Under the pieces are notes generated by a model. That model had not been told where the DNA came from. It searched no databases and worked only from the letters and a program-made list of their open reading frames with translations. From Nanobdellota archaeon (GTDB lineage Archaea > Nanobdellota > Nanobdellia > SCGC-AAA011-G17 > PNOQ01), in assembly GCA_018829185.1 (NCBI GenBank), contig JAHJUI010000016.1, positions 1-34,336 of the forward strand: a DNA stretch of 34,336 nt. Direction: 5' to 3'. Of the stretch, positions 1 through 34,336 are shown one piece after another. Positions within the stretch are counted from its first letter, which is position 1, and every line of letters begins with the position of its first letter. The translations under genes and the position numbers were made by a program.

Positions 1-137
1 AAGAAAATATGGCTCTGTTTTGAGAAACAAAACTTTTGCAACCCAAAAAGTGGAATTGATAAGCAAATTAATTGCTTACAATTTAGATAGAAAGCAATTA
101 ATTTTTAATTACTTTTTTAAGGGTTGCACCAGAGCTT
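1..137. repeat. Left copy of 137-bp perfect terminal inverted repeat
   Basis: Bases 1-137 are the exact reverse complement of 34197-34333; base i pairs with base 34334-i and identity stops at base 138. The unit is itself foldable. GCTCTG (12-17) pairs with CAGAGC (130-135), TGCAACCC (37-44) pairs with GGGTTGCA (121-128), AATTAATTGCTT (66-77) pairs with AAGCAATTAATT (92-103), and GTTTTG-AGAAA-CAAAAC (17-33) is a local hairpin sharing G17 with the outer stem. No open reading frame lies in it. It could be a MITE-like dispersed repeat, a structured RNA, or the end of a linear replicon; the chromosomal gene content favours a dispersed repeat at which assembly stopped. Confidence 0.95.
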
Positions 138-163
138 GTTAGAATAAAAAAGAAAAAAAGAAA

Positions 164-580
164 TTAAGGTTTACAGATTACACCCAGACAAATTACATTA
201 AGATTTCCATATCCTGCTGGACCCCGACTACCTGCTGGCATAGTTGGTGCTGGAGCGACATTATTATTTCCATCACAAACATAATCTCCATTACTTTGTC
301 CATCCCCATCAGAATCTACGCCCCTAAATATGTGTGTACAATATGCTGAAGTTTTAACATTTGGTACGGTCTTAGCTACATCGCAATAATTTTGACAGTT
401 TGCTTTTGCTAAATCCATGTCATAAGCACCAGCACTTCCACCAAAGATATTTCTTAATCTTTGATTCAAAGTTCCTGCTCCGCCTAAGAAAATTATGGAG
501 ATTACTAGTAACACTAAAATTGCTAAGATTATGATAATAATCATATTCATAGAAATTCCTTGTCCTCTTTTGTTTTTCAT
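164..580 (-). CDS. Type IV pilin-like protein with class III signal peptide
   Basis: A 138-residue protein. The N-terminus is a short basic stretch (KNKRGQG) followed directly by about 24 strongly hydrophobic residues (IIIIILAILVLLVISIIFLG). This is the layout of archaeal class III prepilin signal peptides, cleaved next to the RG/Q site and leaving the hydrophobic helix in the filament core. The rest is a soluble head with several cysteines (NCQNYC, YC, YVC, VIC, ICK), an acidic DSDGDGQSNGD loop that could bind a metal, and a Pro/Gly-rich tail. A strong Shine-Dalgarno site (AGGAGG, complement of 588-593) lies 7 nt before the ATG at 580; a second ATG at 583 is only 4 nt from it, so 580 is preferred. 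It closes the minus-strand pilus gene set and is the best candidate for a (major or minor) pilin. No prepilin peptidase is in the window. Confidence 0.75.
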   Translation of the reverse strand: MKNKRGQGISMNMIIIIILAILVLLVISIIFLGGAGTLNQRLRNIFGGSAGAYDMDLAKANCQNYCDVAKTVPNVKTSAYCTHIFRGVDSDGDGQSNGDYVCDGNNNVAPAPTMPAGSRGPAGYGNLNVICLGVICKP

Positions 581-587
581 CATTAAA

Positions 588-615
588 CCTCCTTTTAGTT
601 TTAAATTATTATATC
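588..615 (-). promoter_or_regulatory. Pilin promoter and Shine-Dalgarno site
   Basis: Reading the minus strand, an AT-rich TATA-like stretch (GATATAATAATTT, complement of about 603-615) is followed by AAAAGGAGG (complement of about 588-596) and then the pilin ATG at 580/583. The pilin therefore seems to have its own transcript in addition to read-through from the upstream gene, which ends at 655. A strong Shine-Dalgarno sequence is uncommon in this window, where most genes look leaderless. Confidence 0.5.
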
Positions 616-654
616 TTTATCCAGTAACTTACTTATTTAAAACTTTTGTTTACT

Positions 655-2256
655 TCAAATTGAAACACATTCTGTTCCTATCCATTTACAACAATTTATT
701 GGGTCATCTAAAGTATAAAAACCGCCACCTTCATCCTGTAAAACACAAGTTTGAATATTACAAAAAAATGGGTTATTCAAAGAGGTTAAATCTTCACATT
801 TAATTTTTTCTAATGGATCTGATTTACAATACCACGCTTCTTCCAACATACCTTGTTTAGGAGATTTACACTTTGGCTTTCCAACATCTTGACAAGAATT
901 TTTTTCGCAAGAATCTGGAAGATGTTTTCCCCCCGCAACTTGGTAAAAAGATAAACAAGATCCTATTTCATCACAAGATTCACAGGTCCCATCCGGCCCC
1001 ATAAAACTATACCAAGCATCTGGTTGCCAATAACAACCTTGCAATAAAGAGTCTCTTTTAACTAAACAATCATCTTCAATAATTGCGTTACAATTTAATA
1101 ATTCATTACTTTTCTCTAAAGCCATACTGAAAAAATTGCCATACTCAGTATTACTAAATTCAGAAAATTCTCTTAAAAGTTGTCTTAATTTAAATAATCC
1201 CTGGATTTCGTCCTTTTCATTTTCAATTATAATTAAAGCAATATAATATAATGCATTATCTGAATAAATGCTACTCCCATATTCACTATAAACTTTTTCA
1301 AATTTAATTTTAGCTTGATCATAAGATTTAGATTCATATGATTTCATAGCTTCCCCATAAAGAAATTGGGCATTAATTTCATATTCCTCAAAAGCAATAC
1401 AAGGCACTTTACAACAAGTCCCTTTTCCTTGATAATCTTCTCTTTCCATCCTTTTTGGGCAAGTTTCCTCCGGCCCACACAAATTATTACAAGAAGTTAA
1501 TTCTTCACATGTTTTAAATTTAAATAATGGAAAATTAAAATGCCTTTCAAAGTCAGTACCTTCACTAGTAATGAAAGACCCAGAAGAAACCAAACACAAA
1601 TAAACGAAATCCCCTTCTTCATGTCTAAACAACTTTGTTGGATTTGTTTCTAAAACAGTAGAATCTAAAGAATTAAGATCTGGATAATTCTTCCATAAAT
1701 GTAACATCTGACCCAGACTCATTGCATCTTGGGGTATTAAACTTCTTTTTATTGAATTAAAATAAATTTCCAAGGAATTTAAAATTACATCATGTATTTC
1801 TTCATTTAAACCATATCTTATTTCATCATTTTCGTAATAGATTTCAGAGTGTTGAACGAAAGAGATATCTCCAAATGAATCCCCTTCCTGGATAAAAGAA
1901 GAAAAAACTATGCAAGTTTGAAGGTTGGGTAAACCTTTTCCAACAGAATCAAACCAAATCCCATCATCTAAATTTTCCACATAAAATTTCTCTTGGAAGG
2001 GTTTCAAATCTATTCCAGAATCACAAATACAGTTATCCCCCTCCATGTTCTTACAATGCTTATAAGCATTTAACAAAAGGTCTACTGCTTCCTTTTGCTC
2101 TACATCATCTTCCCAAAACTTAATAGAATCTATAAAACTTCTAACACCTGCATTCGCGCTAGTAGCAAATACAACTCCAACTATAATTATCACCAATACT
2201 ATAATCCCATTCACAACAGTTTTTGAGATTAAACTTGTTCCCACTCTAGCCTCCAA
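655..2256 (-). CDS. Large Cys-rich membrane-anchored protein of pilus cluster
   Basis: A 533-residue protein of no family I recognise. Residues about 13-35 (KTVVNGIIVLVIIIVGVVFA) form one membrane segment preceded by RVG-TSLIS, which resembles a pilin-type N-terminus, so it may be a giant minor pilin or an anchored surface protein. The body is Cys-rich, with clusters CKNMEGDNCICD, CEELTSCNNLC and CESCDEIGSC, consistent with disulfides outside the cell. Residues about 290-375 contain helical TPR-like repeats (AQFLYGEAMKSYESKSYDQA and the following ALYYIALIIIENEKDE). Its start overlaps the end of the 62-residue gene upstream by 11 bases, so it belongs to the same operon as the platform and ATPase genes. 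A role in pilus assembly or adhesion is inferred from position only. Confidence 0.7.
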   Translation of the reverse strand: MEARVGTSLISKTVVNGIIVLVIIIVGVVFATSANAGVRSFIDSIKFWEDDVEQKEAVDLLLNAYKHCKNMEGDNCICDSGIDLKPFQEKFYVENLDDGIWFDSVGKGLPNLQTCIVFSSFIQEGDSFGDISFVQHSEIYYENDEIRYGLNEEIHDVILNSLEIYFNSIKRSLIPQDAMSLGQMLHLWKNYPDLNSLDSTVLETNPTKLFRHEEGDFVYLCLVSSGSFITSEGTDFERHFNFPLFKFKTCEELTSCNNLCGPEETCPKRMEREDYQGKGTCCKVPCIAFEEYEINAQFLYGEAMKSYESKSYDQAKIKFEKVYSEYGSSIYSDNALYYIALIIIENEKDEIQGLFKLRQLLREFSEFSNTEYGNFFSMALEKSNELLNCNAIIEDDCLVKRDSLLQGCYWQPDAWYSFMGPDGTCESCDEIGSCLSFYQVAGGKHLPDSCEKNSCQDVGKPKCKSPKQGMLEEAWYCKSDPLEKIKCEDLTSLNNPFFCNIQTCVLQDEGGGFYTLDDPINCCKWIGTECVSI

Positions 2257-2434
2257 GTCCCAAAAACAATTTAGGAAAATTTTTAATTATTTCTGCAAAC
2301 TTATCTCTCATCAACCAAGCTACAAAAATAACAATAAAAAGAACAACTAAAGCTAGTATAATCTTTCCTAAAAAATCCCAAGCTAAATCTCCTCTTTTCA
2401 TATTCCTAAATTTATTTTTTGTATATTTAAACAT
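2246..2434 (-). CDS. Small single-pass membrane protein, pilin-like N-terminus
   Basis: A 62-residue protein. The first dozen residues are basic; an internal MKRGDLAWDFLG at residue 12 is followed by a long hydrophobic helix (KIILALVVLFIVIFVAWL) and a basic/hydrophobic tail. The KRG-D then hydrophobic pattern resembles the neighbouring pilin's KRGQG, so this may be a minimal pilin-like subunit; a simple membrane adaptor is equally possible. Its ATG at 2434 shares a base with the stop codon of the platform gene (TAATG), and its own end overlaps the next gene by 11 bases, so it is translationally coupled on both sides. No conserved domain recognised. Confidence 0.65.
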   Translation of the reverse strand: MFKYTKNKFRNMKRGDLAWDFLGKIILALVVLFIVIFVAWLMRDKFAEIIKNFPKLFLGLGG

Positions 2435-4524
2435 TACCCAACTCCCAATATAATCGAATTAGTTAAAGCGACAAAGATTAAACTAACTAAAAAAGTAATA
2501 ATTACGTAAAGTAATGTACTGCTTATCAAATTTCTACTCAAATAATATTCTTCATTTAATTTATCTGGACCAAATTCAATACTGCTAGCCAAGACAGTTA
2601 ATATTACTACAATCTCAACAACATAAATCCCCACAACTAATTGAAAATAATAACTAGGTATAGTCTCAGCTGCTTTAAACAAATTAGCAAAATTTAGCAT
2701 ACCCCCAAACTCCCCCGCTTCCTCTGTAGTTAAACCAGAAACTAAATCGGATAATCTAGTAATAATAGTGACCATCATTGCACTCAATCCAACAACTATA
2801 CCCGCAATAACTGGAGCTAAAAATTTAATTTGACTTTTCATACTAGAGATAATTTCAGACAACAAATCTTTCAGTCTTTCATTAACTCTATTAATATTCG
2901 TAATATAATTAGAAATACTGATTACCGACCTAGAAACAATTTGTGGTCCTTTCTTTGCACTTTCTACAATAACTTCCATTGCACTCTCAATTAAAGCACT
3001 GGGATTTCCAAGAATTGCCCCATTTTTTTTATTAAAAATAGCTTCATAAAGATTCATACCCAATTTCCTAATATTATTACTTATTCTCTTAAAAAACAAT
3101 CCTGTTGGAGTGTCAGATAAAGTATTTCCCACTTCTTCAAGCGCAATTTCAGTAGGAATTCCATCTCCAATTCTTGTACCTAATTGGAATAAAGCACCAG
3201 AGAATTCATTCTCCATTTTTTTAGTTTCATTACGTACTTTAATTAGTTTCCCGCTTTTCATCCTATAATAAACAGCCATTCCTAATGCTATCCCCAAAGG
3301 AACAAATAAACTCAAAGCTAGAGCCCCAATTCCAAATGGTCCATTACCTTCATAATACCCCAAGAAATTCCCCATAAAGTCTCCAATAAAAATATCAAAT
3401 TCTGGATCAATAGCATGCATAATTAAAGGCGAGAATCCAATTAAAACAAAGAAAAATCCCAAGAGCACAGGTCCAAATTTAGAAACCTTCCTATCGTAAC
3501 CAAATTGGCTTTCCCCATAACCAGTTGGCCTTTTAGACAAAATACTTTTTCCATAAAAATAAACTGCTATTGGTAAAATTAAATTATAAATCAAAGCCAT
3601 ATGATACCATTTAATTGAACCTTGCATTAAGGTACCAACTAAAGGAAAAATAATCAAAGTCAAAATTGGCAATATGACCCCAAGCATATGCAACATAGTA
3701 ATTGGATTTTTCAATTCTTGTGCATAATGCAGCATCCTATCATGAATTCCTTCTAAAATAACCTTTAATGATCTCTCCAATAACTCAATTCTTCTATCAT
3801 CATTAGGTTCATACAAACTACTTTCTACTAAATGAAAAGCATTAATAAATTCTAGATTATATTTTCTCCATCTTTTTAAATAATTTTCTAAACTTTGTTT
3901 GATAGTTCCAAATTTTCCAGTTTCTAGATCCCAAAAAACTTTTCTCAAATCTAAAGCTAAAGGATTTCCCAAATGGTCTGCTGCAAATTTAATTGCATGT
4001 TCTAAATTAGAAGTATGCCTCATATAAATTACCATATATAAAATACACAAAACCATCTGGTTACTTGCTTTCAATCTCCAAGAATCTGCAATGTAAACTG
4101 GAATTCTGGTTAAAGGCTTTAACAACAACAAACTAAACAACATTAAAATAATTCCAAATAAAAATGCTATTGATTCTTGGCCCAATAAAATAGGTAACAA
4201 TCCTGCAAACAAAGAAACTAATATTAGAATTATAACTGAAAAAATAGCAAAACTATAAGCCTGATTTGCAGTTATATCCAAATGAGCAAATTCTATTGCT
4301 TCTTCAATATCTTTTCTGTCTTTTTGTGACGGCTCAAATTTAAGGTTTCCAAATACTTTACAAAGTTTTTCATAAGTAGAAATTCGTTTATTTAATGCTT
4401 CTTTTTTAAATGTTATATATTCCTTAGAAAAATTAGGGTCTGGCTTATATTCGGTAACATCTCCAAGTTGATCTTCTACTTTCTTTCTATATTTACTTAA
4501 AATCTTCTCTGTCTCTTTATCCAT
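2434..4524 (-). CDS. Type II/IV secretion platform protein, ArlJ/TadC-like (T2SSF)
   Basis: A 696-residue polytopic membrane protein. Membrane helices are visible at about residues 90-110 and 115-137, 270-330, 345-430 (several), 560-585, 640-660 and 670-695. The soluble helical segments between them (LEHAIKFAADHLGNPLALDL and FSGALFQLGTRIGDGIPTEI) are typical of duplicated T2SSF domains. ArlJ/TadC proteins form the inner-membrane platform that the secretion ATPase drives during filament assembly. At about 700 residues it is longer than typical archaellar ArlJ. The partner ATPase ends only 3 bases upstream (4528), the usual arlI-arlJ pairing. No ArlH, ArlF/G or archaellin lies nearby, so a type IV pilus is more likely than an archaellum. 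Confidence 0.88.
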   Translation of the reverse strand: MDKETEKILSKYRKKVEDQLGDVTEYKPDPNFSKEYITFKKEALNKRISTYEKLCKVFGNLKFEPSQKDRKDIEEAIEFAHLDITANQAYSFAIFSVIILILVSLFAGLLPILLGQESIAFLFGIILMLFSLLLLKPLTRIPVYIADSWRLKASNQMVLCILYMVIYMRHTSNLEHAIKFAADHLGNPLALDLRKVFWDLETGKFGTIKQSLENYLKRWRKYNLEFINAFHLVESSLYEPNDDRRIELLERSLKVILEGIHDRMLHYAQELKNPITMLHMLGVILPILTLIIFPLVGTLMQGSIKWYHMALIYNLILPIAVYFYGKSILSKRPTGYGESQFGYDRKVSKFGPVLLGFFFVLIGFSPLIMHAIDPEFDIFIGDFMGNFLGYYEGNGPFGIGALALSLFVPLGIALGMAVYYRMKSGKLIKVRNETKKMENEFSGALFQLGTRIGDGIPTEIALEEVGNTLSDTPTGLFFKRISNNIRKLGMNLYEAIFNKKNGAILGNPSALIESAMEVIVESAKKGPQIVSRSVISISNYITNINRVNERLKDLLSEIISSMKSQIKFLAPVIAGIVVGLSAMMVTIITRLSDLVSGLTTEEAGEFGGMLNFANLFKAAETIPSYYFQLVVGIYVVEIVVILTVLASSIEFGPDKLNEEYYLSRNLISSTLLYVIITFLVSLIFVALTNSIILGVG

Positions 4525-4527
4525 TGC

Positions 4528-6813
4528 TTACCTCTTTTGTGATTCTTTTTTAACTTCTTTCTTCAACCATTCATTCCAATCAAAAAATATTCTATCATTA
4601 TCTAAATAACCTTTCTTTTCTCTAACTTGATTTGAAATATTATGAAATTCATCATTTGATTTAATTACAAAATCCGCTTCAAGTAAATTAAGCATATTTG
4701 ATTCATTCGCAGTTTTAACCAACTGTTCTTTTATTTTTGCTCTTAATTGAATATTATTCCAAACAGCATCCCAATCTCCAACCCAATCTTTAACCTCTCC
4801 TGCAACATTCTTTATAATTTCTGATTCGCCATTTATTAATGCATCTGTTGGTTCTAATTGATCTGTTTCGACATTATATTTCATTAAATCTACAAAAGCT
4901 CCTTCTCTTAAAGGATCTTTTTCCCATTCCTTCCTAATTTCAGTTATACTAATTACTCTTCTCCATTTATGTAATCCATTTGGACTTTTAACAGGATTAA
5001 CAACAACTATTATGTCTGTTGCTTTAAAACTAGTTCTTGGAACACCCAAATCATTTACAACTCTATCAAAAACAGCATATGGACTTCCACCATGAATTGT
5101 ACCTGCAACAACATTTGCTAATGCTCCAACTCTCATTGCCTCATACAATGCTAAAGCTTCTTTACTTCTAACTTCTCCCACAATCAAACTGCTATCCCCC
5201 ATTCTCAAACTGGTTCTTATTCCTTCCTCTGCTGACATCTCAGAACTACCCACAGATAAAGCAGCTCTAACCTTCAAAGGTTGAATATTATAACCTAATT
5301 CTCTAAGTGATTTTGTTGGAAGTTCTAAGGTATCTTCAATTGTAATAATCCTATACTTCCTCATTATTTCTACCATAACACCCCCAAGTAAACTTGTCTT
5401 TCCGCTGCTCCTTGTACCAGCAACCAACATTGTTCTAGCGCCATCAATCAAAAAACTAAGTAAACCCGCTGCGAGGGGATTCATCATTTTATTATTAATA
5501 AACAAAGGCAAAGTCCAAGGTTTATCCCTATGTCTCCTAATTGCATAGCCTAGCCCTAAAGGGTTTAAAGGGTTACTTATTACAGCAACCCTCGCCCTGG
5601 CTCCTGGAACTAAAAGATCTGTATCCAAAACAGGATTTGCTTCATCTAGAGGTCTACCACTTAATATCCTTAATTTAGTAGCCCAACCTTCTCCATCTTC
5701 CCTACTTGGAATAATATTTGTTACACATTCCCCATGATCTTGATGAACAATAAAAATTGGTGTTGCTCCGATTGGTCCATTAATTGTTATGTCTTGTATT
5801 TTTTCATCTTTTAATAAAACTTCAACTAATCCAAAACCAATAGTATACCTCACTAAAACCCTAGCTAACTTTTCAACATCCTTATAATCTAGATCCATTC
5901 CCTTATGTTGTGCTAACTCAGCTATCATATCTTTTCCAATATTGTAAAAAGTCTGCCTCATCTTTTCTGGATCAGTAAATTCTTCTGTTGTCGGTTCATG
6001 TTCAGCCAAAACATTTCTAGCTAAATCTAATAATTCGTATTCATCTTCAGATAAATTAAACTCAGGAGGAACTAAATGGTATTGGTGTTTAATATCTTCA
6101 GGTATATCAAATATCATGACATTGGTTTCTTCATCAATAAAATAAGCATCAATTTCTCTTCCATCTAATGGTGGATCTGCCATTAATCTTGTAAACAAAA
6201 AATTAGGGGTGATTATTGGCCTAAAAACCATCCTATAAATTGTCCTATCCCCAATTCTGTGTCCATCTAAATGTGATCTTAAACTTCCAATCAAACTTGT
6301 TTTATCTAAAGCAGAAAAAATATCTTGAAGTAAATTTAGATAAACGGTTCTACAAGTTTTAAATTTTGCATTTGTTTCTTTTTCTAAATCAAGATTCTCT
6401 TCCCTAATCATTCTTTTAACTTCTACATAGGCCCCAATTGGATCTGTTTTTAATAAATTTGTAACAAGATATCTTACGTTAGCTAAATGATTAGGGAAAA
6501 ATCTGATACAATCCCCCATGACAGAAAATTGTAAAATTTTTCTCTGCTTCATTAAATGATTATAAAGATTTGCTATTTCTTTCAACATTAAAGTTTGATC
6601 ATAATCGTATTGATAATTTCTCGTACTAGAAAACATAATTCTTACAACACTAGGAGCTTGCAATAATTTATCTATAACTGAAGCCATTGCTAATCCATTC
6701 TCTTCAAGGTAAGGAGAATAAGATAAACCAATAGCATTAATTACCATTATATCTTGTTGACCTTCTTGAATTACTTCAAATTCTCCGGGAGCCAATTTCT
6801 TTTTTAAGGGCAT
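4528..6813 (-). CDS. Type IV pilus/archaellum assembly ATPase, ArlI/TadA-like (T2SSE)
   Basis: A 761-residue secretion ATPase. The Walker A loop is GTRSSGKTS at about residue 465. It is followed by ITIEDTLELP (Asp-box-like region, about 490), the Walker B region SSLIVGEVRSKEA at about 540, and a His-box-like AGTIHGGSPYAVFDRVV at about 570. Before the core is the N-terminal domain typical of the VirB11/GspE family (VRYTIGFGLVEVLLKDEKIQ, ITINGPIGATPIFI). A roughly 300-residue N-terminal extension precedes this and is not recognised. The enzyme would hydrolyse ATP at the cytoplasmic face to power pilin extrusion through the ArlJ-like platform encoded just downstream. It is the first gene of the minus-strand pilus operon and is divergent from the coiled-coil gene at 6892. 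Confidence 0.9.
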   Translation of the reverse strand: MPLKKKLAPGEFEVIQEGQQDIMVINAIGLSYSPYLEENGLAMASVIDKLLQAPSVVRIMFSSTRNYQYDYDQTLMLKEIANLYNHLMKQRKILQFSVMGDCIRFFPNHLANVRYLVTNLLKTDPIGAYVEVKRMIREENLDLEKETNAKFKTCRTVYLNLLQDIFSALDKTSLIGSLRSHLDGHRIGDRTIYRMVFRPIITPNFLFTRLMADPPLDGREIDAYFIDEETNVMIFDIPEDIKHQYHLVPPEFNLSEDEYELLDLARNVLAEHEPTTEEFTDPEKMRQTFYNIGKDMIAELAQHKGMDLDYKDVEKLARVLVRYTIGFGLVEVLLKDEKIQDITINGPIGATPIFIVHQDHGECVTNIIPSREDGEGWATKLRILSGRPLDEANPVLDTDLLVPGARARVAVISNPLNPLGLGYAIRRHRDKPWTLPLFINNKMMNPLAAGLLSFLIDGARTMLVAGTRSSGKTSLLGGVMVEIMRKYRIITIEDTLELPTKSLRELGYNIQPLKVRAALSVGSSEMSAEEGIRTSLRMGDSSLIVGEVRSKEALALYEAMRVGALANVVAGTIHGGSPYAVFDRVVNDLGVPRTSFKATDIIVVVNPVKSPNGLHKWRRVISITEIRKEWEKDPLREGAFVDLMKYNVETDQLEPTDALINGESEIIKNVAGEVKDWVGDWDAVWNNIQLRAKIKEQLVKTANESNMLNLLEADFVIKSNDEFHNISNQVREKKGYLDNDRIFFDWNEWLKKEVKKESQKR

Positions 6814-6891
6814 ATTACCACTCTAATACAATAACGCAAATTATTTATTAGATACTCTTAATTTATTAATTAAAATAGTTTTCGCTTTAAG

Positions 6892-7299
6892 ATGCAACCA
6901 ACAACATTTAGTGAAGATCCAGGAACTCTATTAAGAGAGCTAGCAAATAGAATGAGAATTCTTGAAGAAAGATATAATTTATCTAGAGAAAGAATTTTTT
7001 TAATAAATCAAAATATGATTGACCAATACAAAAGATTGGGAGACGAAATTAGAACTATAAATGAAGATGTAAAAGAAATAAAAAGTGATTTGTCAACAAT
7101 AAGAGATATTACAAAAAATACAGTAAAAGAATTAGAATTTTTTGCAAGAAAAGAAAACCTCAAAGTTTTAGAAAAATATATTAACCTGTGGAATCCATTA
7201 AATTTTGTTACAAAAGAAGAAGTACTTGAATTAATAAAAATTAAAAAAAAGGTGAAAAATGCAAAAACCAAAAAGAAACGAAGAAATACCCGTAAATGA
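6892..7299 (+). CDS. Coiled-coil protein of pilus locus (ArlC/FlaC-like)
   Basis: A 135-residue soluble protein. Residues about 15-105 form a long amphipathic coiled coil (LLRELANRMRILEERYNLS, IRTINEDVKEIKSDLSTIRD). It is followed by a short WNPLNFVTKEEVLELI segment reminiscent of the C-terminal helical motif in archaeal ArlC/ArlD-type proteins, and an extremely basic tail (KKKVKNAKTKKKRRNTRK). It is divergent from the pilus ATPase and overlaps the next coiled-coil gene by 41 bases, so the two are probably co-translated. By analogy with ArlC/D/E, which form a cytoplasmic collar around the archaellar motor, it may be a cytoplasmic adaptor of this pilus; that is inferred from position and coiled-coil character, not a clear domain match. 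Confidence 0.7.
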   Translation: MQPTTFSEDPGTLLRELANRMRILEERYNLSRERIFLINQNMIDQYKRLGDEIRTINEDVKEIKSDLSTIRDITKNTVKELEFFARKENLKVLEKYINLWNPLNFVTKEEVLELIKIKKKVKNAKTKKKRRNTRK

Positions 7300-7960
7300 T
7301 GTTTTAAGCATGAGACAAAACGGGTTAGATAACATATCAATTGCAAAAAGTTTGCAACCTACTTTTCAACCAGAACAAATTTCTGATGCCATGAATCAAG
7401 CAGACATTAAAGCATCTATGAATTCTAATGAACCCGGAATTCCCCCGGGATTAAGAGGTGCTCCAAGTCCGACACCAAGAGAACAAATGCGATCATCAAA
7501 TCAAAGTCCGACTGGAGACTACAATCAATCTGTTCCAGAAACAGTGCCTTCAACTGCATCCCCTATTATGTATCAATCTCAACAGGGGGGATCCCTTTCT
7601 CAAAGTTTTGCTCCTATGCCTCAAGATAGATCTAATTATAACATTATAGAAGAAATAGCAGAATCCATAGTAAAAGAAAAATGGGAAGATTTAATTTCTG
7701 GAATAGGAGATATAAAACTATGGAAAGAAAAAGTGGATTCAGACATTAGTAGTGTAAAACAAGAAATTCTAAGAACCCAACACAGGTTAGAAAATCTACA
7801 AAAAGCAGTAATAGGAAAGATTTCCGAATACCAAGGGAGCATGGAAGAAGTAGGATCAGATATAAAAGCTCTAGAAAAGGTATTTGAAAAGATTATAGGG
7901 CCTTTAACAACCAACATAAAAGAATTAGATGCTATTACTAAAAAGTTAAAGAAAAAATAA
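7259..7960 (+). CDS. Coiled-coil protein with disordered middle, ArlC-like
   Basis: A 233-residue protein in three parts. An N-terminal helical region (about 10-55: VNDVLSMRQNGLDNISIAKS, then QPEQISDAMNQADIK) looks like a small UBA/CUE-type or helix-turn-helix fold. The middle (about 55-120) is rich in Pro, Ser, Gln and Gly. The C-terminal part (about 125-233) is a coiled coil (IIEEIAESIVKEKWEDLISG, VKQEILRTQHRLENLQKAV, IKALEKVFEKIIGPLTTNI). The ATG at 7259 lies inside the preceding gene, with GGTG a few bases before it. The last codon abuts the convergent membrane-protein gene at 7961. The C-terminal half resembles the FlaC/ArlC-like coiled coils that accompany pilus ATPases in DPANN archaea; the function is not established. 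Confidence 0.72.
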   Translation: MQKPKRNEEIPVNDVLSMRQNGLDNISIAKSLQPTFQPEQISDAMNQADIKASMNSNEPGIPPGLRGAPSPTPREQMRSSNQSPTGDYNQSVPETVPSTASPIMYQSQQGGSLSQSFAPMPQDRSNYNIIEEIAESIVKEKWEDLISGIGDIKLWKEKVDSDISSVKQEILRTQHRLENLQKAVIGKISEYQGSMEEVGSDIKALEKVFEKIIGPLTTNIKELDAITKKLKKK

Positions 7961-8473
7961 TCACCATTTGGGTCTTAAATCTGAACCACTAAGATTATTG
8001 ACTATAATCATTGCCATAAAAAGAATAAAAACCACTCCTAAAATTTGTGGTTGAAATAAAAAGGTGGTTACTGCCCCCCTCGGTCCTTCATTAGGAACAT
8101 AATTTCCAAATACTTTTCCTACTGAAAAAATAACCAAAAAAATAAAAAACATCCAAACAATGCCGGGTGTTCCTATTTTTGACCAAATGGTTTCTTCATC
8201 TAATCCAAAGAACATAAAGATCGCAAAAACAATTACCAAAAGGACTAATGCAAATAAAGCCCAAGGTACAATAGCCTCAACCAACTCTAAGGTTCGACTA
8301 GCAAACATAGCCAATAATGCTGCACAAAGGGCAACCATAAAATTTATTCTTGAATTTTCAGACAAAATTTTAGTTTTCATTAAAGCTGCATAAGCTATAA
8401 TCAAAATTAAAACAAAAGAAAAAATTGGAAGAAAGTACTGAATTATACTTAAATCTCCTAAAAAAGTTGCCAT
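7961..8473 (-). CDS. Polytopic membrane protein, paralogue 3 of tandem triplet
   Basis: A 170-residue protein with about five hydrophobic segments. It shares a pattern with its two upstream neighbours: an N-terminal FLPIFSFVLILIIAYAALMK, then TKIL, a polar SENSRIN, then a second helix starting with MVALCAALLAMF, and later a helix ending in FFGLDEE. It lacks the Gly-rich basic C-terminus of the middle paralogue. It is the last of three tightly packed genes (one base from the stop of its neighbour's reading frame at 8475). I recognise no named family. The proximity to the pilus ATPase, platform and coiled-coil genes suggests a membrane component of the same apparatus, which is inference. Confidence 0.72.
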   Translation of the reverse strand: MATFLGDLSIIQYFLPIFSFVLILIIAYAALMKTKILSENSRINFMVALCAALLAMFASRTLELVEAIVPWALFALVLLVIVFAIFMFFGLDEETIWSKIGTPGIVWMFFIFLVIFSVGKVFGNYVPNEGPRGAVTTFLFQPQILGVVFILFMAMIIVNNLSGSDLRPKW

Positions 8474-8474
8474 T

Positions 8475-9032
8475 TTATTTTTCTGTAAAGGACTCCTTTA
8501 GCCAATCTTCAAAGGCTTTTCCTTTACTTTTACCTGGCGCAGTACTTCCGTCTTTTCCTCTTCCACCATATACAAATACTATTACAATAATAGCAATTCC
8601 AATTCCAATTATCAAATTTCTCGCAGTTTCAGTTAATTGCATCCAATCTGGCCAACTTAAACCAGTTCCAGAAGCTAAAGCCCAAATTACTCCAGCTGCT
8701 CCAAGAATAACTGCAAAATAAGTAGGAAGAGCTACTTTATTTTTCTCGCCAGACATTAATCCAAAAAATATCAAAAGGCCAATTGCTATAACATAAACCA
8801 AAGCCATCTTAGGTAAATAAGTATTTATCTTACTAACAATATCTGTTTTTATAACAACAAGTAAACCTATAACTAAAGCGATTACTAGATTTATGTTGCT
8901 TTTCTTATCCCCAAAAATTTTGCCTTTTTCTAAAACTGCAAAAATAATTGCAAAAATAAGTAAAAACGGTAAAACTATATCAAAAATTCCTGCGTCCTGA
9001 AAACTGTAAATAAAATCATATGCGTTTGCCAT
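8475..9032 (-). CDS. Polytopic membrane protein, paralogue 2 of tandem triplet
   Basis: A 185-residue protein with about five membrane helices and a soluble basic/Gly-Ser C-terminus (GGRGKDGSTAPGKSKGKAFE, then DWLKESFTEK). Its first helix unit, IFDIVLPFLLIFAIIFAVLE, is nearly the same as that of the upstream gene (FFDVVLPFLLVFSITFAVLE). Both continue with K-(x)-(K/R)-I-(F/L)-G, a polar loop, then IN followed by VIALVIGLLVV or MVAFVIGMIVV. Gene and upstream neighbour overlap at base 9032. The clear repetition indicates tandem duplication. The function is unknown; a membrane scaffold for the neighbouring pilus machine is a plausible but unproven role. Confidence 0.75.
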   Translation of the reverse strand: MANAYDFIYSFQDAGIFDIVLPFLLIFAIIFAVLEKGKIFGDKKSNINLVIALVIGLLVVIKTDIVSKINTYLPKMALVYVIAIGLLIFFGLMSGEKNKVALPTYFAVILGAAGVIWALASGTGLSWPDWMQLTETARNLIIGIGIAIIVIVFVYGGRGKDGSTAPGKSKGKAFEDWLKESFTEK

Positions 9033-9598
9033 TAATCATCATCTCCTTTATCTCCTTTAAAACTAGGTTTAACAATCATAAACATTGCTCCAATAACAAC
9101 TAAACCCAATAAAATGCTTGCGAAAATAGTTCCACTCCATGAGACAATTAACCAATCCCAAAAAGTGTCCCACACACTCATTCCATTATCCAAGCTAATT
9201 GTAGTTAATAAAATGATAATAATTGAAACTAAACTCACCCCCATTAAGGTCCCTTTCATCTTATCATTTATTTCAAATCCATCTTTATTGCTTCTAAATA
9301 AAGTACCGGCTAACATCAAAAATAATACAATCATAACTAATAATAAAACAATATTTGGTAATGCTTGATTAATTATTGTAACAACTTTATTTGTCGCAAC
9401 AACAATCATACCAATAACAAATGCAACCATTGAATTTATTTGTTTTTTTGGAGTCTTACCATCACTTTCAACACCCAAAATTCTGGTCTTTTCTAAAACT
9501 GCAAAGGTTATTGAAAAAACAAGTAAAAATGGTAAAACAACATCAAAGAAACCAAATTCTTTTAAAAATTCTATAGCATTTACCAATGGTGATGTCAT
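9032..9598 (-). CDS. Polytopic membrane protein, paralogue 1 of tandem triplet
   Basis: A 188-residue protein and the first gene of the triplet. It contains the shared motif FFDVVLPFLLVFSITFAVLE (residues 17-36), KTRILG, a longer polar loop (ESDGKTPKKQIN) and MVAFVIGMIVV, followed by three more hydrophobic segments and an acidic/basic tail (KGDKGDDD). The ATG at 9598 lies 27 bases from the centre of a TATA-like sequence (complement of 9621-9630), consistent with a leaderless transcript that would also cover the two downstream paralogues. No family name recognised; homologues beside pilus genes would support a role in that apparatus. Confidence 0.75.
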   Translation of the reverse strand: MTSPLVNAIEFLKEFGFFDVVLPFLLVFSITFAVLEKTRILGVESDGKTPKKQINSMVAFVIGMIVVATNKVVTIINQALPNIVLLLVMIVLFLMLAGTLFRSNKDGFEINDKMKGTLMGVSLVSIIIILLTTISLDNGMSVWDTFWDWLIVSWSGTIFASILLGLVVIGAMFMIVKPSFKGDKGDDD

Positions 9599-9618
9599 AA
9601 TAAAAATTAAAGAATTAG

Positions 9619-9632
9619 AAGTATATAAATTT
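9619..9632 (-). promoter_or_regulatory. TATA box of the three-paralogue membrane operon
   Basis: On the minus strand the sequence AATTTATATACTT (complement of about 9619-9632) is centred about 27 nt before the ATG at 9598. That is the spacing expected when transcription starts at or next to the start codon. No Shine-Dalgarno sequence is present, which fits a leaderless mRNA. Confidence 0.5.
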
Positions 9633-9637
9633 ATTGT

Positions 9638-9931
9638 TTATTCCATCGCAGTTGATACTTTAGATGTCTCGTTTTCATCTTCATAACTTGGAACAGCTGC
9701 TTTTGAAATAATCATTATATCCCCAATAGACTTTACTAGTTGGTGTGGCACAATAACTCCTTTAGCACCACCTAGAACTTTATTTAAGTAAGATCTTTTA
9801 GTGGCTCTGACTCTCCAACCAAAAATCTTATTAGTTGATAGAACAGCCTCTTCTACATCTCCAAAGTAATTTCCATCATCTGTAAAGACTTCCATATCAA
9901 AAACATCGTTTATTTTTTTGGTTTTAAGCAT
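9638..9931 (-). CDS. PRC-barrel domain protein (possible CdpB-like)
   Basis: A 97-residue protein that is mostly one PRC-barrel: KINDVFDMEVFTDDGNYFGD (strands 1-2 with the typical DG-x-x-x-G-x turn), VEEAVLSTNKIFGWRV, then KGVIVPHQLVKSIGDIMIIS, the usual closing strands with VP at the start of the last unit. A short acidic/Ser tail follows. Archaeal stand-alone PRC-barrel proteins include CdpB1/CdpB2, which link the division proteins SepF and FtsZ in euryarchaea; whether this one has that role cannot be told from sequence alone. A strong Shine-Dalgarno site (AAAGGAGGC, complement of 9939-9947) sits 7 nt before the ATG. It is divergent from the TraB-family gene. A second PRC-barrel gene is at 26575. 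Confidence 0.82.
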   Translation of the reverse strand: MLKTKKINDVFDMEVFTDDGNYFGDVEEAVLSTNKIFGWRVRATKRSYLNKVLGGAKGVIVPHQLVKSIGDIMIISKAAVPSYEDENETSKVSTAME

Positions 9932-9938
9932 TTTTAAA

Positions 9939-9990
9939 GCCTCCTTTGAATATGAGTTAAAAAAAGAAATCCTTTTAAGTTTATATACTT
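9939..9990. promoter_or_regulatory. Shared divergent promoter region with minus-strand Shine-Dalgarno
   Basis: The 71 bases between the two divergent start codons contain AAGTTTATATACTT (9977-9990), which reads as a TATA-like box on both strands. For the minus-strand PRC-barrel gene it is about 50 nt before the ATG, leaving a short leader with the Shine-Dalgarno site at 9939-9947. For the plus-strand TraB gene the start codon (10003) is close, so a leaderless start using the upstream end of the same AT-rich stretch is likely. Confidence 0.4.
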
Positions 9991-10002
9991 TTCTTTTCTA
10001 CA

Positions 10003-10692
10003 ATGATTAAATACAAAAATCTATCTATTTTGGGAACTTCCCACATAGCAGCCCAAAGTATACAAGAAGTAAAGGACAATGTTGAAGAAATAAAACCAAA
10101 TATAATTGCTTTAGAGCTAGATTACCGAAGATTTCGGGCTTTAACCTCTAAAAAACCAAGGGGGGTAGCAAATCCATTCCAATTTGGGATGATTGGATTT
10201 ATATTCAACCAATTAGGGGCATACGCAGAAAAAAAACTTGGGAAATTAGTAGGGATCACTCCTGGTTCAGAAATGGTTACAGCTGCTAAACTAGCCAAAA
10301 AACATAAAATCAAGATCGTTTTAATTGATCAAGACATAAGTATTACACTAAAAAACCTATCAAAAGAAATAACAAGGAAAGAAAAGTGGAGATTTATAGC
10401 AGACTTATTCAAAGCTGGATTTACTAAAGAAAATAGAATAACAATTGATTTAACAAAAGTACCCGAAGAAGATTTTATTAAAAAAATAATAAAGCAAGTT
10501 AAAGACAGATACCCAAGTTTCTATAAAGTTATTGTCAAAGACAGAGATAAGGTAATGGCAAAAAACTTATATACCTTAATTTCAAATAATAAAGATGAGA
10601 AAATACTAGCTATTGTTGGAGCTGGTCATGAAAAAGATATGTTAAAAGAAATAAAGAGGTATGAAAAATCGGATTCAGTAAAATCGAGTTAA
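10003..10692 (+). CDS. TraB/PrgY-family protein
   Basis: A 229-residue protein of the TraB/PrgY/TIKI family. The N-terminal signature is LSILGTSHIA (GTSH at residues 11-14). It is followed by the conserved IIALELDYRRFRAL block, a middle helical region with GxITPGSEM, the VLIDQD strand at about 107, and the C-terminal IVGAGHEKDM (GAGH near residue 207); GTSH and GxGH are the hallmarks of the family. The family is distantly related to erythromycin esterase-type and TIKI metalloproteases, but archaeal members have no proven reaction. Many archaeal relatives carry C-terminal membrane helices. This one stops after the soluble domain, while an open frame with a membrane protein begins across its 3' end (see next entry). 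Confidence 0.85.
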   Translation: MIKYKNLSILGTSHIAAQSIQEVKDNVEEIKPNIIALELDYRRFRALTSKKPRGVANPFQFGMIGFIFNQLGAYAEKKLGKLVGITPGSEMVTAAKLAKKHKIKIVLIDQDISITLKNLSKEITRKEKWRFIADLFKAGFTKENRITIDLTKVPEEDFIKKIIKQVKDRYPSFYKVIVKDRDKVMAKNLYTLISNNKDEKILAIVGAGHEKDMLKEIKRYEKSDSVKSS

Positions 10693-10805
10693 AACATATT
10701 TTAATTGCATCTATATTCTTAGGATTTATTTTTGCATTTAAGGAGTGGGGGGTAAATGTCCCCAATGCATTAACTGGATTAGAAAACTGGCTAAGGTATT
10801 TTATA

Positions 10806-11372
10806 ATGGTTATAATTGCACTAATTCTACATACTGTTGGCCATAAAATAGTTGCAACTAAAAACTATGCAGTATCTGAATTTAGATTATGGAATGTTCA
10901 AGGGAAAAAAGGCACCTTACCAGTTGGAATTATAATTCCTTTATTATTTTCTTTTGTAAGCAATGGTGCTTGGAATGTGCCTTTAACTGAAAGCACCCTA
11001 ATGAAAGAAATTCCAGCTTTAAGATCAAAGAAAAAATTCAAATATTTAACAAACTTCGAAATGGGAGTAATTGGCCTAGCAGGCCCTTTGATGAGTATCC
11101 TGGTTGCATTAATCTTCAAAGCAGCTAATCTCCCGGGATTTGAAAAATTCATTATAATAAATTACACAATCGGTTTATTTGCATTAATTCCTTTTTCAAC
11201 ATTGGATGGTGCAAGAATATTTTCAGCTTCAAAATACCTTTATATTGGAACAGTTATTTTCTTAGTAGCCACTGTTTTACTAATGCAAGTGACTTCCCTA
11301 CTTGCTACTATAGTATTTGCACTTATCTTAGCAATAATTTTAACATCAATAGCATTCTATAAATCAGTTTAG
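10806..11372 (+). CDS. Degenerate M50 (site-2 protease-like) membrane protein; true start likely upstream
   Basis: The ATG-started frame is 188 residues with about five helices. It has the layout of archaeal M50 site-2 proteases: HTVGH near the start (in place of HExxH; the catalytic Glu is Thr), SEFRLW, a VIGLAGPLMSILVAL helix, and ALIPFSTLDGARIF, matching the N-x-x-P-x-x-x-LDG motif that supplies the third metal ligand. Both zinc-binding His and the Asp remain, but loss of Glu predicts an inactive or altered enzyme. The same frame stays open upstream to 10665 and encodes GFSKIELKHILIASIFLGF and a further 30 residues, which look like the conserved first helix of the family, yet has no ATG, GTG or TTG. 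The start at 10806 would delete that helix, so initiation is non-standard, or a frameshift joins it to TraB. Confidence 0.65.
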   Translation: MVIIALILHTVGHKIVATKNYAVSEFRLWNVQGKKGTLPVGIIIPLLFSFVSNGAWNVPLTESTLMKEIPALRSKKKFKYLTNFEMGVIGLAGPLMSILVALIFKAANLPGFEKFIIINYTIGLFALIPFSTLDGARIFSASKYLYIGTVIFLVATVLLMQVTSLLATIVFALILAIILTSIAFYKSV

Positions 11373-11629
11373 ACTAAACTATAGAAACCCTTACTTATCA
11401 GATAAACTCCACTTAAAAGTAAAAGATGGTTAAATCCCGCAAAAAAACCAATTCCTACAAAAACTAAAGCAATCAAATCCATTATGCTCAATATGTCTTT
11501 AATAAAAATTAAGGATTTCAATAATAAATATATAAGTAACGCTACAACAACCCAATTAGACAATCCAAAATTTAATAAGATTAAAGATATTCCTGTTAAC
11601 ACATCCAGTGTTCCCAATAGTTTTATCAT
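11369..11629 (-). CDS. Small polytopic membrane protein
   Basis: An 86-residue protein from the ATG at 11629 (a TTG at 11650 would add MPFSFLV but would run into the divergent hef start). It is almost entirely hydrophobic, with about three to four helices (LLGTLDVLTGISLILLNFGL, WVVVALLIYLLLKSLIFI, IALVFVGIGFFAGF, LLLLSGVYLISKGFY). No family recognised. It converges on the M50-like gene with a 4-base overlap of ends, and its start is 14 bases from the ATG of hef on the other strand, so both start regions share a very compact promoter. Confidence 0.6.
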   Translation of the reverse strand: MIKLLGTLDVLTGISLILLNFGLSNWVVVALLIYLLLKSLIFIKDILSIMDLIALVFVGIGFFAGFNHLLLLSGVYLISKGFYSLV

Positions 11630-11643
11630 GACTAAAAAAGAAA

Positions 11644-13845
11644 ATGGCAAGTATTAAAAACTTTACCCCTAGGCTTTACCAAGAAACTATCTTACATACT
11701 TGTAGTAAAAACAATTGTTTAGTGGTTTTGCCAACCGGATTAGGAAAAACAAAGATAGCAATCCTTACAGCAGTTTCTCGTTTACAAAATTATCCCAACT
11801 CAAAAATATTGGTTCTTACCCCCACTAAACCTCTAGCAAATCAAATATGTCAAGAATTCAAAGAATGCACAGATATAGAAAATATAACTCTTTTCACAGG
11901 AATTATACCTCCTGAAACTAGAAAGGAACTTTGGAAGGAAAACACAGTTATTGTTTCAACACCACAATGTATTGAAAACGATTTAATCAATAATAATATT
12001 TCTTTAAAAGATACTTCTTTAGTTGTTTTTGATGAAGCCCATAGAGCAGTAAAAGATTACAGTTATACCTGGGTTGCAAAACAATACCAAAAAAAATCAG
12101 ATTATGCAAGAATTATAGCACTTACTGCTTCTCCCGGTTCAGAACTAGAAAAAATTACCGAAGTTTGTAAAAATCTTAGCATAGAAGAAATAGAAATTAG
12201 ATCAGAATTAGATCCAGATGTAAAACCTTATGTTCAAGAAATGGAAATTGAATTAATTAAAATAGACCTCCCAGAAGAACTCAGAGAAGTTCAAAAATTC
12301 TTAAAAGATTGTTTTAATTCAAAATTAGTAAAACTAAAAGATTTTGGTTACATCTCTTCTTTCAACAATTTATCAAAAACTCAACTACTTGGAATTCAAA
12401 GATCTTTGCAAGGACAAATAGCTTCAGGTACAAAGGATTTTCAATTATATAAAGCAATTTCCTTCTCAGCAGAAGCATTAAAAGTTCAACATGCTATCGA
12501 ACTTTTAGAAACTCAAGGAACAAATGCTCTTTACAAATATTTAGACAATATTTTTGAGACCGCATCTAAAACAAAAACTAAAGCAGTAAAAAGTTTAGTA
12601 ATAGATTTAAACTTTAAATCTGCCTACATAAAAACTAGACACCTTTTAGAAAAAGAAATAGAACATCCAAAACAAGATATATTAAAAAGAATAATTGAAA
12701 AGGAAGTTCTCAAAGATCCAAAAGTAAAAATAATTATTTTCAACCAATATAGAGATTCAGCTGCCCACTTAGAAAAAGAACTTAAAAAAATCAACGGAGT
12801 AAAGCCAAAATTATTCATAGGTCAAACAAAAAAGAATGGTATTGGGTTAAGTCAAAAAGAACAAATAGCAATTCTAGAAGATTTCAAGGAATATAAATAC
12901 AATTGCATAATTGCGACATCAATTGGGGAAGAAGGATTAGACATCCCCAAAGTGGAATTAGTAATTTTCTATGAACCAATTCCTTCTGCAATAAGATCTA
13001 TTCAACGTAGAGGTAGAACTGCCAGACAAGAAAAAGGCAGAATAATAGTTTTAATGACAAAAAATACTCGTGACGAAGCTTATCATTGGACTTCTTTCCA
13101 TAAAGAAAAAAGAATGTATTCTATTTTAGCAAACTTAAAACAAAAATTGAATCTAAATAAAACACAACCAAGTTTGGATAAATTTATAGAAAAAGAAACA
13201 ATAAAAATATTTGTAGATAATCGTGAAAAGGGTTCTGGAATTATTAAAAACTTAGTAGATAATAATATAGAAGTAAAAATGCAAACTCTAGCAACTGCAG
13301 ATTATATTTTATCAAAAAGAGTTGGAGTTGAAAGAAAAACCCCACAAGACTTTGTTGATTCTATAATAGATAAAAGATTATTGCACCAAATAAGAGATTT
13401 AAAACAAAACTTTGATAGGCCATTAATAATAATCGAAGGTGAAGAAGATCTTTATTCTTTAAGAAGAATACATCCAAATGCTATTCGTGGAATGTTAGCA
13501 ACAATTGCCATAAGTTATGGAATCCCAATAATAAGAACTAAAAATTTCCAAGATAGTGCAGCATTATTAATTGCAATTGCAAAAAGAGAACAAGTTGCTC
13601 AAGAAAAAGAATTTGGAGTTCGTTTAGATAAAAAACCATTAACAACAAAAGAACAACAAGAATTTATCATTGAAAGTTTACCGGGAATTGGTCCAACTTT
13701 AGCAAAATCTTTACTTAAAAAATTTAAAACAGTTAAAAAAATAATAAACGCTAAACCAGAAAAACTTAAAAAAATAGAAAAACTTGGTCCTAAAAAAACA
13801 GAAGAAATACAAAGAATTCTAGATGAAGAATATCCAGAAGATTAA
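11644..13845 (+). CDS. hef: Hef helicase-nuclease (FANCM/XPF family)
   Basis: A 733-residue protein with the full archaeal Hef architecture. The N-terminal SF2 helicase has Walker A PTGLGKT (about 29-35), DEAH (about 129-132), TASPGS, and motif VI QRRGRTAR (about 455). A C-terminal ERCC4-type nuclease begins with VDNREKGSG (about 523) and carries the catalytic core VERKTPQDF (about 561), followed by a helix-hairpin-helix pair (LPGIGPTLAKSLLKKF, about 678, and KLKKIEKLGPKKTEEI). Hef unwinds and cleaves branched DNA at stalled replication forks and is a partner of PCNA. All catalytic motifs are intact. The 3' end overlaps the convergent peptidase gene by 4 bases. Confidence 0.96.
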   Translation: MASIKNFTPRLYQETILHTCSKNNCLVVLPTGLGKTKIAILTAVSRLQNYPNSKILVLTPTKPLANQICQEFKECTDIENITLFTGIIPPETRKELWKENTVIVSTPQCIENDLINNNISLKDTSLVVFDEAHRAVKDYSYTWVAKQYQKKSDYARIIALTASPGSELEKITEVCKNLSIEEIEIRSELDPDVKPYVQEMEIELIKIDLPEELREVQKFLKDCFNSKLVKLKDFGYISSFNNLSKTQLLGIQRSLQGQIASGTKDFQLYKAISFSAEALKVQHAIELLETQGTNALYKYLDNIFETASKTKTKAVKSLVIDLNFKSAYIKTRHLLEKEIEHPKQDILKRIIEKEVLKDPKVKIIIFNQYRDSAAHLEKELKKINGVKPKLFIGQTKKNGIGLSQKEQIAILEDFKEYKYNCIIATSIGEEGLDIPKVELVIFYEPIPSAIRSIQRRGRTARQEKGRIIVLMTKNTRDEAYHWTSFHKEKRMYSILANLKQKLNLNKTQPSLDKFIEKETIKIFVDNREKGSGIIKNLVDNNIEVKMQTLATADYILSKRVGVERKTPQDFVDSIIDKRLLHQIRDLKQNFDRPLIIIEGEEDLYSLRRIHPNAIRGMLATIAISYGIPIIRTKNFQDSAALLIAIAKREQVAQEKEFGVRLDKKPLTTKEQQEFIIESLPGIGPTLAKSLLKKFKTVKKIINAKPEKLKKIEKLGPKKTEEIQRILDEEYPED

Positions 13846-15011
13846 TTAATTTCCGGAGAAAAACTAATTTTACTTAATTCATGCAACCTACCAATTTGAA
13901 CACTTGCAGGTAAATTAAATCTTTCTTGTTCATTTCCATTTGGATCTTTTACAATTACTTCTTGATCTTCATTGCCATCAACTGGAATTACAACTGAAAA
14001 CTTACTTCCAACCATCTCTTTAGTTCCGCCTTCCATTTCTCCTTCAACAGAAACATCAACAAAAGCAAAAGGTAAACCAAAATAATATTCATCATTTCCA
14101 ACTTCTAAAGACCAACCTTTATCATCATAAATTCCGGGAGCATATCCAGTTACAGTTGCAACATCATTAACTTCTACTCCATCTTTAGTAAAAGTTCCAT
14201 CAATAACATACAAACTTTCCTTACCTAAATTAGAAACTGCTCCGCCAGTAATTCTATTACCATCTAAAATTTCTCTTATAATCCATTCATTAAATCCACC
14301 ATATGTTTTACCGTGCCAATAATCTCTCATTATTCCAACTCTTTCTTCCCTATAATAGTCTCCATTAGTGCATCCTAAATAACAACCAGGATTAGATATC
14401 ACATTAAAGGGAGTACAATCCGGGGCAACACAATTTGGAGCATCCCAAGTAATTGAACCATCAAATTCATACTCATCTGCAAAATCAGCAAATAAATGTC
14501 CAAATTCATGTGCAAAAACTAAAATATCATCGGCAGTATTCAAACAAGCAATTCCTTGCCAAGCACTACTTCTTAAATACCGAAACAAATTCTTCACTCC
14601 ATTGTAATCGGTAAGCACAACAGTATAATCATTTGGACAATTCAAAGAAACTCTTTTTACTTTTCTAGGATCACAAAGTATTGCCTCATCATGTTCACAA
14701 CCTAAATCAAATTCTCCTAAAACATAATAAAAATTAAAATTATTCAAATATTCATTAAAAGGAACAACATTTAACAATCCATCTTTAAATGTTTCAACAT
14801 CTTCTAAAAATCTTTCTTCTGTTTCATAATTATCAGCTAAAAAAACTATATTTACATCTCCATTTCCTTCTTGAAAAGCATTACATTCAACATTTTGGCT
14901 TAATTGTATTGTTTCTGCCCCCCCATATAATACAAATCCTACAAAAATAATGATAACAGCTACAATCAAAAATACAAACGGTAACCAGCTACTATTAACT
15001 TTAATTCCCAT
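13842..15011 (-). CDS. Membrane-anchored M64-like (IgA peptidase M64) metallopeptidase
   Basis: A 389-residue protein. Residues about 9-31 (WLPFVFLIVAVIIIFVGFVL) form one membrane anchor, so the catalytic part is probably outside the cell. VNIVFLADNY and YVLGEFDLGCEHDE precede the zinc site VFAHEFGHLFADFADEY at about residue 168. This HExGH...ADEY pattern is the signature of the M64 family (BACOVA/IgA-protease type), in which His, His and a downstream Asp/Glu coordinate zinc and the first Glu is catalytic. Cys-rich loops follow (NCVAPDC, NPGCYLGCTNGDYY). The last 120 residues look like a beta-rich C-terminal domain. Its substrate is unknown; surface protein processing or nutrient acquisition are options. 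The stop overlaps that of hef by 4 bases. Confidence 0.8.
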   Translation of the reverse strand: MGIKVNSSWLPFVFLIVAVIIIFVGFVLYGGAETIQLSQNVECNAFQEGNGDVNIVFLADNYETEERFLEDVETFKDGLLNVVPFNEYLNNFNFYYVLGEFDLGCEHDEAILCDPRKVKRVSLNCPNDYTVVLTDYNGVKNLFRYLRSSAWQGIACLNTADDILVFAHEFGHLFADFADEYEFDGSITWDAPNCVAPDCTPFNVISNPGCYLGCTNGDYYREERVGIMRDYWHGKTYGGFNEWIIREILDGNRITGGAVSNLGKESLYVIDGTFTKDGVEVNDVATVTGYAPGIYDDKGWSLEVGNDEYYFGLPFAFVDVSVEGEMEGGTKEMVGSKFSVVIPVDGNEDQEVIVKDPNGNEQERFNLPASVQIGRLHELSKISFSPEIN

Positions 15012-15042
15012 AAAAAGAAACTAAACAAAAAAGTATATAAAA

Positions 15043-15819
15043 TTAACTAAACTCACCTAAAATCTTAGCTGCTAACTTAACAGTCAGGTTATTTACATCT
15101 TTTCTTGGATTAACCTCAACTAAATCTACACTCTTGATATTACCCAATAGTTTTACTCTCTGAATAAAATGTAAAAATTCCCTTGTAGACAATCCTCCAG
15201 GTTCTAAACATCCTGTCCCGGGTGCAGCAGAAGGATCAATAACATCTATATCTAAACTTAAATGTAAAGCTTCAAACTTTCTAGCACTTTCCATTACAGA
15301 ATCACAAACGTCATCTAAACCATTAAACAATTGTTTCATTGTAAAAAACTTAATACCTTTTTCTTTTAAATAATCAATTTCTTCTTTATGAAAACTTCTT
15401 ATGCCAACTAAAATAACATTTTCTGCTTTAACAATTCCTTCCTCTATTAAATATAACAACCAATCTCCATGACTTGGAAAATCAAATAATTTAAAAACAT
15501 CCGGATGGGCATCAAAACTTATAATTCCAACATCCTTAAACTTCTTTTTTAATCCTTTCACAATAGAATAAGTGATAGTATGACTTCCACCTAAAAATAC
15601 TCCTTGCACTTGAGAAGCTTTTTCTTCAATAGCGCTCATATCTTCTTTTAAATCATTTTTAATCTCAACAGAATCTATTTGATAAAAAGGTTTTTTCCAA
15701 AATTCATTAGTATGAATATTTTTGAACTCTTCTAAAATTTTACTCGGAGCTTCTTGACAGCCTTCATTCTTATCTTGAGCACCTTCACTTGTTTCTACTT
15801 TTATTATCTTCATTTTCAA
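15043..15819 (-). CDS. speB: Agmatinase/arginase-family ureohydrolase
   Basis: A 258-residue protein with the binuclear manganese motifs of the ureohydrolase family: FLGGSHTITYS (about 73-83; canonical GGDHS, the metal-binding His is kept), IISFDAHPDVF (about 99), and LSLDIDVIDPSAAPGTGCLE (about 186, the SxDxDxxDP block with PGTG). KSVDLVEVNPRKD follows. Agmatinase converts agmatine to putrescine and urea, the usual archaeal polyamine route; the length and PGTG motif fit agmatinase better than arginase, but substrate specificity (agmatine, arginine, guanidinobutyrate or formiminoglutamate) is not proven. A small membrane-protein frame overlaps its start by 35 bases. Confidence 0.85.
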   Translation of the reverse strand: MKMKIIKVETSEGAQDKNEGCQEAPSKILEEFKNIHTNEFWKKPFYQIDSVEIKNDLKEDMSAIEEKASQVQGVFLGGSHTITYSIVKGLKKKFKDVGIISFDAHPDVFKLFDFPSHGDWLLYLIEEGIVKAENVILVGIRSFHKEEIDYLKEKGIKFFTMKQLFNGLDDVCDSVMESARKFEALHLSLDIDVIDPSAAPGTGCLEPGGLSTREFLHFIQRVKLLGNIKSVDLVEVNPRKDVNNLTVKLAAKILGEFS

Positions 15820-15910
15820 GCATTTTTTTATTTAATTTTTCTCCAAATAAAACCCAATATAAAGCTCCAAGACCCATTATACCCAATATCCAAAGTAATG
15901 CATCATTCAT
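15785..15910 (-). CDS. 41-residue single-pass membrane protein overlapping agmatinase start
   Basis: Reading the minus strand from the ATG at 15910 gives MNDALLWILGIMGLGALYWV followed by LFGEKLNKKMLENEDNKSRNK and a TGA at 15785-15787. It is one clear membrane helix (about residues 4-22) with a charged cytoplasmic tail. The frame overlaps the first 35 bases of the agmatinase gene, as in translationally coupled pairs. It is too short for standard gene calling and I recognise no family, so confidence is moderate; the composition (one ideal helix, then a basic tail) is unlike random AT-rich sequence. Confidence 0.45.
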   Translation of the reverse strand: MNDALLWILGIMGLGALYWVLFGEKLNKKMLENEDNKSRNK

Positions 15911-15949
15911 TTTAAAATCAAAGCAATAAAAAAGCATTTAAAACTATCG

Positions 15950-16324
15950 TTAATCTGCAGAATCTAAAAGGCCCTGTAAACAGCAATATTCTATTTGAAG
16001 GCTTTTCAAATAAACATCATGACCCCACGAAGCAGTATCTGGAAAATCATCTACTAATTGTTGACCCGTAATTAAATTTAAACGCAATCTTAAAAGATCC
16101 GTATGATGAACTGGTTGAATTTCAAAGGGTCCATCCGAATAAAGATGTGCTAAACTTAAAAAACAAAGAGCTATTTTATCGTCCCAAAGGGCAAAAAATC
16201 CATGGATCATATGACTTATCTCATAAGGGTTGTCTCCTTCCCAAACTTTTTCAAAGTCAGGATGTTCCACATCAATAAAATCTGTTGTTCTACCTTCTTC
16301 GGGCCAAAAAAGATGTCTTTTCAT
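15950..16324 (-). CDS. Protein of unknown function, second of a tandem pair
   Basis: A 124-residue protein starting at MKRHLFWPEEGR; its ATG at 16324 overlaps the stop of the upstream gene (ATGA), so the pair is translationally coupled. A longer frame reaching 16483 exists but would overlap the neighbour by 160 bases and contains no convincing protein. It is soluble and rich in aromatic residues, His and Asp, and ends SLQIEYCCLQGLLDSAD, which matches the QIQIDYCYAVDFLDG near the end of the upstream protein. Both also contain an acidic HxxFDxDxP/HPDFEKVW-type early region and a middle LCF/FCF-x4-L segment, so they look like divergent paralogues. No known domain recognised. Confidence 0.65.
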   Translation of the reverse strand: MKRHLFWPEEGRTTDFIDVEHPDFEKVWEGDNPYEISHMIHGFFALWDDKIALCFLSLAHLYSDGPFEIQPVHHTDLLRLRLNLITGQQLVDDFPDTASWGHDVYLKSLQIEYCCLQGLLDSAD

Positions 16325-16746
16325 GGGAATCCAACATAATCGATGGGATTTAAAGGTTTCCCCCAATCCCAAAGAAAACCATCTAAAAAATCCACAGCAT
16401 AACAATAATCTATTTGTATTTGTTCCATAACTTCTTCGGAATAAGGTGGAAAATCTGGAACCTCTTCTGTAAGTCTCACCCAATTTCTCAAATTTATCCC
16501 TAAATCACAAAGTGCGCTAAAACCTTCGGAACTAACTGGATCTTGTTTAAGCTTTTCAAAACAAAAACCTAATGCTACATCTAAAACCAACAAGGCTGCT
16601 TCTAGAGGACTTTCCACTTCGATTCTCTCTTCACCTTCCCCCCTATTTAGATAAACTGCTTCTACGGGTTCATCTAAATCAAAATGAAGATGTCCATGTC
16701 TTTCTGGACATAAATCATCCGGACAAAAAAATACAGCTCTCATCAT
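16321..16746 (-). CDS. Protein of unknown function, first of a tandem pair
   Basis: A 141-residue protein from the ATG at 16746 (another ATG at 16743). A TTG at 16761 would extend it, but the TATA-like GTTTAAAAG (complement of 16768-16776) centred 26 nt before 16746 supports a leaderless start at the ATG. The N-terminus, FFCPDDLCPERHGHLHFDLD, contains CPDDLCPERHGH, a possible zinc-binding cluster. The remainder is helical and acidic (PLEAALLVLDVALGFCFEKL) and ends with IDYCYAVDFLDGFLWDWG. It is probably a paralogue of the next gene. No function can be assigned. Base composition is somewhat richer in GC than in the surrounding genes, a weak hint of different origin. Confidence 0.65.
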   Translation of the reverse strand: MMRAVFFCPDDLCPERHGHLHFDLDEPVEAVYLNRGEGEERIEVESPLEAALLVLDVALGFCFEKLKQDPVSSEGFSALCDLGINLRNWVRLTEEVPDFPPYSEEVMEQIQIDYCYAVDFLDGFLWDWGKPLNPIDYVGFP

Positions 16747-16782
16747 AAATTTAAAAGTCAAGAAAAACTTTTAAACCTTTCT

Positions 16783-17901
16783 CTAACCAAACATTTTCTT
16801 AAAGGTCTTATCTTTATCTTCTTGAGAAACTTTTGCAATAGCTTCTATAAAATCTCTCATTCCAACTTTAGTTCTATTTTCTCTAATTGCAAAGTAACCG
16901 GCTTCAGTACAAACAGCTCTAACTTCTGCTCCAGATGAACCTTCAGTCAAATCAGCTAATTGCCTTAAATCAACTTGATTCATATTCATATTTTTAGTAT
17001 GAATTTTAAAAATCTCTTCCCTACCTTTTGCTTCAGGTAAAGGAACATATATTAACCGATCTAACCTTCCAGGACGAATTATCGCTGAATCTAAAACATC
17101 TGGCCTATTTGTAGCACCAATAATTTTCACATTACCTAAAGGATCAAAACCATCAATCTCGCTTAACAATTGCATAAAAGTTCTTTGTACTTCTCTCTCC
17201 CCGCTTGTTCCAATATCCATTCTTTCTGAAGCAATAGAATCTAACTCATCAATAAAAACTAATGATGGTGCTTTCTCTCTAGCCAACTTAAAAATATCTT
17301 TTACTAATTTAGCCCCTTCTCCAATAAACTTCTGAACTAATTCACTTCCAACAATTTCTATAAAAGTTGCATTAGTACTATGTGCAACAGCTTTACCCAA
17401 AATTGTTTTACCTGTTCCACTTGGCCCATGTAACAAAACTCCTTTTGGAGGTTGTATGCCTACCCTCTCAAACAACTCTGGATTTTTCAAAGGTAATTCA
17501 ATAACCTCTTTCAACTCTCTAATCTGTGCTTGCAATCCCCCAATTTGAGACCAAGGTAAATTAGGTTTTTCCACAATTACAAAATTTTCAACATCAAAGT
17601 TTTTACTTCTATCAAGCTTTTCAACAATAACTAATGATTTCTGTTCTGTCAAAACTCTATCTCCCATATTAACTTTACCAATTAAATTTGTAGAAATATT
17701 TACAAAGAAATTATTATTATTTGGCAATCTTACAACCGCCTTATTACCAACTAATTTTACAATATCACAAATTAATAAAGGTGGTTCTTTTAATCTATCT
17801 AATTCATCCTTAAGATAAGAAACTGTCGACCTTAAACTTCTATTCTCCTCATAGAGGGGCATATAATTTCTCGTCACACTCTTTTTTATAGCACTGGGCA
17901 T
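16783..17901 (-). CDS. pan: Proteasome-activating nucleotidase PAN
   Basis: A 372-residue AAA ATPase with the PAN/Rpt layout. An N-terminal coiled coil (about 12-40, LYEENRSLRSTVSYLKDELD) is followed by an OB domain (about 45-110). The AAA module has Walker A GPSGTGKT (about 155), Walker B LVFIDELDS (about 217), sensor 1 IIGATNRPD and the arginine-finger region IIRPGRLDR. FIGEGAKLVKDIF is the pore-proximal region typical of Rpt proteins. PAN hexamers unfold substrates and feed them to the 20S proteasome. The C-terminus is FKKMFG; canonical PAN ends in hydrophobic-Tyr-X, so here Phe stands in for Tyr, which may weaken gate opening. No proteasome subunit is in the window. Confidence 0.95.
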   Translation of the reverse strand: MPSAIKKSVTRNYMPLYEENRSLRSTVSYLKDELDRLKEPPLLICDIVKLVGNKAVVRLPNNNNFFVNISTNLIGKVNMGDRVLTEQKSLVIVEKLDRSKNFDVENFVIVEKPNLPWSQIGGLQAQIRELKEVIELPLKNPELFERVGIQPPKGVLLHGPSGTGKTILGKAVAHSTNATFIEIVGSELVQKFIGEGAKLVKDIFKLAREKAPSLVFIDELDSIASERMDIGTSGEREVQRTFMQLLSEIDGFDPLGNVKIIGATNRPDVLDSAIIRPGRLDRLIYVPLPEAKGREEIFKIHTKNMNMNQVDLRQLADLTEGSSGAEVRAVCTEAGYFAIRENRTKVGMRDFIEAIAKVSQEDKDKTFKKMFG

Positions 17902-17983
17902 AAAAATGAAAAAGGGAACTGATTTAATAAGATTTCCATACTAAAAAGAAATATAAAGGACCAATTATTCCAAAATTCACTCA

Positions 17984-18349
17984 ATGGAAGAAAAAACATT
18001 ATTTAAAACAGCAATATTATCTGCTTTAGTAGGAATTTTGATTATTTTATTCTTAGCTGAAAATATTGGCCCAACTCAATTAACAATTGGGAACATAACG
18101 AAAGATTATTTGGATCAAACAATTCAAACAGCTGGTTTAATTACTTCTTCAAAAGAAACCCCTGGCCTTTACATCATAAATCTTAGAGACTCTACAGGAG
18201 AACTTCCAGCAATAATTTTCAAAGATGAAAACATAACAATTACAAGATACCTCCCAGTAAAAGTTATTGCAAAGGTAATCGAATATGAAAATGAATTAGA
18301 ATTACAAATTGAACAAATGGAAATAATAAACATAACAAAAAATGATTGA
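17984..18349 (+). CDS. Membrane-anchored OB-fold protein
   Basis: A 121-residue protein. Residues about 8-25 (KTAILSALVGILIILFLA) form one membrane anchor. The rest (about 45-115) is a five-strand OB-fold of the tRNA-anti/nucleic-acid-binding type: TIQTAGLITSSKETPGLYII, LRDSTGELPAIIF, YLPVKVIAKVIEYENELELQ. The fold normally binds nucleic acids or oligosaccharides; next to a membrane transporter it may bind a small ligand or act as an accessory subunit. Its end overlaps the permease gene by 8 bases, indicating coupled translation. A TATA-like AATATAAAG at about 17951-17959 lies roughly 28 nt before the ATG. Confidence 0.72.
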   Translation: MEEKTLFKTAILSALVGILIILFLAENIGPTQLTIGNITKDYLDQTIQTAGLITSSKETPGLYIINLRDSTGELPAIIFKDENITITRYLPVKVIAKVIEYENELELQIEQMEIINITKND

Positions 18350-19541
18350 AATATTCATAGCTCTACTTTTAGGTTGTTTAGCGGGAATAATAACAGGATT
18401 AATCCCGGGTGTTCACATTAATCTAGTAGCAATCTTAGTTTTAAGTTTTTCAGGAATATTGCTTTTACACACTTCCCCAATAGCCTTAGCAGTTTTTATC
18501 TTATCCATGTCACTCCTACACACATTCACAGATTCCTGCCCTTCTATTTTCCTTGGGGCCCCAGATTCAGATACTGCACTAACAGTTCTACCAGGACATA
18601 AATTAATGTTAGAAGGTCGTGGTTATGAGGCAGTTAAATTAACTGTAATTGGATCTTTTCTAGGTTTAATCTTAACTATTATTTTAATTCCTATCTTTAT
18701 TCCAACAGTTGGAAAAATTTACCCCATCATAAGTGAATACATAGTTTATATTTTAATAATTTCTTCTCTATTTTTAATCTTAAGGGACACAAATTCAAAA
18801 ACTTGGGCATTAATTATTTTCTTAATGGCCGGTTCATTGGGCTTGGGAGTTTTAAACATTCCAACATTAAAACAACCATTATTTCCAATGCTATCCGGAT
18901 TGTTTGGAACTTCTGGTTTATTCATTTCATTAAAAGATAAAGTAAAAATTCCAGAACAAAAAATAACAAAAGCAAACGTTTCCAAAAAAGAAATTTCACA
19001 AGCACTTGGTGGGGGGATTGTAGCTTCTTCATTATCGGGGTTCCTTCCAGGACTCGGGGCAGCTCAAGCAGCAATAATAGCTTCCTCTTTCTTAAAAAAA
19101 ATGTCAACAGAAGGATTTTTAGTTTTAGTTGGGTCAATAAACACTATTGTTATGATGATTTCTTTTGTGGCTCTTTATGTAATAGATAAAGCAAGAAATG
19201 GTTCAGTAATTGCAATTTCTAAACTTTTAGAAAATTTTACTATAGGGACTTTCACTTTGTTTATCGGGGTTGCATTAATAGTCGGAGCAATAGCAACTGT
19301 AGTAACTCTAAACATAGCAAAAATTTTCTCAAAAATTATGACAAAACTAAGTTACCAAAAAATAATAATTTCTATAATAATTTTAATAATTGTCTTAACT
19401 TATATTTTTTCAAGTTGGATTGGATTATTAATTTTAACAGTTTCAACCGCAGTCGGAGTCATACCCCCATTAAAAGGAATCGGAAGAAATCATTTAATGG
19501 GCTGCTTAATCATCCCAGTAATTTTATTTTTCCTACTCTAA
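18342..19541 (+). CDS. TctA/DUF112-like membrane permease
   Basis: A 399-residue protein with about ten membrane helices. Two internal repeats carry the characteristic Gly/Pro motifs: GLIPGVHINLVAILVLS (about 22) and GFLPGLGAAQAAIIASSF (about 238), with APDSDTALTVLPGH between. This is the pattern of TctA permeases of the tripartite tricarboxylate transporter family and of the archaeal DUF112 group. TctA normally works with TctB and a periplasmic TctC binding protein, and neither is seen here; the fused-by-overlap OB-fold protein may be a functional substitute. Substrate unknown. It converges on the DP2 gene with stop codons sharing bases (19538-19541). Confidence 0.8.
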   Translation: MIEIFIALLLGCLAGIITGLIPGVHINLVAILVLSFSGILLLHTSPIALAVFILSMSLLHTFTDSCPSIFLGAPDSDTALTVLPGHKLMLEGRGYEAVKLTVIGSFLGLILTIILIPIFIPTVGKIYPIISEYIVYILIISSLFLILRDTNSKTWALIIFLMAGSLGLGVLNIPTLKQPLFPMLSGLFGTSGLFISLKDKVKIPEQKITKANVSKKEISQALGGGIVASSLSGFLPGLGAAQAAIIASSFLKKMSTEGFLVLVGSINTIVMMISFVALYVIDKARNGSVIAISKLLENFTIGTFTLFIGVALIVGAIATVVTLNIAKIFSKIMTKLSYQKIIISIIILIIVLTYIFSSWIGLLILTVSTAVGVIPPLKGIGRNHLMGCLIIPVILFFLL

Positions 19542-22500
19542 AACCATTTATCTAAATCTTCTTGTTTCTCTGGATCTTTACCAAATACTTCATCTATTCT
19601 TTGTTGAGTTAAATCCAAAGTTTGTCTTAAATAAGGAGGTAACTTATAACTCTTAGCTAAATCCATACTTGGCATTAAATATTTTATAACTCCTCCCTCG
19701 CTGATTGTAAAAATAATCTTCCCCCCACATTTACATCTTCCAAGTAAAGGAGGTCTTCTATATTTATCATTACAATTAACACACCTAAATTGTTGCATTG
19801 AAAATTTCCTCAAATTACCTTTAATATCTCTAATAAAATGTCTTTCGATAACTAACTTAGCAACACCCACCTCATCTACGGCCCGGATCTTCTCAGCAAG
19901 TTCCATCTGTCCAACAACTTTTTCTTTCATTGTCGGTAAAGATTTGTAAGCACTATACCTAACACCAGCATTCATTGAAGAAACATTATGTGTGAATCCT
20001 ATTTTCTCATATTGTCTCTCTTGTCCAATTCTATCATTAATTCTTTCTATTTTAACTTCCCAAGGCATTTTGTATTGCTCACATGCTTGATAAAACTCTA
20101 AAGGATACTTCCAAACACAATCCATATCAAAAACCATATCATCTACTTCACTCGGAATCAAAACAGAAGTTAAAAGTAACGGAGAATCTTGAACTGCTCC
20201 TCTATGTGCTGGTAAATATTTCCTTGAAAAGTTAAGTAAACCATCCATTAATAAAAATACACAATTCTCGTCTCCATCGCAATCTCTTCTTTGTGCACAA
20301 TGCCAATAAGGATGTGCATAACAACCCTGAGTTTTAGAAAAACCAATTATTCTGCCCAAGATTCCAGAAGTAGTATGGGGTGCTAATGCAACTACTAATT
20401 GACCAACTAAATCTTGTTTATTTTTTAAATTATAAAATTTCTCTGTTTTGTAAAACCTTTCTAATAAATCATCAACAAATTTACTAACTCTAAACAAAAT
20501 AGAATCTGCCCCTTCTTCAGTTCCTTCATCACAAGCAGGCAAAATAACATCCTGCGGTTTTAATTCCAAAATTTGTTCATTATTGATTAATTCTTCCCCA
20601 GAAATATCTTTTTTATATCCTAATTCTTTTAATTTATCAACAGGGGTTCCAATTTCATTTGGTTTAAAATGGGTTATAGGCATCTCAGTCATATCATACC
20701 TTATCGTACCATCTTTATTTACAAATAAACCATGTGCGGCCCTCAATAACCCCTTAGCTAAATTCTCCGGTGTATGATCTCTATTGGAGGTTCCTCTAAC
20801 CCCTTTAACTAAAGCCGGTATTTCTTTCATACCAACTTGTTCTTTTGCTTTTTCAATATAATGGCAAATATCTAAATCTTGAGTTTTGTATGTAATCGAA
20901 GTATGGGGTATTTCTTTTTCTTTTCCATCTCTATCTCTGATTGTTTTTGTTTTCTCACATTTGGAATCCGTTTTTGTATCACAATCTCTACAAAAATATT
21001 GTTGATTAAGTTTAGACCCACAATTCTCACAAACTGAATAAATAGTATCTTTATCACATTTATCACAATGATAATCTGGAAATTCCCCAGTTATCCTCTT
21101 AGCTTCTAAAGCAGATTGGAAACATCTTAATCTTCCCCCTTCCTCCCCAACCGGAAATAAAACATGTGGACTACCTGTTAACTTTCTTATCTTTGCTTTT
21201 TCTGGCCTCCCCATTCTTGCCCCAATAGAAATTCCTGACTTATCCTTTAATTTAATCTCAGCTAAACTATTAACTATCTCAAAAACATCTCTTTTTTCTG
21301 TTACAGAATTTACAATTTTTTTAATATCTAATTCCTTTTCAAAAAAACCTAAACTAATCATAAATGCCTTTGCCCAATCTTTTTCTATAATAACATATTC
21401 TTTTGTAACAACATTACAAGGAATCCCCAAAATCTCTAAAACCCTTTTTGGATCTATTTCAATTTCCTCTAATTTATAAGATAAAGGAAATATTATTTTA
21501 TGGTCTTCCTTCTTAACAACTGCTTTACTTAACCAATCAACTAAAGCTAAAAATTCTTTATGGGAAATATCTTTCCAGTGGTAAGTGTATCTTGGATGTA
21601 AAGGGATTTTAAATTGTTTAGAAATATTATGAGCTTGATCAAAATCTAATTTAGTTGTAATTGGAAATTGATATAATTTTCTTAGTAAAGGAAGTTCTAT
21701 CCCTGTTTGCTCAGAAACTAATTCCTCATCTGCCTCTAATTCGAGTTCTTGTATCCACCATTCTTCACAATAACCAGGTGGAACTAAAATATGTCCTCTA
21801 CTAAAAAAGTCACCATAATTAATTAAAATATCTCCTAAGAATAATATCTCCTGAATTTCTTCTCTATGTTTTTTTGCCTCTTCTTCTGTATCTAAAAACA
21901 TTACATTGCCGTTCTTTAATTTAACAATTGGTCCTTCTATATCATCATTAACACTAAGTACTGTTGCCTTTCCTGGTCTTTCTACTTTTAATTGAGTTCC
22001 AATCGCAATATAATTATTCAAAATAATCATTGTAGCTGGATGTATTGCCATTGCACTAAAACCACTTGTTCTCCCTCGTCCATACCTTAACCTAAATCCC
22101 CCTTCCTTAAGTGGAAAAGTTAAAACTGGCCTGCCAGCAACAATATCTTTAATAAAAGTATAATCGGGTAAAATCTTTCTATCGTCTTTCTCGCCTGTTT
22201 TCTTAACTTGTTCTTTTGCTTTAATTCTTGTTTGTAAATCTATAAACTTTTCAACCCATTTCCAATCATCCATCTTTAAATCTTTATACCAATGTGAAAA
22301 TTTAGCCCAAAACTTTTTGCTTTTTTGTGTTAAACCTTCTGCAATAACTAAACATACTCCACTTCTCAAATAATTTGTTTCAACTCTCTCTAGGTCTTTG
22401 TAATTGCTTACTTCATATTTCTCAGAAGGATCTCCATCAATTTCTACAGGACAATGACTGATATAATATTCAATTTCCTCTGCACTAGGTAAATACTGTA

Positions 22501-23113
22501 AATTAGTAACTCTATCATGAAAATCATGAACCTCTGAAACAAATCTTTTAATTTCCCTCTCGCTCGGATCATATTCTGCATAGCCATGTATTCTTCTAAC
22601 ATAATCTGCTACCGCAACAAAAATACAATTAGCCGTTGTACCTGCACTTCTAATTGGTCCAGAAAAAAACAAAGTAAAATACTCTTTTCCATCTTTTCTT
22701 TTCTTTAATTCTAACCTAGTAAATCCCTCTAAAGGACTAGCCACAACTCCACTTGTTAAGTAAGCCATAGCAACTCTCAATCCTACTTCCATTGATTCTC
22801 TCTTATCTTTAAATTTACAAAACTTTTCAAAAGAAACATCTTCAGCAATCTTAAATGCCACCCTCCAATCTAATTTTCCATATTCCTTTTCTAACTCATT
22901 AATTCTATCTGGAACTCCCTTACCAACAATTTGTGGGGCAACAACTCCAATCAAACCTTCTACTCTCTCAGACATATCTTTAGCTAATCTTATCTCTACT
23001 TGATCACTTGGATCTAATCCTGTGGCCCTTGCTTTTCCAGCTGCTTCATAAGCTTTATCAGTATCTTCTTCCAACTTTTCGAAGTATTCATGCATTTCTG
23101 GACTAGCTTTCAT
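19538..23113 (-). CDS. polC: DNA polymerase D large subunit DP2
   Basis: A 1191-residue catalytic subunit of the archaeal replicative polymerase PolD. The active-site block AQRRDCDGDENCVFLLMD is at about residue 938-955; the two Asp of D-x-D-G-D bind the catalytic metals (canonical NCDGDED). Zinc modules are CDKCDKDTIYSVCENCGS with CRDCDTKTDSKC (about 683-722), and CVNCNDKYRRPPLLGRCKCG (about 1111). The extreme C-terminus QEDLDKWF fits the PCNA-interacting consensus Q-x-x-L-x-x-W-F. No intein is present. The ATG overlaps the end of the DP1 gene by 11 bases, the third gene in a cdc6-DP1-DP2 operon. Confidence 0.97.
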   Translation of the reverse strand: MKASPEMHEYFEKLEEDTDKAYEAAGKARATGLDPSDQVEIRLAKDMSERVEGLIGVVAPQIVGKGVPDRINELEKEYGKLDWRVAFKIAEDVSFEKFCKFKDKRESMEVGLRVAMAYLTSGVVASPLEGFTRLELKKRKDGKEYFTLFFSGPIRSAGTTANCIFVAVADYVRRIHGYAEYDPSEREIKRFVSEVHDFHDRVTNLQYLPSAEEIEYYISHCPVEIDGDPSEKYEVSNYKDLERVETNYLRSGVCLVIAEGLTQKSKKFWAKFSHWYKDLKMDDWKWVEKFIDLQTRIKAKEQVKKTGEKDDRKILPDYTFIKDIVAGRPVLTFPLKEGGFRLRYGRGRTSGFSAMAIHPATMIILNNYIAIGTQLKVERPGKATVLSVNDDIEGPIVKLKNGNVMFLDTEEEAKKHREEIQEILFLGDILINYGDFFSRGHILVPPGYCEEWWIQELELEADEELVSEQTGIELPLLRKLYQFPITTKLDFDQAHNISKQFKIPLHPRYTYHWKDISHKEFLALVDWLSKAVVKKEDHKIIFPLSYKLEEIEIDPKRVLEILGIPCNVVTKEYVIIEKDWAKAFMISLGFFEKELDIKKIVNSVTEKRDVFEIVNSLAEIKLKDKSGISIGARMGRPEKAKIRKLTGSPHVLFPVGEEGGRLRCFQSALEAKRITGEFPDYHCDKCDKDTIYSVCENCGSKLNQQYFCRDCDTKTDSKCEKTKTIRDRDGKEKEIPHTSITYKTQDLDICHYIEKAKEQVGMKEIPALVKGVRGTSNRDHTPENLAKGLLRAAHGLFVNKDGTIRYDMTEMPITHFKPNEIGTPVDKLKELGYKKDISGEELINNEQILELKPQDVILPACDEGTEEGADSILFRVSKFVDDLLERFYKTEKFYNLKNKQDLVGQLVVALAPHTTSGILGRIIGFSKTQGCYAHPYWHCAQRRDCDGDENCVFLLMDGLLNFSRKYLPAHRGAVQDSPLLLTSVLIPSEVDDMVFDMDCVWKYPLEFYQACEQYKMPWEVKIERINDRIGQERQYEKIGFTHNVSSMNAGVRYSAYKSLPTMKEKVVGQMELAEKIRAVDEVGVAKLVIERHFIRDIKGNLRKFSMQQFRCVNCNDKYRRPPLLGRCKCGGKIIFTISEGGVIKYLMPSMDLAKSYKLPPYLRQTLDLTQQRIDEVFGKDPEKQEDLDKWF

Positions 23114-24761
23114 CTGAAAATTTCATTACTTTTGTCTCCCTTGTTTTTAAATTTACAACTGGTACTCTTGATGGCTCTGGAGAATGACCTACTTTTTCCT
23201 GGAAATCTGTTTTTGATTGCCAACATGAACAGCAAATAGTTGTAACATGTTTATACTGATCTACATTTACTTTGTGTATGTGTCCAGCAACAAAAAAATC
23301 AGGAACTTTATCTATTATCAAGGGGTCTTCTTCCCTAGTTGGAACAAATAATGTTGATCCATGAGTTGGAGCCAAATGCCTCTTCTGTAATAAATATTTC
23401 ATAATTAATGTAGCTCTATCACTTATGTGTGTTCCACTATTTCTTATACTTTCTACATTTTCTGCATAATAATCAAAACAATACCCGTGATATAATAAAA
23501 CATCAAACCCCTCAAAATTCTTAGAAGAATGAATATTTACTAATGAAGGATTTGTAACCATTGTAACATTTGGTAAATCCCAAACTGATTGACTATATTG
23601 CTTATTCAAAACTGGTTGTGGTTCAGATATTCTTATTGCATCGTGATTACCTGCACAAACTATAATTTTTATGTCCTTTCTAATCATAGAAAGGTATTCT
23701 GCAACTTTATCATATTGCCCATTAATGTCTGTTATTGTTAATTCATCTTCTTGTCCGGGATAAATCCCTATACCATCAACTAAATCACCGACAACAAAAA
23801 GATATTTTACTTTTTGAGCTATTTCTCTTTGTTGAGAATTTCCCGCTTTTCCATTTATCCAATTAATAAATTTTAATAAATCTTTTTCTATAAACATATT
23901 GCTTCCAACATGCAAATCGGAAGTAAAAACAGCATAAACTTCATCTTCACATTTCTTTAATGGTTTATCTGGAGGTAAATCAGGAAAAACAACATTTGAT
24001 ACAAAAACTATTTTATCACCTGTAACCCCTGTGACTCCCAGTACTTCATCTAAAACAATATCTTTTGCAGAATCAAAAATATCTTTCCTATTTTTATTAA
24101 TTAATATCTTTATTTCTCCAGAAATATCTTCTAAAGTAATCATAATGTTTCCATTTTTAGTTGTTCTCTTATCTGTAACCAATCCAATTAAAGAAATATT
24201 CTCTCTATTTGACTTATTCAATGCTCTCCGAATAGAAATTGCTTCTTGTAACTCAACTCTATTTTGTAATATCTTCTTCAAAAAATTATATCTTGCTTGA
24301 TAATGCATAACAAAATCTAGAACTTCTTTTTTTCTATGGGTTTCTTCAAACATTTTTAATATTACTAAAGAAGAACCGTCATTTTCTTCTTGAGCGTCTT
24401 CTGGAGAAATTTCCCCTGGCTCTTTTAAATCATCTAACATTTCATTTAAGATTTTTTTCTTCTCATCAGAGAGATCATACTCCATTAAATCTAAAAAAAC
24501 ATTGTAAGCTCTTTGATCTTTTCCTTTCTCAAGTAAAAATTTAGCATTTTCAAACTCTTTCCAATTAATTTCTACTTCTTTTTTATTACTAATTAAAAAA
24601 TTAAGTAAATCTTGATTAATCACCATTGGTTTTTCATCTTTAAAGAAATTTTCAAGCTTAGAAAACGTTTCATCATCAAGGTTCTTCAATTTATCTAAAG
24701 CATCTGGGCTAATTAAAAACCCTTTTTCCATCATCCTAGAAATAATTTCTTCTCCGCTCAT
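23103..24761 (-). CDS. polB: DNA polymerase D small subunit DP1 (3'-5' exonuclease)
   Basis: A 552-residue proofreading subunit of PolD. An N-terminal helical domain (about 1-100) precedes an OB-fold (about 190-260, ISLIGLVTDKRTTKNGNIMI) and the calcineurin-like phosphoesterase domain with all metal motifs: SDLHVGS (about 280), VVGDLVDGIG (about 325), AGNHDAIR (about 373), YHGYCFD (about 423) and AGHIHKVNV (about 492). In PolD this domain is an Mre11-like 3'-5' exonuclease. It overlaps cdc6 upstream by 4 bases and DP2 downstream by 11, so subunit dosage is likely set by coupled translation. Confidence 0.97.
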   Translation of the reverse strand: MSGEEIISRMMEKGFLISPDALDKLKNLDDETFSKLENFFKDEKPMVINQDLLNFLISNKKEVEINWKEFENAKFLLEKGKDQRAYNVFLDLMEYDLSDEKKKILNEMLDDLKEPGEISPEDAQEENDGSSLVILKMFEETHRKKEVLDFVMHYQARYNFLKKILQNRVELQEAISIRRALNKSNRENISLIGLVTDKRTTKNGNIMITLEDISGEIKILINKNRKDIFDSAKDIVLDEVLGVTGVTGDKIVFVSNVVFPDLPPDKPLKKCEDEVYAVFTSDLHVGSNMFIEKDLLKFINWINGKAGNSQQREIAQKVKYLFVVGDLVDGIGIYPGQEDELTITDINGQYDKVAEYLSMIRKDIKIIVCAGNHDAIRISEPQPVLNKQYSQSVWDLPNVTMVTNPSLVNIHSSKNFEGFDVLLYHGYCFDYYAENVESIRNSGTHISDRATLIMKYLLQKRHLAPTHGSTLFVPTREEDPLIIDKVPDFFVAGHIHKVNVDQYKHVTTICCSCWQSKTDFQEKVGHSPEPSRVPVVNLKTRETKVMKFSDES

Positions 24762-25963
24762 AATCCTAAGCCATCTTTCAATACCTGTGATAAACTAGGC
24801 ATTGTCGACGATGGAATGGCCAATTTAATTTCTCTAGTTCTACCATATCTCCCCTTACTAATTACCCTCGCATTAATAATCCCCAACATGTCTAACTCTG
24901 CAATAATATCTGATACTCTTCTTTGTGTTAATGGTCTCAATCCAGATTTAATACAAATATCTTTGTAAACTTCATAAACATCTCCAGTAAATAATTTTTC
25001 ATTTTTCTTTAATGTAGAAAAAATAGCTAACAAAGTAACTTGAAATTGTTTTGGTTGAGTGTGCACAATGTCCAAAACCCTATCTTTCTCTATTTTCTCT
25101 TCTGCCTCATCAATGTGATCTATATCTAATTTAGTTTTATTCTTTCTTTCAGCCAATTCACCTGCTACCCTCAATAATTCTAATGCTCTTCTAGCATCCC
25201 CATGTTCTCTCGCAGCATAAGCAGCACATTTTTCAATAACCCCTTCCCCAACTGTTTCTTTTCTAAACGCCCTTTTTGATCTCTCCCTTAAAATATCTTG
25301 AAGTTGAATTGCATTATAAGGTGGAAAAACTAATTCCTCTTCACTCAAAGAACTTTTAACTCTTGGATCAATATTATCTGTAAACATTAAATCATTAGAT
25401 ATCCCAACAATTGTTATGTTTGCATTTTTCAATTCTGTATTTAACCTAGTTAAGTTGTACAAAAGTTCATCTCCTGCTTTCTTAATTAATTGATCTATTT
25501 CATCTAAAACAATAATTACTATTCTTTCTTCTTTATCTAAAATTTCTAAAAATTTCCTATAAACTTCATCTGTAGGCAATCCAGTAGAAGGTATATTCTC
25601 CCCTAACTCTCTCGCAAGTTGGGCAATCATCCTATATTCTGTATCTGCAACTCTCCTTAACTTACAATTCAAATAAAAAATCTTTAAAGGTATTTTCTTT
25701 CTCTCAGAAATTTCATTTAAGTTATTAATTACATGTTTAACCGATAATGTCTTACCTGTACCAGTTTTCCCATAAAGGAATAAATTAGATGGTTTTTCAT
25801 TTCTTAAAGCAGGTGCTAATATACTCGAAATAGTTTGTATAAGTTCTTCCCTATGCGGGATAGTCTCAGGTGTATAATTTGCTTGTAAAACTTTCTTATC
25901 TACAAATAATGGCTCTTTTTTTAAATAATCGTCAAAGAATGAATTTGAATTATTTTTTATCAT
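24758..25963 (-). CDS. cdc6: Orc1/Cdc6 replication initiator
   Basis: A 401-residue initiator. The AAA+ module has Walker A LFLYGKTGTGKTL (about 62-75), Walker B IVIIVLDEIDQL (about 148), sensor 1 TIVGISNDL and sensor 2 in GDARRALELLRVAGE (about 253). The C-terminal winged helix (about 305-395) contains the recognition region LTQRRVSDIIAELDMLGI and the beta-hairpin KGRYGRTREIKL. Orc1/Cdc6 binds origin recognition boxes and loads MCM. It starts the operon followed by DP1 and DP2 and faces a 611-nt AT-rich gene-free stretch, the usual location of an archaeal origin. The TATA-like GTTTAAATAA (complement of about 25989-25998) is about 30 nt before the ATG. Confidence 0.96.
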   Translation of the reverse strand: MIKNNSNSFFDDYLKKEPLFVDKKVLQANYTPETIPHREELIQTISSILAPALRNEKPSNLFLYGKTGTGKTLSVKHVINNLNEISERKKIPLKIFYLNCKLRRVADTEYRMIAQLARELGENIPSTGLPTDEVYRKFLEILDKEERIVIIVLDEIDQLIKKAGDELLYNLTRLNTELKNANITIVGISNDLMFTDNIDPRVKSSLSEEELVFPPYNAIQLQDILRERSKRAFRKETVGEGVIEKCAAYAAREHGDARRALELLRVAGELAERKNKTKLDIDHIDEAEEKIEKDRVLDIVHTQPKQFQVTLLAIFSTLKKNEKLFTGDVYEVYKDICIKSGLRPLTQRRVSDIIAELDMLGIINARVISKGRYGRTREIKLAIPSSTMPSLSQVLKDGLGL

Positions 25964-26121
25964 TTTAAGAATTTCAAAAGGAATTTTTTATTTAAACATT
26001 ATTGAGTTATAAAATACACTCCCAGACCTCTATTTCCTATGGAATCCTTTTTGTATGTTTCAAATGCAAAATTCTGAACTTACAGCCCTTGACTGCAGAT
26101 AGAAATGAACTTAATTTTTTA

Positions 26122-26156
26122 TGTTATATATATAATATAATATATAATATATAACA
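26122..26156. repeat. AT-rich inverted repeat, likely DNA unwinding element
   Basis: Arms TGTTATATAT (26122-26131) and ATATATAACA (26147-26156) flank a 15-base spacer of A and T only. It is the most easily melted stretch of the intergenic region beside cdc6 and is consistent with a DNA unwinding element of an origin. Confidence 0.6.
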
Positions 26157-26214
26157 ATAAAACTTAAAATACAAATCCCAAAAACAAAAAACAAAAACCA
26201 AGGATTCTTCAATT

Positions 26215-26232
26215 TTAGGGCTTCTACCCTAA
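26215..26232. promoter_or_regulatory. Short inverted repeat TTAGGG-N6-CCCTAA in the candidate origin
   Basis: Perfect 6-bp arms TTAGGG and CCCTAA around CTTCTA. In such an AT-rich stretch a GC-containing dyad is notable. It could be an initiator site, a protein-binding operator or a hairpin at the end of a short transcript; the sequence alone does not decide. Confidence 0.4.
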
Positions 26233-26574
26233 GATTTCAAAACAGGGTATTTTCAAGCAAATTGCCCATTTTTCGCTAAAGAAAGATAACAAATTTTCAT
26301 GAATTTTAAACTTTAGAAATATCTGGATTTAAAGTTCCTAACGCTCCAAACGCAATAATTTGAAAAATTCAAATCTCCAAAAGAAACCAAGGTGTGAGGG
26401 TCCAAGAAATATAGATATTAGAGAAAAACAAATTTCCTCAAAACTTAAAAGTTTTTCCTAAAATTTAAAGAGAACCTCTTAACTTTTAACAACCATCTTA
26501 GATAATCTCTATTTTTTCTCAGAAAACTTTATAAAGAAGTGTTCACTCTCTAAACTATCTTGGAGGCGTTAAAT

Positions 26575-26838
26575 ATGGCTAATGAAGATAAAAAATATTC
26601 CAAACAACTTATAGGAAAAACAGTTGTTACTAAAACAGGAAAGAAATTCGGAGAAGTTGGAAGTTTAGTATTTGAAACAAGAACAGGTGAGTTACTTCAA
26701 ATCATGCTTAGAAATCAAACTGCTTTTACAGAAGGTTTAGATTTAGAATCAGACAACCAAGGAAATTCCTTAGTTCCCTTCAGCGCAGTAATTGCAATTG
26801 GAGATTTTGTTGTTGTTTCTGAAGAAGACATAATCTAA
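26575..26838 (+). CDS. PRC-barrel domain protein (possible CdpB-like)
   Basis: An 87-residue protein. The ATG at 26575 is preceded at 26562-26566 by GGAGG with 8 bases of spacing, so the TTG at 26560 inside that ribosome site is not the start. The single PRC-barrel runs QLIGKTVVTKTGKKFGEVGS, LVFETRTGELLQIMLRN, then SLVPFSAVIAIGDFVVVS; VPFSAV-x-x-IGDFVVV is the classic closing strand pair. Like the gene at 9638 it is a stand-alone barrel of the size of euryarchaeal division factors CdpB1/CdpB2. TATA-like TTTATAAA lies at about 26528-26535, giving a leader of roughly 20 nt with the ribosome site. It sits between the candidate origin and lonB. Confidence 0.85.
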   Translation: MANEDKKYSKQLIGKTVVTKTGKKFGEVGSLVFETRTGELLQIMLRNQTAFTEGLDLESDNQGNSLVPFSAVIAIGDFVVVSEEDII

Positions 26839-26871
26839 AGTTTTTTATATCTATTCTTTTTATTTATTCTC

Positions 26872-28722
26872 ATGGATTTTAAATTCAAAACTACAGCCGA
26901 CATTAAAGTGCCCAAAAAAATAGCTGGGCAAGTTATTGGACAGCAAGGTGCAATAAACATAATAGAAAAAGTTGCTAAGCAAAGAAGACACGTCCTACTA
27001 ATTGGAGATCCCGGAACAGGAAAATCTATGATAGGTCAAGCTTTAGCAGAACTTCTACCAAAAGAAAAATTACAAGATATTCTTTCATTCCCAAATGAGC
27101 AAGATGAACATACACCATTAATTAGAACAATGCTACCAGGAAAAGGAAACGAACTAGTTTCAAAAGCAAAACTACAATCAATGGCTTCTTTCAAAAATAA
27201 AAATATTTTATTCTTAATACTTTTAATAATCTCAGCATTTTTACCTTGGTGGATAAGAAAACAATATGGAGATATCATGGCGGCAGCTGCATTAATTGGC
27301 TCAATGATTTTCTTTGCAGCATTTGTGTTATTCATAAACCTTGGAAGAAGGGCAACAGATCAAAAAGTTATAATTCCAAAATTATTAGTTAACGCCTCAA
27401 ATATAAAACAAGCACCGTTCATAGATGCAACAGGAGCACACGCAGGAGCTTTACTAGGAGATGTTCTACACGACCCTTTCCAAAGTGGGGGCCTAGGAAC
27501 GCCAGCACACGAAAGAGTAATCCCCGGAATGATTCATAGAGCAAACAAAGGAGTTTTATTCTTAGATGAAATAGCAAACCTAAAACCAAGAATGCAACAA
27601 GAACTTCTTACAGCACTTCAAGAAAAGAAATATCCTATAACTGGTCAATCAGAAAGGTCAGCTGGAGCAATGGTTAGAACAGAGCAAGTTCCATGTGATT
27701 TTATTTTAGTTGCAGCAGGAAATTTAGAAACAATAAAACATATGCACCCCGCTTTAAGATCAAGAATTAGGGGATATGGTTATGAAGTTTATATGGAAAA
27801 TGATATGGAAGACAATGAAGAAAATAGATTAAATATTGCAAGGTTTATTGCACAAGAAGTTACTAAAGATGGAAAAATACCCCATTTCACAAAAGCATCA
27901 GTATTAGAAATTATTCACGAAGCAAAAAAACGTTCAGGTAAAGCAGGAAAACTTACTTTATATTTAAGAGAACTTGGTGGTTTAATCAGAGCAGCAGGAG
28001 ACGTAGCTCTTGAAGAAAAAGCAAAGTTCGTTGAACCTAAACATATTCACAAAGCAAAGAAATTCGCTAGAACATTAGAACAACAAATGGCAGATAAGTA
28101 TATTGAACAAAAAAGAGATTATCAAGTTATTAGAAATAAAGGAACACAAGTTGGAAGAGTTAATGGATTAGCAGTTATTGGATCTCAAATGGCTTTCTCT
28201 GGAATAGTTTTACCAATTGAATCAGAAGTAGCACCAGGTGGGAAAAAAGCAGAGTTCATTGCAACAGGAAAACTTGGAGAGATAGCAAAAGAAGCAATCA
28301 AAAACGTTTCAGCAATTATTCTAAAGAACTTCGGAGAAGATATTAAAGAAAAATATGATGTTTATATTCAATTCTTACAAACAACAGAAGGAGTAGAAGG
28401 AGATTCAGCATCAATCGCAGTTGCAATAGCAGTTCTATCAGCATTAAAGGATATCCCAATAAGACAAGATACTGCAATGACCGGATCATTATCAGTCAGA
28501 GGAGAAGTTCTTGCAGTAGGGGGCGTTACAGCTAAGGTAGAAGCAGCAATAGAAGCAGGAATAAAGAGAGTAATAATTCCAAAGGCAAATGAAAAAGATC
28601 TTTTACTTTCTCCCGAACAAAAAAAGAAAGTTAAAATAATTCCAGTTAGTAGTATAAAAGAAGCAGCTAAAGAAGCATTAGACTGGAAAGGTAAACAAGC
28701 AATATTCAATAAATTGAAATAA
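26872..28722 (+). CDS. lonB: Membrane-bound archaeal Lon protease
   Basis: A 616-residue LonB. The AAA+ module has Walker A GDPGTGKS (about 45) interrupted, as in archaeal LonB, by a two-helix membrane insertion (about 112-156: [17 protein letters not shown] and [20 protein letters not shown]). Walker B is [11 protein letters not shown] (about 226), followed by the sensor regions. The C-terminal protease has the Ser-Lys dyad: Ser in [10 protein letters not shown] (about 509) and Lys in [14 protein letters not shown] (about 552). LonB is an ATP-dependent membrane protease that removes unneeded or misfolded proteins. TATA-like TTTTATAT at 26843-26850 is about 25 nt before the ATG, so the mRNA is probably leaderless. 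Confidence 0.96.
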
Positions 28723-28757
28723 ATAACTTTAAATAATTCTTGATTTTAATTAAAACT

Positions 28758-30431
28758 ATGTTCGAGCAAGAAATAATAAAACTTCTAAAAAAAGAAACTA
28801 AACTAAAAGAGATCAAACTAGAAGTTCCTCCAGATCAATCTTTAGGAGACTTTGCATTTCCTTGTTTCCAATTATCAAAGAAATACAAAAAGAATCCAGT
28901 TGAAATAGCAAAAGAATTAACAAATAAGCTAAAACCAACAAAAAACATAAAAGAAATCAAAGCAACAGGACCATACTTAAACTTCTTCATAAATAAATCA
29001 AAACTAACAGAAGATACAATAAAACAAATCCTAAAAGAAAAAGAGAAATATGGAAAAGGAAAAAAGAAAAACAAAACAATAATGCTAGAATTCTTCCATG
29101 CAAATACCCATAAAGCAGTTCACATTGGACATATCAGAACAGCCTCATTAGGGGAAGCAACATCAAGAGTCTTAGAATTTGATGGTTACAATGTAATAAG
29201 AGCAAACTACCAAGGAGATATCGGCCCACATGTAGCTAAATGCCTCTGGGGTTATCTAAACTTAAAGAAAAAAGAGCCAAAAGACAACAAAGGAGTCTGG
29301 CTCGGAAAAATATATGCTGAAGCAAATAAGAAAGCAAGGCAAAATGAAAAGATACAAGAAGAAATAAAAGAGATAAATAAAAAATTATATTCAAAGGATA
29401 AAAAAATAACAGAACTTTGGAAAAAAACAAGAAAATATTGTATAGATGATTTCAACGACTTCTACAAAACATTTGGAGTTAAGTTCAATAGACTATACTT
29501 TGAAAGTCAAGTAGAAAAGAGAGGAGTAGAAATAGCAAAGGAACTTCTAAAAAAAGGGATAGCTAAGGAAAGTGAAGGAGCTTTAATAGTAGATCTAAAC
29601 AAATACAATCTAGGAATATATGTAATTCTAACAAGTGATGGCCACGCAGTATATCATACAAAAGATTTCGCCCTAGCAGAACTTAAATTAAAAGAATACA
29701 AAATAGACAAATCAATACATGTAGTAGGAAAAGAACAAGAAATGTATTTCAATCAATTATTCAAAACATTTGAACTAACAAATTCTAAACTAGCCAACAA
29801 ATCAATGCACTTAATCTATGGCTTAGTAATGCTTCCAGAAGGTAAGATGTCTTCTAGAGAAGGAAATGTTATCCTTTACGAAGATTTAATCCAGAATATG
29901 TTTAAAATAGCTGAAAAGCAGATTAAATCAAGACACAAAAAAATATCAAAGAAAGAATTAGAAAAAAGAAAGCAACAAATTGCATTTGCGGCATTAAAAT
30001 TTAGCATGTTAAACAGAGAAAACAACAAACAAATAATTTTCGATTGGGATAAAGCATTAAAATTCGAAGGAAAAACAGGACCTTACATTCAATATGCACA
30101 TGCAAGAATAAGTTCAATATTAAAGAGATCTAAAATAAAACCAAAAGCAGACTTTAACTTATTAAAAACACCAGAAGAAATTAATTTAATAAAGTCATTA
30201 AGAGCCTTCCCAGAAATAGTAGAAGAAGCATCAAAACATTACAAAGCAAGCTTAGTAGCTAACTATTCCTTAAAACTAGCACAATCATTCAGTGAGTTCT
30301 ATGAGAAAAACCAAGTAATCAAAGCAGAAGAAAACTTAAAAAAAGCAAGATTAAATTTAATCAAAGCAGTAAAACAAGTATTAAAGAATTCTTTATTTTT
30401 ACTAGGCATAGAAGCACCAGAAGAAATGTAG
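28758..30431 (+). CDS. argS: Arginyl-tRNA synthetase
   Basis: A 557-residue class I synthetase that charges tRNA-Arg. From the N-terminus there is an Arg-tRNA-synthetase N-terminal (Add-1) domain (about 1-90), then the catalytic signature FHANTHKAVHIGHIRTA (HIGH at about 122), ANYQGDIGPHVAK, DGHAVYHTKDFALAE, the KMSKS variant GKMSSREGNV (about 362), and a C-terminal anticodon-binding DALR-type domain (TGPYIQYAHARISSIL onward). I place the start at ATG 28758 because CTTTAAAT at 28727-28734 is about 27 nt upstream; a TTG at 28740 would be only about 10 nt from the TATA box. Confidence 0.96.
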   Translation: MFEQEIIKLLKKETKLKEIKLEVPPDQSLGDFAFPCFQLSKKYKKNPVEIAKELTNKLKPTKNIKEIKATGPYLNFFINKSKLTEDTIKQILKEKEKYGKGKKKNKTIMLEFFHANTHKAVHIGHIRTASLGEATSRVLEFDGYNVIRANYQGDIGPHVAKCLWGYLNLKKKEPKDNKGVWLGKIYAEANKKARQNEKIQEEIKEINKKLYSKDKKITELWKKTRKYCIDDFNDFYKTFGVKFNRLYFESQVEKRGVEIAKELLKKGIAKESEGALIVDLNKYNLGIYVILTSDGHAVYHTKDFALAELKLKEYKIDKSIHVVGKEQEMYFNQLFKTFELTNSKLANKSMHLIYGLVMLPEGKMSSREGNVILYEDLIQNMFKIAEKQIKSRHKKISKKELEKRKQQIAFAALKFSMLNRENNKQIIFDWDKALKFEGKTGPYIQYAHARISSILKRSKIKPKADFNLLKTPEEINLIKSLRAFPEIVEEASKHYKASLVANYSLKLAQSFSEFYEKNQVIKAEENLKKARLNLIKAVKQVLKNSLFLLGIEAPEEM

Positions 30432-30435
30432 AAAA

Positions 30436-30476
30436 CTTTAAATAAAACCAGATTCTATCAACATATCTAAGGAGGT
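30436..30476 (+). promoter_or_regulatory. TATA box plus strong Shine-Dalgarno before the 134-residue gene
   Basis: CTTTAAAT (30436-30443) is followed by AAGGAGGT (30469-30476), 6 nt before the ATG at 30483. The transcript would start near 30466 with a short leader carrying a near-perfect ribosome site, one of the few in the window, suggesting high expression of this gene. Confidence 0.55.
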
Positions 30477-30482
30477 AACAAA

Positions 30483-30887
30483 ATGCCAATTGTAGGATTT
30501 AACTTTGATAAAATATCAGTTGAAAAAACAGGAAAAATAGCAGGAAAGCTAAACATAAAGCAAAGTACTGGAATTAAAACTGTAGAACAAGAAAAATTAT
30601 TATTAGGTACCCCAGAAGAAGTTCTTAAATTTGGATTTGAATATAAAATAGATTATGGTGGAATAGGAGAAATCAACCTATTGGGACATGTTCTTTTCTT
30701 AGATGAGCCAAAGAAGATAAAGGCAATTCTAGATCAATGGAAGAAGAATAAAAACATAGAAAGAGTAATTATGGAACAGGTAGTTAATGCAATCTTGTAC
30801 AAATGTACTATTAAGTCATTAAACTTGGCTCAAGAGGTAAACTTACCACCACCAATTAAACTACCTATGGTCGAATCTAAAAAATAG
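30483..30887 (+). CDS. Conserved archaeal protein of unknown function
   Basis: A 134-residue soluble protein. It is alternating strand-rich at the N-terminus (MPIVGFNFDKISVEKTGKIA), with a central FGFEYKIDYGGIGEINLLGH followed by VLFLDEPKKIKAILDQWKK, a helix (IERVIMEQVVNAILYKCTIK) and a Pro-rich tail (EVNLPPPIKLPMVESKK). The beta-beta-beta then long-helix order with tail is loosely like a SecB-type chaperone fold, which I offer only as a weak possibility. I believe proteins beginning MPIxGFNFDKI recur in DPANN archaea, but no function is known to me. It has its own strong promoter and ribosome site and ends directly against a convergent small gene. Confidence 0.75.
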   Translation: MPIVGFNFDKISVEKTGKIAGKLNIKQSTGIKTVEQEKLLLGTPEEVLKFGFEYKIDYGGIGEINLLGHVLFLDEPKKIKAILDQWKKNKNIERVIMEQVVNAILYKCTIKSLNLAQEVNLPPPIKLPMVESKK

Positions 30888-31097
30888 TTAGAAAAATTCA
30901 GTAATTTTTTTTCTTTTCTTTTCTTTTTCTTCAGCTTCTTCCCACTGACATTTTTCTTTTTTCATAATGCCCAGGATGCGAAGCTCTTTATTCATACACC
31001 TATTTTCCTTAAGTTCTTTATATACATTCCCTACCTCCATCATCAAGTTTTCATCGATAATTTCTTTATCTCTATGTTGTAACCCGATATCACTCAT
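30888..31097 (-). CDS. Small charged hypothetical protein
   Basis: A 69-residue protein from the ATG at 31097 (a TTG at 31100 would add one residue). It is helical and strongly charged, with a C-terminus of Glu/Lys runs (EEAEEKEKKRKKITEFF). Two short Cys-containing parts (ENRCMNKEL, KKEKCQWEE) are present. No domain recognised, no Shine-Dalgarno site, and the low-complexity tail warns that it could be a chance frame. The stop abuts that of the upstream gene on the other strand (30887/30888). Confidence 0.4.
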   Translation of the reverse strand: MSDIGLQHRDKEIIDENLMMEVGNVYKELKENRCMNKELRILGIMKKEKCQWEEAEEKEKKRKKITEFF

Positions 31098-31214
31098 CAA
31101 TTAAACAGACGTTTGTTACCAATTTCAAAAAACCTTTATTTTAACCAATTAAGATTTATGCCTTTCACCGCATAAAGGGCAAACCTTAAATAGAATAATT
31201 AATCAAAGCTTATT

Positions 31215-31478
31215 ATGGTTAGACTATCAGATAAGACAACAACCCTTCTAAAAAACGATATTCTAGCTATTTTATATGAATCTTCTTTGAAACCAATGTA
31301 TACTTCCCATATTGCCGAGGAGTTAAGAAGAGACAACGAGTTCGTTCTTAAGTTATTATTAGAATTAAAAAAAGAGAGATTAGTGAAGGAAGTTACTAAA
31401 GGAAAGCGAGGAGAATATCTTGCTAGGAAAAAATGGATAATTCCTTTAGAAGCTAGACAAAGGATGGACGTTATATAA
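31215..31478 (+). CDS. Small winged-helix DNA-binding protein
   Basis: An 87-residue protein that is a single winged helix-turn-helix. KNDILAILYESSLKPMYTSH is the first helix and turn, IAEELRRDNEFVLKLLLELK the recognition helix region, and KKERLVKEVTKGKRGEYLAR the wing, with basic residues. It resembles small MarR/ArsR-like archaeal regulators. TATA-like CCTTAAATAG at about 31182-31191 lies 28 nt before the ATG, consistent with a leaderless transcript. It is followed at once by the iteron-bearing spacer before the next regulator gene, so it might act on those repeats; that is speculation. Confidence 0.7.
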   Translation: MVRLSDKTTTLLKNDILAILYESSLKPMYTSHIAEELRRDNEFVLKLLLELKKERLVKEVTKGKRGEYLARKKWIIPLEARQRMDVI

Positions 31479-31480
31479 CT

Positions 31481-31542
31481 ATTCACTCATTCACGCACAT
31501 CCTAAACACATCCTATGCACTTATTCACTCGGCTACGCACAC
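31481..31542 (+). repeat. Direct repeats (iterons) upstream of the coiled-coil/wHTH gene
   Basis: The unit TATTCACTC-N4-ACGCACA occurs twice, at 31481-31500 and 31523-31542, starts 42 bases apart (four helical turns). Between them ACATCCTA occurs twice (31498-31505 and 31509-31516). The array lies immediately upstream of a TATA-like CTATTTAAAC (31548-31557), about 27 nt before the ATG at 31582. The position is that of a regulator-binding site controlling that gene. The TATTCACTC part recurs inside the gene at 31813-31821. Confidence 0.75.
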
Positions 31543-31581
31543 AAAACTATTTAAACTTTTATTAACCCCCCCCACTAAATA

Positions 31582-32199
31582 ATGGTTGAAGACCCCATAT
31601 TTAAGGAAATAGTACGTAATTCTTTTAAGAAAGCACGAGATCACATGAATTCCCTAGAGACTCAAATAAAGGCCCAGAAAGCCGAAATTCAAGCTATTAA
31701 AACCCTTTTAGAACAGATTAAAGGACAAAGGATACCCAATTCTACAGAATTCTTACAAGAAGAGCCTTCTAAGCTAGAAATCCAAAAAAGTTCCATAGGA
31801 AATGAAGGGGTCTATTCACTCACTCACTCGGTCACTCACTCACTCACTAAGCACATAAACAACCTAAATAACCTAGAAAAAACCTTGAAAAGGGCCTTCT
31901 CAAGGCTCACAAGGCAAGAATTCTTAGTTTTCCTCACAATATATCAATTAGAGGACGAAATAAGCGAGGTTACCCACTCTCACTTAGCACAAAAACTCAA
32001 ACTTACCGAGGGCTGCATTAGAAGTTATGTAAGTAGCATAATCCGTAAAGGATTACCTCTCACTAGACAGAAAATCAACAATAAACTAACTATTTTACGC
32101 ATATCTACTGAATTTAGGGCCATGAACCTTAAACAAACTCTCACTAACATGTTTTATGACATAGATCCTAACCAAACAAACTTACTTGATAATACTTAA
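31582..32199 (+). CDS. Coiled-coil plus winged-helix DNA-binding protein (plus-strand member of a pair)
   Basis: A 205-residue protein. An N-terminal coiled coil (about 12-50, MNSLETQIKAQKAEIQAIKT) leads to a linker (about 51-98) and a C-terminal winged helix (about 100-178): LTRQEFLVFLTIYQLEDEI, HSHLAQKLKLTEGCIRSYVS as the helix-turn-helix, and a wing (RQKINNKLTILRIS). The linker includes VYSLTHSVTHSLTKH, encoded by a dense CACT repeat (31813-31856) that shares TATTCACTC and GCACA with the upstream iterons. The gene at 32289 on the opposite strand has the same architecture but a different motif. A run of eight C (31566-31573) lies between TATA box and ATG. It is probably a dimeric DNA-binding protein; its target is inferred to be its own repeats. 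Confidence 0.72.
   Translation: MVEDPIFKEIVRNSFKKARDHMNSLETQIKAQKAEIQAIKTLLEQIKGQRIPNSTEFLQEEPSKLEIQKSSIGNEGVYSLTHSVTHSLTKHINNLNNLEKTLKRAFSRLTRQEFLVFLTIYQLEDEISEVTHSHLAQKLKLTEGCIRSYVSSIIRKGLPLTRQKINNKLTILRISTEFRAMNLKQTLTNMFYDIDPNQTNLLDNT
31813..31856 (+). repeat. Intragenic CACT-rich repeat sharing the upstream iteron motif
   Basis: TATTCACTC (31813-31821) is followed by repeated CACTCACT, CGGTCACTCACT and AAGCACATA units to about 31856. The head equals the first nine bases of both upstream iterons, TCACTCGG also occurs in the second iteron, and GCACA matches their end. It encodes residues 78-92, in the linker before the winged helix. The repetition is at the DNA level: coding for it uses CTC and CAC codons otherwise uncommon in this AT-rich genome. 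Confidence 0.7.
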
Positions 32200-32288
32200 T
32201 GAACTCTCACTTTCGATTTTTACAAAAAAGGTCAATTATTAAGAATTAGGCCCCTAGAAGCCCTGTAGCCCCAGAATTCTAATTAAAA

Positions 32289-32924
32289 CTACCCTATATA
32301 ATCTCTCACTGGCACTACTTCAATACCCTCTTCTGAGCTATTCCCCCCCATATTTCCCTCAGAATCAACCCTTCCTTTAACCTTTTTTTGCCCCAATTCC
32401 TCCTTTAACTCATCGTTTAAATAGAATACTTTTGATCTGTTCTTCACACTTATCTTCTCTTTCACTTCTACACCTGCTCTTTTAATATCATTAATATGTC
32501 TCCTTACAGTCACAATACTAGACCCGACTTTATCTGCAATTACTTGATAATTTAATGGATTTTTTGATTGAAGCAACAAAAATACCACCTGTTTTTGACT
32601 CGGAGTAAGATTTTTTATCGTTTGAACGTTCATGAACGATTCTGAATGATTGAACGATTGAACGCGTTCAATCGTTGAACGCCCAACTTTAGATTTTTTA
32701 CCCTTAAGATCAAGCAACATTTGCTCTAATAGGATTAATCTTTCTTCGATTTTAGTTAATCTACCATGATGTTCTTCCTTCTTTGAATGCAAGTGATCAA
32801 TGTGACCCATAGAGTGTTCAAAATCACGTTTTATATTCGAGAAAGAAGACTTTAAACTAGAATGTAATTGGTTTATTTTCTCTTCAGAATCACCTTCTTT
32901 TTTCTTAAACCACAAGAAACCCAT
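32289..32924 (-). CDS. Coiled-coil plus winged-helix DNA-binding protein (minus-strand member of a pair)
   Basis: A 211-residue protein. The N-terminus is MGFLWFKKKEGDSEEK, similar in style to the MGFFDRFK start of the ATPase at 33435. A coiled coil follows at about 14-75 (INQLHSSLKSSFSNIKRDFE, ERLILLEQMLLDLKG), then a linker (76-105) and a winged helix (about 106-172): LTPSQKQVVFLLLQSKNPLN, YQVIADKVGSSIVTVRRHIN as helix-turn-helix, then the wing NRSKVFYLNDEL. A Gly/Ser/Glu tail follows. The linker (residues 81-102) is encoded by a cluster of TGAACG motifs. The same motif forms a palindrome just upstream of the promoter. The upstream neighbour is a broken nucleotidyltransferase whose 3' end overlaps the operator. 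Autoregulation is likely. Confidence 0.74.
   Translation of the reverse strand: MGFLWFKKKEGDSEEKINQLHSSLKSSFSNIKRDFEHSMGHIDHLHSKKEEHHGRLTKIEERLILLEQMLLDLKGKKSKVGRSTIERVQSFNHSESFMNVQTIKNLTPSQKQVVFLLLQSKNPLNYQVIADKVGSSIVTVRRHINDIKRAGVEVKEKISVKNRSKVFYLNDELKEELGQKKVKGRVDSEGNMGGNSSEEGIEVVPVRDYIG
32621..32683. repeat. Intragenic cluster of TGAACG motifs with a 24-bp palindrome
   Basis: Within about 60 bases TGAACG occurs at 32623, 32633, 32651, 32659 and 32676 on the plus strand, and its complement CGTTCA at 32627 and 32665. Bases 32653-32676 are a perfect 24-bp palindrome centred on AACGCGTT with arms AACGATTG and CAATCGTT; TGAACGTTCA (32623-32632) is another. The cluster lies inside the gene at 32289-32924, encoding the linker between its coiled coil and its winged helix. 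Confidence 0.85.
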
Positions 32925-32969
32925 ATCTAATTTTATGAAACTACTTATTATTAAAGTTTTCCATTCAAA

Positions 32970-33001
32970 TTGAACACAGTTGAACGTTCAAACATGTTCA
33001 A
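32970..33001. promoter_or_regulatory. Palindromic operator upstream of the minus-strand wHTH gene
   Basis: A perfect palindrome TTGAACGTTCAA (32980-32991) is flanked symmetrically by TTGAACA (32970-32976) and TGTTCAA (32995-33001), all centred on 32985/32986. This gives a symmetric site with four half-sites of TTGAAC. The minus-strand gene starts at 32924, and a TATA-like CTTTAATAA (complement of about 32948-32957) lies between them, so the site is just upstream of the core promoter. The same half-site recurs in the gene itself at 32621-32683. The site also covers the 3' end of the broken nucleotidyltransferase gene. Confidence 0.8.
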
Positions 33002-33358
33002 ATGAAAGACTAGGATCATAAATTACCTTCCCCATTTCGTGTAGTAAACTAGGTTCTCTTCCTTGTCCATCATCTAAAACAATACCTGTTTCATAATCAC
33101 TTTCATAATAAAATACAATATGGAATCTCCCATTTAATGACTCTAAACGTTTATTGACATCTTGTGGCAGCCCCAACGGAATACCTTCAAGGTCTAAGGG
33201 AAAACACTAGATAAATCATCTAAAATAAAAGCAAGATCTATATCCCTTCCATCACTACAATCTCCATTTAAAACAGAACCATATAGAACTATTTTAGATA
33301 TACTTTCTATTCCCTTTGTCCTCTCTACGGCCAATTCAGCTAATTTATACCTTTCCAT
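32988..33358 (-). pseudogene. Frameshifted minimal nucleotidyltransferase (MNT)
   Basis: Minus-strand reading from ATG 33358 gives a 54-residue start, MERYKLAELAVERTKGIE..., containing the MNT catalytic motif VLYGSVLNGDCSDGRDIDLA (GS then D-x-D), ending at a TAG at 33194-33196. In the adjacent frame the protein resumes as LDLEGIPLGLPQDVNKRLES and continues to 32988 with REPSLLHEMGKVIYD, the typical end of an MNT domain. Reading FP-LDLEG across the junction needs one extra T in the TTCCCTTAG stretch (about 33194-33202). So one base has been lost, either truly or by sequencing error. MNT proteins often pair with HEPN proteins as toxin-antitoxin modules; no HEPN gene is adjacent. Confidence 0.75.
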
Positions 33359-33434
33359 AACCCTTCCAAAATCTTCAATCCCTTTTAAACCTTTCTAATT
33401 ACTAAAAACTTTTAAGAATTGATTAAAGAATATT

Positions 33435-34154
33435 TTAGAATTTTCTAAAAGCTTTACTTACATTATCAGACCAGAAACCAGGCAAATCATAACTTAAAAG
33501 CCCTTCAAAATCATCACTCCAAACAAAGAAATATTTCTCTTTAACATCATCATCTTTTAAATCTTTAAAAATCTTAGAAACCCTTTCATACATATCTTTT
33601 ATGCCCTTTCTTTCAAATTTAGTTTGCAATAGCGACGGTTCCTTTAGCAAAACAATATCAGCTAATCTTAAAACATTTAAGTCAATCATAGCAGAGCTCT
33701 GAGCTATTAAAATTAAAGTTAAGTTCTTATGCCTAGCAATAGCCATTATCTTCCCAAGATCTTTACTTGATTTTTTCATTGAATCCCTTGAAGAAAAGAA
33801 TATTGCCCCCTCATCAATTAAAACAGTAGAATTAACAGGAACCTTATCTAGGCTTTCTACTTTCTTTATCCATCTTGGAAGTTTAGAATCTTCATAGCCA
33901 AGAACATAACAGTTCTGGCCAGTTTTATAATGAAATAGCTCTAAAAATCGCATTCCTAACGAACTCTTACCAGAACCCCTTCTACCAGTTAAAAGGACAA
34001 CAGTGCTATGGTTTGTTATTTGATCTAAGAATTTTTCATGAGAACCAACTTCAGATTTCTCTAAATTAAACGCTGTAAAACTTTTCTTTTTACGTTTTTC
34101 TTCTTCTCTTTTTTCAAATATCTTTTGTGGCTTAAACCTGTCAAAAAATCCCAT
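33435..34154 (-). CDS. Zot/FtsK-HerA-like P-loop ATPase
   Basis: A 239-residue cytoplasmic ATPase. A basic N-terminus (MGFFDRFKPQKIFEKREEEK, followed by RKKK) leads to Walker A LLTGRRGSGKSSLGMRF (about 53-69). The Walker B equivalent STVLIDEGAIFFSSRDSM (about 108) is followed by ALTLILIAQSSAMIDLNVLR-like sensor sequence (MAIARHKNLTLILIAQSS, about 140-157). The AIARHKNLTLILIAQ pattern is typical of Zot-like and genome-packaging ATPases of viruses and plasmids and of the FtsK-HerA superfamily. Its true job here is unknown: DNA transfer or packaging in a mobile element, or a host function shared with the neighbouring coiled-coil proteins. TATA-like TTATATAT (complement of about 34176-34183) is 26 nt before the ATG. 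The right inverted repeat begins 14 nt further upstream. Confidence 0.72.
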   Translation of the reverse strand: MGFFDRFKPQKIFEKREEEKRKKKSFTAFNLEKSEVGSHEKFLDQITNHSTVVLLTGRRGSGKSSLGMRFLELFHYKTGQNCYVLGYEDSKLPRWIKKVESLDKVPVNSTVLIDEGAIFFSSRDSMKKSSKDLGKIMAIARHKNLTLILIAQSSAMIDLNVLRLADIVLLKEPSLLQTKFERKGIKDMYERVSKIFKDLKDDDVKEKYFFVWSDDFEGLLSYDLPGFWSDNVSKAFRKF

Positions 34155-34174
34155 AATAGCATAAATAGTAAAGA

Positions 34175-34184
34175 AATATATAAG
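34175..34184 (-). promoter_or_regulatory. TATA box of the ATPase gene
   Basis: The complement reads CTTATATATT, centred about 26 nt before the ATG at 34154. This indicates a leaderless transcript. The terminal repeat copy (34197-34333) lies immediately upstream and could therefore affect this promoter. Confidence 0.5.
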
Positions 34185-34196
34185 GGTTTTGATAGA

Positions 34197-34333
34197 AAGC
34201 TCTGGTGCAACCCTTAAAAAAGTAATTAAAAATTAATTGCTTTCTATCTAAATTGTAAGCAATTAATTTGCTTATCAATTCCACTTTTTGGGTTGCAAAA
34301 GTTTTGTTTCTCAAAACAGAGCCATATTTTCTT
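34197..34333. repeat. Right copy of 137-bp perfect terminal inverted repeat
   Basis: Exact reverse complement of bases 1-137, with three further bases (TTA) beyond it at the window end. It carries the same nested stems as the left copy. It lies directly upstream of the promoter of the P-loop ATPase, whereas the left copy lies downstream of the pilin gene, so the two copies sit in unrelated gene contexts. Confidence 0.95.
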
Positions 34334-34336
34334 TTA

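Follow-up and report, generated by a model that had tools for sequence, protein, structure and literature searches.

A putative origin recognition box inside a protein-coding gene: a candidate replicator-control module linked to orc1 in Woesearchaeota/Pacearchaeota-type archaea

Some iteron plasmids carry a box of the host initiator (a DnaA box) adjoining the iterons, and in Sulfolobus a winged-helix protein, WhiP, is encoded at the archaeal origin oriC3. In plasmids of the pSK41 type (RepA_N) the part of rep that encodes the linker contains the origin, and as a peptide this linker is dispensable (PMC5703833). Archaeal chromosomal origins are bound by Orc1/Cdc6 at origin recognition boxes (ORBs; PMC4010727, PMC4164010), whose common motif is TCCA[CG]T[TG]GAAA[TC][GA]AAGGGGT (PMC4164010). 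Sulfolobus oriC3 has neither an ORB nor a miniORB (PMC4010727), and Sulfolobus UBP (ucm motif) is a non-Orc1 DNA-binding protein of archaeal origins with hundreds of sites (PMC12141716). We found no description of Woesearchaeota/DPANN origins in the open-access literature.

Here we analyse a 34,336-nucleotide stretch of DNA from a Nanobdellota archaeon (referred to as the window), which contains two adjacent genes, A and B. Comparison of sequences across the phylum makes it rather likely that in Woesearchaeota/Pacearchaeota-type archaea this pair forms a replicator-control module linked to oriC, with its cis-element (an ORB plus iteron-like repeats) inside the A coding sequence. The genomes used were assemblies, mostly metagenomic, and 80 loci, none longer than 12 kb, were taken from them. 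A clean A/B pair was present in 74 (41 convergent and 33 tandem); the family tests span related genomes and are hence non-independent.

The A/B gene pair and its neighbours

The genes discussed in this section are:

31215..31478, + strand: small winged-helix gene (87 aa), upstream of A
31582..32199, + strand: gene A (205 aa); N-terminal helix 5-48, disordered linker 49-85, winged helix ~86-175
32289..32924, - strand: gene B (211 aa), paralogue of A; helix 7-76, disordered linker 77-101, winged helix ~102-170
33435-34154, - strand: gene of a Zot-like P-loop ATPase (Pfam Zot, 9.6e-5)

Genes A and B converge across a gap of 89 bp. Judged by profile comparison (hhalign probability 98.7%, E 2e-16), they are paralogues with the same layout (long helix, disordered linker, winged helix), which bears out the original prediction of two convergent genes of one architecture. 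The AlphaFold model of A has a pLDDT of 85, with values of ~52 in the linker. A search of the phylum revealed homologues of A in 190 and of B in 97 of 279 genomes, usually as one copy of each, placed side by side where both were found. No match was obtained when viral contigs were scanned with B as the query.

Searches against the sequences of solved structures yielded nothing beyond HTH and coiled-coil matches of a generic kind. A Pfam scan of 53 A proteins returned generic HTH families and weak DnaD_N hits, RepA_N (PF06970) being absent among the 25 families listed. The claim that the family is undescribed is supported, in the form of a family of two paralogues. Protein A has no AAA+ domain and its hhalign comparison with Orc1 gave a probability of 0.3%. 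Its winged helix was considered as a relative of Orc1; it has a fold match to Cdc6 (1fnn, Z 10.3), but MarR-type proteins tie with this match and there is no profile similarity, so this candidate was rejected; by structure and sequence searches the domain is of generic type only.

Homologues of the 87-aa winged-helix protein were present in 57 of the 74 loci, in 33 of them encoded on the same strand 0-600 bp 5' of A, often at less than 115 bp, and this gene is a possible third member of the module. A 134-aa protein (30483-30887, + strand) was also observed in 66/74 loci; in 42 its gene lies no more than 600 bp 5' of A. The original prediction included the adjacent Zot/HerA-like ATPase in the system. 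This part is not upheld: homologues of the ATPase (34-54% identity, except for one weak match) occur in 50 of 261 genomes, normally on a contig other than that of A/B, and outside the window genome the gene shows no linkage to the pair. It was therefore ruled out as a partner of A/B and is, by its distribution, an unrelated accessory gene. An inverted repeat of 18 nt with a 4-nt loop (34230-34269) is located upstream of it. Between B and the ATPase gene (32988-33358, - strand), two short ORFs of 62 and 54 aa resemble a single minimal nucleotidyltransferase gene that has been interrupted, the second ORF corresponding to the N-terminus of such an enzyme.

Motifs in the linker codons and promoters

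The cis-elements identified at the A/B locus are:

31479-31499 (CTATTCACTCA..) and 31522-31541 (TATTCACTC..), + strand: copies of the A motif 5' of A (p=0.017)
31791..31811, + strand: ORB TTCCATAGGAAATGAAGGGGT within the A linker codons (peptide SSIGNEGV), a predicted Orc1/Cdc6 site
31812..31856, + strand: iteron-like TCAC/CTCACT repeats in the A linker codons directly after the ORB (peptide YSLTHSVTHSLTKH)
32202..32213, + strand: element AACTCTCACTTT just 3' of the A stop codon, with a second partial copy at 32301-32310
32620..32684, - strand: GTTCAA/TTGAAC repeats in the B linker codons, occurring in each of the three reading frames
32970..33001, - strand: palindromic GTTCAA sites 5' of B, just upstream of the TATA-like AACTTTAATAATAAG, including a 13-mer common to the B linker

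The first half of the A linker repeat region, which encodes SS[IT]GN[EK]GV (from TTCCAYWGGAAATRAAGGGGT), fits the published ORB. The copy in the window differs from it by 2 mismatches, and many homologues show a better fit. When up to 3 mismatches were allowed, the published motif was found on the sense strand of 65 of the 74 A genes (10 of them exact), and was absent from the antisense strand of all 74 A genes, from all 74 B genes and from the 351 other ORFs of comparable length that were examined. The PWM used in a further scan had been trained on A sites; therefore, these counts rest on the published motif. A normally contains a single coding ORB in gene sense, and three loci (L122, L125 and L133) have a second one in the A promoter. 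The box is read in one frame in 66 genes and in another in 8 (giving VPQEIKGS and similar peptides), and its mean number of mismatches is 1.97, compared with 5.06 for synonymous recodings (the observed sequence is better in 63/74 A genes). The use of two reading frames, together with the excess over synonymous recodings, indicates that the ORB is conserved at the DNA level. Judged by sequence, selection is on the ORB/linker DNA, not on the peptide.

In the 827-kb host genome the window ORB is the sole match at up to 3 mismatches. The exact pattern gave 40 matches in 61 whole relatives (a control pattern gave 0), and those that could be placed from the fetched loci were within A or its promoter. 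When 84,980 species were scanned for the common ORB, all 80 records listed were archaeal; in these records ~33 loci within the phylum fall inside A ORFs, no A-like ORF with an ORB appears outside the phylum, and in other archaea the ORBs lie mostly in intergenic DNA, in many cases 80-400 bp away from orc1.

The repeats directly 3' of the ORB in the A linkers are lineage-specific. The linkers contain many more repeated 8-mers than their synonymous recodings (767 vs 131 and 718 vs 163), an approximately fivefold internal repetition that concerns A of all genomes and B of the convergent ones; the B linkers of tandem genomes show no such excess. In the tandem loci (L062-L138) a dense palindromic array is present just 5' of B, between A and B (e.g. 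GTCTACGACRTGTCTAYAGAC and ACCGAACGTTCGGT).

The original prediction also held that each gene carries a private motif at its promoter and in its linker, and that the motifs of A and B are mutually orthogonal. In the window, the longest word shared by the A upstream region and the A linker is the 11-mer CTATTCACTCA (p=0.017, dinucleotide shuffles), B shares the 13-mer GTTTGAACGTTCA (p=0.0005), and the upstream region of each gene shares with the linker of its partner 7-mers at most, which is the length expected by chance; the parallel layout is therefore real. The family-wide scan proposed with that prediction revealed enrichment in the 74 pairs: linker bases under 8-mers common to the gene's own upstream region numbered 2001 in A against 904 expected from synonymous recodings, and 1770 in B against 735. 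This excess over recoded versions of the same peptides is approximately twofold in both families, and is individually significant in 38 of the 74 A genes (p<=0.05) and in 27 of the 41 convergent B genes. In both directions, sharing with the promoter of the partner was near background (ratios 0.90-1.25 in the 74 pairs), so the orthogonality is also supported. Across the family, the linker is the position at which 8-mers common to the coding sequence and its own upstream region peak. The motif depends on the lineage, its promoter and linker copies changing together (TCACTCAC, ATCAATCACT, TTATTCACTT, AACAAACCAACA, TTTCGACAGC, CAATCATCAACAATC).

The promoter copy is not universal. For A it is frequent in tandem genomes and for B in convergent ones, being weak elsewhere, and it is missing from a large number of A genes, those of family f54 in particular. 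A shift of the A motif of this family to a position upstream of the small winged-helix gene was considered, but is not clearly supported (9.4 vs 7.8 bases).

It is very improbable that the linker motifs merely reflect a low-complexity peptide or chance, with the DNA matches following from selection on the peptide. The linkers are indeed disordered and repetitive, but the same DNA is read in different frames, and there is a strong excess over synonymous recodings for ORB, repeats and promoter sharing alike.

Another element, [CA]NCTCAYTTTT, has a density of 4.1 per kb over the first 400 nt 3' of A, compared with 0.02 per kb elsewhere (a ~200-fold enrichment, in sense orientation only); the copies in the window are about one base off this consensus. 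The CTCTCAYTTTT element repeated 3' of A may represent an unwinding strand or a terminator.

Linkage to orc1 and the function of the locus

The window also contains, upstream of the A/B pair:

24758..25963, - strand: canonical orc1/cdc6 (TIGR02928, 439 bits)
25964..26575, no strand assigned: candidate oriC, with weak inverted ORBs at 26025 (-) and 26374 (+) around an AT-rich stretch (26122-26155)

The candidate oriC at the orc1 promoter has the classical layout of inverted, albeit weak, ORBs flanking an AT-rich stretch, and both DNA polymerase D subunits adjoin the orc1 region. This intergenic region fits the classical arrangement better than A does, with its normally single coding ORB. Gene A is located 1.7-32.5 kb (median 6.5 kb) from canonical orc1 in all 36 genomes in which both are on the same contig; in 10 further genomes they are on separate, mostly short contigs. 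In 24 outgroup genomes that carry distant homologues, these are in no case linked to orc1 (3 with both on the same contig, at 266-531 kb, and 21 on different contigs), and the fetched outgroup pairs (L136, L137, L139 and L140) contain no ORB. Among sampled members of the order, A is present in 40 of 40 with canonical Orc1. Both canonical Orc1 and A are absent from four genomes of family f10 (G057, G288, G293 and G296), which have only a divergent second Orc1, and from G237. One of the four, G057 (2 contigs, 97% complete), has retained B, whose linker carries GTTCAA-type repeats. Some fragmented genomes (G011, G281, G284, G285 and G295) break the co-occurrence of canonical Orc1 and A, in both directions. 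Judged by gene content and position, the A/B locus resides close to canonical orc1 and is lost together with it. In two single-contig genomes (G226 and G074) GC skew did not clearly mark an origin.

Proximity to an origin, a coiled coil joined to a winged helix, private repeats and, in tandem genomes, dense palindromic arrays between A and B would also suit centromere-type segregation proteins, which would bridge parS-like repeats near oriC through their coiled coils, with Orc1 coupling segregation to replication. We regard this as quite improbable: there is no linked ParA-type partner (the sole nearby ATPase is not conserved with the pair in relatives), an Orc1 box is unexpected in a centromere, and the tested repeats are not spread over the genome.

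The existence of a separate, classical-looking oriC at the orc1 promoter counts against A as a start site, and the A site may therefore not be where replication begins. The linker ORB could instead be a regulatory or titration site of Orc1, comparable to datA, the repeats being plain autoregulatory operators of A and B, and the locus itself no origin. The A box is the strongest ORB of the region yet usually a single one, the B palindromes lie immediately 5' of a TATA-like element, and in the haloarchaeon Haloarcula hispanica oriC2 is restrained by a downstream ORB cluster (PMC4010727), all of which agrees with such a role. However, several genomes (e.g. G074) have no ORB comparable to that of A at orc1, and pure autoregulation leaves unexplained a near-universal linker element whose promoter copies have been lost. 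We therefore consider this explanation unlikely, though less so than a role in segregation.

The presence of an ORB in the A linker, the tie to orc1/oriC and the near universality of the linker element, as opposed to the promoter copy, imply that self-recognition or autoregulation covers at most part of the story; since the promoter copy is limited to certain lineages, simple autoregulation is not the core function. The original prediction thus stands in part, for the family, its private motifs and their enrichment, and not for the neighbouring ATPase, and its proposal that each protein marks its own locus may be recast as a putative origin-type cis-element embedded in a gene.

In the replicator-control module that we favour, Orc1 would occupy the linker ORB, while A, as a coiled-coil oligomer, would bind the adjacent repeats via its winged helix, as well as its own promoter where copies are present. 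B would likewise bind its own, separate repeats. Most likely, both proteins help Orc1 to open the nearby origin or limit its firing, their own expression being tied to the origin, much as with the Rep proteins of iteron plasmids and with RepA_N plasmids, in which rep contains the origin. From sequence, the A site may fire, assist oriC or titrate Orc1. A more far-reaching possibility, about which we are doubtful, is that replication is initiated or licensed at an origin within the A coding sequence; A and B would then form a new class of initiators cooperating with Orc1, and the repeats, drifting with the genes, a replicator code proper to each lineage.

Comparison with known systems

The analysis points to a hitherto undescribed mechanism by which a large group of tiny archaea may build or control the replication origin of the chromosome. 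It names a precise candidate cis-element and two protein families for a large part of the DPANN group, with a predicted position for Orc1, and the ~74 co-varying protein/repeat pairs constitute a natural series. It also places a putative initiator box under DNA-level selection within a chromosomal protein-coding gene. Ori-Finder 2 scans intergenic DNA only (PMC4164010); intergenic-only origin finders of this kind would therefore miss a coding ORB of the A type.

The locus resembles archaeal origins bound by Orc1/Cdc6 (PMC4010727, PMC4164010) in its ORB sequence, including the G-string, and in its position beside orc1/cdc6; the window also has an oriC of classical type, at the orc1 promoter. 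It differs from them in that the strongest ORB is within the coding sequence of another gene, is single, has a fixed orientation and is fused to lineage-specific repeats.

The nearest working analogy is provided by RepA_N plasmids of the pSK41 type, which A resembles in layout only: repeats reside in linker codons (here under DNA-level constraint), and the linker peptide, which those plasmids can do without, is disordered in A. RepA_N initiators are, however, bacterial and plasmid-encoded, and bind Rep boxes through an N-terminal DNA-binding domain, without an Orc1 box. In contrast, A and B are chromosomal, single-copy paralogues with a C-terminal winged helix, and RepA_N was absent among the Pfam families listed.

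Iteron plasmids share with this locus a host initiator box beside direct repeats, as well as promoter copies, and in both cases the protein encoded probably binds the repeats; here the box is that of archaeal Orc1, the element is inside a gene, and binding by A is predicted. As in the case of Sulfolobus WhiP (compared by description only), a winged-helix protein is encoded at an origin, but an ORB is absent at oriC3. Finally, UBP and A/B, also compared by description, would each have their own motif at origins; UBP has hundreds of sites, whereas the motifs of A and B look locus-specific.

Follow-up and report, generated by a model that had tools for sequence, protein, structure and literature searches.

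The locus lies on contig JAHJUI010000016.1 of a Nanobdellota archaeon (assembly GCA_018829185.1), in a stretch of 34,336 nucleotides that was analysed as a whole and is hereafter called the window. It is centred on gene A, which is flanked by two small syntenic genes, a paralogue (gene B) and, further upstream, an Orc1/Cdc6 gene (cdc6) with a candidate replication origin (Table 1). In the AlphaFold model of A (mean pLDDT 85.8), a long helix (residues 5-48) is followed by a low-confidence linker (~49-80), a second helix (81-107) and a winged helix (~107-180), whose recognition helix comprises residues 143-155. The stretch encoded by DNA repeats sits, at low confidence, between the long helix and the winged helix.

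Table 1 Features of the gene A locus and of the neighbouring cdc6 region (window coordinates).
Feature	Position	Strand	Basis or remark
Orc1/Cdc6 gene (cdc6)	24758-25963	-	profile/sequence match
Canonical oriC candidate	25964-26559	.	ORB-like boxes and AT tract upstream of cdc6
oriC candidate, reverse ORB-like box	ends 26044	-	box scan
oriC candidate, AT-only tract	~26115-26163		
oriC candidate, forward ORB-like box	~26376-26395	+	by eye
S134, syntenic gene of unknown family	30483-30887	+	synteny
H87, small winged-helix protein, often beside A	31215-31478	+	synteny
Promoter iteron 1 (TATTCACTC-N4-ACGCACA), TATTCACTCATTCACGCACA	31480-31499	+	pattern search
Promoter iteron 2 (TATTCACTC-N4-ACGCACA), TATTCACTCGGCTACGCACA	31522-31541	+	just upstream of TATA-like TATTTAAA
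Gene A, 205 aa: coiled coil, linker, winged helix	31582-32199	+	ORF, searches, AlphaFold
Embedded ORB-like box GTTCCATAGGAAATGAAGGGGT, 22 bp	31790-31811	+	ORB consensus (PMC4164010)
Linker-coding iterons, CTCA units of NNCA type	31813-31856	+	directly 3' of the box
CTCTCACT array, sites starting 31977, 32057, 32138, 32204, 32303	31977-32310	+	motif scan
Recognition-helix codons, residues 143-155	32008-32046	+	AlphaFold, column scan
S148 codon, residue best predicting the repeat unit	32023-32025	+	column scan
Gene B, convergent paralogue of A	32289-32924	-	paralogy
Gene B GTTCAA/TTGAACG repeats, linker	~32620-32685		inside B
Gene B GTTCAA/TTGAACG repeats, promoter	~32971-33005		

With the 205-residue protein as query, 52 of 61 genomes gave a match, among them that of the window. 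A profile search found the family in 84 of 103 genomes of the window's order and in 92 of 188 at class level, many of the latter matching over the winged helix only. Named relatives come mostly from Nanoarchaeota and Woesearchaeota MAGs, and the source is accordingly taken as a DPANN archaeon. Hereafter, the window's order is referred to as the first order and the other order with A genes as the second; together they supplied 103 A genes. The gene order S134, H87 (when present), A, B is kept widely among 54 loci, and B adjoins A in all 54, either convergently or in tandem. Sequence searches of Pfam, NCBIfam, PHROGs and PDB returned only generic winged-helix matches. Foldseek suggested a MarR-like winged helix-turn-helix (wHTH) fold for A (best E 1.3e-4, TM 0.34 on query), and a Pfam MarR match was obtained for 2 of 36 family members. 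In VIA-align many wHTH families tie: MarR, MntR and LexA shared Z scores of ~9-10 with the winged helices of Cdc6/ORC, and the list was dropped as family evidence. Searches of viral, plasmid and phage sequences found no relatives of A, so a recent capture of a plasmid or virus replicon finds no support.

The initial annotation had drawn attention to two iterons 42 bases apart upstream of the TATA box of gene A. The spacing is indeed 42 bp, and the pair is exact and unique: TATTCACTC-N4-ACGCACA matches twice in the 826,748-base genome, both times at the promoter iterons, and the reversed control pattern gave no match. TATTCACTC has three copies in the window, at 31480, 31522 and 31813. The third opens the tract that had been assigned to the linker between coiled coil and winged helix, an assignment with which the AlphaFold model agrees. 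With up to two mismatches, TATTCACTCACTCAC has three copies genome-wide, all at the gene A locus; with up to three, five of nine genome matches are at the locus and the reversed control gives 13. Consistent with the earlier remark that the codons are atypical, CTC makes up 7 of 25 Leu codons in gene A compared with 1.5% across 20 other window genes, and CAC all 6 His codons compared with 21%.

Throughout the family the tract is built from NNCA repeats: the window has CTCA, other genomes TTCA, ATCA, AACA, AGCA, GACA or CGCA. A tandem run is present in 67 of 99 A genes, the first run most often beginning 3, 7 or 11 nt after the ORB-like box described below, and pure runs reach nine units. For the 54 first-order loci, promoter and linker share 9.41 7-mers with their own partner versus 2.40 with other families, a value that none of 2000 permutations reached; DNA encoding the coil or the winged helix showed no excess 7-mer sharing with the promoter at these loci. 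Promoter and linker repeats thus belong together, as had been proposed; the refuting condition set in the initial annotation, a microsatellite that varies freely and has no relation to the promoter sequence, does not hold. Likewise, the gene's own unit occurs 4.34 times per promoter against 1.14 for other units, and it exceeds the others in 63 of 79 first-order loci. Second-order A promoters are without own-unit repeats (own above other units in only 5 of 20), which means that the function common to both orders cannot be promoter autoregulation.

Immediately 5' of the repeat tract, nearly every A family member carries a box of the form TTCCA..GGAAATNAAGGGGT. The box matches the common archaeal ORB, TCCA[CG]T[TG]GAAA[TC][GA]AAGGGGT, given for Ori-Finder 2 (PMC4164010). 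Over both orders, 100 of the 103 A genes have a box that scores 15 or more out of 20, and in 93 of the 103 no other place in the gene scores above 13; the score leaves out two of the 22 positions, 6 and 7, although one of them is conserved. The exact ORB expression matches 19 of 103 A genes, a number that rises to 73 when both spacer bases and another two positions are relaxed. Third positions at which synonymous change is possible are near fixed, with the C of TCC in 102 and the G of GGG in 101 of 103 genes; in other window genes, TCC accounts for 3.3% of Ser codons and GGG for 17.8% of Gly codons.

Most A genes have a single box, translated as SS.GN.GV. It is translated as VP[QL]E in ten loci (L042, L043, L044, L046, L064, L194, L203, L234, L235 and L261), and L046, L194 and L203 contain two boxes in two frames. 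Its presence in 100 of 103 genes, in a different frame in several lineages, indicates that selection acts on DNA. In this comparison of homologues, the box is conserved as DNA and not as protein, and the repeat unit differs between genomes. Together with the codon bias and the promoter-linker sharing, these data support the annotated view that the constraint is on DNA. A second box occurs in the promoter of 4 of 97 A genes. In L043, L044, L049 and L082, the A promoter has a copy of the box along with repeats, which looks like an upstream duplication of the linker segment. Allowing two mismatches, the 20-base box is found in 44 of 61 genomes, with no match for the reversed control. By their coordinates, six matches outside A lie just upstream of cdc6 (G004, G019, G024, G029, G052 and G055). 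We infer from its sequence that the embedded box is a predicted Orc1/Cdc6 site.

We then asked which residues of A go with the repeat unit. For the recognition statistics, four of the 103 genes with an unclear unit were dropped (L073, L085, L192 and L245); for L190 and L254 the upstream box was used instead. Residue 148, which directly follows the conserved Arg147, ranked first of 184 alignment columns in predicting the unit (z 20.7, 99 of 103 genes). The next-best columns were linker residues encoded by the repeats themselves and C145, G144 and S152 of the recognition helix. In raw counts over the 103 genes, Thr148 goes with TT in 13 of 16 cases, Asp with GA in 24 of 32, Ala with AG in 5 of 6, Asn with AT in 5 of 6 and Val with AA in 3 of 3; Gly goes with AT in 11 and AA in 9 of 22. 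Ser148, present in 13 genes, is found with CT in five, AT in four, and CG, TT, AA and AG once each. Five further residues occur once each at this position.

The association held when only closest disjoint pairs were compared (p 0.0014, versus 0.35-0.65 for control columns), which supports it beyond shared ancestry. On a tree built without the linker and the recognition helix, 10 of 24 changes at residue 148 fell on a branch with a unit change, where 5.4 were expected (P 0.011). The tree test is modest, and by the share of its changes that co-locate S148 comes only 7th among 156 columns; in the second order GA and AA labels are often tied, which adds false unit changes. In partial Mantel tests, values for the recognition helix and the wing were 2/200 and 0/200, but the C-terminal segment also gave 4/200. 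Because the recognition helix tracks the repeat unit, A very probably binds the repeat; in other words, these alignments suggest that A very probably reads its own gene. The reader is likely to be the 205-residue A protein itself.

A third element overlaps the 3' part of gene A. The initial annotation had noted that CTCAC is frequent elsewhere in this gene, and 10 of its 17 copies in the window do fall between 31819 and 32305. Their abundance there stems from a separate array of CTCTCACT/CTCACTTT sites sharing the consensus AACTCTCACTTTT. In 54 loci, from -500 to +1300 of the box, 135 array sites are on the A-sense strand versus 4 on the opposite strand, with a median spacing of 104.5 bp; in 20 second-order loci the numbers are 58 and 1, with a median spacing of 85 bp. 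An exact search for ACTCTCACTTTT in 61 genomes gave 40 matches, 28 of them at this locus by coordinates. Judged by these motif counts, the AACTCTCACTTTT array is a third, strand-specific, conserved element of the locus. In family f2 (G009 and G028), an array lies in non-coding DNA between S134 and B, and A was not found; a close Cdc6-1 match was likewise absent from the search of these two genomes. The f2 array consists of regularly spaced, one-strand CTCTCACTTT sites (L156 4380-4840, L157 4440-4790). Since f2 keeps the array although A was not found there, CTCTCACTTT is disfavoured as a site of A.

The wHTH gene at 31582 had been described as following the same design as its neighbour with an unrelated motif. 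In the window that neighbour, gene B, has GTTCAA/TTGAACG repeats in both linker and promoter, but visual inspection showed such sharing plainly in no more than 4 of the 14 convergent B genes (those of the window, L083, L046 and L053). Over the 14 convergent B genes, promoter-linker sharing was matched in 1 of 2000 permutations, many of the shared words being generic; in tandem B genes the sharing is weak (86 and 103 of 2000 permutations). In other loci the linker repeats of convergent B genes read VQT or SFN, and none stand out in tandem ones.

The A site is 5.4 kb from the oriC candidate beside cdc6 in the window. By coordinates, cdc6 is on the A contig in 35 first-order genomes, at 3.7-32 kb, and within 1.5-11 kb of A in 16 of 20 second-order genomes. 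Six second-order loci (L199, L200, L204, L206, L209 and L210) have inverted boxes 1.4-2.3 kb upstream of the A box, and their most AT-rich 60-mer is 93-100% AT. DNA upstream of cdc6 was scanned for ORBs at 30 loci, of which 21 were counted, the other nine being those without a located N-terminus; 14 of the 21 have a box scoring at least 15 and four have an inverted pair, against a within-gene control maximum of 14. The A site, in contrast, offers a single box in coding sequence without an AT tract, the inverted pair and AT tract being found at cdc6 instead. The canonical arrangement upstream of cdc6 thus argues that the A box is an extra ORB beside oriC and not a classical oriC. In G011 (100% complete), A is present and a close Cdc6-1 match is absent. 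A PIP-like QxxL tail is found in 47 of 54 first-order A proteins compared with 5 of 55 B proteins and 89 of 452 ORFs longer than 150 aa; it is not general among second-order A proteins. The tail hints that A may be coupled to the sliding clamp.

The initial annotation was right in part, on the constraint on DNA and on the link between promoter and linker; it did not notice the ORB beside the repeat, oriC and cdc6 close by, the switch of repeat unit from one genome to another, or the way the recognition helix follows that switch. Of the readings that take these into account, control of replication initiation ranks first, and we give about an even chance to the proposal that A and Orc1/Cdc6 assemble at a composite site near oriC to exert it. 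A would be a DNA-binding protein that is linked to the origin and recognises its own gene, with a winged helix that would read the 4-bp NNCA repeats in its own coding sequence, 3' of the Orc1/Cdc6 box, and, in one order only, those in its own promoter. Binding of Orc1 to the box would most likely place A and Orc1/Cdc6 side by side close to oriC, and such joint assembly would be the simplest reading. Initiation could be affected, for instance, if the site passed on or titrated the initiator, or if A transcription were tied to the state of the origin. What the sequences show directly is the ORB-like box with its independence of reading frame, the sharing of repeats by promoter and linker, the co-variation of unit and recognition helix, and the linkage to cdc6; these, with the near-invariant synonymous positions and the PIP-like tail, speak for the proposal. 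Counting against it are the silent GC skew, the canonical oriC with inverted boxes beside cdc6, the single box of most A genes, the limited spread of promoter repeats and QxxL tail in the second order, the missing Cdc6-1 match in G011 and the modest tree test.

Purely autoregulatory function ranks behind and seems unlikely. A would then use an auxiliary operator in its own gene, and the ORB would let Orc1/Cdc6 modulate transcription with no role in initiation. The 63 of 79 first-order loci whose promoters carry their own unit and the apparent MarR-like wHTH fold favour it, and MarR-type autoregulators have both the winged-helix fold and promoter sites. However, box and linker repeats persist in the second order although its promoters lack repeats (5 of 20). 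The A sites differ from those of MarR-type proteins in being intragenic, joined to an ORB and, in one order, missing from the promoter. With the linker site constant and the promoter sites lineage-limited, the linker site should have a role beyond autoregulation.

We also consider it rather improbable that the locus is a replication origin in its own right, fired by A with Orc1/Cdc6 in the manner of lambda O, besides or replacing the oriC at cdc6. Box, iterons and polar array do come together inside and downstream of gene A, and lambda ori maps within gene O (PMC5043065). But no AT-rich unwinding tract adjoins the iterons (AT of 0.689 at +450..+1000 vs 0.686 for the locus in the first order, 0.718 vs 0.706 in the second), and canonical inverted boxes with an AT tract sit at cdc6. 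GC skew is silent: in two single-contig genomes (G038 and G014) neither A nor cdc6 coincides with a minimum of the kind expected at an origin, and the skew was set aside as an origin test, being uninformative in both. A tetranucleotide microsatellite or protein-level low-complexity linker without a DNA role is very improbable: pure runs of up to nine units suggest that slippage contributes, but the repeat is common to linker and promoter, scarce elsewhere in the genome and tracked by the recognition helix, and the box is fixed, with near-invariant synonymous positions and shifts of frame; promoter sharing and recognition-helix tracking refute the simple microsatellite form.

Phage lambda ori lies within gene O (PMC5043065, PMC7466680), and the likeness is that of iterons amid the gene of their binding protein. 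The linker-coding sequence of A holds iterons in the same way, co-variation being what points to A as their probable binder. Compared with lambda, the A locus is in a cellular archaeal chromosome, has an Orc1/Cdc6 box beside the iterons and no adjoining AT tract, changes its 4-bp units between genomes together with the recognition helix, and is a putative origin. PHROG searches gave one weak O-like match, for gene B (E 0.001; 1 of 24 B members), and none among the matches listed for 36 A members. It is possible, if doubtful, that a cellular chromosome here has a lambda O-like, self-encoded origin or origin-control element, in which an Orc1/Cdc6 box and iterons lie in the initiator's own linker, a wHTH recognition code has switched repeatedly (TTCA-Thr, CTCA-Ser, ATCA/AACA-Gly, AGCA-Ala, GACA-Asp), and protein and embedded site evolve as one unit.

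Archaeal oriC regions with ORBs (PMC4164010, PMC12141716) resemble the A site in ORB sequence and nearby cdc6; the A box is single, within coding sequence and present besides a canonical oriC. A Sulfolobus origin defined by the winged-helix protein WhiP is alike in linking a winged-helix protein other than Orc1/Cdc6 to an origin region (PMC12141716), whereas the A site is inside its own gene. If the reading is correct, translation turns a replication-control site into a segment of the very protein that binds it. Such a site would be missed by origin finders confined to intergenic DNA, such as Ori-Finder 2 (PMC4164010). The A family would also provide ~100 natural protein-site pairs for reading a winged-helix recognition code. 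DatA-type titration sites are initiator boxes away from oriC but near it. The A box is similarly placed, whereas the A locus has one box coupled to a gene-specific DNA-binding protein. To our knowledge, DPANN replication is almost unstudied. No such site was recognisable by title or abstract opening in the DPANN/Woesearchaeota replication-origin literature, a scope with subscription papers mostly outside it.

Several further observations were made around the locus. The second A copies in L083 (G008:C12) and L046 (G026:C57) lie on 4.6- and 6.6-kb contigs and resemble the second order, with an SSIRDY helix, GACA-type repeats and no QxxL tail. They may be contamination; both were left out of the first-order-only column scan and kept in other counts. 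In L035, the gene directly upstream of A (G048:C15 ~74403-74681) encodes a fusion of an A-type winged helix with an N-terminal domain that resembles a NucS-type nuclease. At 33435-34154, the window encodes a P-loop ATPase with a weak Zot-domain match, which is beside the locus in the window and in L033 only among the 54 loci.

Follow-up and report, generated by a model that had tools for sequence, protein, structure and literature searches.

Site arrays and an ORB-like element within the coding sequence of two paralogous winged-helix genes near oriC: a candidate nucleoprotein hub in Woesearchaeota and Pacearchaeota

A winged helix-turn-helix (wHTH) gene of a Nanobdellota archaeon, here called X, carries the palindromic motif of its own promoter in dense copies within the codons of its interdomain linker, which raises the question of what such an arrangement is for. 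The window analysed is a stretch of 34,336 bp (contig JAHJUI010000016.1, assembly GCA_018829185.1). The initial annotation, made from these letters, had read X as a repressor binding its promoter and an intragenic operator, with a possible loop between the two. The features of X are as follows.

32289–32924, minus strand: gene X, an open reading frame of 211 aa with a coiled coil, a disordered linker and a C-terminal winged HTH
32623–32681: array inside gene X, made up of seven TGAACG/CGTTCA half-sites in linker codons
32653–32676: X-array palindrome AACGATTGAACGCGTTCAATCGTT, perfect over 24 bp as read from the sequence
32970–33001: X promoter palindrome, TTGAACA-CAG-TTGAACGTTCAA-ACA-TGTTCAA, symmetric
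32950–32962, minus strand: predicted BRE/TATA-like element of X, GGAAAACTTTAAT

The seven TGAACG copies, the 24-bp palindrome and the symmetric site just upstream of the TATA box had all been described in the initial annotation and were present, the promoter palindrome lying directly upstream of GGAAAACTTTAAT. The wHTH assignment was borne out by a Pfam HTH_11 domain at residues 110–154 (E 7.8e-07, above the gathering score). The linker was also flexible as proposed, with a pLDDT of <50 at residues 90–101 of the AlphaFold2 model, between a long helix (residues 11–79) and the wHTH. The N-terminus, MGFLWFKKK, is aromatic/hydrophobic and then basic. The window has 12 copies of TGAACG where 3.84 would be expected, a count reached in 0/100 shuffles, as the claim of a density beyond chance had implied. 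Two of the copies are at 32981–32990, in the X promoter, and the approximately three-fold excess across the window is due solely to the X-gene cluster. In the whole 826,748-bp genome, TTGAACGTTCAA was unique to the X promoter; TTGAACG had 27 copies, with 7 at gene X and the remaining 20 dispersed singly, and no second TGAACG cluster like that of X was found elsewhere in the genome. The cluster is thus confined to X. The 3' end of a small nucleotidyltransferase-like coding remnant (32988–33360, minus strand; in two frames and probably frameshifted) overlaps the X promoter palindrome.

The reading of X as a lone repressor leaves unexplained a paralogous neighbour, Y, the array and the intragenic ORB that Y carries, and a nearby oriC; Y, its array and its ORB had escaped the initial annotation. 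These features are listed below.

31582–32199, plus strand: gene Y, an open reading frame paralogous to X and convergent with it, with a coiled coil, a linker containing the ORB and direct repeats, and a wHTH
31791–31811, plus strand: ORB-like element TTCCATAGGAAATGAAGGGGT inside Y, 0 mismatches to TTCCANNGGAAANNNAGGGGT
31816–31848: Y array, TCAC direct repeats straight after the ORB
31521–31533: TTATTCACTCGGC, a copy of Y-array sequence upstream of Y, ahead of its TATA-like box
32202–32212, minus strand: AAGTGAGAGTT element, immediately beyond the Y stop codon
24758–25963, minus strand: orc1/cdc6 (Pfam Cdc6_C 1.4e-27, Cdc6_lid 4.7e-24)
25964–26559: predicted oriC of the canonical type, separating cdc6 from a PRC-barrel-like gene
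26024–26044, minus strand, and 26375–26395, plus strand: oriC ORB-like elements, flanking a stretch of up to 93% A+T

The ORB in Y was the top ORB match of the genome (0.37 expected at ≤3 mismatches) and differs at 2 positions from the Ori-Finder 2 common motif. The TCACTCACTC sequence of the Y array had no other occurrence in the genome. Further copies of AAGTGAGAGTT, with 1 mismatch each, were noted at 32136–32146 and 31975–31985, both on the minus strand; this element has a fixed strand and place at the Y/X junctions of many genomes, though the X and Y motifs vary. An 87-aa wHTH gene adjoining Y (31215–31478, plus strand) lies close to X/Y in many genomes and possibly belongs to the same module.

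X homologues were identified in 66/99 relatives of the order (E ≤ 0.001), mostly as a single copy, and Y homologues in 82/99, including 44/47 high-quality genomes. The profile HMMs of X and Y cross-match, and the two proteins, both modelled with AlphaFold2, are built alike: a coil bearing an SFxxxKxD motif at the N-terminus leads through a linker to the wHTH at the C-terminus. A hydrophobic or aromatic and then basic N-terminus was present in 57/63 X proteins versus 3 Y proteins. A class-wide search found Y in 149/234 genomes, where strong matches beyond the order came from a single large family and a few further ones. The adjacent pair is kept across Woesearchaeota and Pacearchaeota, the named relatives of the window's cdc6. 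Four genomes of one family keep X and have no recognisable Y or ORB at the locus. At L007, L010, L011, L013 and L048, likewise of one family, X is present without a recognised Y or ORB, and several dispersed AAGTGAGAGTT copies on one strand, approximately 70–150 bp apart, lie downstream of X.

Second X/Y pairs of the Pacearchaeota type were observed in two Woesearchaeota-type bins (L152, G008:C12; L153, G026:C57). They were considered as plasmid copies and rejected, as their contigs also contain other members of the conserved gene cluster (g134 or the 87-aa wHTH), which makes bin contamination by a Pacearchaeota-like genome likelier.

The ORB was found in Y in 42/42 loci of the first set, within the called frame in 41; in L014 it lies in the same open frame, upstream of a start called too late. 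Three mismatches were present in 2/41 Y loci. The element usually encodes SSxGNxG, with the ORB codons TCC in 38/41 loci (background 0.107, P 1e-33), GGA in 40/41 (background 0.28, P 3e-21) and GGG in 40/41 (background 0.24, P 8e-24). A different reading frame carries the best ORB at 6 loci, where the encoded peptide is VPQExxG. The common archaeal ORB motif is TCCA[CG]T[TG]GAAA[TC][GA]AAGGGGT (PMC4164010), and the Y ORB matches it exactly in L045, L046 and L092. A held-out set of 16 loci from outside the order was picked by the Y profile alone; the ORB was present in Y at 0–1 mismatch in 16/16, direct repeats came after it, and X was the neighbouring gene. The more distant Y-like proteins of L105–L108 were without an ORB.

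The gene order DP2-DP1-cdc6, PRC, Lon, ArgRS, Y, X recurs widely, and cdc6 was present in the stretch of approximately 20 kb covered at each locus in 14/20 loci and in 14/16 of the held-out loci. The Y ORB is 5.4 kb from oriC in the window and 1.4–8 kb from it in most other genomes. Inverted ORBs are the norm at origins. Each of the 28 cdc6-PRC intergenic regions examined contained ORB-like elements together with a 60-bp stretch of 88–100% A+T, and the ORBs were oppositely oriented in 26/28, whereas Y has one ORB, within its coding sequence. An ordinary oriC is thus present at cdc6-PRC, to which the Y ORB comes in addition. The GC skew of the complete genome G038, taken in 20 samples of 20 kb, gave no clear origin signal.

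We considered whether the X/Y locus could itself be a replication origin with self-encoded initiators in the style of lambda O, RepA_N or WhiP, perhaps a replicon that was captured next to the ancestral oriC. In the genes of phage lambda O and of RepA_N plasmid initiators, iterons are located between two protein domains. Similarly, the X and Y arrays lie in disordered linkers between domains as iteron-like repeats in a wHTH gene, the Y ORB is nearer to consensus than the oriC ORBs, and some members gave matches to phage replication protein O profiles and to DnaD_N. These matches were weak (PHROG O-like 0.00099; TIGR01610 9.3e-4 in 1/41 Y proteins) and typical of wHTH domains. Unlike the phage and plasmid genes, X and Y are chromosomal, form two paralogues and are tied to Orc1/Cdc6 and oriC. 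A canonical oriC with an AT-rich stretch is already present 1.4–8 kb away, and the Y ORB is single. Furthermore, Y-based searches of genome contigs and viral contigs, with patterns reaching close relatives only, found no plasmid or viral copies. A second origin is therefore, in our view, improbable.

The position of the X array depends on gene order. Where X and Y are convergent, the array is within the X linker (36/39 loci). Where they are in tandem, with X downstream of Y in the same direction, it is in the intergenic gap upstream of X (19/24), and the X linker is plain, being enriched in 3/24 loci. The array itself is thus the conserved feature. The Y array was in the Y linker in 51/58 loci and in the coding sequence beyond nt 420 in 1/58. 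The X sites are palindromic and lineage-dependent, including GAACGTTC, GTTTAAAC, CAGCTG, CGTCGACG, ACGCGT and others, and the motifs of different genomes include TGAACG, GTTTGGAC and CGTCGACG. The Y sites are short direct repeats, by lineage TCAC, TCAA, TCAT, GCAA, GACA, CGAG and others.

It is possible in principle that such repeats arise from selection on the peptide, or from simple-repeat slippage such as tetranucleotide phase variation. Across 13 close relatives, the X linkers carry the motif in five of the six frame/strand combinations, the sixth of which would be a stop codon. Together with the ORB in two frames, this indicates a constraint on the DNA and not on the peptide, as had been claimed from the density of sites in a flexible linker, and peptide-level selection was rejected on this basis. 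Perfect tetranucleotide runs of at least 12 nt were present in the Y arrays of 34/56 loci versus 1.7% of control windows, as slippage would predict; however, several Y arrays are interrupted or have 10–11-bp periods, the Y frames are open, and the same motifs are found at promoters. We thus regard this origin of the repeats as highly improbable and disfavour it.

The motif of each linker agrees with that of its own promoter. In a Markov-normalised permutation test, the X linker motif had a mean z of 5.51 in the promoter of its own genome and 2.42 in the promoters of other genomes (P 0.0002), and the Y linker motif had a mean z of 5.38 in its own upstream region and 0.41 in those of other genomes (P 0.0002), these P-values being indicative as the genomes are phylogenetically related and were treated as independent. 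Crossed controls were not significant (P 0.13 and 0.12). An earlier version of the permutation was discarded because it was confounded by composition, with two of its three controls significant too. The co-variation across homologues that the initial annotation had looked to as a check was thus found. Taken individually, the own-promoter motif was significant in 13/35 convergent X loci and 19/51 Y loci, counted among loci with a linker motif. In L005–L014, the linker contains 6–12 TGAACG copies and the 300 bp upstream of X contain none. Of the repressor with a looped intragenic operator, the selection at the level of the DNA, the confinement of the sites and the co-variation stood; the loop did not hold as a general explanation, since own-promoter enrichment in just 13/35 loci, and its absence in L005–L014, indicate that a loop between promoter and linker is not a conserved feature.

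Another reading treats X and Y as transcription factors of an ordinary, autoregulated kind, with promoter and intragenic sites that serve solely their own expression as operators, roadblocks or titration sites, and takes the proximity to the origin as inherited synteny. The confinement of the arrays to their own genes, the agreement of linker and promoter motifs and the X site abutting the BRE/TATA-like element in the window are all consistent with it. However, it does not explain the ORB in the Y of every relative examined, nor the many relatives with 6–12 linker sites and none at the promoter, and a factor whose sites are confined to the gene encoding it has no obvious function. On balance, we consider ordinary autoregulated factors an unlikely explanation, if less so than a second origin.

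We favour the reading, at slightly better than an even chance, that the X/Y locus is an origin-proximal nucleoprotein hub that is self-organised by X, Y and Orc1/Cdc6 and is also autoregulated. The gene pair, the arrays, the ORB, the selection at DNA level, the linker-promoter agreement and the proximity to oriC are present in the sequence. From these we infer binding, autoregulation, recruitment of Orc1/Cdc6, membrane contact and a role in replication or segregation. X and Y would each probably bind their own array, X at palindromes and Y at short direct repeats, with the arrays inside, or directly upstream of, the genes encoding their putative binders. Orc1/Cdc6 probably binds the consensus ORB in Y, adjoining the Y array, and the locus would thereby communicate with the real oriC beside cdc6. 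Motif copies at the promoters would provide negative feedback on X and on Y, and the hydrophobic-basic N-terminus of X may touch the membrane. Through the coiled coils and the X N-terminus, the bound proteins would most likely connect the freshly replicated origin region with the control of initiation and with anchoring or segregation. Counting against the hub are the single ORB of Y, the generic nature of the wHTH matches, the four genomes of one family with X but no recognisable Y or ORB, the GC skew of G038, which did not point to an origin, synteny that could be inherited without function, and significance tests in which related genomes counted as independent. A bolder proposal, which we rate somewhat short of even, is that the locus is an origin-linked centromere or licensing centre of Woesearchaeota and Pacearchaeota, with arrays and an Orc1/Cdc6 box overprinted on the linker codons of two paralogous winged-helix proteins, and with array and specificity being jointly re-invented in each lineage.

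X and Y were searched against domain and structure databases. Foldseek and Pfam gave generic wHTH matches alone, and the PDB fold search gave a MarR/ArsR-type wHTH; neither protein is therefore assigned to the WhiP, lambda O, RepA_N or ParB families. The parS-ParB, Noc, TubR-tubC and SegB systems comprise dedicated proteins on site clusters that are origin-proximal or self-encoded, often with autoregulation, and Noc has an N-terminal membrane helix. The X/Y site clusters are likewise origin-proximal and self-encoded. SegB is a ribbon-helix-helix protein (PMC7333895), compared with the wHTH of X and Y. No ParB/Spo0J domain was matched among the Pfam hits of X and Y, and no ParA/TubZ-type partner was recognised next to them in the window. 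The datA and DARS loci of E. coli bind the initiator near, but outside, oriC, as the Y ORB is a candidate to do; unlike them, the single Y ORB is joined to arrays whose putative binders are other proteins. With respect to archaeal ORB/Orc1-Cdc6 origins of the oriC1 type, the TCCAnnGGAAAnnnAGGGGT element of Y, with its G-string and its location near cdc6, fits the published motif (PMC4164010), but it is single, in coding sequence and beside repeats for another putative DNA-binding protein, with an inverted-ORB oriC nearby. WhiP is a winged-helix protein encoded beside Sulfolobus oriC3 (PMC4010727, PMC12141716), as the winged-helix genes X and Y are beside an origin; compared by description, it differs in that oriC3 is without an ORB, and in that X and Y have N-terminal coiled coils and sites in their own genes.

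Iterons within initiator genes are already known on their own, as are ORBs, WhiP and partition sites close to origins. In the open-access literature, we found no earlier account, for these archaea, of a conserved chromosomal gene pair next to oriC that is overprinted with an ORB and arrays. Little seems to be described of chromosome initiation, its regulation and segregation in DPANN archaea, most of which are uncultured, and the X/Y locus is a conserved entry point to these questions that can be tested in two large groups. With it comes a chromosomal example of cis-acting DNA, an initiator box together with site arrays, that selection at the DNA level has overprinted on protein linkers. Its protein specificities and DNA motifs, which co-vary, form a natural series useful for decoding winged-helix recognition. 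Furthermore, Orc1/Cdc6 boxes can escape origin finders that are limited to intergenic DNA.

Two further proteins were noted. A Zot/packaging-like P-loop ATPase with the N-terminus MGFFDRFK is encoded at 33435–34154 (minus strand) of the window. It was rejected as a functional partner, being scattered among the relatives (21/99), generally on contigs other than that of X, and unlinked to X/Y. At L154:1323–1647 (minus strand; contig C20 of G000), a Y-like N-terminal coil, VKYSFALVRSDVLALQNDI, is joined to a small C-terminal domain that has Cys/His residues, and the coil might act as a docking module common to different proteins.
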